Positions 1-64,000 of a DNA stretch of 64,000 bases are shown one piece after another. Under the pieces are notes generated by a model. The model did no database searches. It was not told the origin of the DNA and worked only from the letters and a program-made list of their open reading frames with translations. Source of the DNA: Allodiplogaster sudhausi. Its lineage: Eukaryota; Nematoda; Chromadorea; Rhabditida; Diplogasteridae. Within the stretch, counting starts at the first letter, position 1; every line of letters starts with the position of its first letter. Made by a program: the position numbers and the translations under genes. Location of the stretch: positions 1,748,001 to 1,812,000 of the forward strand of contig CALZFC010000354.1 of assembly GCA_945643635.1 (NCBI GenBank), in the 5' to 3' direction.

Positions 1-112
1 CGGCGGAGGCAGGAAGATTGGCATCAGCATCGGCTTCAGCCTTCTCTTGCTCGCCATCGTCAGCGTATGAGATAAGATGTACGAGATTAGGTGTAATAGG
101 TCTAAATTGCAG

Positions 113-3100
113 ATGATATTCTTTCCTGGCCTCCTCGCTGCCATCCAACAAAGCTTCGAGAGAATGTATTCTGAGTCGATGAGACGTCGTTTCTTCTTCA
201 CGCTCAAGCTCCTCAATCGATACTTTGAGTTCTTCCGGAAACGCGATGGCAATCCACTCTTGTCACCAAAGGAGGTCAGAGGAGGAGGAGTGCAGCTGAA
301 CAACGAATTGATAATACTGCACTTCGCTGGAAAAGAGCTTACTTTTTATGGGAAAAAAGCAGTAAACTCCATCGCTTCTATATAATTTATTACACAAAAA
401 ATAATTTGATGCGACCACACTTCCATGATAAAAGTGAAGAATATAAAGATCGAGGACTAAGAAGATGGAAAAGGAGTGAAAAAATGAAAATTATAAGGAA
501 TCCAGCTGCTAAAAAATAATCGAGCCATGTTTAGATCGCAAGGTCTCTTTGGCTGCTCGCAGCCAACACGGGAGATGCCGACAATTTTATGCAAATCGTG
601 GAGTTTGCTTGCGAAGAAGGCGACGTCAGGAACGATCCGTTTAATATTGACAGCGGAATATAATGCGATTTCTTCTAACAGTATTGTACAAATGACTGAC
701 CGCTTAGCTTTTCGAGGTTAAGGGCGACTTTGTCTGTGCAGTATTCGACGAAATAGCACGTGATGAGGAGGCGGTCCTGGCGATTCTGGATAAAGATGAA
801 GAGCAAAAGACCCGCTTCTACGCTCGAGTCCTCCACTCGACAGCCATGCATGCCGATGAGAGGTAGTTGCGAAACGGCCGACGTCGTAAAGACTCGCATT
901 TTTCTGTTTATTAATATAAGGTGGTTACGATGAGGCTTGAGCCTTTTCGCCATATGTCGACAGAGGTTTTCTGCCCTAGAACGGCTAATGAAATGTCTAC
1001 GCACATACATACATATATATATTTTTTACATGTATGTGCATACATATCTTTTCTAATAAGTCACCTGATATGGCTCTTTCCACTTGGGCTCATTGTCAGA
1101 AGGTTCTCATCTCAACTCGAGGGAAGAGCCGCCCTCTTCATGTGCTCAAATTACGATAGCATACAATGAATGGAACGTGCATGGTTCGCCAGAGTTGGTG
1201 AGAATATCTTACCAATTCAGTTTCAAAATTCATTTTGAATACAGAGCAATCATTCTCAGGTCATTATTTTCAGGCCACTGGCATGGTGCGGGTGGCTCTT
1301 TCGGATCTACTTCCGCAGTCCGAACGTCAAGACATTATCTGTTACGTCCAACTCTTGCACTATAATGACTCAAGCGGCATTCCTAACAGCACCCACAAGA
1401 AGCATGTTAGTCGGAAGAGAGAAAAAGAAAGGGATGCCACAGGCAGAGCGAGAGAGAGAGAGAGAGCGAGTGAGATAGAGAGATACATAGAAGGAGAGAG
1501 GGAGCGAGGTAATGATGAAGCGACATGGTTATGGAGAGTGCTTACTTGATTCGTTTCCTGAGCAGCTCGTACTGTACGAACTTATGGCAAAATGCTCGCT
1601 CGTCGATGGAGCAAACGAGTTGACCGAGGCTACGGACGTCGCCCGCTTGACAATCCATGGCCAGGCCTTACGCTGCGCAGAGTGTCATGCGACAACGGTA
1701 GTTATGAATTAAATGATACAAACTAACATTAAATTTTAAAGAAATAATAATTCGCCTGCTCCAGATGACGCTCCTGCGCGATCTCGGCGTCGTGATGCGC
1801 GCGCGATTTTCGCGAATGCACGCAGATTACTTCGATACTGAACTGCTTGGCGGGGCTTTCCGCCTCCTGAAGATGCACTTTGACTTCTTTTGTACAAGGG
1901 ACGGAAGCGAGCCATGGAGTGCAGAGGAGGTGAAGGAGAAAGTGTTCGGCAAAGTCAAAATTACTAATGTCTTGTTGCCATCTGGAAGCATTGTTGACCA
2001 GAGTCAAGGACTCTCAAGTCTTACGGAAGACTTCTCTCAAGACGAACTTTAGATGGCGCAAACTATCTGGCAGTCGCCTCGTCGACTTCTTCAAGATGAC
2101 GCAATTGAAGCGCAGGATGCTGCTGAAGTCGTGCACAATTGGGTGACCTGGGCGAGCGACACTAACGACACTTCTACTCCTTCTGTCCACACATATTTTA
2201 CCACACTGTCTATTTACCCGGATTTGCCATTACATTTAGTTTGTGCAAACAAAAACCTTTTTGGAAAGACGACGAGATTTGAAAGAGGAATTTGAGTGTG
2301 CACGTCTTGGTTGAGGTGGCCTTCTTCCGTGCTCTCTACGAGGCGTCGGCGAGCGACGAGCACATGATGCAGTGGGTGTGCTATCGTATTGCAACGAAGT
2401 CGGATGCTGACGCTGAGTCGGTCCTTCCACATTCATGCCTAGTTGTTATGAGTACGTAGATTGACAGGCTTACCTACAGAGTTGTTTGATGATGAGAATT
2501 CCTTTTTACAGATCCAGTGCAGGTAACGTGATGTGCTCGCTGAAGTCAAATTGGTCGCGTACGCATTTTCGTTGGTCGTGGGCAGCGCCTCTCTTGGAGG
2601 CCATAGAGGTCCGCCTGGTGATCCTTCGCGCTCGTAAGCCTTCGGTACCTTTCAAACCCGTCTCCTTGTTCTTTTCGGATCTCTTGAAGTGTGGGCAGCT
2701 AATAATTAGCCAGCGGGCAGTTTCATAATAAATGATACTAAATGATAATAATTTTTTGTATTTAAAAATATACATACTTAGACTACTCGGGACAAGTTGC
2801 ACCATGATGTGTTCGTCTGCGATCTTCTTGAGCTCATAAGTCTGTTGGCGCGGTTTGCCGACTGTCAGCTGTTTACGAAGGTAAGAAAGTCCTGCAATGC
2901 TAAATCAAACAACACAAGCAAAATATGAAGAAGTCCAGACTGCTCATATCCATTGCCTTGATATGAATCTGACATTACAAGCAAGAAACTCAAGGGGTTT
3001 GGCGGAAGACCCCTATCAATTTTAATGCTATCAACAGGGAGTCCTCCAACTAGTTATACATATCTATAGTTATACATATCTATTCAAACCTACATCTTCG

Positions 3101-4036
3101 CCTTTGTTTCCATTATTATTTCTTTTCTTCTCTTCTTAGTTCTCATAATAATTTTACCACGTGTGTTACATATATTGTTCCATGTTACACCGTATAAATT
3201 GATTGATTGATTGAATTGGAAGAAGAAAAATGGAAGTATTAAATAGGTATGTATGTACATACATATATTTTTGTGGAGGCACACACAGCGATGTCGAAAA
3301 CCTGGTCCGGGCTAGGGCCGGGCCGTTCCAAATGTTGGCTCGGTTCTGGTGTAGGACATCCATGGGCACACTTAAATTCCATACTTTAATTACTATCGAA
3401 ATCGTCGACACTTGAGCGCGCTCGGCTCCTACGATGTCTTCGTCTCATCGGCCTCGACTCGGACTCGGAATGGCTTTTCCGATGCCATTGTGCAGACACA
3501 TTCAAGGCTCTCCTCTCGCGAGCTCTCGTGCAGAATCTATAAGAGTCGATGAATGTCTTCCTTGGCAGAGGTACGGCATGCGTTATTGTAACTGTTCTGG
3601 AATACGTGCAATTTATCCCAAAAAGATCATGCGCGAACCCTCATGGAAGTAAGCGTGTTCCATTACATCATCACAGGACCTGGGGTGTCCAAAACCAGGC
3701 CCATGCCCAATAGTTGGCCTGTTTCAGCACTCTTGGCCTGCTTGATGTTCTTGACCACTAACACGCATGACCTCTTCCTGCCGCTCACTCTGCTCACCGA
3801 CTATTTCCGCCGCTTCCCGCCCTGGGCGGAGAAGGTGGTCGAGAGGTTTGGCGACGACCCTCGCGCTTCACGTCAGAGAGCTTATCTCTTTCTTCATATA
3901 TTGTAGAAGTTATGGTTTATATTTCTTCTCACATTTTGTTTTAACGTTTAGAAATACTTATTTCTTACGAGCTTTGCTTTCTTGCAGTCGCCCAACCACC
4001 AAAGAGGCTCATCACTTCTTCTATGACAGCGAGTAG
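113..4036 (+). CDS. Unrecognised multi-exon gene (partial at window start)
   Basis: I do not recognise this gene. Clean exons bounded by AG..GT and mostly joining in phase are seen at about 113-274, 543-660, 717-862, 1274-1405, 1563-1697, 1765-1929, 2053-2142, 2286-2451, 2512-2610, 2782-2880 and 3728-3890. A possible last exon ends at TAG near 4036. A further exon may lie at 1-66, so the gene probably begins outside the window. The products are helical, with no signal peptide or clear catalytic motif. Exons 113-274 (54 codons) and 1765-1929 (55 codons) encode related peptides (both end in an FF..RDG..-P.S..E pattern and are followed by GT), so this is either one gene with an internal duplication or two tandem paralogues. 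A Cys pair (CAEC) occurs in exon 1563-1697. Some exon joins (2451 to 2512, 3890 to 3985) were not resolved. Existence of the gene is well supported, the exact structure is not. Confidence 0.6.
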
Positions 4037-4038
4037 AC

Positions 4039-4135
4039 ACTTCTCCCTCGACTCTCTCACCCTCCTTGTACTCTCTCACTCTCCTTGTACTCCCTCACTC
4101 TCCTTGTACTCTCTCCCTCTCGCTCTGCTCTTCCT
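4039..4135 (+). repeat. Short CT-rich minisatellite
   Basis: Three to four imperfect tandem copies of a ~20 bp unit of the form CTCTCACYCTCCTTGTACT, followed by CT-rich DNA. It lies immediately after the presumed stop of the first gene. Confidence 0.7.
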
Positions 4136-4574
4136 CTACAGTCTCTACTCTACTCACTTCTCTCTCATTCGCCAAAAATAAAAGAACTTCTGCATTTCGT
4201 CCAGATTTCGAAAATACATATATGTACTTTCTCCAGAGAAGGTTGCACTAATTTGTGGAAAATAAGAAATCGGTAAAATGTTCAAGTATTTTAAATACTT
4301 TAACCGTGCCTAAGTTACTTTTCTTTTCAAATTCAGATTTCATCTCTTCGAAGTGTTCATTTGATTGATTGCCAAATGTATGGATCTTTGATCGCTCTGC
4401 ACTAAATGGAATCGTCGGAAAATCTAATATAATGCGTTCGTTAGACAATCTAACATAACGTCCCACGGCGGTGAGAACTTGTTATTTATTATGCAAAATA
4501 GAATTTGGAAGAGGAATTCTCGTTTCGCTCTACTTTCGTTAATGTCGATTGATCAAAATAGGCTGATTGCTCGA

Positions 4575-4790
4575 ACTACATATACAAATATCTCTCTCTC
4601 TCACTCTCTCTGGCTCAATCTCTCTCTCTCTCTCTGGCTCAGTCTCTCTCTTTCTCCAATTCGAGCTTCTTCCCCATTCATCCCTTTCGTCCTGTCCTCA
4701 AGCACGAGACCATCAGCCATTTCATGCTGCTTCATCTTCCGTATTCAATTTGTCGTTCTCTCCTTCTCTCTCTTGCTCTCTCTCTAGCAT
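4575..4790. repeat. (CT)n-rich microsatellite
   Basis: Interrupted CT dinucleotide runs. They produce two overlapping Ser/Leu-rich open frames that are not genes. Confidence 0.85.
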
Positions 4791-5115
4791 AAATGTGAAC
4801 AATACTATCAGATACCATTAGAGAACGGTCTCGTATGTTCACGGAAACCCGTCTGCTCGCATCGGAACTTTATTTTCGATACATAAGCAGAGCCGGTAAC
4901 GGCCCATCCCGGCCTGGCCCGGGCAAAAAAACAGCAATTCTTAGAGTAATCATCTCCGCAGTGTTCGGAATCATCGCCCTGAATGCACGTGTAAACCTGT
5001 TTCAACGAAACTATGGTGAATAGCCAGAGAACAGAATACAAAAAATTAAAAATTCATTTGTACAATTGACGTTGGCTAAATATGTATATAAAAAAAAACA
5101 TTTTCAAACACAAAC

Positions 5116-5382
5116 TCCTGGCCAATAAAGGAGAGGACGAATGATGTTTGGCAGCAAATGTAAGCAGAGACGAAGAAGAGATGCCCGGCGAGATAGACCG
5201 CCTGGTTCTTGTTCTTGTAACTAAAATTCGGGCGTTTTTAAAATCAAACTTATTTTTATCGCATATGTTATGTTTTAAAAAATCACAACTTACTAGTTGA
5301 TAGCCGTACAAGCGAGAAGACGATCAACCGCAATGGAGAAGATCAGAACCGTACCAGCCCATACACCAATCATAGGTATTGC
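5116..5382 (-). pseudogene. Srsx-like chemoreceptor relic (exons 3-4 only)
   Basis: Exon 3 (5294-5382, 89 nt) encodes the TM3 block ending IAVDRLLA, and exon 4 (5116-5220, 105 nt) encodes the TM4 block with GHLFFVSAY. Both have the same lengths and phases as in the intact copies at 13-26 kb and 29-31 kb. Homology continues upstream through intron 2 to about 5946 and then stops, just before where exon 2 should start. Downstream, sequence related to the intron 5 side is present at about 4805-4890, but exon 5 is replaced by a GC-rich short element (~4890-4930), and exons 6 and 7 are not found. The two exons are open, but the gene is a fragment. Confidence 0.8.
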
Positions 5383-5945
5383 CTGAAAAGCACATTTAGT
5401 CTTGGTCAAGGTTGCGTTGACTTGTCGACCATGTTCAATCTAAGCGTTCAGAACTGAACGTTTTATCTTCGAGCCTGTATGATATTTGAATGAAACCTAC
5501 CGCAAACCTGCTGTCCCTTCCGGGAGCAAACCCGGTCTGAATGCCCAGAAATCACAGGGGAACCAAAACAATAACGCAAGTCTTCGATCTTTCTCTTTTC
5601 TGTTCAACTCTTGGTTATCCACTTGGCGTTCGTTTTTAAGGTACTTCAGCGCCTAAGAGCCAAATGTCTAATCGCGTGGTTGTTTCACGCGTTGCGGCAC
5701 TGCGTAGCGTTAGGATGCGCCTTCCCGCCAATTTCGAGTTCATTCGAATTCCAAATTGGCATAGCAGCCCTATTTGAATTTTATTATCCCACGCGGTTTG
5801 AAGTGCCGTGCCTTTGTTAAGAATGATGTTTATTTACTGATAATCTCAAATAAAAAGGTCGACAGATTCGACCCCAGCCCCGAGGCAGTCCTCATTGGTC
5901 TTTTCGTTAGGACTAAGTCTTCCACTGAGGGTCTCAGTCTCACTT

Positions 5946-6140
5946 TAGACCTTGGAAAGCACGGGGGATGGGAGTTTAGTCAACAGTGGGAGCCACATTC
6001 CGTGAGGGAAGTTACGTTCCGAGATCCTCGTGCAAGTAGTACTAAGAATTCGCAATTTTTGTCTGTTTTGTTCGCGAAATTATTACTAATGATTTGTCTA
6101 CTTTTATTCGATCTCGGGCCGGAAGCCAAATAGACTACAT
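5946..6140. repeat. Dispersed repeat, also near 26.50-26.69 and 50.03-50.18 kb
   Basis: The block starting GGGGATGGGAGTTTAGTCAA and ending in a CTCGGGCCGGAAGCCA stretch recurs at about 26500-26690 and, more diverged, at 50028-50180. Each copy sits just 5' of a receptor copy (minus strand), so it was duplicated with the array or inserted beside an ancestral copy. Confidence 0.75.
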
Positions 6141-7224
6141 TTATATTCGTGCAAATAGCGCAAAGAAAGGATCCTTTCGATCTTCCAAAAGCAGGAAATA
6201 TTTTGTTGACTCTAGGAAAATGGTACTATGCAAATTGATGAAAATTACGTCATTTTCTTATTACGGGTAGAGGCCCCAAAGGTAGAATTGAGGTACTGAC
6301 CATGAACAACTTTTATATATGTATAACGAGCTCTCCAGAAGGCTCTGATCTATTTTAAGTCCATGTACTTATTTTAATATATGTGGATGGGACACGAGGG
6401 GTCTGTATCTCGGTCCCAAGGGACGTACAGACCCAGCCGATAGCTCATTGAACTCACTCGAGGTGGTCTAGCATGGCATGCTAGAACGCATCGGAACCAC
6501 GCAGCAAAAAGTTGCGGTATCGTGGGGATAACTTATAAGTAAACAAGGCAAACTCATTGTCAGTTCAAACTGCCCAGACGGAAAGCCAAATTATGTCAGC
6601 TGCTTACTCACAACCAACACGCACTGATGCAAGATACATAAAAGTAGCAGTGAACATTTCTAGCTAGGTAGTTTAACTAGTTTTCTACGAAAGAAAGGAG
6701 AAAAAATGAAAACTTTACAGGAATCTTCTTTGCCTTTGTCAGAATAACCCTTTAGGAAGTTGGAATTTTACTAGTTACATATAAAAGAATTCATATAATA
6801 GGAGTAAGGAAGTCTATTCGGTTGCAGAAAGAAATAGAATAGGGGGATATTCACACGGTTCACATAAATACTTCCTCAATGGGAGATCTGCACGTTTCCA
6901 TGTTTTCCAACGATCAACCGAGTAGAGTAAAAGGGTGTGGGAAACGTAGTCTCATGTCAGCCGTGGTGGGATTTAATGCAACCAAAACAAACGACTTCTA
7001 AAAATGATCTCCCCCGCTTGTACTATCTATTTTTTCTCCATTTATTACTAAGGAAAATATTCGCAGATGTTACGGCAGCTTTACTCTCGAGGCACTGAAA
7101 CAATTAGTGATCAAAGTTAAGTACGTTTGCTAATGCTTATAACATCCTTTGTTATGTTTTTCTTTTTAATAAATGAATCGGAAGAGCGTTTTGCCGTTCG
7201 CAAGAATATTATTTAAAGGGGCAC
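6141..7224. other. Intergenic DNA shared with other receptor copies; no gene seen
   Basis: No coding exon is seen. Parts (6395-6600, with the phrase GGGGTCTGTATCTC) recur at 26.70-26.86 kb and 51.05-51.24 kb, always on the 5' side of a minus-strand receptor copy. It may hold old promoter DNA of the relic copy. Confidence 0.6.
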
Positions 7225-7868
7225 TGTCAAATATTTTTGGCAAATATTTCTTTTGAGCATATGAGTAATAAGGATGGCACACCGGACTACCTGATTTATT
7301 TAGTACTTATTTAGTACATTACTAATTCGAACTTATTACTGTACTTTTGGGCTTCCTTCTGGAAGCATTTTGTCATTCTTTTGTGTTTTGACCCGGTCTG
7401 GGTCAGTGTTAGCATTGTGTTCCGTGCGTGCGAGTGAGTTCTTCTGCTGTTCCCCCTTCCACGTGTTCGCCTCTCTGCCATTCTTCGTCGTTGTTAATCG
7501 TCATCGACCTTTCTGGCTTCTGCTCTCACTCATCCTTGACATCATTTGTCAGGTTCCATTTATTTGTTGATAAATGTTTTGTTGTTATCTCGATCCTTGA
7601 AAGGACAAGTATACCTTGTAGGCGTTCAGGGATCCAATTAAATCAGGAATTCAGCAAAGTATAGTCCGGAGGACTTGTTGGCAATTGGTATTTAAGGGAA
7701 CTATTGTGGCTTGAGAAGGAAATTGAAAGTGCTGAGGAGAAATCTCCGCTATTAGCCATCGTTTATTCCGCATATTTCTCCCACCCTTCCGGTCATTTAC
7801 CCTTGCCCTTGTTGCTCTGGCCGTTCCTTAAAGTAAGGAATAATTATCCTGCAATAATTTCTGATATG
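7225..7868 (+). repeat. 5' LTR of the BEL/Pao element
   Basis: The 644 bp unit matches 12058-12701 almost completely. Short open frames inside it (around 7370-7860) are present in both LTRs and are not thought to be genes. Confidence 0.88.
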
Positions 7869-8289
7869 GTGCGTCCCCCTGTTACAAATTCAAGTATTAC
7901 ACCCAATCCGGGCTCTATGCATTCTACCACGCGTATTCCAATTCTTCAGAACCGATCAAACTTTTCCAGATATGGACTCAGGGCGAACCCAATTCCAGTT
8001 GCAAGGTTCAGCCCATCTTCATCTCATCCCGTGACCCCACGAAACATTTTAGGGGAATCCCACGGCGGCAATCTCTTCTCCTTCCACTGCCATTTCACCC
8101 ATTTCCACCACATTGCCATCTTTTACGACTAAGTCAGGCGCGTCCAATTTGACCAGTCAGGATGCCGCCCTCATTTCTTCCTTTGATCCATTGGATAAGA
8201 ATTCTTCCTTGCTTCTCAGGGAAATGATCCTTCCCGAACAGATCATGACCCTTCCGGCACCACTCCAAATCCTCAGGAAGACAAAATTT

Positions 8290-9742
8290 CCTTTGATTTC
8301 CAATCTGAATTTGACTCTTTCGCCGCATATGTTGCTGAAATCAATCACTTCCTTCTGTCCTGCTTAAATGATTTCTCTGTCCTCAGAAACGCATGGAATC
8401 AGCTATATTCTCATCAGGAAATTTCAAATCATATTCAGGCTTTCGGAGACATTATTTCTGATGCCCAATCTTATTCACTCTGCTATTTCGAAAAACGTAA
8501 CAACTATTTGACTGCCGCCAGAAAACATTCTGCTGTCACTGTCGATGCTCTTGCCCTTTTGGAAGAATGGGAAATCAGGGACCCTTCTCGCCATTCCTTT
8601 GAAAATATTTCAGGAAATTTGACTCACATTGTTGACTCAGCCAATCAATACGTTAAGGCCCTCCACCCGCTCCTTCTTCAGGCAATGACAAATAACAACT
8701 CTCACCGCCCTCCTTCCTTCTTTCCGGCTGGAGATAGGCGTGAGTCGCCTACTAAGCTCTTCATTCCTCCTCCCCCACCAAGCCAACCAATTTCTGGGGA
8801 TTTCATGAATATTGATTCTTCTGGTGCTCAACCACCCATCTACTCCGCATACACCGCACCCAATCATGCCAAATTTGGGGATTACAGGAATACTAATGCT
8901 TTTCAGATTCAGGCACCACCTTACCGTAATCCTGATACATTCTACCGTACTCAGGAGCTGTCTTGTGGTGTTCAGGGTCCCCTCTCACCGTACCCAGGAC
9001 CCACCCTACCGTACTCCTGACCTATACTACCGTATCCCTGATCACATTTACCGTACCCCGAACATTGCCCCTCACATTCAGAATTTGAGTCGTCATTCTC
9101 AGGAGCAGAATCATTCAGCTAATGCTCCGCGTCAGGAATTGGGAATCCTTAGTACTCTGGCTCACGCTCTTTCATATCATCGTCAGCATACTCTGCCCCC
9201 TCTTCAATTACCCAAATTTTCTGGAGACAATCTTACCACCTTCCACACATTTCTGGAAGAATTTGATGAGGCAATTGACCCCATCCCTATAACCCTTCCA
9301 AAAATTTCGGTATCTTAAGGAATGTCTCTCTGATTCGGCATAGTCTTTTATCTCGCAAATTCCCACCTCTGGGGATAATTACGAGCGTGCGCGCAGTGAA
9401 TTGATTAGGAGATACGGCAATACCGAAGCTCATGCTAGCCTTCTCATGCAACAACTTTCTCAGGTGTCTCCTTGTCAGGATATCACCAAAGCCCAATTCG
9501 ATCAACTATATTTGATTAGGCAAATCACGAATAAACTTAAGGGATTCACTCCGGTTGATGATAATTTGCTGCTCCATTCACAAATCATTGAAAAGTTCCC
9601 TATCTCCACCCGAAAACATGTCATTTCCATCCTCTTCGGGAAGAAACAAACACTCGACCTCATCTATGATACAATTGAGGAAAATCTCAGGATGCGGGAA
9701 TTTAGCGAATTATTTCTGAGGAACAATTCTAAGCCAAATTAG
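8290..9742 (+). pseudogene. BEL/Pao gag region, frameshifted
   Basis: Gag-like coding is spread over successive frames. One runs from about 8290 to the stop at 9020, a second from about 8960 to 9318 with the DUF1759-type motif LPKFSGDNLTTFHTFLEEF, and a third from about 9370 to 9742 that reads like the gag capsid part (SELIRRYGN, then QLYLIRQITNKLKGF). An earlier frame (8113-8367) may be the N-terminus. At least two or three frame changes are needed, so this copy of gag is broken. The middle part is Pro/Tyr-rich with repeated YRTPD-like units. Confidence 0.65.
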
Positions 9743-9951
9743 GATCTCCCCTCTTCCTCCCCTCATTTCAACAAGTCCCGATTCCAACCATCGAATTTCG
9801 GAAATGATCAGGACTATGAGGGCGAATCAGATTGGGAAAAGGATTTCGATGATCCTCAGGAGCATTGTGAGGTCCTCCATTCTGTTGAAAGACAGTGGGG
9901 AAACCAGCGAAAGTTCAAGCCCCGCAGGCCCCCCAATTCTCGCCCTTCTCC

Positions 9952-11419
9952 TCCGATTGAAAATGAGTGTGAACTCTGTCACAAACATTCTTTGGCAACT
10001 AGATGCCGAACATTCAAAACAATTCAGGAACGAACAGATGCCGCTTCCAATCTAAAACTTTGTATCGCTTGCTTCTCCCCCAATCATATTCTGGCGAATT
10101 GTAAAGAAAATTGTAAGGTCTGTTCAGGGAAACACCACCTTTCCCTCTGTCCCCAGCTTTTCTTTCCAAAGCCCAAAACTACCCATACTCTGAACTCCAT
10201 TTCGGGAAATGATTCACACTCTTCTGAAGGTAAGGAAAGGACAGTGAAAGTTGTCAGTGCTGCTGCCACCCTTTCCTCCCCTTCTCTTACATGTCATTTG
10301 ACCACACATGGTATTGTTGTGGATGATAAGGGCTCCCAGGTTCCGGCTTTGATCATGATTGACTCTGGCTCCAACAAAACTCTGGTATCCCCAGATTTCG
10401 CCAAGCGTGCCCGCCTCCGTCCTCTATACTCTCAGGAAACTACCATTAGCGGCTTGGGAGGAAAAACGGACGGAAAGAAAATGCATGATGTCGTTAGGGT
10501 GACCCTCAAACCCCCCTCTGGACCCAACATTGACATGAATGCTATGGTTTTCCACACCAAGATCTCCTCCTCCATTTCCCCTGGCATTCTGGACCAGTCA
10601 GACGCGGCGGAGCTCCGCCGTAGGGGTTGGACGATCCACGATGAGGGAAGTCTGGCAGACAGAGTACCTCCGGATATCCTCATTGGCCTTGACTACATTC
10701 CATTCATTCTTTCCCCCGGGCAAAATATTGAAATGCTTCCCAGTTCTATGGTTGTCCTTCCCACAATCTTCGGTCCTCTTCCTGTTGGATACCGTTACCG
10801 AAAGTCAGGACCCTCAGAAAATGCAATTTCTCTTCCCCTTCAAGAATCAAAGAAATCTGGCTTATCTTCTGGTGGTCTGGCCTCTTCAGGTAATCTACCT
10901 AAGGTGAACATGACTTCTTGTGATAAGAATGTTGTTGTCGTCGGGTTTCTATCCGCAGGATTGCATCATCAGGACACCGTTAAGGAATTTCAGGGAAACA
11001 TTTCCAACTCTCCCCCTCTGAATATAGCTTGTTCCGATCCATCCACCAATGTCACTTCGACTAGCTGTACCATTCAGGAAAGTGAGAAAAGGTTGAATGA
11101 GGAAGGGAAAGTTCAGGCTCCCTCCCTTTACCCCACACAATTCACAGGCCTTACCTGTGTCGACATGTGCCTTTCCACAAGGACAGTTTTGCCCGCCACA
11201 AAGAAAATCAGGACTCGCGGGGAAACCTTGACCCATGTCTCCCTCTCATCCTGTGGTTCGGTTCCGGAAATTCCCTTATTCGGCAAGATTACATCTTCGG
11301 TGTCAAGGCAAACTCATTTCGATCTATTCACATCTTCGCCCACTCCAACGGACATGACAAGATTCATTGGTGACGAAGGAAGCCTGGACGACAGCGAACC
11401 TCCGGACATCACTCGATAA
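9952..11419 (+). CDS. Zinc-knuckle and aspartic-protease segment of BEL/Pao polyprotein
   Basis: One long open frame. Near its start are Cys/His clusters (CELCHKHSLATRC, CIACFSPNHILANC, then CKVCSGKHHLSLC) of the type that binds nucleic acid in BEL/Pao gag. About 80 residues on comes IMIDSGSNKTLV, the DSG active site of a retropepsin-like protease (DUF1758 type), followed by the LIGLDY motif usual after the protease domain. The last ~150 residues are low-complexity with no recognisable domain, and the frame stops before any reverse transcriptase. In complete elements the frame would continue into reverse transcriptase. The listed start is the upstream end of the zinc-knuckle frame; the first in-frame ATG is at 9992. 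Confidence 0.8.
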
Positions 11420-12057
11420 TGTGAGATCGGCATTTTATTTCTGTTTATAACAGCCCCCTCCCTCATTTCATGTCCCCGGGAGGATCACCCATTTGGTGAT
11501 TTATTAGTAAGGTAACATAAGGAATTTTATTCCCTGTTAATTTGTTATTTGCTCCCCATCTTCCCCATGTTATCTTGCAAATGAGGAAACTTTATTCATG
11601 GCAAACTCTCATCAGGTATATTTCAGGAATTCCATTTCCAAAGTAAAATTCGGTGATCTAATACCTTTTATATTTATTTTTATTCCTCAGGAAATTCCCT
11701 TACACTTTCTGGTTCCTGTTCCCGATGTACGGTATCACTACTGTAGTTTGGAACATTCCCCTTTCCTTCAGGAAATAATCCCACCTTTCCCAGTTTCTCC
11801 GGTTCCTCCCTTATGGATATGGCTTACGGTAGTTCTGGTTTCGGTCGGATATTGCTTTAGGATCGTGGAAAGATGAAACAAGCAGTCGTCATCACAAGGA
11901 CAACGGGCCCGTCATCGCAAGGACGCCGATTGCAGCAGTGTCTGAGATGTCAATCCCCTCCGCATCTTACTGTCATCGGCGATTGCAGCAACGTCGAAGA
12001 TGTCAATGCCTCTCCCCTCCATCCCATTCCGGCCCCTCTCTTTCCTTTCGTTAGAAG

Positions 12058-12701
12058 TGTCAAATATTTTTGGCAAATATTTGTTTTGAGCATATGAGTA
12101 AGAAGGATGGCACACCAGACTACCTGATTTATTTAGTACTTATTTAGTACATTACTAATTCGAACTTATTACTGTACTTTTGGGCTTCCTTCTGGAAGCA
12201 TTTTGTCATTCTTTTGTGTTTTGACCCGGTCTGGGTCAGTGTTAGCATTGTGTTCCGTGCGTGCGAGTGACTTCTTCTGCTGTTCCCCCTTCCACGTGTT
12301 CGCCTCTCTGCCATTCTTCGTCGTTGTTAATCGTCATCGACCTTTCTGGCTTCTGCTCTCACTCATCCTTGACATCATTTGTCAGGTTCCATTTATTTGT
12401 TGATAAATGTTTTGTTGTTATCTCGATCCTTGAAAGGACAAGTATACCTTGTAGGCGTTCAGGGATCCAATTAAATCAGGAATTCAGGAAAGTATAGTCC
12501 GGAGGACTTGTTGGCAATTGGTATTTAAGGGAACTATTGTGGCTTGAGAAGGAAATTGAATGTGCTGAGGAGAAATCTCCGCTATTAGCCATCGTTTATT
12601 CCGCATATTTCTCCCACCCTTCCGGTCATTTACCCTTGCCCTTGTTGCTCTGGCCGTTCCTTAAAGTAAGGAATAATTATCCTGCAATAATTTCTGATAT
12701 G
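12058..12701 (+). repeat. 3' LTR of the BEL/Pao element
   Basis: Direct repeat of 7225-7868 with the same length and about 99% identity by eye. Confidence 0.88.
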
Positions 12702-13057
12702 CGCAATTACCGAAAGCTGCTTTTCAAACAAAATGCGGGTGTTTTCCTTATCATTTCCAATAATTTTCCAATAATTACAATCACGAAGTTCATACTTTAG
12801 ACAGATTGAATTCGCAGCAGGTTTCTTTGTTTTTGTCTGCTTGTTACACAGCTCAGGCGCGTAGGTAAGTTCCTGAACGGAACAGTGAATATGTTAGTAT
12901 TTATGCTGCAGATTAGAGAAAGTGTAAATAATCATGCGAAAAGCGCAACTATTAACGCAGTCTTATTTCCTATTCGGATACATATAACAAATTTAGAAAT
13001 ATATGTTATTAATATCAAGAAAATAAGTTAGCAAACAGAAAATTTCCTCTACATCAA

Positions 13058-14802
13058 TCAAAATCGATGTGCGCGTTCTCGTGAACGGTCTGTGCCGCTT
13101 GGATCTCGCAGGTTCGCCTTGCCGCGGCAGCAGATGATTGACGTCAGCGCCATGCGATATTCCGTGCTCAAAGGAGCACAGAGTATAAGTGTGATAAGAA
13201 AACGAAGAAATGATTGGATTGTTTAGGAGTTTAAAAAAATATAATTTGTATAAGGATATCATACTAATTGCATCTATCAGACATCACGAGGCTCTTATAT
13301 TTATTTACCCATGATTAGCGCCCACTAGATCAGAGCGTTTTCTCGTTTAGGCATATGAGATAATTATAGCTATTAAAATAATAACAATGATATCTCAATG
13401 AACTCTGCACAGTCGTTTTCTAAACGTGACAAGTGTTCTAATGTCCAAAGTCAGAAGTAACCTGGTGACGTAGAGAATGACGACATTAGTAGTGATGGAA
13501 GTGTTGACGAAGAGACCGGCGACGAGTGTAACTTCGCGAGGAAGGATATTTCTTGCATCGATGAAGATGGAAGCAAAGAAGGCGATAACGGAGGTCGACG
13601 CCGAACCTCCGAGCACCACGACCGTGATTATCAGCAGGGACCGGAAGAGACGTCGGTGTAAGTGAGTTTTAACTAGAGAGGAACAGAGGGAGATAAAGAG
13701 AGTAAGAGAGAGAGAAAGAGACATAATTATAAAGCGGTCAGAGGGGTGTCCTAAGGCTTCATCAACTGAGTTTTTGCTAACTGTTTTAGCGAAAAACATC
13801 AGCCGCGCCTTCATTCTACACACAAGAAAAGAAAGCGTTGAAAACTACGCTTTTGGCTACGGTTTGAATCGTCATAGAAAATCCTAACGGTTAGGACCGT
13901 AGGAATCGGGTCATTTCAAAGCGTTGGTTTGAAAGCGTTGGGTAAGAAAGCGTTAGAAGCCCTCGGTGAGGGCAAAGCGTTGAGACTAACGCTTTCGTCT
14001 CATCATCGCACCTGCACCGTCCACCGCCTAATTCTCGCTCATTTATCACTCTCTCTCTCTCTATCTCTCTCTCTCCCTCTCTCTCTCTCTCTCTTCTATC
14101 GTCTCTGCCTCCACCATCCTCCGGATCAGGTTTTGCTAATTATCTCACTTTTGCGAACAGCATATTTAACTGTTTTCGGCCCTTCTGTGACCAAAACAAC
14201 AGTTAAATAGAATAAAACTAAAATAAAGTTCGCAAAAGTCGATTAATTAGCTAACCTGTTATCCGTTGCGATGTAGGGAGTCGTTGTCGTCGCTTGAACC
14301 TAGAGGTAGACAGAGAGAGAGAGAGAGAAAGACATTTTGCTCCTGACCGAACCCGAACCACCACCCCCCGCGCGCAATTTTCCCACGTTAACCACCAGGC
14401 CACCAACCCACCCAAGAACCTTCCGGCATTGGATAACCTAGTGATAGGGCCCCCCCAGGTCATTTGTGCACAGATGTTCTTCTCTCTCTCTCTCATCTTT
14501 CTTTCTCTCTCTCATCTCTCTTTCGTTCTCTCGCCTCTCTTTCTCTCTCATCTCTTTTCTTCTCCCTCTGTCCATGTCTATTAATGATACTAAATGTTTT
14601 TTCGAATAATTAACACTACAAATGTAAAACAAAGTGGAAGATTTGTGTTTCGCCTTCATTCACAGCCTGTTAATTGTAAGTTGTTTGAGATGCGTGAGAA
14701 CGGTAATTTGCATAGTAATAGTTGCTGAATGTGTGCTAATGAGCGAAATACTTTGCGATTATACATGCACTCATTGTCTTGCTCACTGCGGAGAGGGAGA
14801 GA

Positions 14803-14844
<42 letters not shown>

Positions 14845-14880
14845 CAGGCACAGAGAACGACAGACAGAGAAAGAGAGAGA

Positions 14881-14922
<42 letters not shown>

Positions 14923-15020
14923 AGGCGAGAGAGAGAAGAAGGCGAGAGAAGGAAAGACAGATGGATACAGCATTTCAAGTGGGGTCGGATGCGATCGATC
15001 AGCATGCAGTGCCGAGAGAC

Positions 15021-15076
<56 letters not shown>

Positions 15077-18000
15077 GAAGAGAGAGAGAAAGAGAGAGAG
15101 AGACAGAGGAAGAGAGTGAGTAAACAGTGGTTATGTTAGGCGACGAAGAATATAACGAAAAAAAAAACATATGTCTTCGTCTTAGTTTCCATTATTATTT
15201 CTTTTCTTTTCTTCTCTTTTTACTTCTCATTTTACCACGTGTGTTACATCTAGTGTTCCATGTTACACCGTATAAATTGAAAAAAAAATTGAAGAAAGTG
15301 ATTGTAGGGAATAAAATTTTCAAGCCCTTACGACTCAAGCTCGATATTACAGTTTATTTTTGTGTGAGTACAGGAAATAACAATCCTTCAAACAGAACAA
15401 GAATGCAACATTTACAAGCATAGGGAGACTTATTCACAGATTTAAAACCCGGTACACATCTAACAACGGCATTTTTTTCTGAAATAGAATAAATATAGGT
15501 CAAAAAGAACAAGGAATTTTTTACAGAAATTAGTCAAACAACGACTAGTAGACAGAAAAACTGAGCGAGGATTAATTCGTACGAGGTAAAAGTTCAACCC
15601 TTCCACGATGAGTGAATTCTAAAGCAAAGCACATAGAATATAAGATAGTCAACAAAGTTAAAATTAGCAAAATAGAAATAAGTGAGAAGGCCACGATTTC
15701 TATCCTTCACTGTACAATTTCGCTGTATAACTAGGCTCCATTCACTGTACCAGACGAAAAGAGGGTATTGATCCGCCTTGCTAACACATTTGCCGTATTC
15801 GATTTTGGCGCGTAGGTCGGAACTTGCATGAGCAGACAGAGAAAGCCCCAAAGGTCAGCGACTTCCTTGTCGAATCGAAGATGAAAGAGGAAGTGAGCAG
15901 CCACTCCAACCGAGATTGCACTCGCCAGCGAAGTACCACAAAGAATCTCCGTGCCCTAAGGAGATAACATGAAGTATCGTAAGCACAAATTTTTAAAGAA
16001 ATTATTGAAGGAAATGACAAGTAAAGGCATTGAAAAGCATAGAAATGTATGCTGAAAATGAAATATTGAAAATATTGACGAACATTGACGAAGACCGAGT
16101 ACTGCGTCCGGCTCGCTCCATACATCACGATGAGGGGTTGCTTGTAGCGCATCGCCAAAAGCCTCTTCGAGACGTGAGCAGAGTCGGGTTCCGACTATAA
16201 AGTACAGAAAATTACGGTAGTAAGCCCATCCGTTGTACGGTAGGCTTTTATTTTGTAAAGAATAATATTATTTTGGAATGTATTACTGCAAAGCTGAGCT
16301 ACAAGTTAAAAAATAACTTACGAAGAAGGTTGAAATGAAGCGAGAGACCCGAGTTAGCTGTTTTCGCGCGCAATTCTTGCGGAAGTGAACCAGCGCAGCC
16401 ATAATCGCACGATGCGATGACGCTTCTGAAGTGTTAAGAGATCGAATAAGTAAACTAGATGGGAATCGTTATAAAATAATAAATGAAACATAAGCTAAAA
16501 ATAGATGCCTAATATCAAGAACTTGTTATACCTTCTCCTGTGATCGGAATGAACGCGTCAACAGCCTCGTGTTCGACTTCAGAGGAATTCTTGCGTAGCA
16601 TTCAGAAAGTCACGAATCGTAGACCATCTTTGCAGAAAAACGTCCACTTTGACGCTGCACTTGTACTCAAAGTCGGCCAGGATCTGAATACATCTTATAT
16701 AAAAAATTGAACACTATTAAATTATGTATAAGGAAACGAGTGTCACCAATAAATGTTATATTGATTTTATTTTAATAATAGCAACCGTACCAATTCGGAG
16801 GAAGTAAGCTGCCTAATCTCCTGGAAAGCTGCACTAGGATCTCCCTTGCTGCACAACGCCAATCGATATTCCCTTAAAAAGCCTTACAACTTGATCAAGG
16901 ACTATTTTCAGATAAATCAAGACAATAAACGACATTAACAGATATTCACCTGGTTCTGGCCAGCATGTTCTTTGCCATGTCGCTTCCATCGACTGCTTTC
17001 TGAAGATCTTGACAAATCATCTTCTGGGCAGCCATATCATCCAGTAGAGTTCCATCATTCTTCTTGATGTAACGTCGCAGCGAAATTTGCCCGTCTTTGG
17101 CCAGTCGCCGCCTTCTGTTGTGTATATATTCACGGAGGAAGCTCTTGTTCGTGCCGATAAATGGGAACTGAAACTATTCAGTCTGGATAGCTAGACAAAA
17201 GAAAGAAAAAAGGAGGATTTTGTCGCATATGGTGAAATTTCTTTTTCTTTTTAAAAAAATAACTAGAGTTAAACCTCATCAGTGTTCTCATAGCTCCGCA
17301 TCAAATGGCGGAAAAAAGCGATCGTCTCCTGCGTGATAGGATTGGCAGGGCTAAAGAATAACTTTAAGGTGTATGCCGTAGTAGGATGTAAAAATTAAAG
17401 TAGACTGACATATCGCAATTTTTCATGAGGAAAATTCCGACTTTGCGAGTGAAATGAATTCGCAGGTCACCGAAACATTCGTACAAGATCTCTCCAGAAT
17501 CTAGCTTCGCAAGAATTTCGGTCTTCATGTCTCTTTGACTATCGAGTAGGCCTGAACATATAAAAAACTATAATTACAGTACTCAAATCCACATTACTTC
17601 ACCTTTATACTTTATAATTATTCGTTATTTATTCAACTAAATAGTGGGGCGAGTTGGTTACTCGCTAAAGAAAACAAAACCTTGTTTTGCTATTAACCAT
17701 TAAATAACTAGATAAATTAATTAATTAATATACTAAACAGGCATACAGTACAGGCACCTTCAACTGTAGCGTTTCGCAGCGCCTCATTAATTCGGTATGA
17801 CAGATCCTTCGGGGTGTGGCAGATTCTCTTCGCTGCGGTATGAGGAAAATCTCGACTTATTTTGTGATGGTTTTCTGATATGCAACGGCACAAAAGTAAA
17901 CCTTTAATGTAGCATTTGGCGCTCTTCCCGTCAAGGTGCGCTGCAGAGGACGTAGTCTGATCTTCGGCGCTTGCATCCGTCTCGACGTCGTCAAGGTCCC

Positions 18001-21000
18001 AAGCGTCCGAAGGTCTACGCTTTCCGTTTTGCATTTGCAGGCACGAACTCGAAGGGGTAGGGACCTAATAGCAAAGTGTAATAATATCATATGAAAGTGG
18101 GAGTAATCTAACACTAGAGAGCTCCATGTTAGATTGGCCAGCAGAATGCACCGAAGAAGCACACGACGACTATAATAAGCGGAGATAGATTGATCATTGC
18201 TCAACTTTTAGAAAACTACCTGCTCATTCGAGAGATATGCTGTAGCATACTCAAGATCGAGGGGAAAGATACCGAATAGTGCACGTTCCCTTCCAGCCTG
18301 CAGGTGAGTCACTCGCAAAAACCTTTCAAAGGCCAGGCCAAGGCGGCTGCAGACGAATTCCCTGATACCATTGAAGGTGTCCTCGTCACACTCTTCTTCA
18401 CCCATCTCGTGTGCAACACTTAATCCATCTTCGGCGAGAACGCAAATCTTTAGAAGCATCTCTGTTTCTATAGAAAAGTGGATTAAGTCTTAAAACATAA
18501 AATGACAAATATTAGTAGGCGATTTTACGCCCCTCACATTCCGAATGGTCATTTTGTCAAGTTTTATTCAAGTGGAAAGTGTCTGAGGGGCACACATACA
18601 ATGTTACCATCGAAATAGGAATCATGTGGATGAGCAGAGTTGAGAGAATCAAATGAAAGGACAGTAAGAGTATCACATAATTGAACGGAGTAACAATTGA
18701 TTGAGTCGAGCCACTCAACAGTAGTACAATGTTCTACAATCATCTGCCAAGTATCGTTAATCAAAGCGAGCATTTGGATTTGGCCAAAGGCAGGCAAAGG
18801 GCCCCCAGACATCACAACCATATCCCGTTCTCCATAAGACATGCCCAGATATTCGAGTCTATAGCTAATCATATCGGGATCGATGACAAGTTCAGAGAAT
18901 ATGGCGCGCAGAGGGGAATCTGAGGGCAAGTCGGACGGGTATGCGGCACCATAAGTAGGATAAGCTTCAAGAGAGAACTTTACGCGCTGAGAATTCAAGA
19001 AATGCTGGGCGTGGGAGATCATGGTGAACGGCAGATTCTGATAATTTCTGGACTGATAGGAATGCGCTTTGACGGCAGCATTTAGCATTTCAAAGTCCAT
19101 GCACCAATTTAACGTGGGTGGGCCAAGCATTCGGATGAATCGAGAGTAATGTATTAAATGATGTGATTTGATAGTCATGCCAATCAATTCGGGATTCTCA
19201 GTTAGAATTTGTTCAACCGAGGCAATGTACTGCGCGACAAGATTCTCCAAAGTACACAGATCGCTATCGCAAAAGGACGGCTGTAAGAGAATCAGAACAA
19301 TCTTCCCGAGAAGCACGAAAGAATCCCACTCGGGACAGTCTGAGATATCAGTCTGCTTATGCAAGATGAGAGGTAAGAGTCGAAGCAAGGTATTTGTCTG
19401 GGAAGCGCGTTGGCCGATAGAAGTTCCTGACAGAGAATCATGCTTGAAGGGCGAGGGACGGCAGGCAGCATCTTGTTTGCCGTAGGGCCAATTTGCCAAT
19501 AAAGGGTTGATCGTGTTCAGCTTGAGGCCACGCCGATCTAGTGCACACAGTAGCCTGATGATAGACCTGGGCGCCTCTCCCTCCATGATGTCATGCATTA
19601 AGTCAAGGGTGTGATCGTTCATAAAGTCATATTCTGATATGGCCGCTAGTAGAATACTGTCCTTGAATCCATGATTTTTCAATGCACCCCTTGCGCTTGC
19701 GTCCTCAAACCATTTTCTATCCTTCAGAACAACATTTTGCGGGCGCCTAGCTGTGAGGAAACTTTGAGACTCTGTAAGGCATAGCCTGCATCGGCGGTAA
19801 TTCAGTAAGAGGCCGCGGACTTCGTACTGTGCCTTATTATCGGCTATGACAGACAACAGAATTGGGTTGTAGACCTCGTGGTTAATCTCCAGACCCCCTC
19901 TACTTCTGATGGCCGCAACGTCTTGTTCAAGAAGATCAATAATTGGGCGGAATGCGTGGGCTGCGTGATCTTTAGCATATGCTACAGTGTATACGAACTT
20001 TGAGGCGAGGCTAGAGGAGACATCTAGATGCAAACCAGCAAGCTTGATTTGAAATATGCAGAGCGAGTTTGCGGATGACTTTGGCCCTAAGTTTCCGCCT
20101 GGTGAGACGTCATCGCAATAAAGCAGAAATGGAAGGGGCTTCATGGACTGATTGGGCAGGCTTAGCAACGATTTGAACAGCTCTCCTTGTTGGTGGCAAC
20201 AAATTTTGTCAGAGGTGCAAGGTCTGAGGAGGTTATGAGTGTTGCAGAAAGAAACAGCCTGCCGGAGGATTTCAGACAGATCGAATGAATGGAAAAATTC
20301 CCCTTGTTCAACTCTAAGGGCCTTCCCATTGCTGTCTCTCTTCACCGATTGAATAATTCCCATTTGGTGCCTGCGTACAGCAAGGCACTCGCCAGATTTC
20401 AGTAATAACTGAGTACGCTTGTAGTGGGAAGAGGTTGCTTGGAGATCGAGGCGGGCACGTGCAATGGCTTGCGAATCACCTGACTCTACAATGCGTAGCA
20501 CTCGTTCGAGCAGTGCATTGACGTCATCCAATGACGTACGGGCAGTTCCTCGCCCCATTTGTCGCGAGAAGAACTGCCGAATTCCGGGATCATCATTCGC
20601 AGAGTCTAAAGATATGAAAGCGTGTTTCAATACAGTAAAGATATACGAGCAATTAGAATATTAGAACAAATGGGAAAATATCAGGATAATAACCTGCATT
20701 CGTTGGGACATCATCTGATTCGTCGTTGCATGTACCGTAGTCGTTCATGCTAGCGTCGTCAGCATCGACATCCATCGAGTCGACAGCGCGAGGGTTGACA
20801 GCCGCACGCGCTTAAGAATTACTCGACTGTTAATTTAAATGTTTTGTTGTTACAAAAAGGTATCGGAAGACAAATAAATAATATATAAAAATTGCCTTGT
20901 GGAACGCTGTCGGCATGATGATCCCTCCAATGCTTTTGCATGTTGCTCATGCTCGCATATGTCCTCCGTATCGGGCATAACTTGCATACCAAGCTATACT

Positions 21001-23845
21001 TCCCGTGATGATCAACCCTTATATGCTCCCCAAGAGCACGCTTGGAAGGTAGATACTCTTGACATCCATCGACAGGGCACTCCATTCGAGTTTACCTGTA
21101 ATAAGAAAGGAATATGCATAATGCACTTCACGAACAACCCATTGAAATATCCAATATCCCTCATAAAATAAATAAATAAAATTAATTCTACGAAGGAAAT
21201 AGTACTCGCTACAGTAAGTGAAAATAAAAGCTATTGTTGTGCCAGGAATTTGTTAAGTAAAAAGTAATCAGTTGAATCAACTTTAAAATAATAATAATAA
21301 TAATAAAAATAATCGGTACTCGCTTTAATGACGGGTAAGTAATGATGAGAAAACATTTGGCAGCATAAAGGGAAAAAGCTGCTCAACATAAAGCCAAAGC
21401 CGCTCCTACTAGCAGGAATATGTTCAATTTAAACTACGGATTTCAAGAAGCAATATCAGTAGAATCAACACCAAACCTGACAAGTCGCCGCTTCCTGTGT
21501 CAACTCTTCCGCTCCGCACTCTCACACCGTTATCTGCAAAAAACTTTAATGTTTAAGTGAGTGGTAAGAAATTCACTTTAATAAATTTGAAAGTATTAAA
21601 CATCATTAAAGGAAAAAAAGCATAAAACAAGAATTTCATCTGCTACGGTAAGTGAAAGATTATACAGATTACAGTGTATTCGAAGCAACAACCATGCAAG
21701 AAGATTCACCAAACCTGACAGCTCGCCGCTTCCTGAGCAACTCTTCCACCGCACTCACACACCGTTAGCTGCAAAAAGAAAAATTTGTTAAATGAGTGGT
21801 AAGGATTACACTTTAGTAAATTTGAAAGTGCTGAAGGAAAAGCAGAAAAAACGTTAATGTTTAAGTGAGTGGTAAGGAATGCACTTTAATAAATTTGAAA
21901 GTATTAGGCATCATGAAGGAAAAGCATAACACAAGAATATCATCTGCTACGGTAAGTGAAAGATTAAACAAATTACAGTATATTCGAAGCAACAACCTTA
22001 GAAGAAGCTCGGGCGGGAAACAGGTGTCGTTGCCTCGCTCGATCCTCACCAAAGGTATTAGCTACCTTAAGATGATGTCAATAACTCTTAGTAACAGAAA
22101 CTGAAGTAAATGCATACACAAAAACACGAAAATAAGATTTTAATATCACAATAATTAAGACCATCCAAACCTTACAGCTCGCCGCTTCCTAAGCACGGCA
22201 AATCTTCCGCCGCACTCTCACACCGTTATCTACAAAAAAAAATCTGTTAAATGAGTGGCAAGGATTAAAATGATGTCAATAACGCTTATATCCATACAAA
22301 TTGGGTAACAACCATATGCTAAAACTTGATAGTAATTACGACAATCCTCACCTTAAAAGTAGCAGATGTTGAACCACGACACCTCCTCAGCTCCACTCTC
22401 TCACGCTGCTATCTACGAGAAAATTGGTGAACGATTAATTGAGTTCTAAGAAATGCACTTTGATAAAGGGAAAGCATAAAAGTTGCTCGTGATTTTGTTC
22501 TCTACAGTACTTCAAGCATATAACCAATTATAGTGCACGAATGTGCTAAATAAAATATTGATTCGAAACAACAACCTTATGAGCTCTTCGTGCGCGCAGT
22601 AATCTGTCCTAGCCTCGAGAAAAGAACGAGCACCCTTAATATGACATCAATGACTCTTAGTTCCTTAAGAATAGAGCAAACACTATTAGCAAAAACATTA
22701 TTTTAAGATTTAAAAACCTCATTAAGTAGCACCAACACACCTTGAATTCGCTGCTAAAGACGCAAGGTACCTCCTCCGCTCCGCACCACACCAGTAGACT
22801 GTAAGAAAATCGATGAACGGGTAAATGAAGTTAAGGAATATGCCTTAATAAATGTTAAGACACGGGCACCATGAACGGAACAGAAAAGTAGCTCAACATT
22901 TAACTCGCTACGGTACGTTAAACATGAAAGCAATAAAGCAATTATTTGTGACAGGAATTGGTTTATTACAAAGTAATGAGCTGAACTAACAAGCTTACCA
23001 CAAGTTCGTGCGTGGAGCACGTAGCCCGCGACTCCTCGCTAAGCGAACCTCGAAACTTAAAATGATGTTCATGATCACTCATTGCCCTTAGAAAGTTGTA
23101 AAAACGACGTGAACACATTAGATTTTAAGAGGATTATACAGTAGCAGGACTTAAATATAAAACTTGAATATACTGCGTTTAATATATAGGACTAACTTTA
23201 GCATTTTAGGAAAAAAGATTGCGCTGCCAAACCTTTTAAATGACAGTCACCAGCAAGCTCTGCTACCGAGCCGGGTCTCACTAAATTACTAATACCGTTT
23301 ACGAGTTGCTTTCTCATCTAATGGCACAAAAACCTGCCTACGCTAACGGAACCAGAAAGGTAAAAACAACAGGAACAAAATTAGTTTATGTCTTACCTTC
23401 ACAAGAAACGCAGTTGCGGGCCGCGCAACGCGCGGCTCGCGACACTCAGACACACACCACGCGACGCACACAAAGAGTCCTGAAAAGTAGCTTATTCAGC
23501 TACGTCAAATTAACAATATAAACAAAACTAAAAGAGTTGGAGACCAAAAAATATCACGAAATTAAATACATATTTAGTGTGTCATATGATTTCAATACTT
23601 ATCAGAAAACAATTTTCCGGCCGCAGAGTATTTCTAACGCTTTCCAAAACCCAAAAGCTTTCAATCTCCATTAATGTGACTAAATGTTTTTTTTTTCTTT
23701 TCCAAATCATTAACACGACGAATGTTAGACAAAGTGGAAGAGTTAACAACCTGTTAAATAAGAGAGACAGTGAAGAGAGAGACAGAGAGAGAGAGAGAAC
23801 GAGAGAGACAGTGAAGAGAAAGTGAAAGAGAGTGAGAGAGACAGT

Positions 23846-23881
<36 letters not shown>

Positions 23882-26329
23882 TGCGAATGATAGTGGTAAT
23901 GAAGAGAGAAGCCGATCGCAGATAATTTTGGGAAGCGTACTCCGCAACGCTTTGCAATGAAAAGCGTTGCGATCAACGCTTTGCAAAGCTGAAAATCGTT
24001 GCGATCAACGCTTTGCAAACCTGAAAAGCGTTGGGGGGTCTACGCTTTCCAAAAAGTCGGCCGAGGCGCCTCTAAAAGCGTCATTCTCAACGCTTTCAAC
24101 CCCAACGATATGGCCAAAACGCGTTCTCAACGCTTTATTTTCTTGTGTGTATGTTAAAAGTTCCGGGAGCGGTGCGGGAACTTTCAGAATTCCCGCACCG
24201 GTCCCGAAAAGTTCCTGGAGAAAATCTTGAGTGGTGTGTGAAAGTTCCCGGAGAAAAAAGAAAGAAAGATGCCTAAAAAAATCCCCCGGACCTAAACGTG
24301 ACATGGGTTCGGGTGTCGGTGAGTGTTATTTCCAGGAAATTGCATTGACTGCGAGAGAAAACTAAAGATAACCACGAAATGAGAGAGGCCTGACAAACCT
24401 TATCTCGAGTAGGTTTGTCTGCGCCACTACTTTTACACGCTATTTCTCACCATTTCAAAGATGCGGGATTTTTCCCGGAGCGCTGGGTACATTTGAGCAA
24501 AATCAGTCCGGTATCTTTCCCGGAGCGGTCAAGAAAACCTACGAGGTTCCATGCTATAGCATATAAAAAGTGAGGTAAAGTTCCCGCACACCTCAGAACA
24601 ATTTTTTGAGTTCCGGGACCCCTGACCGAACTTTCTTGAGAATGAAGGCACGGCAGCAGTTATAATATAACCGAATGGACTATGATTGCCGGATTAATAA
24701 TAGTAATTCCTCTTCTGTCAACACGTTGTCCATTCCTATTACCATAGTCATATTCGAATGATTCGCAATAAAGGCTGCGTTATAAGCAAATTTTTTTAAA
24801 GAAAATACATAACACAGTGAATGAAAATTTTGATGGTTAAGGAGGAAAAAAAGTAGATTGAATTTTTCTGCTCAAAATTCACGACGGTTCCAACCGAGCT
24901 TCAGTAGCATTCGCCATAAGGCAAAGTAAATGATGAGTGCTGTCGCATTAATGGCAAATGTCGAGATAATATCAGAAATCAAGGCCGGTCCGTGAAACAT
25001 TAATGGTAAGGAGCACGGAAATGACCTCAAATTATTTTCATTTAAAGGAAGTATCCGACGAAAGAATACCGTATCTAATAAAATTACGTTTCAAACTGTG
25101 CTAAACTCCCAACTGGATGAGCCTTTTTGAGCGCCCGCTACAAAATTTCAAATTTGAAACGTATGTGTATCTAACCTCTCTCGACTTCTTTCATTGTCTC
25201 GCTTTTCTCTAACGTCTGCATCTCTCATCCCTTGGTGAAAATGGGACGCTAAGTGGGCAAGACGGTCAGAGACTGCCTCTTCTTACCACCCGTGCTTGGA
25301 TTTGAGCATACACCGTGTGCATCGACAGAGACGTTTTCTACCGTATTCCAAAACACAAATGCTAATTTCTGGCTAAATACTGACTTTCGTAACTATGACA
25401 TCTTTTAAGGCAAATTTAAACCTTATTTAACGAAAAAAGGTGAATAACCAGGGAACAGAATACATAAAAAAAAGATCCATTAGTTCAATTTCCTTGGTTA
25501 AATAAATAAAAGTATATTTTAAAGCACAAACTCAAGGCCAACAAAGGAGAGGGCGATTGCTATTTCTGCGCCAGTGTAAGCTGAGACGAACAAGAGATGT
25601 CCAGAGAGATAGAGCGCCTCGTTCTTATTATTATAACTGAAACACGGGTTTTTTTTATAATCAAACTTTCTTGATCGCATATATTTTATTTAACAAAAAA
25701 ACTTACTATTTGCAAGCCGCAAAAGCAAGAAGGCGGTCAACCGCAATGGAGAAGATCAGAGCTGTCCCAGCCAATTTACCGATCATAGGAATTACCTGAA
25801 AACCCGCCACACATTTAATCTTGGTCAAAATTGCGTTGACTTGTCGACGATGTTCAATCTAAGCGATTGTTCTATATTCGAGCCTGTTTAATATTTGAAA
25901 AACTGCTCACTTCTGGTCCCAGCAGCGAGGCGGTCATACCTGGCCATATCATTAGGACCCGTCTACCCCTGAGGATCTCAATCTCTTTTTTAACCTCAAT
26001 TGTGAAGCAGGTCATGGGCGGTGTAATGACCGTGCCAAAGATAGGGCCGGCAATCAGTGGCAAATGGCCACAGACGTGGAAGGCGTCCATGAGAGAGCAG
26101 AGAGCGATGAGAATGTTGCACGAGCCCCGGAGCTCTCTTAAATTATTAATTTAAACTAAAGATATTTTAAAAAAATTGGATATGTTTGTTAATTTAAAAA
26201 AAAGACCAGCAAAAAATCGACCAACTTGTAGCGAATCGTAGCCCCGACGACGCACATGTTGCCAAAAACGCCAAAAAAGACAAAGAAGAGATAAAAAAGC
26301 GTTAGTACGTCTGCGAATGTCGCCTTCAT
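13058..26329 (-). CDS. Srsx-type serpentine chemoreceptor, intact, with transposon in intron 5
   Basis: Predicted seven-transmembrane receptor of the nematode Srsx family (chemosensory GPCR, plasma membrane or cilia of sensory neurons by family knowledge). Exons in order: 26329-26226, 26136-25995, 25795-25707, 25636-25532, 25025-24895, 13672-13462 and 13166-13058 (104, 142, 89, 105, 131, 211, 109 nt), all in phase, 296 aa plus stop. Motifs: GVFGNMCVVGA in TM1, GSCNILIALCSLMDAF in TM2, SIAVDRLLA after TM3, INATALIIYF in TM5, and the C-terminal STEYR box typical of Srsx. Exon lengths match the copy at 29-31 kb exactly. Intron 5 is 11.2 kb instead of about 0.35-0.4 kb, because a nested transposon occupies 13803-24653. 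Whether this intron is still spliced properly cannot be told from DNA. Confidence 0.85.
13837..13995. repeat. Left subterminal AAAGCGTTG cluster
   Basis: About six copies of (A)AAGCGTT(G/A) or its complement within 160 bp, mirrored at 23938-24135. Probably the transposase-binding region of the 10.3 kb element. Confidence 0.65.
14123..14460 (-). mobile_element. tRNA-headed SINE with palindromic 3' tail (copy 1)
   Basis: On the minus strand a tRNA-like head shows an A-box-like TGGCCTGGTGG (14402-14392) and a B box GGTTCGGGTTC (14359-14349). A GA/CT run follows, and then a 3' part forming an inverted repeat (CAGGTTAGCTAATTAATCG ... CACTTTTGCGAAC paired with GTTCGCAAAAG). The same head-plus-tail layout occurs at 41846-42105. 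Internal RNA polymerase III promoter boxes plus shared tails are the signature of a SINE. No intact tRNA gene is implied. Confidence 0.6.
14788..15122. repeat. Long (GA)n microsatellite
   Basis: About 300 bp of GA repeats, interrupted at 14955-15020. It produces four long Arg/Glu or Ser/Leu open frames that are artefacts. Confidence 0.95.
15731..16561 (-). CDS. C-terminal part of the transposon's second protein, or a separate small gene
   Basis: Exons at about 16610-16540, 16439-16325, 16197-16088 and 15959-15731 join in one frame from an ATG near 16607 to a TAG at about 15731. The product includes QPLIVMYGASRTQYSVFVNG, then EILCGTSLASAISVGVAAHF and LRFDKEVADLWGFL. That order (hydrophobic block, Gln-x-x-Val, small-residue block, aromatic block) recalls the C-terminal domain of the accessory ORF of animal EnSpm-like elements, from memory only. 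Its first exon overlaps the last exon of the gene at 16579-18459 in the +1 frame, so one indel could have split a single longer gene. The GTSLAS string resembles a subtilase serine box, but the other catalytic boxes are missing. Confidence 0.5.
16579..18459 (-). CDS. Transposon-borne gene, 389 aa, unknown function
   Basis: Seven exons (18459-18220, 18064-17758, 17551-17410, 17350-17275, 17167-16950, 16872-16791, 16683-16579) join in perfect phase, giving 389 residues. The start is the ATG just after an acceptor at about 18465. The N-terminal ~80 residues are acidic/helical. A charged region (DDVETDASAEDQ) follows, and then a basic helical domain with NKSFLREYIHNRRRRLAKDG and LRRYIKKNDGTLLDDMAAQK. 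No known catalytic motif is seen. It lies directly downstream of the transposase on the same strand. By position it may be the DNA-binding or assembly partner that CACTA-type elements encode. The C-terminus (QRWSTIRDFLNATQEFL, then stop) may be a frameshift that cuts off the segment at 15731-16561. Confidence 0.65.
18564..21085 (-). CDS. Zinc-finger DDE-type transposase, CACTA/EnSpm-like
   Basis: Three exons: about 21085-20896, 20810-20694 and 20605-18564. Exon 1 carries two C2H2-like fingers (C-x4-C...H-x4-H, then C-x2-C...H-x3-H), which probably bind DNA. Exon 2 is acidic. Exon 3 is the 680-residue catalytic part with LPFLLYCDDVSPGGNLGP, YEVRGLLLNYRRCRLC and TLDLMHDIMEGEAPRSIIRLL. The YCDD...LG and MHD..EG signatures are those of the transposase family found in CACTA/EnSpm and related animal elements (Transposase_21-like), where the Asp residues are thought to be catalytic. 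Joining exon 1 to exon 2 in frame needs a GC donor (CAAG|GCAATT), which is unusual. The frame is open throughout, so the element may be active or recently so. Confidence 0.75.
21477..23030 (-). repeat. Array of ~55 bp cassettes with splice-site-like borders
   Basis: On the minus strand, units at 21533-21477 (57 nt), 21768-21715 (54 nt) and 22229-22171 (59 nt) all have a T-rich tract ending GCAG or GTAG, then (C/A)TAACGGTGTG...GGAAGCGGCGA...(A)G, then GTTTGG. More diverged units lie near 22060-21995, 22410-22350, 22799-22745 and 23030-22996. Between cassettes the DNA is also similar (CTACGGTAAGTGAAAGATTA). They sit upstream of the transposase and could be alternative 5' UTR mini-exons or protein-binding repeats. 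Reading frames are not conserved, so they are probably not coding. Confidence 0.6.
23762..23880. repeat. (GA)n / GACAGTGAAGAGA microsatellite
   Basis: GA repeats with an embedded tandem GACAGTGAAGAGA unit. Confidence 0.9.
23938..24135. repeat. Right subterminal CAACGCTTT cluster
   Basis: About ten copies of CAACGCTTT or its complement within 200 bp, mirroring 13837-13995. Includes the direct repeat GCGATCAACGCTTTGCAAA. Confidence 0.75.
25040..25110. repeat. End of a TTAA-type MITE in intron 4 (partial)
   Basis: TTTAAAGGAAGTATCCGACG matches the terminal repeat of the family at 28430, 33561 and 34119. The other end was not located. Confidence 0.45.
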
Positions 26330-26339
26330 AATCGAATCT

Positions 26340-27460
26340 GTTTTATGGAATGTTCAAGACTTCGGTATGTACACAGGCTATATTGAATGTGAAATTAATT
26401 CATTTTACGACTGGAATATCAGGCTTATCAAAAGTCACGGGCGCACTTAAAACTTGTCTGTATGTTAAGGTTATTTATATTTTTTTTTTGCATTGGAAAA
26501 CACGGGGGATGGGAGTTTAGTCAACAATGGGAGCCACATTCCGTGAGGGAAGTTCCGTTCCGAGATCGAAGCGCAAGTAGTACTAAGAATTCACAATTTG
26601 TGTCGGTTTCGTTCGCGAATTCTTCGTACTGCTTATGATTTGTCTACTTTTATTCGATCTCGGGCCGGAAGCCACGTAGACTGCATTTATATTCGTACAA
26701 ATAGCGATGGCTCATTGAACTCAGCTCGAGATGGTCTAGCATGCTCGAACTCTTCGGAACCACGCAGCAAAAAGTAAAGGTAAAGTATCAAGGGAAACTC
26801 ATTGTCAGTACAAACTGCCAAGACCGAAAGGCAAATAACGTCAGCTGCTTACTCAGCACGCACTGACGCAAGATACATAAAAGTAACAGTGAACATTGCT
26901 AGCATACATAATTTAACTAGTTTTCTACAAAGAAAACTAGTTAAATTATGTCTTCTTTTCCTTATTGCGCTTTGACAGAATAACCCTTCAGTAAGTTGGA
27001 ATTTTGCTAGTTATAAAAGAATTCGTATAATAGCATAAAGGACACGGTCGCAGAAGGAGAAATAACAGAGGAATATTCGCACGGTCCACAAAAAAAAAGC
27101 GTCATTGGGAGATCTGCACATTTCTTTGTCTTCCAGCGATCAATCGAGTTCAGTAAAGAGAGTGAGAAACGTAGTCTCAGCCGTCGTGGGAGTTAATGCA
27201 ACCAAAACAAACGACTTCTACCAAATGCTCTCTCACGCATGTAAAATGTTAATCTCCTTTCAGTATTAATCTTATTTTATTATTAATCTTATTAATTATT
27301 TATCTTCAATTCGGCCCAGGCGATATCAAGACAAAAGGGGATGTACTTGATCTTACGCTTTATTGAACTGCAACTCATGTCTCTGAGTCCTTATGCTCAT
27401 CACAATTCAGTTATCTCGGCTTTCCAAACGGCTACTATTCTTGCTCCCTAACAGGCTCAA
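26340..27460. other. Upstream region of the intact receptor gene; no gene seen
   Basis: This holds the dispersed repeat at 26500-26690, a block shared with 6.4-6.6 kb and 51.05-51.24 kb, and a 20 bp perfect inverted repeat with a 4 bp loop at 26907-26950. The promoter of the minus-strand receptor probably lies here. No TATA or motif assignment is made. Confidence 0.5.
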
Positions 27461-27679
27461 ACAATGCGTCGATTAAAAAAAGCAACTGTGTCACTGTTAA
27501 AAATACGCAAGGAATTAAAGATATGTATGTATGTACATTCAAGCGATATCCAGAGAATGGAGGAAGTTAATCTCAGCAAACAATCTAGGGGGAGTCGGAA
27601 GAAGGGAAGGAGAGGCGGTTCATTACGGTTGTCTATGAGGCTACTATAAGGAATAAATGCCTTTCGAAATTAGTAACTA

Positions 27680-28129
27680 CCGTATTTTCTCTATTAGTAC
27701 CCCCCCACCTTTATCAGAACCCCCCCCCCCTTCTAATAGTACCCCACTCTGATAAAGCCATTGAAAAATAGAACCCCTCCCTCTAGTATAACTCCCCCCC
27801 CCGTTCCAATAGAGCCCCCTAACAGCATAATATCTCAGCACGAGTATGTACCTCGAATGGATCCTGGAGGCATGGGATGCTCTCCCCAATGAACTGATTG
27901 CAAATTCATTCAAAATATGTGGTAAAATGGATATTCCAGTGATGATTCCTATGAATTCGAGCCAAGATTCTCCTTTTTTTGAGAAGAAAATGTTGTGATC
28001 AAACTTTTAGCGTCTCACATTGAAAAATAGTACCCCTCCCTATAGTAGAACCCCTCCATCTAATAGTGCCCCTTCCCCGCAAGGGTATTGAAAAATAGAA
28101 CACCCGGGGTACTAATAGAGAAAATACTG
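27680..28129. mobile_element. MITE with CCGTATTTTCTCTATTAG ends
   Basis: The left end CCGTATTTTCTCTATTAGTA and the complement of the right end CAGTATTTTCTCTATTAGTA form terminal inverted repeats flanked by TA on both sides. The interior repeats C-runs and the phrase TTGAAAAATAGAACCCC. A short relative (87 bp) is at 47729-47815. No ORF. Confidence 0.75.
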
Positions 28130-28429
28130 TAATTACTTTCAAGGCCTCAAATTGTCGTGTATCTGTGCATAATGTCCATATTACTCGTTGGAAGCTCCAA
28201 ATTCGTCATAATAGTCGATTCAAGTCTCTTCCTTCCTCAGCACTACTATCTCAATGTCTTGCAATCTTTTAGAAACATATTGAGAACTTACCGCTTTTAG
28301 AAATTTGTTGAATAGATCATGCTGATCTAAAGTTTTATATTTTTTCTTAATCGACTAACTTCCTCTTCACTCGCCCCTGCTGCATTCTGGTCCTTATGGT
28401 ATAGCCACACTTCAAAGCGACAGCCTTAA

Positions 28430-28685
28430 AGGAGGTATCCGGGGAATAATTAATCTAACTTTTTTCCATATGGAAAACTTCTCCTTGGCGTATAACATAT
28501 ATCCAAAACGTTTGAGCGTTTTTCCTCTAGTACGTTCTGAGCAATAGTGACGTGTAGCTACGGTAGGTCAGAGCCGCCCTCCTATTTCACATGCTCTCTC
28601 GACCGAGCGACAGGCAACTTTTTGAGCGCGCGCATTCAAAGTGTTTCTCTAGCGCTGCTGTAGAATTATTCGCCGGATACTTCCT
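28430..28685. mobile_element. TTAA-flanked MITE (copy a)
   Basis: Left end AGGAGGTATCCGGGGAATAA and right end TTATTCGCCGGATACTTCCT form imperfect inverted repeats, flanked by TTAA. Relatives are at 33561-33837 and 34119-34400. Confidence 0.7.
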
Positions 28686-29153
28686 TTAACAATGAATCCC
28701 CTCTCCCCACTCTCTAACAATAAGCCACGCCCATTCTCTCTTATCGCTCACTTCCGCAATCCAAGCTACACACCTTGTATTAAACAAAACATAATTAAGA
28801 AGATAAACTGGAGATAACTCTACCCGTGGACGACTTATCGAGCAAAGGAATAACCAGAATAACCACCAGACTAATTATTTACCTGAAATGTTGGGCGAAC
28901 TGTACATATGTATGTACATATGTAATTTTCTATTTCTTGATATTGCTCTTCTTCTGACATGTTAAATTTGTTAGTTCAGGCTCTTATGGAAGTGTTGTTG
29001 CCATCCTGAATGGAACTGTGAATAAATTAGTATTTATGCGGTTTCGGAAAAGTACTAATAATAATAATACGACAACTGAAACTATGCAACGCATTCCCAC
29101 TTCCGGATAGCCAGAAAATGAATTAAGAAAACTGAAATTTTCCTCAACATCTA

Positions 29154-31792
29154 TCAGTATCGACGTCCGCGTTCTCGTGAACGGTCTGTGCCGCTTGGCT
29201 CTCGCAGCTTCGCCTTCCTGCGGCAGCAGATGATTGACAACAGCGCCTTGCGATATTCCATGCTCAAAGGATGCACAGAGTATATTTATGATATGATAAT
29301 GAAGAAATGTGTTGATTGTTTAGGTGTTTTATTTTAAATATAATTTGCGGAAGGAAGTCATAGGAAGTGCATCCATCAGACATCACTCGGTTCTTGTGTG
29401 TGTTATTCAAGCTTGCACCACAAAACACTAGACTGGCTAAATGGTTGCGAATGGATGTCATTGCCTTGAACAAAGACGTGTTCCTGATTAGCAGGCGTTT
29501 TTATGTATTACGCCATTAAACAATGATATCTCAATGAACTCTGCGCATTAGTAGAGCAAGTTGTTGTGAACATCACTCGTGTATCAAGGTACAAAGTCAG
29601 AAGCAACCTTGTTAGGTAGAGAATGACGACATTACTGGTGACGGAAGTGTTGACGAAGAGACCAGAGACGAGTGTAATTTCACGAGGAAGGGTATTTCTT
29701 GCATCGACGAAGAAGGAGGCGAAGAAGTTGATGGCGGGGGTCGCCATCAAACTACCGATCTCTACGACCGTGATTATCAGCATTGAACGAAAGAGACGGC
29801 GGAGTGAGTGAGTGTGAACTGGAGAGAAATGGCAAGGACTGAGAGAGTAAGAGAGAGAAAGAATTATATGACGGACAGAGGGATATTCTAAGCAAGCCAT
29901 CATCAACAGAGTTTTTGCCAACTATTTCAGCGAAAACATGAGTTTTCGTTAAAAAAAATCCTTTAGGTAAACAAGCACTTGAGCTTCTAGGTTGTCGAAT
30001 GGAATACGATTTCCGGATTAATACATTAATTCCTTCTCTCAACACGTCAGTGTCAGCCGAATTTAAATTTTTCTATTTTAAACAACCATGAATGTGAACT
30101 CTACAAAAGATACTCATAGAGAATGGTCTAGTTTCACATGAAAACCGTCTGCTCGCATCTGAAATCTTTTTCGGCATATAAGGGCATTTCTTAAAGAAAA
30201 GACATGGCTCATTTGGTGACAATTTTGTTGGATCCCACCGAGCCTCTGTAGCATTCGCCATACGACAAAGTAGATGACGAGAGCAGTCGCATTCAGGGCA
30301 ATTGTTGCATCTGCCCAGACAAGCACCGCCGGTCCGCGAAACATTGATGGAAATGAGCAAGGAAATGAGCTAAAATATATTCATCTATTTTATTTTAAAG
30401 TTAGTTAAAGATTCAGTAGGGTTAATGAAATAAAGAAAAACATGTTCAAGCACAAACTTCCAGCCAACAAAGGAGAGAGCAACAGTTGCTAGGGCGCAAG
30501 TATAGGATGAGACGAATAAGAGATGTCCGAAGAGATAGAGCGCTTGGTTCTTGAACTTATAACTGAAATTCAGGCGTTTTCTAATCAAATTTTATCTCTA
30601 TCGTATGTATATTCATGTTTTATATAAAGAATAAGAACTCACTAGTTGATAGCCGCACAAGCGAGCAGGCGGTCAACCGCAATGGAGACGTTCAGAGCCG
30701 ATCCAGCCAATGCACCAATCATAGTAATTGCCTGAAACCCTCCACACATTCAGTTCCGTTGGCTTGTCATTCTAATCGTTCAGCAATGGTTGATCTTTAT
30801 TCGAGCCCGTTTGATATTTGAATAAAACCTCCGGCAAAACTACTGTCCCTTTATAAAGCATATCAGGTCTGAATGCCTAGAAAGTCACACGAGAACCAAG
30901 CTACAATTAGCCATGATAGCCTATCTGAGATAATCAAAGCTTATTCGGGCGTAGCACCGAGAAGCGACGTCTTTTTTGACTACCTGCGCTATTTCGTGCC
31001 TCAAACTTGGGCAATTAAACCGGCTTGCCAAAAAGTTGAGCGTTGACTTAAAAGGAGATAACTCATTCGGTAACTAAGTATGACGACGGGCGAGAGAGAA
31101 GGTTTAATATGAGAAAGGGAAACAGACAAACTCTAATTCTCCGACTTTTGTACACTATTTCGCTGGTGCTGAACTGTCATCGCTGCATACAACTCTTTTT
31201 TTATTGCCTGCGAGTTGAACGCTAGTATTGGATGGACAAACTTCTATGCTTTATCATTGCGAAAATCGTCGATCTTACCCATCTGCGTTCACCGTTTGGT
31301 GATGCACCTGTCGGTAAACTTTTCTAAGATAATAATCTCTAAAGCTAAAAAAAATAATCTCGAATGATAAGGATGACACTTTCCGGCCCCATCCCCGAGT
31401 CAGCCATTGCTCTTATCGTTAGGGCCCGGTCTTCACCTCAGAATCTCTCTTTAGACCTCAATTGCGAAGCAGGTCATTGGCGGCTTAATGACCGGACCAA
31501 AGATAGGGCCGGCGATCATCGGCAAATGGCCACAGACGTGGAAGGCGTCCATCAGAGAGCAGAGCGCGATGAGAATGTTGCACGAGCCACGGAGCTCTCT
31601 TTAATAATTAATTTTAAAAAATTTATTTTTTTTAACTCTTGAATATGTTTGTTAATGTTAGCAAAGGGTCTACTAGAAATCTGCCAACTTGTAGCGAAGC
31701 GTTGCTCCGACGACGCACATGTTGCCAAAGACGCCAAAAACGATAAATAAGAGATAAAAGAGTGTTACCACGTCTACATATGCCGCATTCAT
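29154..31792 (-). CDS. Srsx-type serpentine chemoreceptor, intact
   Basis: Exons 31792-31689, 31598-31457, 30731-30643, 30562-30458, 30369-30239, 29818-29608 and 29262-29154 join in phase to 296 aa plus stop. The start ATG is the first after a clear drop in paralogue similarity. Expected features of the family are present: GNMCVVGA in TM1, GSCNILIALC in TM2, VDRLLA (the DRL box) after TM3, YLFGHLLFVSSY in TM4, INFFASFF and NTSVTSNVVILYL in TM6/7, and the terminal SMEYR box followed by a basic tail. By family knowledge it is a plasma-membrane chemosensory GPCR with unknown ligand. The region 5' of the ATG contains a 264 bp tandem duplication, so its promoter may differ from that of its paralogues. 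This is the best-preserved compact copy in the array. Confidence 0.87.
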
Positions 31793-31853
31793 ACTGCAAT
31801 TTCTGTAATGGAATGGTGGAAGTGAAAGGAGATCACAAGGGAAGAACTCCTAC

Positions 31854-32381
31854 CGCGAAGTCGCTGACAGATATGTAAAAAGTAGGGTATAAACAATAAT
31901 GGTGCTACTGAACTTCTCAATCTCTGTACAGAACTTTGTGGTTATGTGCATAATTTGCTTGGGATCGGACTTGTTAAGAAAAAAAAACCGGCACCGATAT
32001 GCAATGGTACCGGCCGGGCCACGGTGTATCTCTGCCAAAAGGTTTTTGTAAATGGCAGGAAGTTCGAATGTTCGTTATTGACGGAGAGTTCCAAGTACGG
32101 GAGAGGTCGAGATTTATCGCGAAGTCGCTGACAGATATGTAAAAAGTAGGGTATAAACAATAATGGTGCTACTGAACTTCTCAATCTCTGTACAGAACTT
32201 TGTGGTTATGTGCATAATTTGCTTGGGATCGGACTTGTTAAGAAAAAAAAACCGGCACCGATATGCAATGGTACCGGCCGGGCCACGGTGTATCTCTGCC
32301 AAAAGGTTTTTGTAAATGGCAGGAAGTTCGAATGTTCGTTATTGACGGAGAGTTCCAAGTACGGGAGAGGTCGAGATTTTT
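31854..32381. repeat. 264 bp direct tandem duplication 5' of the intact receptor
   Basis: 31854-32117 is repeated almost exactly at 32118-32381 (unit begins CGCGAAGTCGCTGACAGATA), with a third single relative at about 42838-43055. The near-identity means the duplication is recent. Confidence 0.92.
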
Positions 32382-32539
32382 TCTCACGGCAGACGAGTTT
32401 TTGTGACTTAGGGACAATTGCAATGGAAGTTTCTAGCTTAATCCTGACACAAAAATGTGAAAAACGTGACACTATTTATTCACCGGAAAATTCCTCTAAT
32501 GCTACATACCACAACAAACGACTTACACCACATGCACTC

Positions 32540-32914
32540 TCACGCTTGCAATATTTTAATCTCTAAGGAAATATTCGCATATGTTACGGTAGCTAAATCC
32601 ACGACTCCGAATAAGCGGTGAGTGAGAAAGGACTCAAACCACTGTAGCCAGTTTCCTTTAAAAGCCATAGCTTGAAGTTTAGTAAGCAACTTAGGAACGG
32701 ATACTTTATCAAATGCTTTAGCTAAATCATAGTAAAGGGCATCTACCAAACGGTCAGAACAAATTTCATGTTTCCAGAATTGAGAATATTCGAGCAAATT
32801 GGTTACTACAGATTTTCCTTTAGTGAATCCATGCTGCCATGCAGAAATAAGGATAAAATGCTCACGATTCTGCATGATCTTCCGCTTCCATGACTTTACA
32901 AGCAGCTGGTGCAA
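32540..32914 (-). pseudogene. LINE reverse transcriptase fragment
   Basis: The minus-strand frame includes WQHGFTKGKSVVTNLLE, DALYYDLAKAFDKVSVPKLL and WLQWFESFLTHR. These correspond to the GF..GRS, the D-x-(S/A)KAFD and the FL..R blocks of Jockey/CR1-like non-LTR reverse transcriptases. Only about 120 residues remain. The YADD block and endonuclease are absent. Homologous fragment at 43171-43530. Confidence 0.8.
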
Positions 32915-33560
32915 TTGTGATTATACGAAAATCTTCGGCAGCGGAAGGACGTTATTGATTGGCAAAACTATTCCTTCCCGTCGTTTGAAGGGTGTAAATT
33001 TACTGGTTATAATAGAAGACATATTATAGCAATAGACAGCTCGTAGATGGAGAAAGTAGAGGGGAATATTCGCACCGTTCACAAGAATACTTTTTTCAGT
33101 GAGAGTTCTGACGTTTCTTAGTATTTCAGTAAAACTACACTTCAACACGACATACTTAACAATGAATCCCTTCTCCCTAATCTCTAATATGAGCCACGAT
33201 CATTCTCCCGTTCTCAGTATTATGTATGCAATTTCTTAATCTATGTATGCTTCTCGATGAAATGCGTTAGTAATTCTGTTTTGTTCACGAATCCCATTCT
33301 TCTTTGCCTCCAGCTCGTCTCTGGCGTGTTTACTCTTTTCTCACCTTCGACTTCACCTGTTTCTGCCTCCATATTTCCATAGTTCCATTCAAGTTACAAT
33401 TTCAAACAATACACAACAGACATAAATTTCTGGTTATTCGCAATATGAATGAACAAGAGTGAGAGAATGTACATATGTACATGTGCATACATTTTTCAAT
33501 TTCCACACATAACATATGTGCATGTATACATATTTCAGTTTCCATTTACAACACCTTTAA

Positions 33561-33837
33561 AGGAACTATCTGACGAATAATTATACAGTAGCGGTAGAGA
33601 ACCACTTTGAATGCGCGCGCTCATAAAGTTGCCTGTCGCTCGGTTGAGAGAGCGTGTGAAATAGGAGGGCGGCTCCGACCTACCGTAGCTAATTCTCTAC
33701 CCGCCAGATTTCACGTTACTTTTGCTCGGAATATAATGAAAGAAAATCGCTCAATCTTTCTGGATAGATGTTTAACGTTAATATGAACTTATCAACATAG
33801 AACAAAACATAGGTTAATTATTCCCCGGATACCTCCT
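33561..33837. mobile_element. TTAA-flanked MITE (copy b) with visible empty site
   Basis: Ends AGGAACTATCTGACGAATAA and TTATTCCCCGGATACCTCC are imperfect inverted repeats flanked by TTAA at 33557-33560 and 33838-33841. The duplicated blocks at 45355-45358 and near 52873 read CACCTTTAAGRGATT without the insertion, which fixes the ends and the TTAA target. Confidence 0.85.
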
Positions 33838-34118
33838 TTAAGGGATTTAAGAATTTTTACAAAAATTTAAAAATATTTTTACTGTGAAAGTAACAAACAC
33901 ATTTTCTCCCCCATGATATGCTTGATGTGTTTCGTTAGTAGACGAATATTTCTTAATAAATGATTTTAAATTAAAATAAAATTAAAAGTAACTAAGAGCT
34001 TTATTAATGTCGGCGACTTGATTGTGCAAGTCGTATATGAGAGAGGCGACGAGCATAATTCTTCTCAAATATCGGTTGGTTCGACTCGTCCACTCGGCAA
34101 CGTTACTGGCTTTCTTAA

Positions 34119-34400
34119 AGGAACCATGCACTGAATAATTCTACAGTAGTAGAATTGGACCATTTTGTACGAGCTCCCTCAAATATTTGGCCCCATGCTG
34201 GTTAGAGAACGTGTGAAATAGGAGATTGGCTACCATTTTCAGTAAAAAAAAAACATTTTGGCCGAGCGATATTTTGCGCTCTCTTAACTTTGTAGCAAGT
34301 GGACAAAAATGGTTCCAACTTTCTAGATCTGTGTTTTAGAGAGACGCAAATGGATACAAATTCATAGAACCATATTTTTATTATTCACTGAACAGCTCCT
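34119..34400. mobile_element. TTAA-flanked MITE (copy c)
   Basis: Ends AGGAACCATGCACTGAATAA and TTATTCACTGAACAGCTCCT, flanked by TTAA. The duplicate near 45540 (CTGGCTTTCTGAATTCC) appears to be the unfilled site. Confidence 0.7.
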
Positions 34401-34650
34401 TTAACTCGAAGACGTCGAGTGTGAGTCAAGCTGGAATTGAGATGAGCGTCCGGATGTAGTAGCTGGAATTGTCTGGCTCACCGAGTGGATCCGACAAAAG
34501 GAAACAAGACGAGAGCTTCTGCAGTGACGTCGTGGCCATCGAAGAAGTGTTTCTAAGCTGATCCTGGATGCGAAGGTGCACAGTTTGCTCTTTGCCCTTG
34601 TGGTATATCAGTTTTCACGTGACTTCTGCTGATTGTGGCAAGTGTCGGGT

Positions 34651-34696
34651 TGTAGCAGAGCTCGTCTGGGTTTGTACCCAGACGAGCTCTGCTACA
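34651..34696. repeat. Perfect 20 bp inverted repeat, 6 bp loop
   Basis: TGTAGCAGAGCTCGTCTGGG, loop TTTGTA, then its exact complement. The duplicated block near 46120-46155 keeps only the right half. Confidence 0.9.
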
Positions 34697-35384
34697 GCTT
34701 GTAGCGGTTCTCGCCATGCTCTGGAGCACTAAGAGAACATCTCCTCGACGAGCAGACCTAAGAAGACTGCCAGCCAATCAGTTTCGCCGCCATTTTAAAG
34801 GAAGACTTTATGGCGATAAGCGTCTACTCTGATAACGACTTTGTATTGAAAAAGCAAAGTCTTTGTTCGTTAGATGTCTCCTAAATTGAATAATAGAAAA
34901 CTACTTCCGCGTTGTCTTAAATAAAAAGGAGTGTTGTCTTCGTTGCCGACCGACTACACTGTATTCTTCACACTAAAAGGCAAACAAACTCGGAAAAAAA
35001 AACTAAAAACTGTTGCGGGCCGGGCAGGGCCCTTTCAACTGCATGTTCGAAGATCTGGCATAAACTAGCCTTTAGGTCCTCAATTCTAAATTTATTGTTG
35101 TAAAACAAAATGTAAATTGCAACAAGCAAAAATCATATTAAAAAAGGTGACACGGCGTTTTTTTTGTGTTCTTATATCTTCCTGCACCGTGGTGTCCGTG
35201 CAAGGCTCTGGCCCAGCCCTGGGCTGTCCCGGGCCAATTTTTTTAACGCTGGTCTGGCCGGGACCAACCTTCAAGATATGGACCCGGGTTCGGCCCACTT
35301 TGGACATCCCTGGACTGGAAATATTTAGGAAAAGAACATTGACAATAATTTCAATGAAAATTGTAGCAACTTAAAATGTATTGC

Positions 35385-35545
35385 AAGTAATTGATATCGT
35401 TGTGGTCGACGAGCTGCCCGACGGCGATGTCGACGAAGTCTGCATGCGAGGGCCGACGGGTTATCTGAATCCGCAGGACGAGATAATCGACCGTGACGGA
35501 TGGGTGCATGCCGGTCGATCGCGAAAGTCGAAAGTGCAAAAAAAC
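35385..35545 (+). pseudogene. Acyl-CoA synthetase-like exon fragment (copy 1)
   Basis: The plus-strand frame reads DELPDGDVDEVCMRGPTGYL, then a few residues later IIDRDGWVHAGRS. This matches the LP.GE.GE...RGP...GYL...DGW.HTGD region of AMP-forming acyl-CoA synthetases/4-coumarate ligases. No other domain of the enzyme is found nearby, so this is a gene relic. Confidence 0.6.
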
Positions 35546-36836
35546 CTATAATATAATACAACCAAGAAATCATTATTAAGAGTATAATTGTACGAATCAA
35601 ATGAACTTAATAATTTCGATTCTAACAGTACTGAAAAGAACTACTAGTCGCTGAGATATACCTAAAATGTAGGGCTGAACTGAAGATTTGAATAAATGTA
35701 CATATCTCTTTCGAGATATTGCTCTCCGTCTGACTTAACACGTTCCCAGCGTCTAGTAGTTTATAATGAACAGAAAACTTGAAATAAGTCCTGAGTGCAG
35801 AAAAATCAACTGAAATTATTTATATTAATCTAATTAATCTGATTAATTTATGCACCTGAAATGTTGGGCGGGACTGTACATATGTACATATTTAATTCTC
35901 TCTTTCGTGATATTGCTCTCCGTCTGACATTGTCTGCTTGTTACATACATAGCTCCGGCTCGTATGGAAGTTCCTGATCGGAATAGTGCATATCTTGTTG
36001 TTAGTATTTATGTTGCAGACCAGGGAAAGTGTAAATAATTATGCGACAAGCACAACTATTAACACAGTTTTATTTCCGGTTCTGATACCTATAAAAAAAT
36101 GTATGTTATTGAGAGCTATAAAGTAAATTAAGCAAACAAAAATGTTCCTCTACATCTATCAGAATCTATTCACGCGTTCTCGTGAACGGTCTGTGCCGCT
36201 TAGATCTCGCAGGTTCGCCTCGCTGCGGCAGCAGAAGATTGACGACAGCGCCTTGCGATATTCCGTGCTCAAAGGAAGCACAGAGTACACTTATGATATT
36301 ATAATGAAGAAATGAATGGATTGTTATGGGGGTGTTTTTTGTGATATCCGTAAATTTCATTTGCGGAAGGATATCATCATAGTATCTCACTAGGTTCTTG
36401 TATGCCCTTCAAGCTTGCCCCACAAAGCACTAGACTGGCTAAATGGTTGCGAAAAAATGTAATTGCCTTGAATAAATGTGTGTTCTTGATTAGCAGGCGC
36501 TAGGAGATAACGTAAGCCATTAAAAAAATGATGTCTCAATGAACTATGCGCATTAGTCGGGCGGGCAAGTTGTCCGAAAGTCACTTCTGTAGTAAAGAAC
36601 AAAGTCAGAATCAACCTTGTGAGGTAGAGAATGACGACGTTAGTGGTGACTGAAGTGTTGATGAAGAGACCCGAGACGAGAGTAACTTCGCGAGGAAGGG
36701 TATTTCTTGAATCGACGAAGAAGGAGGCAAAGAAGTTGATGGCGGGGGTCGCCGTCGAACCACCGAACTCCACGACCGTGATTATCAGCATTGATCGGAA
36801 GAGTCGGCGTAGTGAGTGAGTGTTAACTGGAGAGGA

Positions 36837-36900
36837 AGAGAGGGAGATTGAGAGAGAGTGTGTATTAGAGAAAGAGAGAGAGAGAGAGACAGAGATATAA
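36837..36900. repeat. (GA)n microsatellite in intron 5
   Basis: GA-rich run also seen in the other receptor copies at the same site (13680-13725, 29820-29880, 48190-48230), so it predates the duplications. Confidence 0.85.
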
Positions 36901-36998
36901 AACGGACAGAAGGGTGTACTAAGAGTTCATCAACTGAGTTCGGCCACATGAGCTTCAAGATTACCAAATGGAATACGATTGCCGGATTAATACATTAA

Positions 36999-38693
36999 GA
37001 GAGCCTGTCAGTATCGTTCGATCAAGGCCTGCCCTAGGAATTTTTGTTCGAATTTCTTCACCAAAATTGATTATAGTATACAACTCGACGTGGTGAACAA
37101 AATAGGCTGTATTTCAAAGGTGAAAAATGTTTTCCGCGCGAGACCCAGTACCGTAATCTTATAAATTCGATTGGTCATAAGTCGCTTCAAACTTATTATT
37201 AGACAACCATCGAGCAATCATTGGATAGCTGATTGAACGGGCTTTAATTTTGATCTTGGAAGATATTTTCTAAAAATTTGAATTTGTCCCTAAAACACGG
37301 CCCTAAACATTTTCGAAGGCGGTTTTTACCGAAATTAAGTATTTTATGTTCATTTCGCTACAACCGCTCCTGGATAGGCTTAAAGTACGTGAAATTTGCT
37401 ACAACATATATCTCTTTCAAAAGAATTGAAGGTCTCGCTCTTAGGTTCCCAAACGCTTGAACATGATCCTGTGTAAACTGTAACACCGTGCAAGCGCATT
37501 CTTCGATCCATAACTGCGCTCAATGTCAATATTACAAAATCGTAAGTATATCATCTAAGAGCTCTCACGGAGATCTTCAAATGTTACATACATTAATTTA
37601 TTGAAAGGTTTCAATTTATATGGGAAATTGCGTTATGTACAATTAGAAGGCTTGAAAAACTACTTTAAAAACATTTTCGCCTGTCGAAACATACATCATA
37701 AGAAAGAGGATGAAATTGGCTACAAGGTGAACCTCTTTCAATGGAATTCCATGCATACGATCTTTTGTTATAAGCCATAAGAGTAAAATAACCAGGCCTT
37801 ATGGAAAAACTGTAGAAAAAAAGGATTGGAATATTCTAATTCGAATAACCTAAAATGTGAATTCTTGGGCAAAATGATAGCGACGCTACTGGCACTAATT
37901 TTATGATTTATAACAAAAGATCGTATGCATGGAATTCCATTGAAAGAGGTTCACCTTGTAGCAAATTTCATCATCTTTCTTACGATGTATGTTTCGACAG
38001 GCGAAAATGTTTTTAAAGTAGTTTTTTAAGCCTTCTAATTGTACAGAACAAAATTTCCCATATAAATTGAAACTTTTCAATAAATTAATGTATGTAACAT
38101 TTGAAGATCTCCGTGAGAGCTCTTAGATGATATACTTACGATTTTGTAATATTGACATTGAGCGCAGTTATGGATTGAAGAATGCGCTTGCGCGGTGTTA
38201 CAGTTTACACAGGATCATGTTCAGTTGTTTGGGAACCTAAGAGCGAGACCTTCAATTCTTTTGAAAGAGATATATGTTGTAGCAAATTTCACGTACTTTA
38301 AGCCTATCCAGGAGCGGTTGTAGCGAAATGAACATAAAATACTTAATTTCGGTAAAAACCGCCTTCGAAAATGTTTAGGTCCGTGTTTTAGGGACAAATT
38401 CAAATTTTTAGAAAATATCTTCCAAGATCAAAATTAAAGCCCGTTCAATCAGCTATCCAATGATAGCTCGAGGGTTGTCTAATAATAAGTTTGAAGCGAC
38501 TTATGACCAATCGAATTTATAAGATTGCGGTACTGGGTCTCGCGCGGAAAACATTTTTCACCTTTGAAATACAGCCTATTTTGTTCACCACGTCGAGTTG
38601 TATACTATAATCAATTTTGGTGAAGAAATTTGAAAAAAAATTCTTAGGGCAGGTCATAATAGGGCCCTGCTCGAGTCTTACTGACATCTTCTC
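36999..38693. mobile_element. 1.7 kb foldback element with ~830 bp inverted arms
   Basis: The two halves are near-perfect inverted copies; for example the same 60-residue open frame occurs at 37278-37460 (+) and 38221-38403 (-). The unique centre is only ~130 bp (37770-37900). The outer ends GAGAGCCTGTCAGTA and the complement of TACTGACATCTTCTC are flanked by TTAA (36995-36998 and 38694-38697). Relative to receptor introns at 29998 and 48336 it interrupts GGATTAATACATTAAT. No transposase is encoded, so it is non-autonomous. Confidence 0.85.
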
Positions 38694-40827
38694 TTAATTA
38701 ATCTTCTTTCAACACGTCGTCCATTCCTATTCTAACAGAAATTATTCGCAATAAGGCTGCGCTCTGTATCGCGCCGCTTAGTATCCTTCTTTCTATCGAA
38801 TTTAAATTTTTATATCTAAAACCATGAATGTGAACTCTGCTATCAATTACCCTTACAGAATGGTCTAGTTTTACATGAAAACCGTCTGCTCACATCTGAA
38901 TTTTTTCGGCATATAAGGGCATTTCTTAAAGAGAAGACAAAAGTCAGTTGGTGAAAATTTTGTTGGCTAAAGGAACGGAGAAAAAACAAGAAGAAGAATT
39001 TTTAATAAAGATTGATCCCACCGAGCCTCTGTAGCATTCGCCATACGACAAAGTAGATGATGAGTGCAGTCGCATTAATGGCCAATCTTGCATATGCCCA
39101 TAAAAGCAACGCCGCTCCACGAAACATTGATGGCAATTAACAAGGAAATGAGCTCAAATATATTCATCTAATATATTGTAGAGTTGGTAAAATTTTAATT
39201 TCCTAAATTGTTGATGAAAGGTTTGCAGTAAACACCTCAATAATGTTCTTTAACGAAACTATTGTGAATAACCAGGGAACAGAATACAAAAAAAATTAAG
39301 ATTCATTAGTACACTTGACTAGGGTTAAAGAAATAAAGAAAAAAATTTCAAGCACAAACTTCCGGCCAACAGGAGATGGCGATTGATGTTAGGGCGCAAG
39401 TATAAGCTGAGACGAATAAGAGATGTCCGAAGAGATAGAGCGCTTGGTTCTTGAACTTATAACTGAAATTCAAATGTTTTCTAATCAGATTTATTTTTAT
39501 CGCATAAATATATTTTACATAAACAAAGTACATACAACTCACTAGTTGATTGCCGCACAAGCAAGAAGGCGGTCAACCGCAATGCAGACGATCAGAGCCG
39601 ACCCAGCCAATGCACCGATCATAGGAATTGCCTGAAACCAGCCACACATTCAATCTTGGTCAAAGTTCCGTTGACTTGCCAACGACGTTCAATCTAAGTT
39701 GTCATCACTGGGTGTTCGAGATTGTTTGATCTTTGAATAAAAAAAGTAATCCCTTTCGGGAGCGAACCCGGTCTGGATTCCCAGAAACTCACGGGGGAAC
39801 CAAGGAACGACTAGCCATGATAGCCTATCTAAGATAAACACGTTTATTCGGGCGTGGCACCGACATCTTTTTTGTCTGTCTGCCTGCGATGTTTCGTGCC
39901 TCAAACTTGGATGCTTAAACCGGCCTAAGATCGACGAAGGGCGAGAGAGACAGTTCAATGTATGACAGTGTAGAGAAACAGACAAACATGCCCTCATCGC
40001 TACTGTCTAACTCTCCGACTCTTGTACACTATTTCGCTAGCGTCGAACTCTCATCGCTGCGTACAACTGTTTTTGATTGCTTACGAGTTGAACGCTAGTA
40101 TTGGATGGACAAAGTTCTATGGTTTATCATTGCGAAAATCGTCGATCTTTCCCATCTGCATTCACCTTTTGGTGATGCACCTGTCGGTCATCTTGGCTAA
40201 GATTGAATGCGCGGCCGATGTTTACCTACTGATAATCTCGAATGAAAAGGATGACACTTTCTGGCCCTATCCTTGGTCTTATAGTTAGTACCAGGTCTTC
40301 GTTTAAGAATTTCTCCTTAGACCTCAATTGCGAAGCAGGTCAATGGCGGCGTAATGACACACAAAAAATAATTGTTTGAAACAACATTGTTTGGTGCACG
40401 ATTGTTTTATGAATTGTTTGAAACAACAATTGTTTCAAAAAAATTGTTTGGCATATCAAACAATTTGTTTTACCGATTTGCACGCTATCCATTCCGAGGC
40501 AATTGTTTGGATTGTTTCATGGAAATTGTTTGATATATCAAACAACAGCAGCGCAGCCGCGATGTCGAAGTAGCGATCACGTCCGATCTGGCGAGTTAGG
40601 CAACGTCGAGCAGCGACACAAGGGTTCAAACCCATATGTGGCCAATGTTACCCAACATGTTTTGCCCGTTTTATCTTTCATAAAAACCGACAGTACGCCG
40701 TTCAATTGGGTACCATTAGTCAACATATTCTCTTTCTCTTTATAAGTGAACCAGGAATTGGCCGTGTTGCAAAAGTTGGATCCCTCGCATTTGTGCGTGT
40801 AATCAAACCACTCAACTTTACTTATTC

Positions 40828-40994
40828 GCGTCTCTCTGTACCTCACTAGAACCACCTTTCTGTGTAGAATGTAATGACATAGAGAGAGAGAGAGTGACCT
40901 TTCCGTCTCTTTATAGCGTTTACATTAAAAGAAACACAAAAACTCACAAATCTCACACGCAGTCGTTTCTGCGCTCAATTATCAATCAATATGG

Positions 40995-41093
<99 letters not shown>

Positions 41094-41250
41094 AACTAAC
41101 AAATCTCAGAAACGACTGTTTCTGAGATTTGTGAGTTTGTGTGTTTCTTTTGCTGTGATCGCTATAAAGAGACGGAAAGGTCACTCTCTCTCTATGTCAT
41201 TAGATTCTACACAGAAAGGCGGTTCTAATGAGGTACAGAGAGATGTGTAA
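40828..41250. repeat. ~155 bp inverted repeat around a (CT)n core
   Basis: The left arm (40828-40985, with GTGACCTTTCCGTCTCTTTA) is the reverse complement of the right arm (41095-41250, with TAAAGAGACGGAAAGGTCAC). The centre 40990-41090 is CT microsatellite. The RNA from either strand would form a long hairpin. Confidence 0.85.
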
Positions 41251-41374
41251 AATTCACGTTGAGCGTTGTTCTTACACTTACAAGTTTGCGCACAAGAGCG
41301 AGGAACACGGCCAACTCATGACATCACGAACAGTGTTCACATATATGTTCTCAGACCTCGGATGAGGTTCAGAA

Positions 41375-41625
41375 TTACTTTTATACAACATTAAATAGCT
41401 CAAAAGAATCGCCTTTTTCTGTAGAACAATGTAGGATAGAGAGAGACGCAACTTATGGGCTCCCTCTAAATGATTTTCTCAAAAGAAACACAAAAACGGG
41501 CATATTTTATTCCTCAGACCTCGAGTGCGGAAATCGTTCAGACTTACTTTTATACAATATTAAATAGCTCAAAAGAATCGCCTTTTTCTGCAGAAAAATG
41601 TAGGATTGAGAGAGAATCAACTTAA
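41375..41625. repeat. Two ~80 bp direct repeats
   Basis: ACTTTTATACAACATTAAATAGCTCAAAAGAATCGCC... at about 41375-41455 recurs at 41545-41625 with few changes. Confidence 0.8.
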
Positions 41626-41845
41626 GTCACGTTGAGCAGCAAAACTCTCGAAAAAAACCTTTTGGCTCTTAGCAAAATTGGCACAGATGGCGAGACCGAG
41701 TTCGTAGAGTTCTCTCTCTCCCTCTCGCTCTCTTTTACTCTGCCTCTTTCCTCTTTCTGTCTCTCTTTCTCCATTCTCTTCTCAACGTTCTCTATGGGCG
41801 CCGCCCCTTTTCTTCTGGATAAGTTCTTCAACATTCAGATCGCTA

Positions 41846-42105
41846 GCGCGGGTAGTGCAATGGTAGTCGCTTGGGTATGGGATGCGTGGGGTGGTGGTTC
41901 GGGTCCGGCCGGGAGCAGAATTCTGATTATAATTCCAGATACAACGATGACGGCGCCAACACTTCTCTACAAACCAGGTTAGCCAGTTTTTCAACTTTTG
42001 CAGCTTTTGTTCTCATGATTTACCTACAGTTTAAACTGTTTTATAGCGAAAAAAAACCGCAATAATGGCTGCAAAAGACGATTAACTGGCTAGTTTGTGG
42101 GTCGT
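41846..42105 (+). mobile_element. tRNA-headed SINE with palindromic 3' tail (copy 2)
   Basis: A-box-like TAGTGCAATGGTAG (41853-41866) and B box GGTTCGGGTCC (41896-41906), followed about 70 bp later by a 3' inverted repeat (CAGGTTAGCCAGTTTTTCAA ... GATTAACTGGCTAGTTTG) with CTTTTGC/GCAAAAG inside. This is the same layout as at 14123-14460 (minus). Confidence 0.62.
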
Positions 42106-43170
42106 GTTTGAGATTCCTGATAGCACAGAGAGAGAGAGACGGAGAGAATGTAGGAGAGGGTGTGTAAGAGGGTTAGCTAATTAGATATCGAAAAAATTAG
42201 GTAATTAGCATCGAAACTTATCGGAGAATATAAGAAAATTGCTAAAATTCAATGAAAAATGGGTGCGCAAGCAGAAAGGGGCGGAGCCAACACGGCTGCG
42301 CTGTGATTGTTTGATATGTCAAACAATTTCGTTGAAACAAATTGTTTGATATGCCAAACAATCGCGCAACAAACAATGATTGTTGGCTATATGGAACAGC
42401 ATTGTTTTGGCGCAGATAAGGAACAAATTGTTTGTATGAAATTGTTTGATATATCAAACAATGTTTTTGTGTGGACCGGACCAAAGATAGGGCCGGCGAT
42501 TATGGGCAAATGGCCACAGACGTGGAAGGCGTCCATCAAAGAGCAGAGCGCGATGAGAATGTTGCATGAGCCCCGGAGCTCTCTTTAATAATTACATAAG
42601 TCAAAAATGTTTTTTTTAAGTTTTGAATATTTTTGTTAATTTCAGCAAAGGGTCAACTAGAAATCTGCCAACTTGTAGCGAATCGTTGCTCCGACGACGC
42701 ACAAGTTGCCAAAAACGCCAAAAACGATAAATAAGATATAAAAGAGTGTTAGCACATCTGCGTATGTCGCATTCATACTGGAATCTCTGTAATGGAATTG
42801 TGGAAGTGAAAGGAGATCACAAGGGAACAACTCCTACCACGAATTCCCTGACATGTAGGTAAAAAGAACGGTATAAAGAATAGTGGTGCAACTGATCTTC
42901 ACTATCTATCCACAGAACTTTGTGGTTGAACAATTTGCTGAGTCTAATGGCCCCGGCGGCCACTGTGTGATTCTGTCAAAAGGTTTTTTTTTGTAAATGG
43001 CGGGAAGTTTGAAAATTAGTTCTTGACTGAGAGTTTCAAGTACGTGAGGGGTCGAGAATACTGACGAATTTTGTGAATTAGGGACACTTGCAATCGACGT
43101 TTCTAGCTCATCTTGAAACAATAATGCGAAAAACGTGACACTATTTATTTACCGGAAAATTCCTTTAATG

Positions 43171-43530
43171 CTACCACAGCAAACGACTTATACCACATGC
43201 ACTCTCACGCTTGCAATATTTTAATCTCCATTTGTTATTAAAGGAAATTTTCGCATATGTTACGGTAGCTAAATCCTCGACTCCGAATAAGCGGTGAGTG
43301 AGAAAGGACTCAAACCACTGTAGCCAGTTTCCTTTAAAACCCATGGATTCAAGTTTAGTATGCAACTTATGAACGGACACTTTATCAAATGCTTTAGCAA
43401 AATCATAGTAAAGGACATCTACCAAACGGTCAGAACAAATTTCACGTTTCCATAATTGAGAACATTCGAGCAAGTTGGTTACTACAGATTTTTCTTAAGT
43501 GAATCCATGCTGCCATGCAGAAATGAGGAT
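43171..43530 (-). pseudogene. LINE reverse transcriptase fragment (copy 2)
   Basis: Same RT segment as at 32540-32914 (LYYDFAKAFDKVSVHKLHTK, WLQWFESFLTHRLFG), with a frame break at about 43496 where the GF.KG block is out of frame. It was duplicated with the neighbouring receptor. Confidence 0.78.
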
Positions 43531-43665
43531 AAAACGCAATTTCAAACAATACACAACAGACATAAAATTCTGGTTATTCGCAGTGTGAATGTACAAGAGT
43601 TTGAGAATGTACATATGTATGTACATATGCATGCATTTTTCAAATTTCCACACATAATATGTACA

Positions 43666-45320
43666 TCTAACTACTAATAAAGCGTTAAGTCTGGGTATGT
43701 AATAGTTTCCTTCTAGAACCTTCCATGCAAGTTTGACGTATCCGAATTGTTAAAACTTTGCACGTTGCGACATTTCTACCACGACGAACGTGGTGACTTT
43801 TGGACCTGAGGCTGACTTCTGCCCATGCTTTTGAACATGGTAGATTGTTCTAGAAGGGGCCGAGTTTGGTCCCAGGAAAAACATCCCAGAAGGTTAAAAA
43901 AGGGGTCAAGTTTGGCACCGGAACGTGGAATTTTCCAGAACATTCCGGAAGTGGCCAACGTCTGCCCCAGATACTGAGAGCATTCCAGAAGGTTCCAGCA
44001 GAGACCAAGTTTTCCAGAACAGTTCGGAAGGGTCCAACGTCTGCCCCCGGTCCTTGGAACATCCCAGAAGGTTCCAGAAAGGAACAATTTCTCCACATCA
44101 TTCCGGAAGGGGCTAAAGTCTGCCCCCGGTCCTCGGAACATCGCAGAAGCTTAAAAAAGGGGGCAAGTTTGGCCTCGGGACGTGGAATTTTCGAGAACAT
44201 TCCGGAAAGGGCCAACGCTTGCCCCCCGATACTGAGAGCATTCAAGAAGGTTCCAGAAGGGACCAAGTTTTCTAGAGCATTCCGGAAGGAGCCAACGTCT
44301 GCCCCCGATTCTGGGAACATTCCAGAAGGTTCCAGAAAGGACCAATATCTTTAGAACATTATGGAAGGGCCAACGCCAGCACCCGGTCTCTGGAACATTC
44401 CAGAAGGTTCCAGAAAGAAATAATTTCTCTAGAAGATTCCGTAAGGGGCCAACGCCTGCCCCCGGTCCTTGGAACATTCCAGAAGGTTCTAGAAGGGGCC
44501 GAGTTTGGCCCGGGACGTGGAATTTTCCAGAACATTCCGGAAGTCGCTAACGCCTGCCTCCGATACTGCGAGCATTCAAGAAGGTTCCAGAAGGGACCAA
44601 TTTCTTTAGAACATTATGGAAGGGCCAACACCAGCACCCGGTCTCTGGAACATTCCAGAAGGTTCCAGAAAGAACCAATTTCTCTAGAAGATTCCGTAAA
44701 GGGCCAACGCCTGCCACCGGTCCTTGGAACATTCCAGAAGGTTCTAGAAGGGGCCGAGTTTGGCCCGGGACGTGGAATTTTCCAGAACATTCCGGAAGTC
44801 GCTAACGCCTGCCTCCGATACTGCGAGCATTCAAGAAGGTTCCAGAAGGGACCAAGTTTTCTAGAACATTTTGGAAAGGACTAACGTCTGCCCCGATTCT
44901 GGGAACATTCCAAAAGGTTAGAAAAAGGACCAATTTCTCTAGAACATTCTGGAAGGAGCCAACGCCTGCCCCCGATACTGAGAACATTCCAGGTTAAAGT
45001 GACCAAGTTTTCTAGAGCATTCCGGAAGGGGTCAACGTCTGCCCAAGATTCTGGGAACATTCCAGAAGGTTCCAGAAAGGACCAATTTCTCCAGAACATT
45101 CCGGAAGGGGCCAACGCCTGCCCCCGGCCCTTGGAACATTCCAGAAGCTTCCAAAAGGGGCCGAGTTTGGCCCCGGAACGTGGAATTTTCCAGAACATTT
45201 CGGAAGTGGCCAACGTCTGCCCCCGGTTCTTGAAATATTCCAGAAGGTTCCAGAGCGGACCAAGTTCTAACTTCGAAAATCTGGAATACCCGACTTCTGG
45301 GCAACTTTCTAAATATCTGG
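43666..45320. mobile_element. Helitron-like element carrying a heat-shock-element array
   Basis: The duplicated block at 33.4-33.55 kb shows the empty site TATGTGCA|TGTATACATATTTC. Here the same A|T junction is opened by 1655 bp beginning TCTAACTACTAATAAAG and ending AAATATCTGG. A 5' TC, a 3' CTRR and insertion between A and T without duplication are the Helitron hallmarks. No Rep/helicase ORF is present, so it is non-autonomous. A strong 3' hairpin is not obvious: only a short CCC...GGG stem near 45290. The interior is a tandem array described separately. Confidence 0.75.
43845..45270. repeat. Tandem minisatellite of perfect heat-shock elements
   Basis: About 15-17 imperfect units (roughly 80-100 bp each) alternate GGAACATTCCAGAAGGTTCC(AGAA) and TTTTCCAGAACATTCCGGAA with spacers like GGGCCAACGCCTGCCCCCGG. 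Both cores are runs of alternating nGAAn/nTTCn pentamers, the binding site of heat-shock factor HSF-1 (established for the family). Each unit therefore carries two strong heat-shock elements. Frames in this DNA (for example 43850-44354) are repeat artefacts. Confidence 0.88.
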
Positions 45321-46559
45321 TGTATACATATTTCAGTTCCCATTTACAACACCTTTAAGAGATTGTACGAATTTCATTTAAAAATATTTTTACTGTGAAA
45401 GTAACAAACACATTTTCACCCCATGATATGCTTGATGTGTTTGGTTAGTAGACGAATATTTATTAATAAATGAGTAGCAATTTAAATAAAATTCGAAGTA
45501 ACTAAGAGCTAAATGCTTATTAATGCTCTATACTGGCTTTCTGAATTCCAGAACTTCTAGTGTGAAGCTGGCATTGAAAGGAGCGTCCGCAGGCATGTCA
45601 GGCTCGCGGACCTTGCGAGTGTATCCGACGGAAGGAAACAAGACGAGAGCTTCTGCAGTGACGTCGTGGCCATCGTCGCGTGTGCCTCCGACGAAGAAGT
45701 GCTTCTTCTTATTTGCTCACCATCTTCCGTCTTCATTCCGACCACTATATGGAGCTGTGGCCGGGTTGCAAGCTTCTGAAGCGATGGTTCTTCCCTTTGA
45801 CTAAGTCTACTCGCTCGTCAACTGAAGCCATAGCCTTGCATTTTGCTGCTCGCGGATGCAACCGTAAAAGATGCACAATTCGCTGTTTGCCTTGGTGGCA
45901 GTGCTGAGATAGTCCTTGCTTCTCGATTTGGGCCGGGGGGGGGGGGTTACAAACGGCCAAATGGCCTGCCCGGGAGCTTACAAAATGAAATATGTACGAA
46001 AAAGAGAGGATTCCGGGCCTTCGGCCCGGGGGGTTACAACGCTATCATGGGCCAGACCCATTTCAGTACTTCTTGGTGGCATAGCGGTTTTAACGTGACT
46101 TCTTCCGATTGTCGCAAGTGTTGTGTAGCTGGGTTTGTACCCAGACGAGCACTGCTCGTGCTCGCCATGCAATGATGGCCTCTGGAGCACTAAAAGCACA
46201 CTACCTCAACGAGCAGACGGAAGAAGACTGCCAGTCCAGCGAGCAATAATTGATATATATGTAGATTGGTAATGGAGTTCTAGTATAGTATCTCCATCTT
46301 GCAACAGTTCCGCCGCTACTTTTAGGGAAGACATTATGGCGATAAGCGTTCACCCCTGTTCAAGACATCAGTATGTGCGCAGAATACACTGACATGAGGT
46401 TAATCACTGGCGCGTGTTAATCTTTTCTCTATGTTCGGGTAAGTTGTATGTACTTTATGAGGACAAAACATATTTGCGAACTTAAAGATCTTCACAAAGA
46501 ATTCACAGAGTTAACACATTACACTAATTTCAGTAAAAATTGTGGTAACTTAAGATGTA

Positions 46560-46720
46560 TTGCAAGTAATTGATATCGTTGTGGGCGACGAGCTGCCCGA
46601 CGGCGACGTCGAAGAAGTCTGCATGCGAGAGCCGACGGGTTATCTGAATCCGCAGGACGAGATAATCGACCGTGACGGATGGGTGCATGCCGGTCGATCG
46701 CGAAAGTGCAAAAAAACCTA
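46560..46720 (+). pseudogene. Acyl-CoA synthetase-like exon fragment (copy 2)
   Basis: Same relic as at 35385-35545 with better-kept frame: DELPDGDVEEVCMREPTGYL, then IIDRDGWVHAGRS. Isolated fragment within the duplicated block. Confidence 0.6.
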
Positions 46721-47491
46721 TGATATAATACAACCAAGAAATCATTATTAAGAGTATAATTGTCTGAATCAAATGAACTTAATAATTTCGAGTCTAATAG
46801 TGCTGAAAAAAGACTACTGGTTGCTGAGATATCCGGAAAAATTCAGAGGCCCATAACGGCGCGAGCGGCTCCTCATACTGAAAAAATATTCTTAATAGAT
46901 CAGTGTGATTTGATTAAAATTAATCTATTCGTGAATAACGCAGGATAATTAGTGTCTCCAAAGGAAGTATTCGTAAAATGTCGCCGTGGGCAATTGTCGT
47001 GTAATTTTTGAAGGCGGATTGACTCATATAAATAGAAGTTAATTCCACTAAAGTATATATGTAAGATTTGTATGAACACGTTCCCAGAATGTAATCAGCA
47101 GTGTCGAATTAGTCTATAATGAACAGAAAACTCGATTGAGTCCCGCGTGCAGAAAAATTAATTGAAATTATTTAAATTAATCGAATTCATCTAATTAATC
47201 TGATTAATTTATCTTCCTGAAATTCTCTCTTTCGAGATATTGCTCTCCTTCTGAAATTGTCTGCTTGTTACATACATAGCCCCGGCTCGTTTCGAAGTTC
47301 CTGAACGGAACAGTGAATATGTTAGTATTTATGCTGCAGACTAGGGAAAGTGTAAATAATTATGCGACATGCACTACTATTGACACAGTTATATTTCTGG
47401 TTCGGATACATAGGAAATTTTCAAATTTATTTTATTGCTAGCTAGAAAGTAAGTTAAGCAAGCATAAATTTTCCTCTATATCAATCAAAAT

Positions 47492-49809
47492 CTATGTACG
47501 CGTTCTCGTGAACGGTCTGTGACGGTTAGATCTCGCTGGTTCGCCGCGATAGCAGATGATTGACGACAGCGCCATGCGATATTCCGTGCTCAAAGAAGGC
47601 ACAAAGTATAAGTGTGATAAGAAAACGAAGAAATGATTGGATTGTTTAGGAGTTAAAATAAAAATATAATTTGTGGAAGGATATCATACTAATTGCATCC
47701 ATCAGACATAACGCGGCTCTTACATATACCGTATATTCTCTATTAGAACCCCTCCTCCCCTCTCGGAAGGGCATTGAAAAATAGTGCCCCCGGGGCATTA
47801 ATAGAGAAAATACGGTATGTACCCTTGATTATCGCCCACTAGATTAGAGCGTTTTCTCGTGGAGGCATATGAGATAACTATAGCTATTAAAATAATAAAA
47901 ATTATTTCTCAATAAACTCTGCGCAGTCGTTTCCTAAACGTGACTACTGTTGAAAAGTTCAAAGTCAGAAGTAACCTTGTGAGGTAGAGAATGACGACAT
48001 TAGTGGTGACGGAAGTGTTGACGAAGAGACCAGCGAAGAGTGTCACTTCGGCAGGAAGGCCATTTCTTGCATTGATGAAGAAGGAAGCAGAGAAGGAGAT
48101 TGCGGAGGTGGCCACCGAACCTCCGAGCACCACGACCGTGATTATCAGCAGTGAGCGGAAGAGACGTCGGTGTAAATGAGTTTTAACTGGAGAGTGAGAG
48201 AGAGAGCGTAGCAGAGAGACAGAAATAAGCGGATGTTTGTCCTATGCCTTCATCAACTGAGCTTTTGCAAACTGTTTTAGCGAAAAACAACAGCAGTTAT
48301 GAGCTCCAATATTACCGAATGGACTACGATTGCCGGATTAATAATTGTAATTCATCTTCTTTCAACAAGTAGTCCATTCCTATTACCATAGTCATATACG
48401 AATGATTCGCAATTAAGGCATCATTATAAGTGAATTTTTTTTATAAAGAAAAGACATAACTGAGTTCATAAAAATTTTGGTGGCTAAAGAGGAAAAAAAG
48501 AAGATTAAATTTTTCTGGTAAAAATTCACGACAGATCCAACCGAGCTTCTGTAGCATTCGCCATAAGGCAAAGTAAATGATGAGTGCAGTCGCATTAATG
48601 ACAAATGTCGAGATAATACCAGAAATCAAGGCCGGTCCGTGAAACATTATTGGTAAGGAGCACGGAAATGACCTCAAATTATTTTCATTTAATTTATTTT
48701 GAAGTTAGTTTAATTTTATTTTCCTACATAAGTCATGAAATTTTCACAAACCAGCAATTCTTAAAGAAATCATCTCAACATTCTTCTGTCATAGCTCCGA
48801 GCAAGTCAAAGTGCAACCTTTGGGGGTCGGGCGACTAGCGTTAACATATTGCACTTTGGCTTGAGGGGGCTATGACATCGCTCTCAAGGCAAGTTTAGAC
48901 TTTTTTTTAACGAAACGATGGTGAATAACCAGGGAACAGAATACATAAAAAAGATCCATTAGTACAATTTCCTTGGTTAAATAAATAAAAGTATATTTTA
49001 AAGCATAAACTCAAGGCCAACAAAGGAGAGGGCGATTGCTATTTCTGCGCCAGTGTAAGCTGAGACGAACAAGAGATGACGGAAAGATAGAGCGCCTCGT
49101 TCTTATTATTATAACTGAAACTCGGGATTTTTTATAATCAAACTTTATTGATCGCATGTTTTTTTTATTTAAAAAAAACTCACTAATTGCAAGCCGCAAA
49201 AGCGAGAAGGCGGTCCACCGCAATGGAGAAGATCAGAGCCGTCCCAGCCAACAAACCGATCATAGGAATTACCTGAAAACCCGCCACACATTTAATCTTG
49301 GTCAAAATTGCGTTGACTTGTCGACGATGTTCAATATAAGCGTTCAACGCTGATTGTTCTATATTCGAGCCTGTTTGATATTTGAATAAAACCTGCCACA
49401 AAAATGCTCACTTTCCGGTCCAAGTCCGGAGGGAGTCATACTGCCCCTGAGAACCTCAATCTCTCTTAAGACCTCAATTGCGAAGCAGATCATTGGCGGC
49501 GTAATGACCGGACCAAAGATAAGGCCGGCGATCATCGGCAAATGGCCGCAGACGTGGAAGGCGTCCATGAGAGAGCAGAGCGCGATGAGAATGTTGCATG
49601 AGCCGAGGAGCTCTCTTGAATTATTAATTTAAACAAAATTTTTAAAAAAAATTTAATAAAAAAAACTCTTGGATATTTTTGATTACTAAAAAAAAATCGA
49701 CCAACTTGAAGCGAATCGTTGCTCCGACGATGCACATGTTGCCAAAAACGCCAAAAACGACAAAGAAAAGATGAAAGAGCGTTAGGACGTCTGCGAATGT
49801 TGCCTTCAT
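47492..49809 (-). pseudogene. Srsx-like chemoreceptor pseudogene (single-base lesion)
   Basis: Exons 49809-49706, 49614-49473, 49272-49184, 49114-49011, 48672-48542, 48186-47976 and 47588-47492. All lengths equal those of the intact copies except exon 4, which has 104 nt instead of 105 (TATCTTTCCGTCATC versus TATCTCTCTGGACATC). This shifts the frame and gives an early stop. Exon 7 also lacks 5 nt in the basic tail. TM1-TM3, TM5 and TM6/7 peptides are otherwise well kept (INATALIIYFALWRML; NTSVTTNVVILYL). Recently inactivated, or a sequencing error in exon 4. A short MITE (47729-47815) sits in the last intron. Confidence 0.82.
47729..47815. mobile_element. Short MITE with CCGTATATTCTCTATTAG ends
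   Basis: 87 bp, TA-flanked, inverted ends (CCGTATATTCTCTATTAG / complement of TTAATAGAGAAAATACGG). Relative of 27680-28129. Confidence 0.75.
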
Positions 49810-49849
49810 CCTGGAATCTGTATGATGGAATGCATCCACCCCTGTTCAA

Positions 49850-50750
49850 GACATCAGTATGTACGAAGAATACACTGACATGTGGTTAATTTATTTTGCG
49901 TCTAGAAGCAAAGTCACTGGAGCACGTTTATCTTTTCTTTAAGTTCAGGTAATTTTGTATGTACTTTATGAGGACAAAACTTATTTGCGAACTTAAAGAT
50001 CTTCACAAAGAATTCACAGAGTTAACACGGGAGATGTGAATTTACTCATTGTCAACATTCTGAGAGGTTCGAGATCGAACAACAAGTAGTACTAACAATA
50101 AGAATTCACTTTTTTGTGTCGATTTTGTTCGCGAATTCATACTACTACTTGTGATTTGATCGCGGGAAGGAAGCCAAATATACGGCAAAGAATCAATTCC
50201 GATTCCGCAGAAAGCATCACATGTACAATAACGGGCGATCAGGACTACAAGAACTTCAGTGGCGGTTGATTCCCTATCTACGGCCGTTTCCTCTCTCTCT
50301 CTCTTTCTCTCTCTCTCTTTCTCTCGCTCTCTCTCGTTCTCGCTCTCTTTCGCGCTGGCCAGCTTCTCTCACGGCGTTGCTTCTGTGTGGTTGTTCCTGT
50401 GCATCGACACGCTTTGGGAATTTACTCGTTACAAACGAAGACATATTATAGCAATAAGGCTGTCCAGACAGTCGCAGAAGGAGATGGACGATAGGAATAT
50501 TCGCACGGTAAACAAGAATACTTTTCCAATGAGAGATCTACATACAGGTTTCATTGTTTTTTTGGAAAGATTGTTCGAAACGTTGACTCAGCCGTGTTGG
50601 GAGTTAATGCAACCAAACCAAAAGACTTATACCACACGTTCTCTCACGAATGTACTATCTTAATCTCCGTTTAATATTAAAGGAAATCTTCATATCGGTT
50701 ACAGCTGGCTGTGGTCTATTGTAAAGTCATTGGACTTGGCGTAATATACA
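49850..50750. other. Upstream region of the last receptor copy; no gene seen
   Basis: Contains the block TGTATGTACTTTATGAGGAC shared with 46.44-46.52 kb, the dispersed repeat at 50028-50180 and a (CT)n run at 50290-50345. Confidence 0.5.
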
Positions 50751-50870
50751 CCAGGGGGGGGGGCCGGGAGCCGAAAATATCCGGCGCCGGCCCCAAGGGT
50801 AGGCCCCCGTCCCGAGGTTGGCCCCGGCCTCCGGGGTCGGCCACCGAAGGAGGCCCGGCCCCAATTCCAA
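50745..50870. repeat. GC-rich short element (CCGGCC type)
   Basis: Dense GGCCCCGG/CCGGCC motifs with a run of 10 G at 50754-50763. Resembles other GC-rich elements at 51260-51450 and 51650-51765. Confidence 0.6.
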
Positions 50871-51257
50871 AAACATTTTGTGAAAAATCTGTCTAAATTT
50901 TAAAAAATTCGTCTGCGCAATACACCTGTAACAATACGAAATAAAACGGGCACTTTTCATCATAATTTGGGTCATAAGTTGTTTAACTGGGATTAAACTT
51001 CATTCGATTATCCACGGGTCGGCCACCCCTGATATACACATGAGGACAGTGTGAAATTTCAAGGGGTCTGTATCTCCGCCACAAGGGCTCGTACAGATTC
51101 ATTCGAAAGGTCACATTCAACTCAGCTTTAGGTTGGTTCCACGGAGCAATAAGTTAGGATACAATGTGGAAGACTTATAAGTAAACAAGGGAAACTCGAT
51201 ACAAAATGTACAGACCGAAAACCAAATAAAGTCAGTTGCTCGCTGCCATAGCTGCAA

Positions 51258-51450
51258 AGTGGCCGGCCTGGCCCGGCCCGGCCCGGCCCGGCCCGGCCCG
51301 GCCCGGCCCGGCCCGGCCCGGCCCGGCCCGGCCCGGCCCGGCCCGGCACGGCCCGCCTGTAGGGCCGGCCGGCCCAACTTTCCAGGGCCCGGGGCCGGGC
51401 CGGGTCGGGGCCCATAAAAAGTTGGGCCGGCCCGCAGGCCCGATTGGGCC
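51258..51450. repeat. (CCCGG)n pentanucleotide array within GC-rich element
   Basis: About 16 uninterrupted copies of the 5 bp unit CCCGG at 51268-51348, then degenerate GGGCCGG sequence. A second GC-rich block follows at 51650-51765. It gives long Gly/Arg/Ala/Pro frames on both strands that are artefacts. Confidence 0.9.
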
Positions 51451-51859
51451 CGATAAGTACACAATGTTGTCCAGTCAGGACGACTTGTGGCATTGTAAAG
51501 AGCAAAACCTCCTTCTTTGTTCATATTCCCCTAAAACTCTTTCTTCTATACATTAAAATAAATGCTCATTAGCACGAGCATGAAAAAATTCTGAATATCA
51601 AAACAATTTGTAACTCGTCGGTATTTTCTCCACAGAATTTTTTGAAAATCACGGGCCGGGCCGGGCCGGGCCCAAAATTCTAAGGCCCGGAAATGGATCG
51701 GGCCGGGCTGGCCGAGTCCTGGGGCCCGACGGGCCGGGCCGGCCAAAATGTTTGGGCCCGTTAGCACCTCTGCTCGCTGCGCTAGAACTGATGCCAAATA
51801 ACAGTGAACATAGTGCAATTAGTTTTCAACCAAAAAAAGGAGAAAAATGAGGAGATGTA

Positions 51860-51911
51860 AATACTTCTTGTACCATACAGTCCAGGAGTGGTCGGAGAGA
51901 CTTCAGAAGGT
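51860..51911 (+). pseudogene. Stray copy of an exon of the 54.8-59.8 kb gene
   Basis: AATACTTCTTGTACCATACA and on through GTCGGAGAGACTTCAG match exon 54984-54907 (minus strand) at about 90% over ~50 bp, but in the opposite orientation. The encoded YFLYHTVQEWSERLQ parallels the exon. Only this part of the gene is present. Confidence 0.75.
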
Positions 51912-52114
51912 TAGTAATATATAAATAAGTCATATTATAAGGCTGTCCTGACAGTAGCAGAAGAAGAACGAAGACTCACGCGGTCGAAAGATTCCATTTT
52001 CATTGAGAGATCTGCACGTTTCTTTTTTTCATCAGTAAAACCACAATTCAACGCCACAGAGTTAACAATGAATCCATACTCTCTAAGCCACGCCCAATCT
52101 CACTTTCATTATAC

Positions 52115-52119
52115 TCTCT

Positions 52120-52165
<46 letters not shown>

Positions 52166-52195
52166 CGCAAGCCCTTTCTCTCTTTCTCTCTACTC
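52115..52195. repeat. (CT)n microsatellite
   Basis: CT run of about 45 bp with flanking CT-rich DNA. Confidence 0.9.
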
Positions 52196-52229
52196 TCCCA
52201 CTTACGCAATCTATTTTTCTTGATGACAT

Positions 52230-53060
52230 GCGCAAGTAAATTTGTTCAGTTCACGAAACCTCCTCTTCTTTGCTTCCAGCTCGTGTTTTGCATGTTTACT
52301 CTTGTCTCGCCTTCGCCATCACATAACTCATCATCTCCATATTTCCATACAAGTAGAAATTTCAAACATATAGGCGAGCTTTTTATACAGACAGGAAGAT
52401 GACTAACGGCATATCCGGTTACTTTATTTCTTGGATTTCTATTTTTCCCCTTTCACTATTTTTCTATGACTCTCATTTCTCTACGCAATTCTTTCTACTT
52501 GCGCAATACAGATAATGCATGACTGATTTCGGAGAGGCTGCCTGACGATGAAGATAAAAGAACCGAGCCCGAGACAAAGGAGAGGAAAGGCTGATTGGGA
52601 GAACGGCAGCAGATCCCTGCGACATCAGCTGTTCCTTGGTGTCCTCCCCCCCCCTTGTCGACGTCTGTAGGTTCATCGTTATGTTCTTATTGTAATTGTT
52701 GAGTAACTCAGGTAGATAAACTTGTTGTAATCACTCGGAGTCGTTGGGAAAAATACTCACCATAGAAATATGTAGATTGCTGGTTAATCGAGGCGTGAAT
52801 GTATATGCTTGAGAGAATGTACATCATATGCATCATCCTTCCCTTCACATATATTTCAATTTCCATTTACAACACCTTTAAGGGATTGTACGTAAAACAT
52901 TCAACACCCTTTTAAAAAGAGTTTTAGCGTGAAAGTTATAGCACATATTCACCCCATGTTAAGTTTAATGTATTTTGTTTAATAGATAAATATTTACTAA
53001 CAAGTGAATTACAATTAAAAGGGGATTCAAAGTAACTAAAGCTAAGTTTTATTAATGCAT
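52230..53060. repeat. Third copy of the duplicated intergenic block
   Basis: Segments at 52230-52350 (parallel to 33.29-33.40 kb) and 52850-53060 (parallel to 33.54-33.56 plus 33.84-34.01 kb and 45.33-45.51 kb) show that this block is present three times in the window. No gene found in it. Confidence 0.65.
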
Positions 53061-53299
53061 ACATTTATGAAAAGTGCACAGTGAAAGAAATATGTATGAC
53101 AAGAGGTTAAAAAAAGGAAATGATGAATAATAATTTCAGTTATTATTAGAGATGTCTTAAATGTAATGAATGAATGAAAGAAATGACTTCAAGGGTATGA
53201 AATTCATGAAAGGAATCACAATTATGAAACATATGTATTGAGCCACAAAATGAATATACATACAAAGTTTGCGTGCGGCACAAGCCTCAATGAAGGCAA

Positions 53300-53450
53300 A
53301 TAAAAGAGAGGGAGAGTGAGAGAGAAGGAGAGAGAGAAGGAGAGAGAGAAGGAGAGAGAGAGGGAGAGAGTGAGAAAGAGATAAAGAAAGAGAGCGCGTG
53401 AAAGAAAAGAAAAAGGAAAAAAAAGAGAAAGATATAGAGAGTGAGAGATG
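53300..53450. repeat. (GA)n-rich microsatellite
   Basis: GAGAGAGAAGGAGAGAGAAG repeats and related purine runs. Confidence 0.9.
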
Positions 53451-53499
53451 ACAGACCAGACGTTTTAGCAGTCTCAGTCCTCTGTAGTGTTGTGGCCTA

Positions 53500-54766
53500 G
53501 TCAACAATGCTACTAATTACGCTTTAACTTTGAACTGGTGCATACGCTTACATCATGCCAACGAAGAGTTGAGCTAGTATTTAGCAGACACTTCCTTGCT
53601 TGTCGCCTAGAATTTTTAGCCTCACTATTACTAATATTTTTTTTACTCTTTGCTAGTGCAACTCTGATCCGTACTTGACTGCCTAACTTGCGTGTAGAAA
53701 TTAAAATTTAAAGTTTCGTAATCTTCTTAAAACGTCCGCGAATCCCTATATAATCCCTATATACACTCATTCCTTTAATCTCAAAAAAAAATTAAAATTT
53801 AGAATGCCATTTAAAGAAGAGCAATCAACGAGTATATAGCGTGACTATTTTGACCTCGAAATAGTCTTGACTCGAAAAACACGATAATGGACTTATGCTC
53901 TAACACTGCATTTAAGAATGGTTCACCAATTTTGATTGCCGGGAAGCAAACAGGTAAACTCGCTTCATCTGCTCTCGTAGATGAAAAGCGGCATCCAGTC
54001 TGTGAAATCACTCGCACCCTCTTGTACGTTTCAGCACACCAACATTTTTATTTACACTACTGTCAACAAGATTTAATTAACTTATTTTGGAGCAATATGT
54101 ACTCGTTTAAACAGCAATTTCAAGTGTTTCAATCTTAAAACTATCGCCTTACTGGAAACGATAAAGAAAACACCTCCGTGTTAGCCAGGTTTTCGGTGAT
54201 TTCACTTCTTGAAATAATTTTCTTGCGTGCAACCAAGCGCTCCTCCGACTCATTTATTCGCAAAACTTATGTCAAACATAACAAAACGAGAGATAACACT
54301 CGTGAGAACTACGAAAGGCCAATTCAAAATAAGCAGAAGTCTTTGCCACGTATGTGCTCTAAACAACGGAACTTTGTCCACCTGTTGTCTCAGTACCCCG
54401 AGCGTATTTAGCTACCGTACCATGGGCGAAGCTATACCTCTAATGATAGATGAAGATTAGGCGACTGTCTAAGACACAGTTAAAAGATGTCGAAATAAAT
54501 TGATATATAAATAACTGGAAGTGAATGATTCAAACAAACGCTAACAGCCAAATCGAGTCATGGCAACAAAACATCGTTCAATGAAGTAAATATCAAGTAG
54601 AGCTAGTAGCAGTTAAAGAGAAAAAGAAACAGTTTGGCAATTGATGCCGATATATTACTAGGCGTAAAAAATCAAAAGGCAATTTATAAGTAATAACGCG
54701 AGAATACAAACAATAGCCATTACCGTACGGCGAATCTGAGAAGTAGACTTGGAAGTGCTTCACTCG
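53500..54766. other. Gap with no supported gene
   Basis: Only short frames. One (54227-54460, +) has a Cys-rich stretch (LCHVCALNNGTLSTCC), but no conserved finger spacing or splice context persuades me that it is a gene. Confidence 0.5.
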
Positions 54767-55858
54767 TTACCTTTCACCTTCCGGATTCGCAGACTCAAAC
54801 TGAAAAAAGGTGTTTAGATCTTTATTTATGTACTTTTTTTCTTTAAATAAACTCTGAGTACTCCAATGATGTAAAAAAAGAGGAAAATTAAAATCAAATT
54901 TCCAACCTCCTGAAGTCTCTCCGACCACTCCTGGACCGTCTGGTACAAGAAGTAGTTGTTCCCCTTCGCTGCTGTGCGCACATCCTAAATTAGTCTGTTG
55001 AAGTATTTTAATAAATCGATTAATCAATTTTTAATTCGGGAAAATCATCTCTCTTCTATTGTCATTAGCATCTATAAATATTATCCAATTTGGCTAAAAG
55101 AATGAAAATGCAAAAATGTATACTTTATAGAGATAAAATTGTCAAGAATAAAAATAAAAACTACAACACACCCCAATATCCCAGAGTGCACGAAGCATTC
55201 TCGGCAAGTCATGCGACGCGTTCATGTAGGACGGCGCCATTTGGGAGGCGGAAGTGCGGACGGAAGGAGAAGTGACGCGGCATTCCGCGGCAAACGATGA
55301 GGGGAATCCACCCTGGGCAGAGTTGGATGGGAATCCTCCCTGCATCGCGGATGGACTGCGCGACGAGCCGTGGAAGACTCTGAAGATGAAAGAATATTAA
55401 TTTGCACATTTCCCACTTTTAAACTTTTATTTATAAATTATAAAATAAATAGAATAAAAAAGCTATAAAACATTTTGACTTAAAAAGAAGCATTAAAAAT
55501 TACAATAAAAAAATCTATAAAATTAACCTTTTTTTTCAAGGGAAAAATAATTTAAAGATATTGGAATCTGACTCATTCTCGAGTGGACCGCGAGTGAGCA
55601 CCGTCGGATAAGCGTCTTGCGAGCGAAGTGCGCTGAAAAATATTTAGGTGGTGTCTTCAGAGGAAAAGGGGCGTGGCTAAGTCTAAGCCACGCCCATATA
55701 AAAAAGAGGGCGGGGCTTACTCTTCTCGGTGCCCAGTGCTGCTCACTGCTCCTCGTGTGGATGACATGAGCTTGCGACTCGGCCCGGCGATACGGGCACT
55801 TGAGGAAGGATGCGGGGCAGAAGGAGAAGGATGCTGGAGGAGGGAGAAATGAGTTGAA

Positions 55859-55903
<45 letters not shown>

Positions 55904-55948
55904 GAGCAAGAAGAGGGATATGGAGATAACAGCTAGAGGAGAGAGATA

Positions 55949-55994
<46 letters not shown>

Positions 55995-58900
55995 AGGAAG
56001 AGGGATATAGAGATAACACAGGGAGAGAGAGAGAGTGACAGAAAAGCACACACTTCAATCGGAAACTTAAGACATGGAGAGTGACAAGAGCTACAGTAGG
56101 CCTATTTAATGAACAGAATGTTCATGAAATAAAATGAGTTGAGTGAGAGAGAAGCGGGCACGTGCTCTCACACTCAACCCTTTTTAATCCATTATAAAAG
56201 CGCATATATTCAATTCATCAGTTCAGGCAACGCATCAGTTTAAGATATAGAAGGTGATGGTATTCAAACCACCGGTCAATAAAGCTAGCGTAAAAAAAAT
56301 ATACCAAAAGTACTTAAACATAAAATTTTCTTAAATCCTTAAAATCTTTGTTTTACCATGACGGAAGCTCCGGCACGAGAGAATTCCGCACCACGCACGC
56401 CGCCTTGGGCAGGAGAGGAAGAGGAAGGAGGCCTCGACTCGCGCTTCTCTCTCTCCTGAAATGGCAGGAGAGAATTCACGGTTTGACCTTTTTAAATTAT
56501 TATAGCAATCTATATGCAAACAATACTTGCACAAATACATTCAAAAATATAGTAAATCAACTCTAATTTAAAAGCAAAGCCTTTTATGGTGCAATTCACA
56601 AGAAAAGAATACAAAGTAAAGCAAAAAAGGAGCCCTTTTTTCCACCTTGTTCAGTCTCTTCTGCTGGTCAATTTCGTCCTCTTCTTCTTCAAATTGTGCT
56701 TGAAGCCCTTTAATGGTGGCCTGCGGAGAATGAAAAATTATAGTCTCAATCAAATTGACAGATACTCGTAAAGTAAAAATTTATTATATAGATATTTTTT
56801 TAAAATTTAACTGACAAGAACGTGTTTGAAAAAAGAAAATTAATATATAAAAAAGTAACAGACATTGAGGTAGCGAATTCGCCAGTCGGCATGACCATTC
56901 GTCAGGATTCTTGGCTCCAACCGAGCCATGTGACTTTGTCCCTCGATCGCGCGCACCGGCACAACGCGATTCTCGCGATCTTTCACCTTGAAACAGAAAG
57001 AACTTATTGTAAAAAAAATACTTTCCTTTAATTAGTTAATTTAATTTTAAATTTAAAAAAAAATAATTCATTCGTTAACAGAACAAACGAATCGGAAAAC
57101 ATAGTATATGCTCAATATGTAAAAAAAAAAATAAACAGACAGTGCCATCTTCCAGTTTGATATCTCCCATATCATCGCTCTCTGCAGTTGCTCTTGTAAA
57201 ATGTACTCTCGATTCGATCTAGGTTTAGGAAGATTATGCTTATTGTTAGAAATTACTTCAACGATTCCATTTGCTTATACCGTAATTCGTGTACAACGGT
57301 CGGAGCTGCAAAATAAAACAGAAAGAGTAAGAAAGAGAGAAAGGGAGAGAGAGAGAAAGAGAGAGATAAGGAGAGAGATGGAGACAGAGAAAGAGAGAGA
57401 AGCAAGCCCCTGACTGACCAAGATAAAGTCGCCGCACGGCAAGCACTTGATCGGAAGAGGCACTGCAGCGACTTTTGGAGCGGGCGGATGAATTAACTGA
57501 TGCTATTATAATTAATTTAAAAAAAAAATCGAACTTTAAGCAATAGTTGGGTATGAGAATAATAATTTCTTTAAAAAAAAGATATTGAAAGAGATAAATA
57601 CAATAAAAATGTAACCTCGAATTTTGCGTGATATTTCGGCAAAGCAAGCGGCTGTTGCGAGTAGATTACACTGTCGCCAAGGCTCATGTTGCCGTCCCTG
57701 GTAAGAAGTAAAAAGATAATCGAAGCTGCGGTAACCGAACCCCTATACAAATGTAGCTTGTTTTGACCACCATACCGAATGCTCCCCAAACCTTCATTTG
57801 CTCTCTACAAGAAGACGAATAAATGTATAGAATACTTTTGGCATGTGCTCCCACAACGAAAGATTGTTTTTTTTCTTGCTCGACCTGTTTTTTTTTACCT
57901 GTTTCAACGTAATTCCACTAGCTACTGGCCCCATTTGGCTTCACAAGAAGCAAATTTATATGAGTAGTTAAAAGGAGTGGGAAACAAATATTTTAAATGA
58001 ATATTATCTTTTAATTAATAAAAAAAGTACAACTGCTTACTGAATGTTCCCTTGGTACACTGCGAGCTGGTGATCAGTCGAGTAAAAGTAGGAGAACTCC
58101 TCGTTGCTCTGTATGATCAGGCCTTGGACTCCGTGCATTGGCGCAGCCTGTAAAAGAAAAGAAACACACTAAAATAGAAGCACACTAAAAATCAAATACT
58201 TCAACCTAAACGCTTTTGCATATAATAACCATAAATCAAGTAGAACATACTACTGTCTAATTAATAAATATTTTAAAAAAAAGATTTAAAATTTTATTTT
58301 CGATACGCAATTTCGATAGACAGGCAAGCATCGGAACCGTCATTAGGACATCGTAAAAAAAAAACTACTAGTAATAGTCAGGCTGAAAATTCTAGGCTAC
58401 AAGAAAGGAAATGTCTGCCGAATACTAGGGCTGCTCCTCGTTAGAATGATGCAAGTGTATATGTACACATTCGAAATTGGATGCGACAAGCATGTAATTA
58501 GGTGCAAACATTTACTCTTTTGTCTATTAGGCAATGCCTCGCCCACCTTACTGGCAAATAACAATGAGACTGCTAAAAAGCCCAGTCTGTCTTTTCCTCT
58601 AACTGTCTATATACTATCCATCTCTATCAATCTTTCTCTTTCTTCTATTCTCTCTCTCTCTCTTTCTTCCATTCCCTCTCTCTCTCTCTCTTCCATTCCC
58701 TCTCTCTCTCTCTATCTTCTCTTCACTCTCTTTCTTCTTTTCCCTCCCCTTCTCTCTCTCCCTCTCTCTCCTTACCATTCTGTCCTCTGAGAAGCCTGCT
58801 CTGCTCTCGAGTTCCCTGAGTCTCTCCGGACTGAGTCTCGCAGGGTACTCTGGCTGCGGACGAGCGGCGCCGCGTGGAGGATCCGATGAGAAGGACCTTG

Positions 58901-58996
58901 GCGGCAAGTTCGAGCCGCTCTCTACGTTGCTAGGCAGAGGATATAGATTCATTTCTGGGAAGAGAAAGAAAGAGAGATTGAGGGAGGGAGAGAGAG

Positions 58997-59041
<45 letters not shown>

Positions 59042-59573
59042 CCAGAAAAAGAAAGAAATAGAAACAGAAAGAAAGCGGAAGAAAGAGAGGCAAAAAGAGA
59101 AAAATATATTAGTAGAGAGAGAAAGAGAGAGAGAGAGAACTAGAGCGTAGTAGCTATATATATAAAAAAGAGAGAGAGAGAGAGAGAGAGAACGAGAGAG
59201 AGAGAGGAGAACGAGAGAGAGAAGAGAGAGAGAGAGAGCGAGAGCGTAGTAGAAATATATAAAGAGAGAGAGAGAGAGAGAACGAGAGACAGCTAAATTA
59301 AAATTCTCTCCCACGCAACTTGTTCAGTGCAATGACCCGTTTAGCTCCTTCTCTCTTACAGTTTTGAGCACGCTATTCGCATGTGTCACCATCACCCACT
59401 TTCAATCAATGGAATCGCCGTGCACTTCCCTTCCCGCTGCAATCAGTTGTATCTTCTCCTCCCACTGCCCCTTTCAACCAACGAAGAGAGAGAAATAGAA
59501 ATAGAAAAGTGAAAGAGAGAGTGGAGGGAGAGGGAGACAGACAGATAGAAAGAGAAAGAAATTGAAATGGAAA

Positions 59574-59614
<41 letters not shown>

Positions 59615-59822
59615 GTACGCGAAATGAAAACAACTTTGATCAACACTGGTATTGTTCTTTTTTTTAAAATCATTTCAGAATTCAATCATTTTCAAATTTC
59701 TAAACAACGATAAAAAAAATTTTTAATTTAAAAAAAACCAACAAATCATACCGGTAGCCATCGGAATCGCTGCGAAACGGTGCACGCTGCTCAATGCCCG
59801 GGCCAGAGAAGCGGCTCGGCAT
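54767..59822 (-). CDS. Unrecognised multi-exon gene (downstream member of pair)
   Basis: Not recognised. Exons: 59822-59752, 58929-58776, 58147-58041, 57802-57776, 57697-57616, 57496-57419, 57218-57141, 56986-56864, 56720-56646, 56455-56357, about 55392-55160, 54984-54907 and 54799-54767 (TAA). Exons 1-10 join in perfect phase, as do the last two. The join into the 55.3 kb exon is out by one or two bases, so a small exon may be missing. The product starts MPSRFSGPGIEQ. It has a Pro/Arg-rich N-terminal part, a compact middle (FSYFYSTDHQLAVYQGNI, VPLPIKCLPCGDFIL, VKDRENRVVPVRAIEG), an acidic coiled segment (LQAQFEEEEDEIDQQKR), a Ser/Gly-rich linker with GGFPSNSAQGGFPSSF, and a short C-terminal helix (QTVQEWSERLQE). 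No membrane or signal segments. Starts 322 bp after the stop of the upstream gene. Confidence 0.7.
55858..56036. repeat. (GA)n microsatellites in an intron
   Basis: Two GA runs separated by a duplicated AGAGGGATATGGAGATAACA unit. Confidence 0.9.
58640..58770. repeat. (CT)n minisatellite with TTCCATTCC units
   Basis: Tandem CTCTCTCTCTCTTCCATTCC units, 3-4 copies, in an intron. Confidence 0.88.
58960..59290. repeat. (GA)n complex microsatellite in intron 1
   Basis: GA runs including a ~75 bp direct repeat ending AGCGTAGTAG-A-ATATAT (59110-59175 and 59200-59265). Another run is at 59490-59612. Confidence 0.9.
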
Positions 59823-60144
59823 CTACAAGTTCAACATTACATTTTATCATTCATTGTCTTTTGTCTGTCCTCCTCTTTCTATATATTTCTGCTTCTATAT
59901 TTTCTTTACGTTAACTTAGTTGTCTTTCTGAGATTTCTTTTATTCTCTCATTACAATGCATTTTCTCTTCATCTTACACTCATCATCATTAGCAAATATG
60001 GTGAAGTTTTTTCTTCTCCCAAATTTCTACCACTACTCGCATTATTTACAACTATATGTAGAAAATAAATAAAAAGTAATTAATATTTATAAAAAAAAAA
60101 CAAAAACAAATAAATAAATAGATAAACAAATCACAAATCAACAT

Positions 60145-60558
60145 CTAAACGAGACGAGCCTGTTGTGGCTGTCTCTGCTGGACATGTCTCTGCGCGTTCA
60201 GCTTGGCAGTGAGTGCGAGGTGAGTGACGTCATCGTCTTCATCGTCCTCATCAAAGTCATCGTCATCTGAATGGATGCATTGCGCGGAATCCAGGGACGT
60301 CCAAAACCAGGCCCAGGCCAAGGATTAGGAACTTTCCCGGAACCCAGTATTAATATTGGACCCGGGCCGGGTTTTCGACATCCCTGATGAAAACATGGCA
60401 TAAAAAAGGAAAAAAATATATCTTTTAAAATAAACCCATCACATACAGGGACAAGCAAGAATGTAATTAAGAAAATATTTATAGAAACCCATAGCAATCA
60501 TAAATTTAGTCCTAACAACTAATAAAATAAAATGTAAGAATCAATGTAGAAATACATG

Positions 60559-60597
<39 letters not shown>

Positions 60598-63500
60598 CCT
60601 GTTCCCCTTACCAAAGTCACACCGCAGCACGGGCTCGTGTTCTCTGTTGTCGCCGACTCCATCTTCAGTGTCCGCTGCATGCATCTCGGCAACGGGGAGC
60701 AGCTGGCTGCGCCATTTCTTAATTTAAATACATTCAAATTCATAATTTAAAATAATTAACCAAATTTAAATTCATAATTAAAAAAATACGCTCTCAATGA
60801 TCATTGTATTCGTCACTCTTATATTATATATTTTATTACGTTTGCGATATTTTTGTTTTATTGCGTATGCCCAGGCATTATGCTAATATATTTCGTGTTT
60901 TTAAAGTACAACACAAATTTCTTCAGCTTCCAGTTGTTCCTGAGGAAAATATGTCGGTGATATTACTATAGATCGCATATCAAGCACGCTTTCTTTTCTT
61001 TTAGCCAGAGAGCACTTACGCAATTAGTTATTTAAAGTTACTGCCTAATGTAATCACTGTTCTGTCAGAATTAAAAACAAGATGATCTAAGTGTAACCTT
61101 CTCGAGCTGCTCAATATCGCCCTTCTTAACTGCCAGCACCTCCACCACCATCACATCGCAGAAGTAATCGGGGCAGCGCTGGTTGTGCTCTACCAGTACC
61201 GAGACACTAAAAATAAATAAAAATTGTTTTGAAATTTTTATTTATTTTATAAAACGATGAACAAAAAAAGGAAAAAAAAACTATAATGACTTAATAATTG
61301 GAGACCTCTTTGAATATATATTGTTTATTGTTTATTGTACAAACCACGTCAATCCCTCGCACTCGCGCCAAAAGCTTGGCGAAAAGTAGACAATGTTCAC
61401 GATATCGTGGATGACGAACATGCAGTTGTTCTCTTCATATGCGTTATGAGGATCGACCGTAATTTCAAACTGAAAGTATCTTCCTGCGTCTTTCCAGACT
61501 ATCTAAACCTCACGATCGTTTTGGGGTAATTTTAAAACAAAAAAAAGCACATCTTTAAGCGTGTCTTTTTTCTGCTTAAAAAAATACAATGTTCTCCAAA
61601 TTTTCCGTCAGTCCTCTCTTTCTCCTAACAATAAAAAGGATGGAACGAATTAAATTAATTAGCAAGTATGAAATTAATTAGTCAAACCTGAATGCAGCCG
61701 CGTACGACATGCGAAACGAGGAGAGGATCACGAATAGAGAGAATCTTCTCCGAATAGCACACAGTCTCACTCTTCCCAAGCATTGCATTCTTTTTGATGC
61801 TACAATAGGGAATTTAATGTCTGTTGTCCTTGGAAAATTAGGATGAGTTGGGCGCTTGTGGCCCAGAAAGCAAGGCGGGAGAGTTAAAAAAACATTCCTG
61901 ACATCAACATCTGGGTATAACTCTCCGAGAGACCCAGAATATCAGGGTGAGTAGGTATACTTGTCAAACCCCGCTCAAATTACTTTAATGGTAGAAGGGG
62001 AAAGTATAAAAGAATAAATATCACAGGATACATTAATTGAAAAAAATGGGGGGGGATGAATAAATAGACAAACAAAAATAATCTTTAAAAATTAACAAAT
62101 AAATAAATACACAACATACTCGACGCGGACGTCGATCCACTGGTTCACTTGAAGTACGGTGCTGGGCGAGTTGTTGAGAGACAGAGAGTTGAGTCGAATC
62201 GTCCCGATACGAGGACAGAAGGCGAGGCCGAACGAGTCTCTGCTAATCTTGTACACGACAACCAGATGATTTCGCTTATCCTGAACAAACCAAAATTGTT
62301 ATTACTTTCTATTATTATTATGATCATTATTATTGTGCATAATTATGATTATTATTTATTATTATTATTACTATTATACCACTTTTCAAAAGACATCTTA
62401 TCAAAACATATAAAAGCGTAATAGTGTCGATAATACGTATACTAATAACAAAAGGTAATATTAACCTTGAGAAAGTTGTTGTATCTCTGGTAGATATTGA
62501 GATTTTCGCCTTTCAGTTGAATTGTCTGGGGCAGTGGTTGCTGCACGATTGGTGGGAGACCATTCTGTTCGAGGAGCCGGCCACCGTACGTCTTCTCAGT
62601 CATATTCGGAGGCTGGAAGCATGAGAGGATGGTATGGGATAAATTGCCCAAATTAATTGAGGGGGGGGGGGAGAAGGGAGCGGTCCAAAAATATAGCCAA
62701 GGCACTTTTTTTAAGACGATTAATTGCGCACCCTGAAAGGATATTTAAATATCCAACCCAAAATTATTTCACTTCATAACTCGAAAAGCAAACTAACAAA
62801 GATGGGCCCAGTGAACTGGCAATTCAAATCACTTGCCGATGAGCGCAACTTCACAAAAGAAACAGAATGAACTAATTTAAGACGGCAGAGCGAGTTGTGC
62901 TGCTATTTGACAAATATGAAAATAAGTGAATTTTTGAAGAAATTATAATTGCGGCAATCCTGAATGCAAATTATCATCGAATGTACAAGACTCAATTACC
63001 ATATAACTTCAAAATAGACTTGCACTCCGTGATCATTAACGATTAATTCCCCAAATTCATATAAGAAATTTTGGCAGTAGAAAAGCACGGGTTGATATTG
63101 AAGTGCAAGAGGAAGTAGAGAAACAAGTAACATTCTACTTAAAGAGCATTCGCTTAGATTTTTTTTTGGAATTTTAATGAAAATATACACACAAACAGAA
63201 AGGGGTTGCTAGTGTCCTCACAAAGATGGAAACCTACAATGGTGTTAAAAAAAAATTTTTTTTTAAGAAACTAACTTTCAGCATGAAATTATTCTTACAT
63301 TTCAAAGAGGGAATTACCGAGAAAGCACAATGAAATACTTTCGCCTACGCCCAACCTGACCACGGAGCCATCCATACCCACCTAGGTTTTGGCGTACAAC
63401 TTCGGTACTTGACACTACTACTCACCTTGCATTGCGGGCTCCAAAACCCCCAATACCCCCATCCTGTTTCCCAAGCAGCCGACAGTGCCTTTCTTCCGGT

Positions 63501-63826
63501 GCTGCGTACACCGTAGGCCAAGAACCATGGAGCTTTAAAAAATCCACCGCAATTTCTTTTTGCTGTCTGTGTCTCTCTTATAGCATGCTCTCTTCTTAAT
63601 GATTACGGTACATTTTAAGAGGTCCCTTGACAGCCTCTTTTAACTCGTTGTTGCCTACCGAGTACTGTCGAGGGGGCACTGCCGTGACGCCGAACGGCCT
63701 GGAGAAGTCGGCGGTCGTGAATGGCTGTGACGCGGGCGCCGGCAGAGAAGGCCGAACAGCTGGAGGCGTTTGAGATTTCATCAGCCGCTCCTTCGCAGCC
63801 GCCACTCGCAGAGCCTCGACATCCAT
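60145..63826 (-). CDS. Unrecognised 349-residue gene (upstream member of pair)
   Basis: Not recognised. Eight exons join in perfect phase: 63826-63659, 62612-62466, 62280-62120, 61799-61688, 61469-61345, 61206-61098, 60717-60612 and 60266-60145 (168+147+161+112+125+109+106+122 nt = 350 codons including TAG). The start is the only ATG before a proline-rich N-terminus (PPAVRPSLPAPASQPF). The centre looks like a folded beta-rich domain (NHLVVVYKISRDSFGLAFCP, IGTIRLNSLSLNN, CMFVIHDIVNIVYFSPSFW, SVLVEHNQRCPDYFCDVMVV). The end is a very acidic run (DFDDDDFDEDDEDDD) followed by a Gln-rich basic tail. No signal peptide or membrane segment, so probably cytosolic or nuclear. The splice sites are ordinary. 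The first intron is the longest (1.05 kb). Confidence 0.75.
60292..60392. mobile_element. GC-rich short TIR element (GGGATGTC-AAAACC type)
   Basis: Left CAGGGACGTCCAAAACCAGG, right complement TCAGGGATGTCGAAAACCCG: inverted ends around ~60 bp. Related pieces occur at 3284-3365, 3678-3712, 4895-4925 and 35200-35325, so this is a dispersed family. Here it lies in an intron beside the last exon of the gene. Confidence 0.65.
60562..60597. repeat. (TAA)n microsatellite
   Basis: Twelve TAA/ATA units. Confidence 0.95.
62880..63560. other. Intron 1 interior; nothing recognised
   Basis: Lies wholly within the first intron (63658-62613) of the 349-residue gene. AT-rich, with no repeat or ORF worth listing. 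Confidence 0.5.
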
Positions 63827-63964
63827 CTAAAATCCTTTTTTTTATTATTTTGTTTTAAAAATATTTCTTTCTCACTCTCTCTCTCGTTCCCTTATTGAAA
63901 TTTAATCCATATTAAAAGAAAGACTGAACAAGCAGCATGTATATTTTAAGCAAAAGGTAAGTAC

Positions 63965-64000
63965 AAGAGAGACAGGGAGATGGAGAGAGAGAGAGAGAGT
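63965..64000. repeat. (GA)n microsatellite at window end
   Basis: GA run continuing to the last base. Confidence 0.85.

Follow-up and report, generated by a model that had tools for sequence, protein, structure and literature searches.

Why should a stretch of nematode DNA lying in a cluster of chemoreceptor genes carry a long tandem array of perfect heat-shock elements (HSEs), and how did the array come to be there? The stretch of 64,000 nucleotides analysed here (hereafter, the window) holds it within a discrete insertion, and we consider it highly probable that this insertion belongs, as a non-autonomous copy, to a lineage of heat-gated Helitrons. Its parts, and the local site that lacks it, are as follows.

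43666..45320, plus strand: non-autonomous Helitron copy of 1,655 bp, lying between A and T (empty site in a local duplicate; other genomic copies).
43666..43684, plus strand: 5′ terminus TCTAACTACTAATAAAGCG, common to the family.
43711..43723, plus strand: subterminal three-pentamer HSE at nt 46 of the element, found at the same place in the coding relative on contig C46.
43928..45250, plus strand: HSE array of about 15 units of about 79 bp, comprising 20 of the 21 perfect runs (three pentamers or more).
45279..45320, plus strand: unusual 3′ end, consisting of the family segment ATCTGGAATACCCGACTTCTGGGCAA and then ...AATATCTGG; relative to six other copies, about 230–300 bp including the hairpin are missing.
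33397..33560, no strand assigned: paralogous empty site with its junction at 33,522/33,523 (match to the joined flanks of the element).

When the two flanks of the element are joined, they match positions 33,397–33,560, where the element is exactly absent between an A (33,522) and a T (33,523), and the comparison reveals no target-site duplication. Identity to this empty site is 88% over 131 bp on the left and 97% over 38 bp on the right, beyond which the right side diverges. The termini of the insertion are the first and last bases of 43666–45320. An A/T insertion relative to an empty duplicate at 33.5 kb, with the Helitron ends TC...CTGG, had been part of the original prediction; both points are borne out, and the ends are present in the window copy as well as in the family. 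The element therefore displays the TC/CTRR termini and the A/T insertion without target-site duplication that belong to Helitrons.

We counted as HSEs alternating GAA and TTC triplets every 5 bp, with zero mismatches and in runs of at least three pentamers. By this measure, 21 runs fall within the element, 14 of them four pentamers or longer and 10 of them five, and the 62,345 bp of the window outside it contain a single one. Tandem Repeats Finder returns a period of 79, with 2.8 copies at 43,931–44,149 and 12.0 copies at 44,186–45,158, which agrees with the roughly 15 units proposed before; the accompanying estimate of two strong sites per unit was slightly high, given 21 perfect sites in about 15 units. 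The array scores far above the shuffled repeat, 1,000 dinucleotide shuffles of the element having yielded a mean of 0.074 runs and a maximum of 2. As a second control, 15-copy arrays with 15% substitutions were simulated from the real unit and from 2,000 mononucleotide-shuffled and 2,000 dinucleotide-shuffled units, and the mean number of runs was 9.5, 0.01 and 0.03, respectively. None of the 4,000 shuffled-unit arrays reached 21 runs; arrays of the real unit at 15% substitution also average well under that number. Across the genome, the five-pentamer HSE occurs 1,191 times (582 + 609), against 3 (2 + 1) for the reversed pattern. A chance origin of the HSE-like pattern is ruled out by the shuffles and by this reversed-pattern control, and dense HSEs beyond chance are found in the window element, in the 16 copies described below and in the genome-wide pattern.

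The family was followed through the 351.8-Mb assembly (382 contigs). A BLAST search with the window element gave at least 93 matches, with 40 of 298 candidates scored. The 34 matches of at least 500 bits, window itself aside, share only 69–78% identity with the window element, which does not have the look of a recent spread. We examined 35 loci, which became 23 once 12 that overlapped or were refetched longer had been set aside. Both family ends are present in 16 of these 23, every one preceded by A and followed by T, and other genomic copies share the 5′ end of the window copy; the search for further copies thus came out as the original prediction had it. The A/T target is read from the empty site for the window copy and from the flanking bases for the other copies. 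The 16 two-ended copies measure 1,290–8,804 bp and hold 12–130 HSE runs of at least three pentamers, whereas the flanks fetched with them have none at 14 loci and one at the other 2. Two further two-ended copies present the same A/T and HSE picture, and 26 of 27 distinct 5′ ends in the fetched loci follow an A, the remaining one a G. The longest copy, L031 (G000:C109, ~425,482–434,285), is an 8.8-kb element; expansion of its array has brought the number of perfect HSE runs (three pentamers or more) to 130.

The usual 3′ terminus of the family is of the type ...CCAGCCGGTGAAGCGCGCGCGAAGCGCGCGCGAACCGGCTGG followed by T, and the corresponding pattern, with at most one mismatch, occurs 155 times in the genome (75 + 80), against 2 (1 + 1) for a reversed control. 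The final 48 nt can form a stem reaching the CTGG in most of the 16 copies, down to −36.9 kcal/mol with RNA parameters; in some, the stem is weaker or stops short of the end. One copy (L006) now ends in CTGC, and another (L034) at a different CTGG, located in an upstream hairpin. Spread of a satellite by other means is ruled out by the ends, the target and the empty site. The first 100 five-pentamer sites listed are all on contig C1. Of these, 87 form clusters of two or more within 3 kb, and 58 have a listed 3′ end of the family no more than 3 kb away or a BLAST match no more than 2 kb away. The other 42 are not tied to the family by this crude distance criterion, although L070, the only one of them to be read, belongs to the family as a decayed copy. 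Six single five-pentamer HSEs at C1:5.27–5.31 Mb were considered as a cluster of host heat-shock genes, a candidate that we rejected when the one read proved to be that decayed copy.

Regarding the expectation that the same ends would recur elsewhere in the genome, the 5′ end of the window copy does so, and its 3′ end, TAAATATCTGG, differs from that usual in the family. It cannot be taken as the family end: in the six aligned copies that keep the segment ATCTGGAATACCCGACTTC, similarity extends about 230–300 bp past the end of the window copy, to the hairpin. The last 48 nt of the window copy reach only −5.7 kcal/mol (RNA parameters) and the family hairpin is absent, yet the copy still finishes, with ...AATATCTGG, exactly at the A/T site. 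Two events could have produced this end: termination may have come early, at a CTGG inside the element, or the stretch between two CTGG sequences may have been deleted later. According to the second, the copy would have inserted with its full hairpin end and lost the stretch between the internal and the terminal CTGG afterwards, a course of events that falls just short of being the probable one. It fits the identical 4 bp at both candidate break points, the shortened hairpin ends of L034 and of the C46 element, and the strong terminal hairpin of the family, which may invite slippage. On the other hand, the bat element Helraiser makes truncated insertions as well as insertions with new 3′ ends, the latter being commoner once its hairpin is deleted (PMC4778049), so early termination is equally plausible.

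We then ask where the heat-shock elements stand in a copy that has a gene. The best Rep match in the genome lies on contig C46, with a family 3′ end about 3.4 kb downstream on the same strand. The element measures 7,254 bp between family ends; it starts with TCTTACTAATAATAAAGCGC after an A and ends with GCGAACCGGCTGG before a T, its hairpin being shortened, and pieces of its array are 66–83% identical to the window element (BLAST). All of its 25 HSE runs, of up to eight pentamers, fall at nt 46–1552, ahead of a possible start codon at 1679 and of the coding frames; the remaining 5.7 kb have none. These frames match Helitron_like_N (PF14214, 2.9e-58), Pif1_2B (PF21530, 4.8e-11) and, in two pieces, PIF1 (PF05970, 1.2e-7 and 1.4e-5, the latter narrowly missing the cut-off) in Pfam; a fifth piece has no Pfam match. 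A coding relative with Rep and a PIF1-type helicase, and with HSEs upstream of the Rep-helicase gene, is therefore part of the family. Because all 25 HSE runs are upstream of the Rep-helicase frames, the array looks like the heat promoter of the transposase. One in-frame stop interrupts the C46 copy immediately before its Rep domain, so that this copy is probably dead; an active source was not found.

A second coding relic, on contig C242, shares 84.7% identity over 4,351 bp and is preceded by three HSE runs. This Rep-helicase relic (L067/L069) has in turn been hit, immediately on its upstream side, by a non-coding HSE Helitron belonging to the lineage of the relic itself.

Our reading of the window element as a non-autonomous derivative of this lineage can be laid out in steps. 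A founding element would have carried tandem HSEs in front of its Rep-helicase gene, and activated HSF-1, which we expect to bind such arrays in the host nematode, would have switched on the transposase in heat. Derivatives would have kept both ends and the array while losing the gene; they would move by rolling-circle replication, presumably with Rep-helicase provided in trans, whereas their ends and their A/T target are directly visible in the sequence. Each insertion would drop tens of predicted strong HSF sites at a new place. The position of the HSEs in front of the transposase of the gene-bearing relative leads us to suggest that heat probably activates the element and that its copies, in spreading, distribute heat switches across the genome.

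Helitrons often contain tandem arrays, and the one in the window may be an ordinary minisatellite picked up by a Helitron, its GAA and TTC triplets coming from the ancestral unit or from palindrome structure and HSF having no part in it. Its units are related by duplication, so that the number of HSEs overstates the number of independent events. We compared mismatches to the consensus at GAA/TTC positions with those at the NN positions between them, in 216 units of 17 elements (L031 left out), anchoring the test on the inter-HSE spacer, which does not select for HSE bases. In the inner three pentamers of the upstream HSE, triplets mismatch at 246 of 1944 positions and NN at 207 of 864, the triplet rate being lower in 16 of 17 elements; across all five pentamers of the downstream HSE the figures are 791/3240 and 612/1728, lower in 15 of 17. 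The outer two upstream pentamers go the other way and favour the minisatellite, with more mismatches in triplets (354/1296) than in NN (209/864) and a lower triplet rate in only 5 of 17 elements. Split by base, triplets against NN stand at 0.232 against 0.245 at G/C and 0.162 against 0.236 at A/T in the upstream HSE, and at 0.300 against 0.375 and 0.216 against 0.319 in the downstream HSE; when L031 is included, the upstream G/C comparison reverses, to 335/1425 (0.235) against 251/1140 (0.220). A first version of the test, on the inner three upstream pentamers alone, looked strong, while all HSE parts together are mixed. On balance the conservation of HSE bases is in favour of their having been kept, and we treat it as weak evidence because the result is mixed and the units are related.

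Selection for hairpins is not suggested either, as the NN are self-complementary in only 281 of 1,649 pairs (17%). The arrangement in C46 argues further against an ordinary minisatellite: its HSE runs lie only upstream of the gene, reach eight pentamers and occur, by our reading of the sequence, in two kinds of repeat unit. We judge the minisatellite account unlikely and return to the heat-gated lineage as the preferred explanation.

The relationships of the Rep protein were explored with a piece from locus L066. Among the 8,000 candidates scored, restricted to proteins of up to 1,046 aa, its relatives are Helitron proteins of nematodes and of many other organisms. The best of these by E-value is from Trichuris muris (62% identical over 93%), followed by Nippostrongylus (54%). 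That a distant nematode such as T. muris should top Nippostrongylus possibly reflects horizontal transfer or uneven sampling. Other Helitron Rep domains gave 120 genomic matches. In the 30 loci fetched from among these, no array is seen and 15 contain one three-pentamer run each; as the loci extend only 1.5 kb on either side, and the C46 locus (L036) shows no array in such a span either, the comparison is uninformative on arrays. Contigs C134, C29, C117 and C85, among others, have Rep domains in single open frames of ~3,300–4,743 codons. Several of these frames score identically on different contigs; the frames point to Helitron lineages that are large, apparently open and do not resemble the HSE family.

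The nematode nature of the host is supported by joined exon pieces in the window that match Srsx chemoreceptors (Pfam, 7.9e-15 and 2.2e-6). Its COX1, on contig C228, which holds a second match, is 92% identical to that of Litoditis and 89% to that of C. briggsae. A COX1 tree of 23 rows, one of them Caenorhabditis, places the host outside the pair formed by Litoditis and C. briggsae, with support 95/89; from this position, the host is a rhabditid and very probably not a Caenorhabditis.

Helitrons that spread HSEs in Caenorhabditis, to which the original prediction had pointed, are indeed described there as Helitron1_CE, Helitron2_CE and HelitronY1/Y1A/Y4_CE (Garrigues et al. 2019, Schreiner et al. 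2019; PMC6927752). RNA of the Helitron1_CE Rep-helicase is reported to be HSF-1-dependent (PMC6927752; PMC6765114). The likeness extends to tandem overlapping HSEs, to the presence of coding and non-coding copies, to HSEs tied there to Rep-helicase expression, and to dense clusters, eight HelitronY4_CE copies having more than 100 HSEs (PMC6927752). Unlike those families, the one described here has a host that COX1 places outside Litoditis and C. briggsae, its own termini and a hairpin stem running into the CTGG terminus. Among the scanned genomes with annotated Helitrons, HSE enrichment was found only in Caenorhabditis and may, according to the same report, be restricted to it (PMC6927752). 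Judged by titles and abstract openings, none of the open-licence papers listed sets out to describe HSE-loaded Helitrons outside Caenorhabditis, and passages in some of them cite the Caenorhabditis work or concern other things. Regarding consequences, deleting the Helitrons upstream of fbxa-215 is reported to alter heat tolerance and fertility (PMC12062965), and a study of HSF-1 binding describes tetrameric and pentameric sites as the heat-inducible ones among those probed (PMC9148306).

Other systems share only part of the arrangement. Helraiser, from bat Helibat1, has TC...CTRR-type ends, an A/T target, a 3′ hairpin and a Rep-helicase; it differs in its CTAG end and in a 19-bp palindrome placed 11 nt before that end, and the relevant passages draw no link to heat (PMC4778049). 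The Xuan-Feng Helitrons of wheat share the role of heat, which promotes their mobilisation, and the promoter of the coding Feng8 is heat-responsive; they differ in belonging to a plant, in giving extrachromosomal circles only with drugs plus heat, and in an account whose main text lacks the words HSE and HSF (PMC13286980). We therefore regard our family as a published kind of element, the HSE-loaded Helitron, in a new host, a likeness judged by features, and the hairpin that runs into the terminus as a small variant of that known kind.

The same arrangement thus appears in a rhabditid very probably outside Caenorhabditis, with the array of the coding element where a heat promoter should be. 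It thereby becomes testable whether the coupling between transposon and heat-shock regulator arose once in an ancestor or repeatedly. A broader proposal, which we put forward tentatively and regard as possible though somewhat doubtful, is that heat-gated Helitrons are not peculiar to Caenorhabditis and run in another rhabditid lineage (having arisen before the split, by horizontal transfer or by convergent HSE capture), and that the heat-shock response as a whole is shaped by their derivatives, working as mobile HSF-1 sinks and inducers. Satellite III serves as a point of comparison for HSF1-bound pericentric repeats. If the proposal is true, the derivatives, with 130 perfect HSEs in one 8.8-kb copy, would correspond, in dispersed form, to the pericentric satellite repeats bound by HSF1 in mammals (PMC11431837).

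Turning to the neighbourhood of the window copy, two chemoreceptor genes are relevant.

42426..42785, minus strand: nearest Srsx gene, exon 1 (42,660–42,785) and first part of exon 2 (42,426–42,584), from tblastn of exon pieces (Pfam Srsx, 2.2e-6 joined).
47954..49818, minus strand: neighbouring Srsx gene, better preserved (Srsx, 7.9e-15, joined pieces).

A further piece of exon 2 of the nearest gene is found at 40,308–40,358, and about 2 kb of other sequence (40,358–42,426) separate it from the first part; split in this way, the gene looks broken. That the insertion rewires an adjacent chemoreceptor gene or an antisense transcript to heat, as had been suggested for this copy, is very unlikely and finds no support here, because the nearest Srsx gene looks broken and the element sits 3′ of the other one, about 2.6 kb beyond its last recognised exon, with a reverse-transcriptase-like fragment (RVT_1, 0.0012, below cut-off strength) between the nearest gene and the element; in its favour are the position of the element, ~0.9 kb upstream of exon 1 of the nearest, minus-strand gene, and the enrichment of GPCR genes among C. 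elegans heat-responsive genes with Helitron HSEs (PMC6927752).

One chemoreceptor exon, used as the query of a protein search, yielded no relatives, and no Rfam families or tRNA genes were found in the 64,000-nt window. Elsewhere in the window, a 688-codon frame on the minus strand (18564–20630) has no Pfam match at E 0.001, and a 475-codon frame at 9992–11419 is retroelement-like, with an aspartyl-protease match. Within the chemoreceptor cluster, positions 31854–32379 form a perfect two-copy tandem duplication of 264 bp, which reflects either a very recent event or an assembly artefact.
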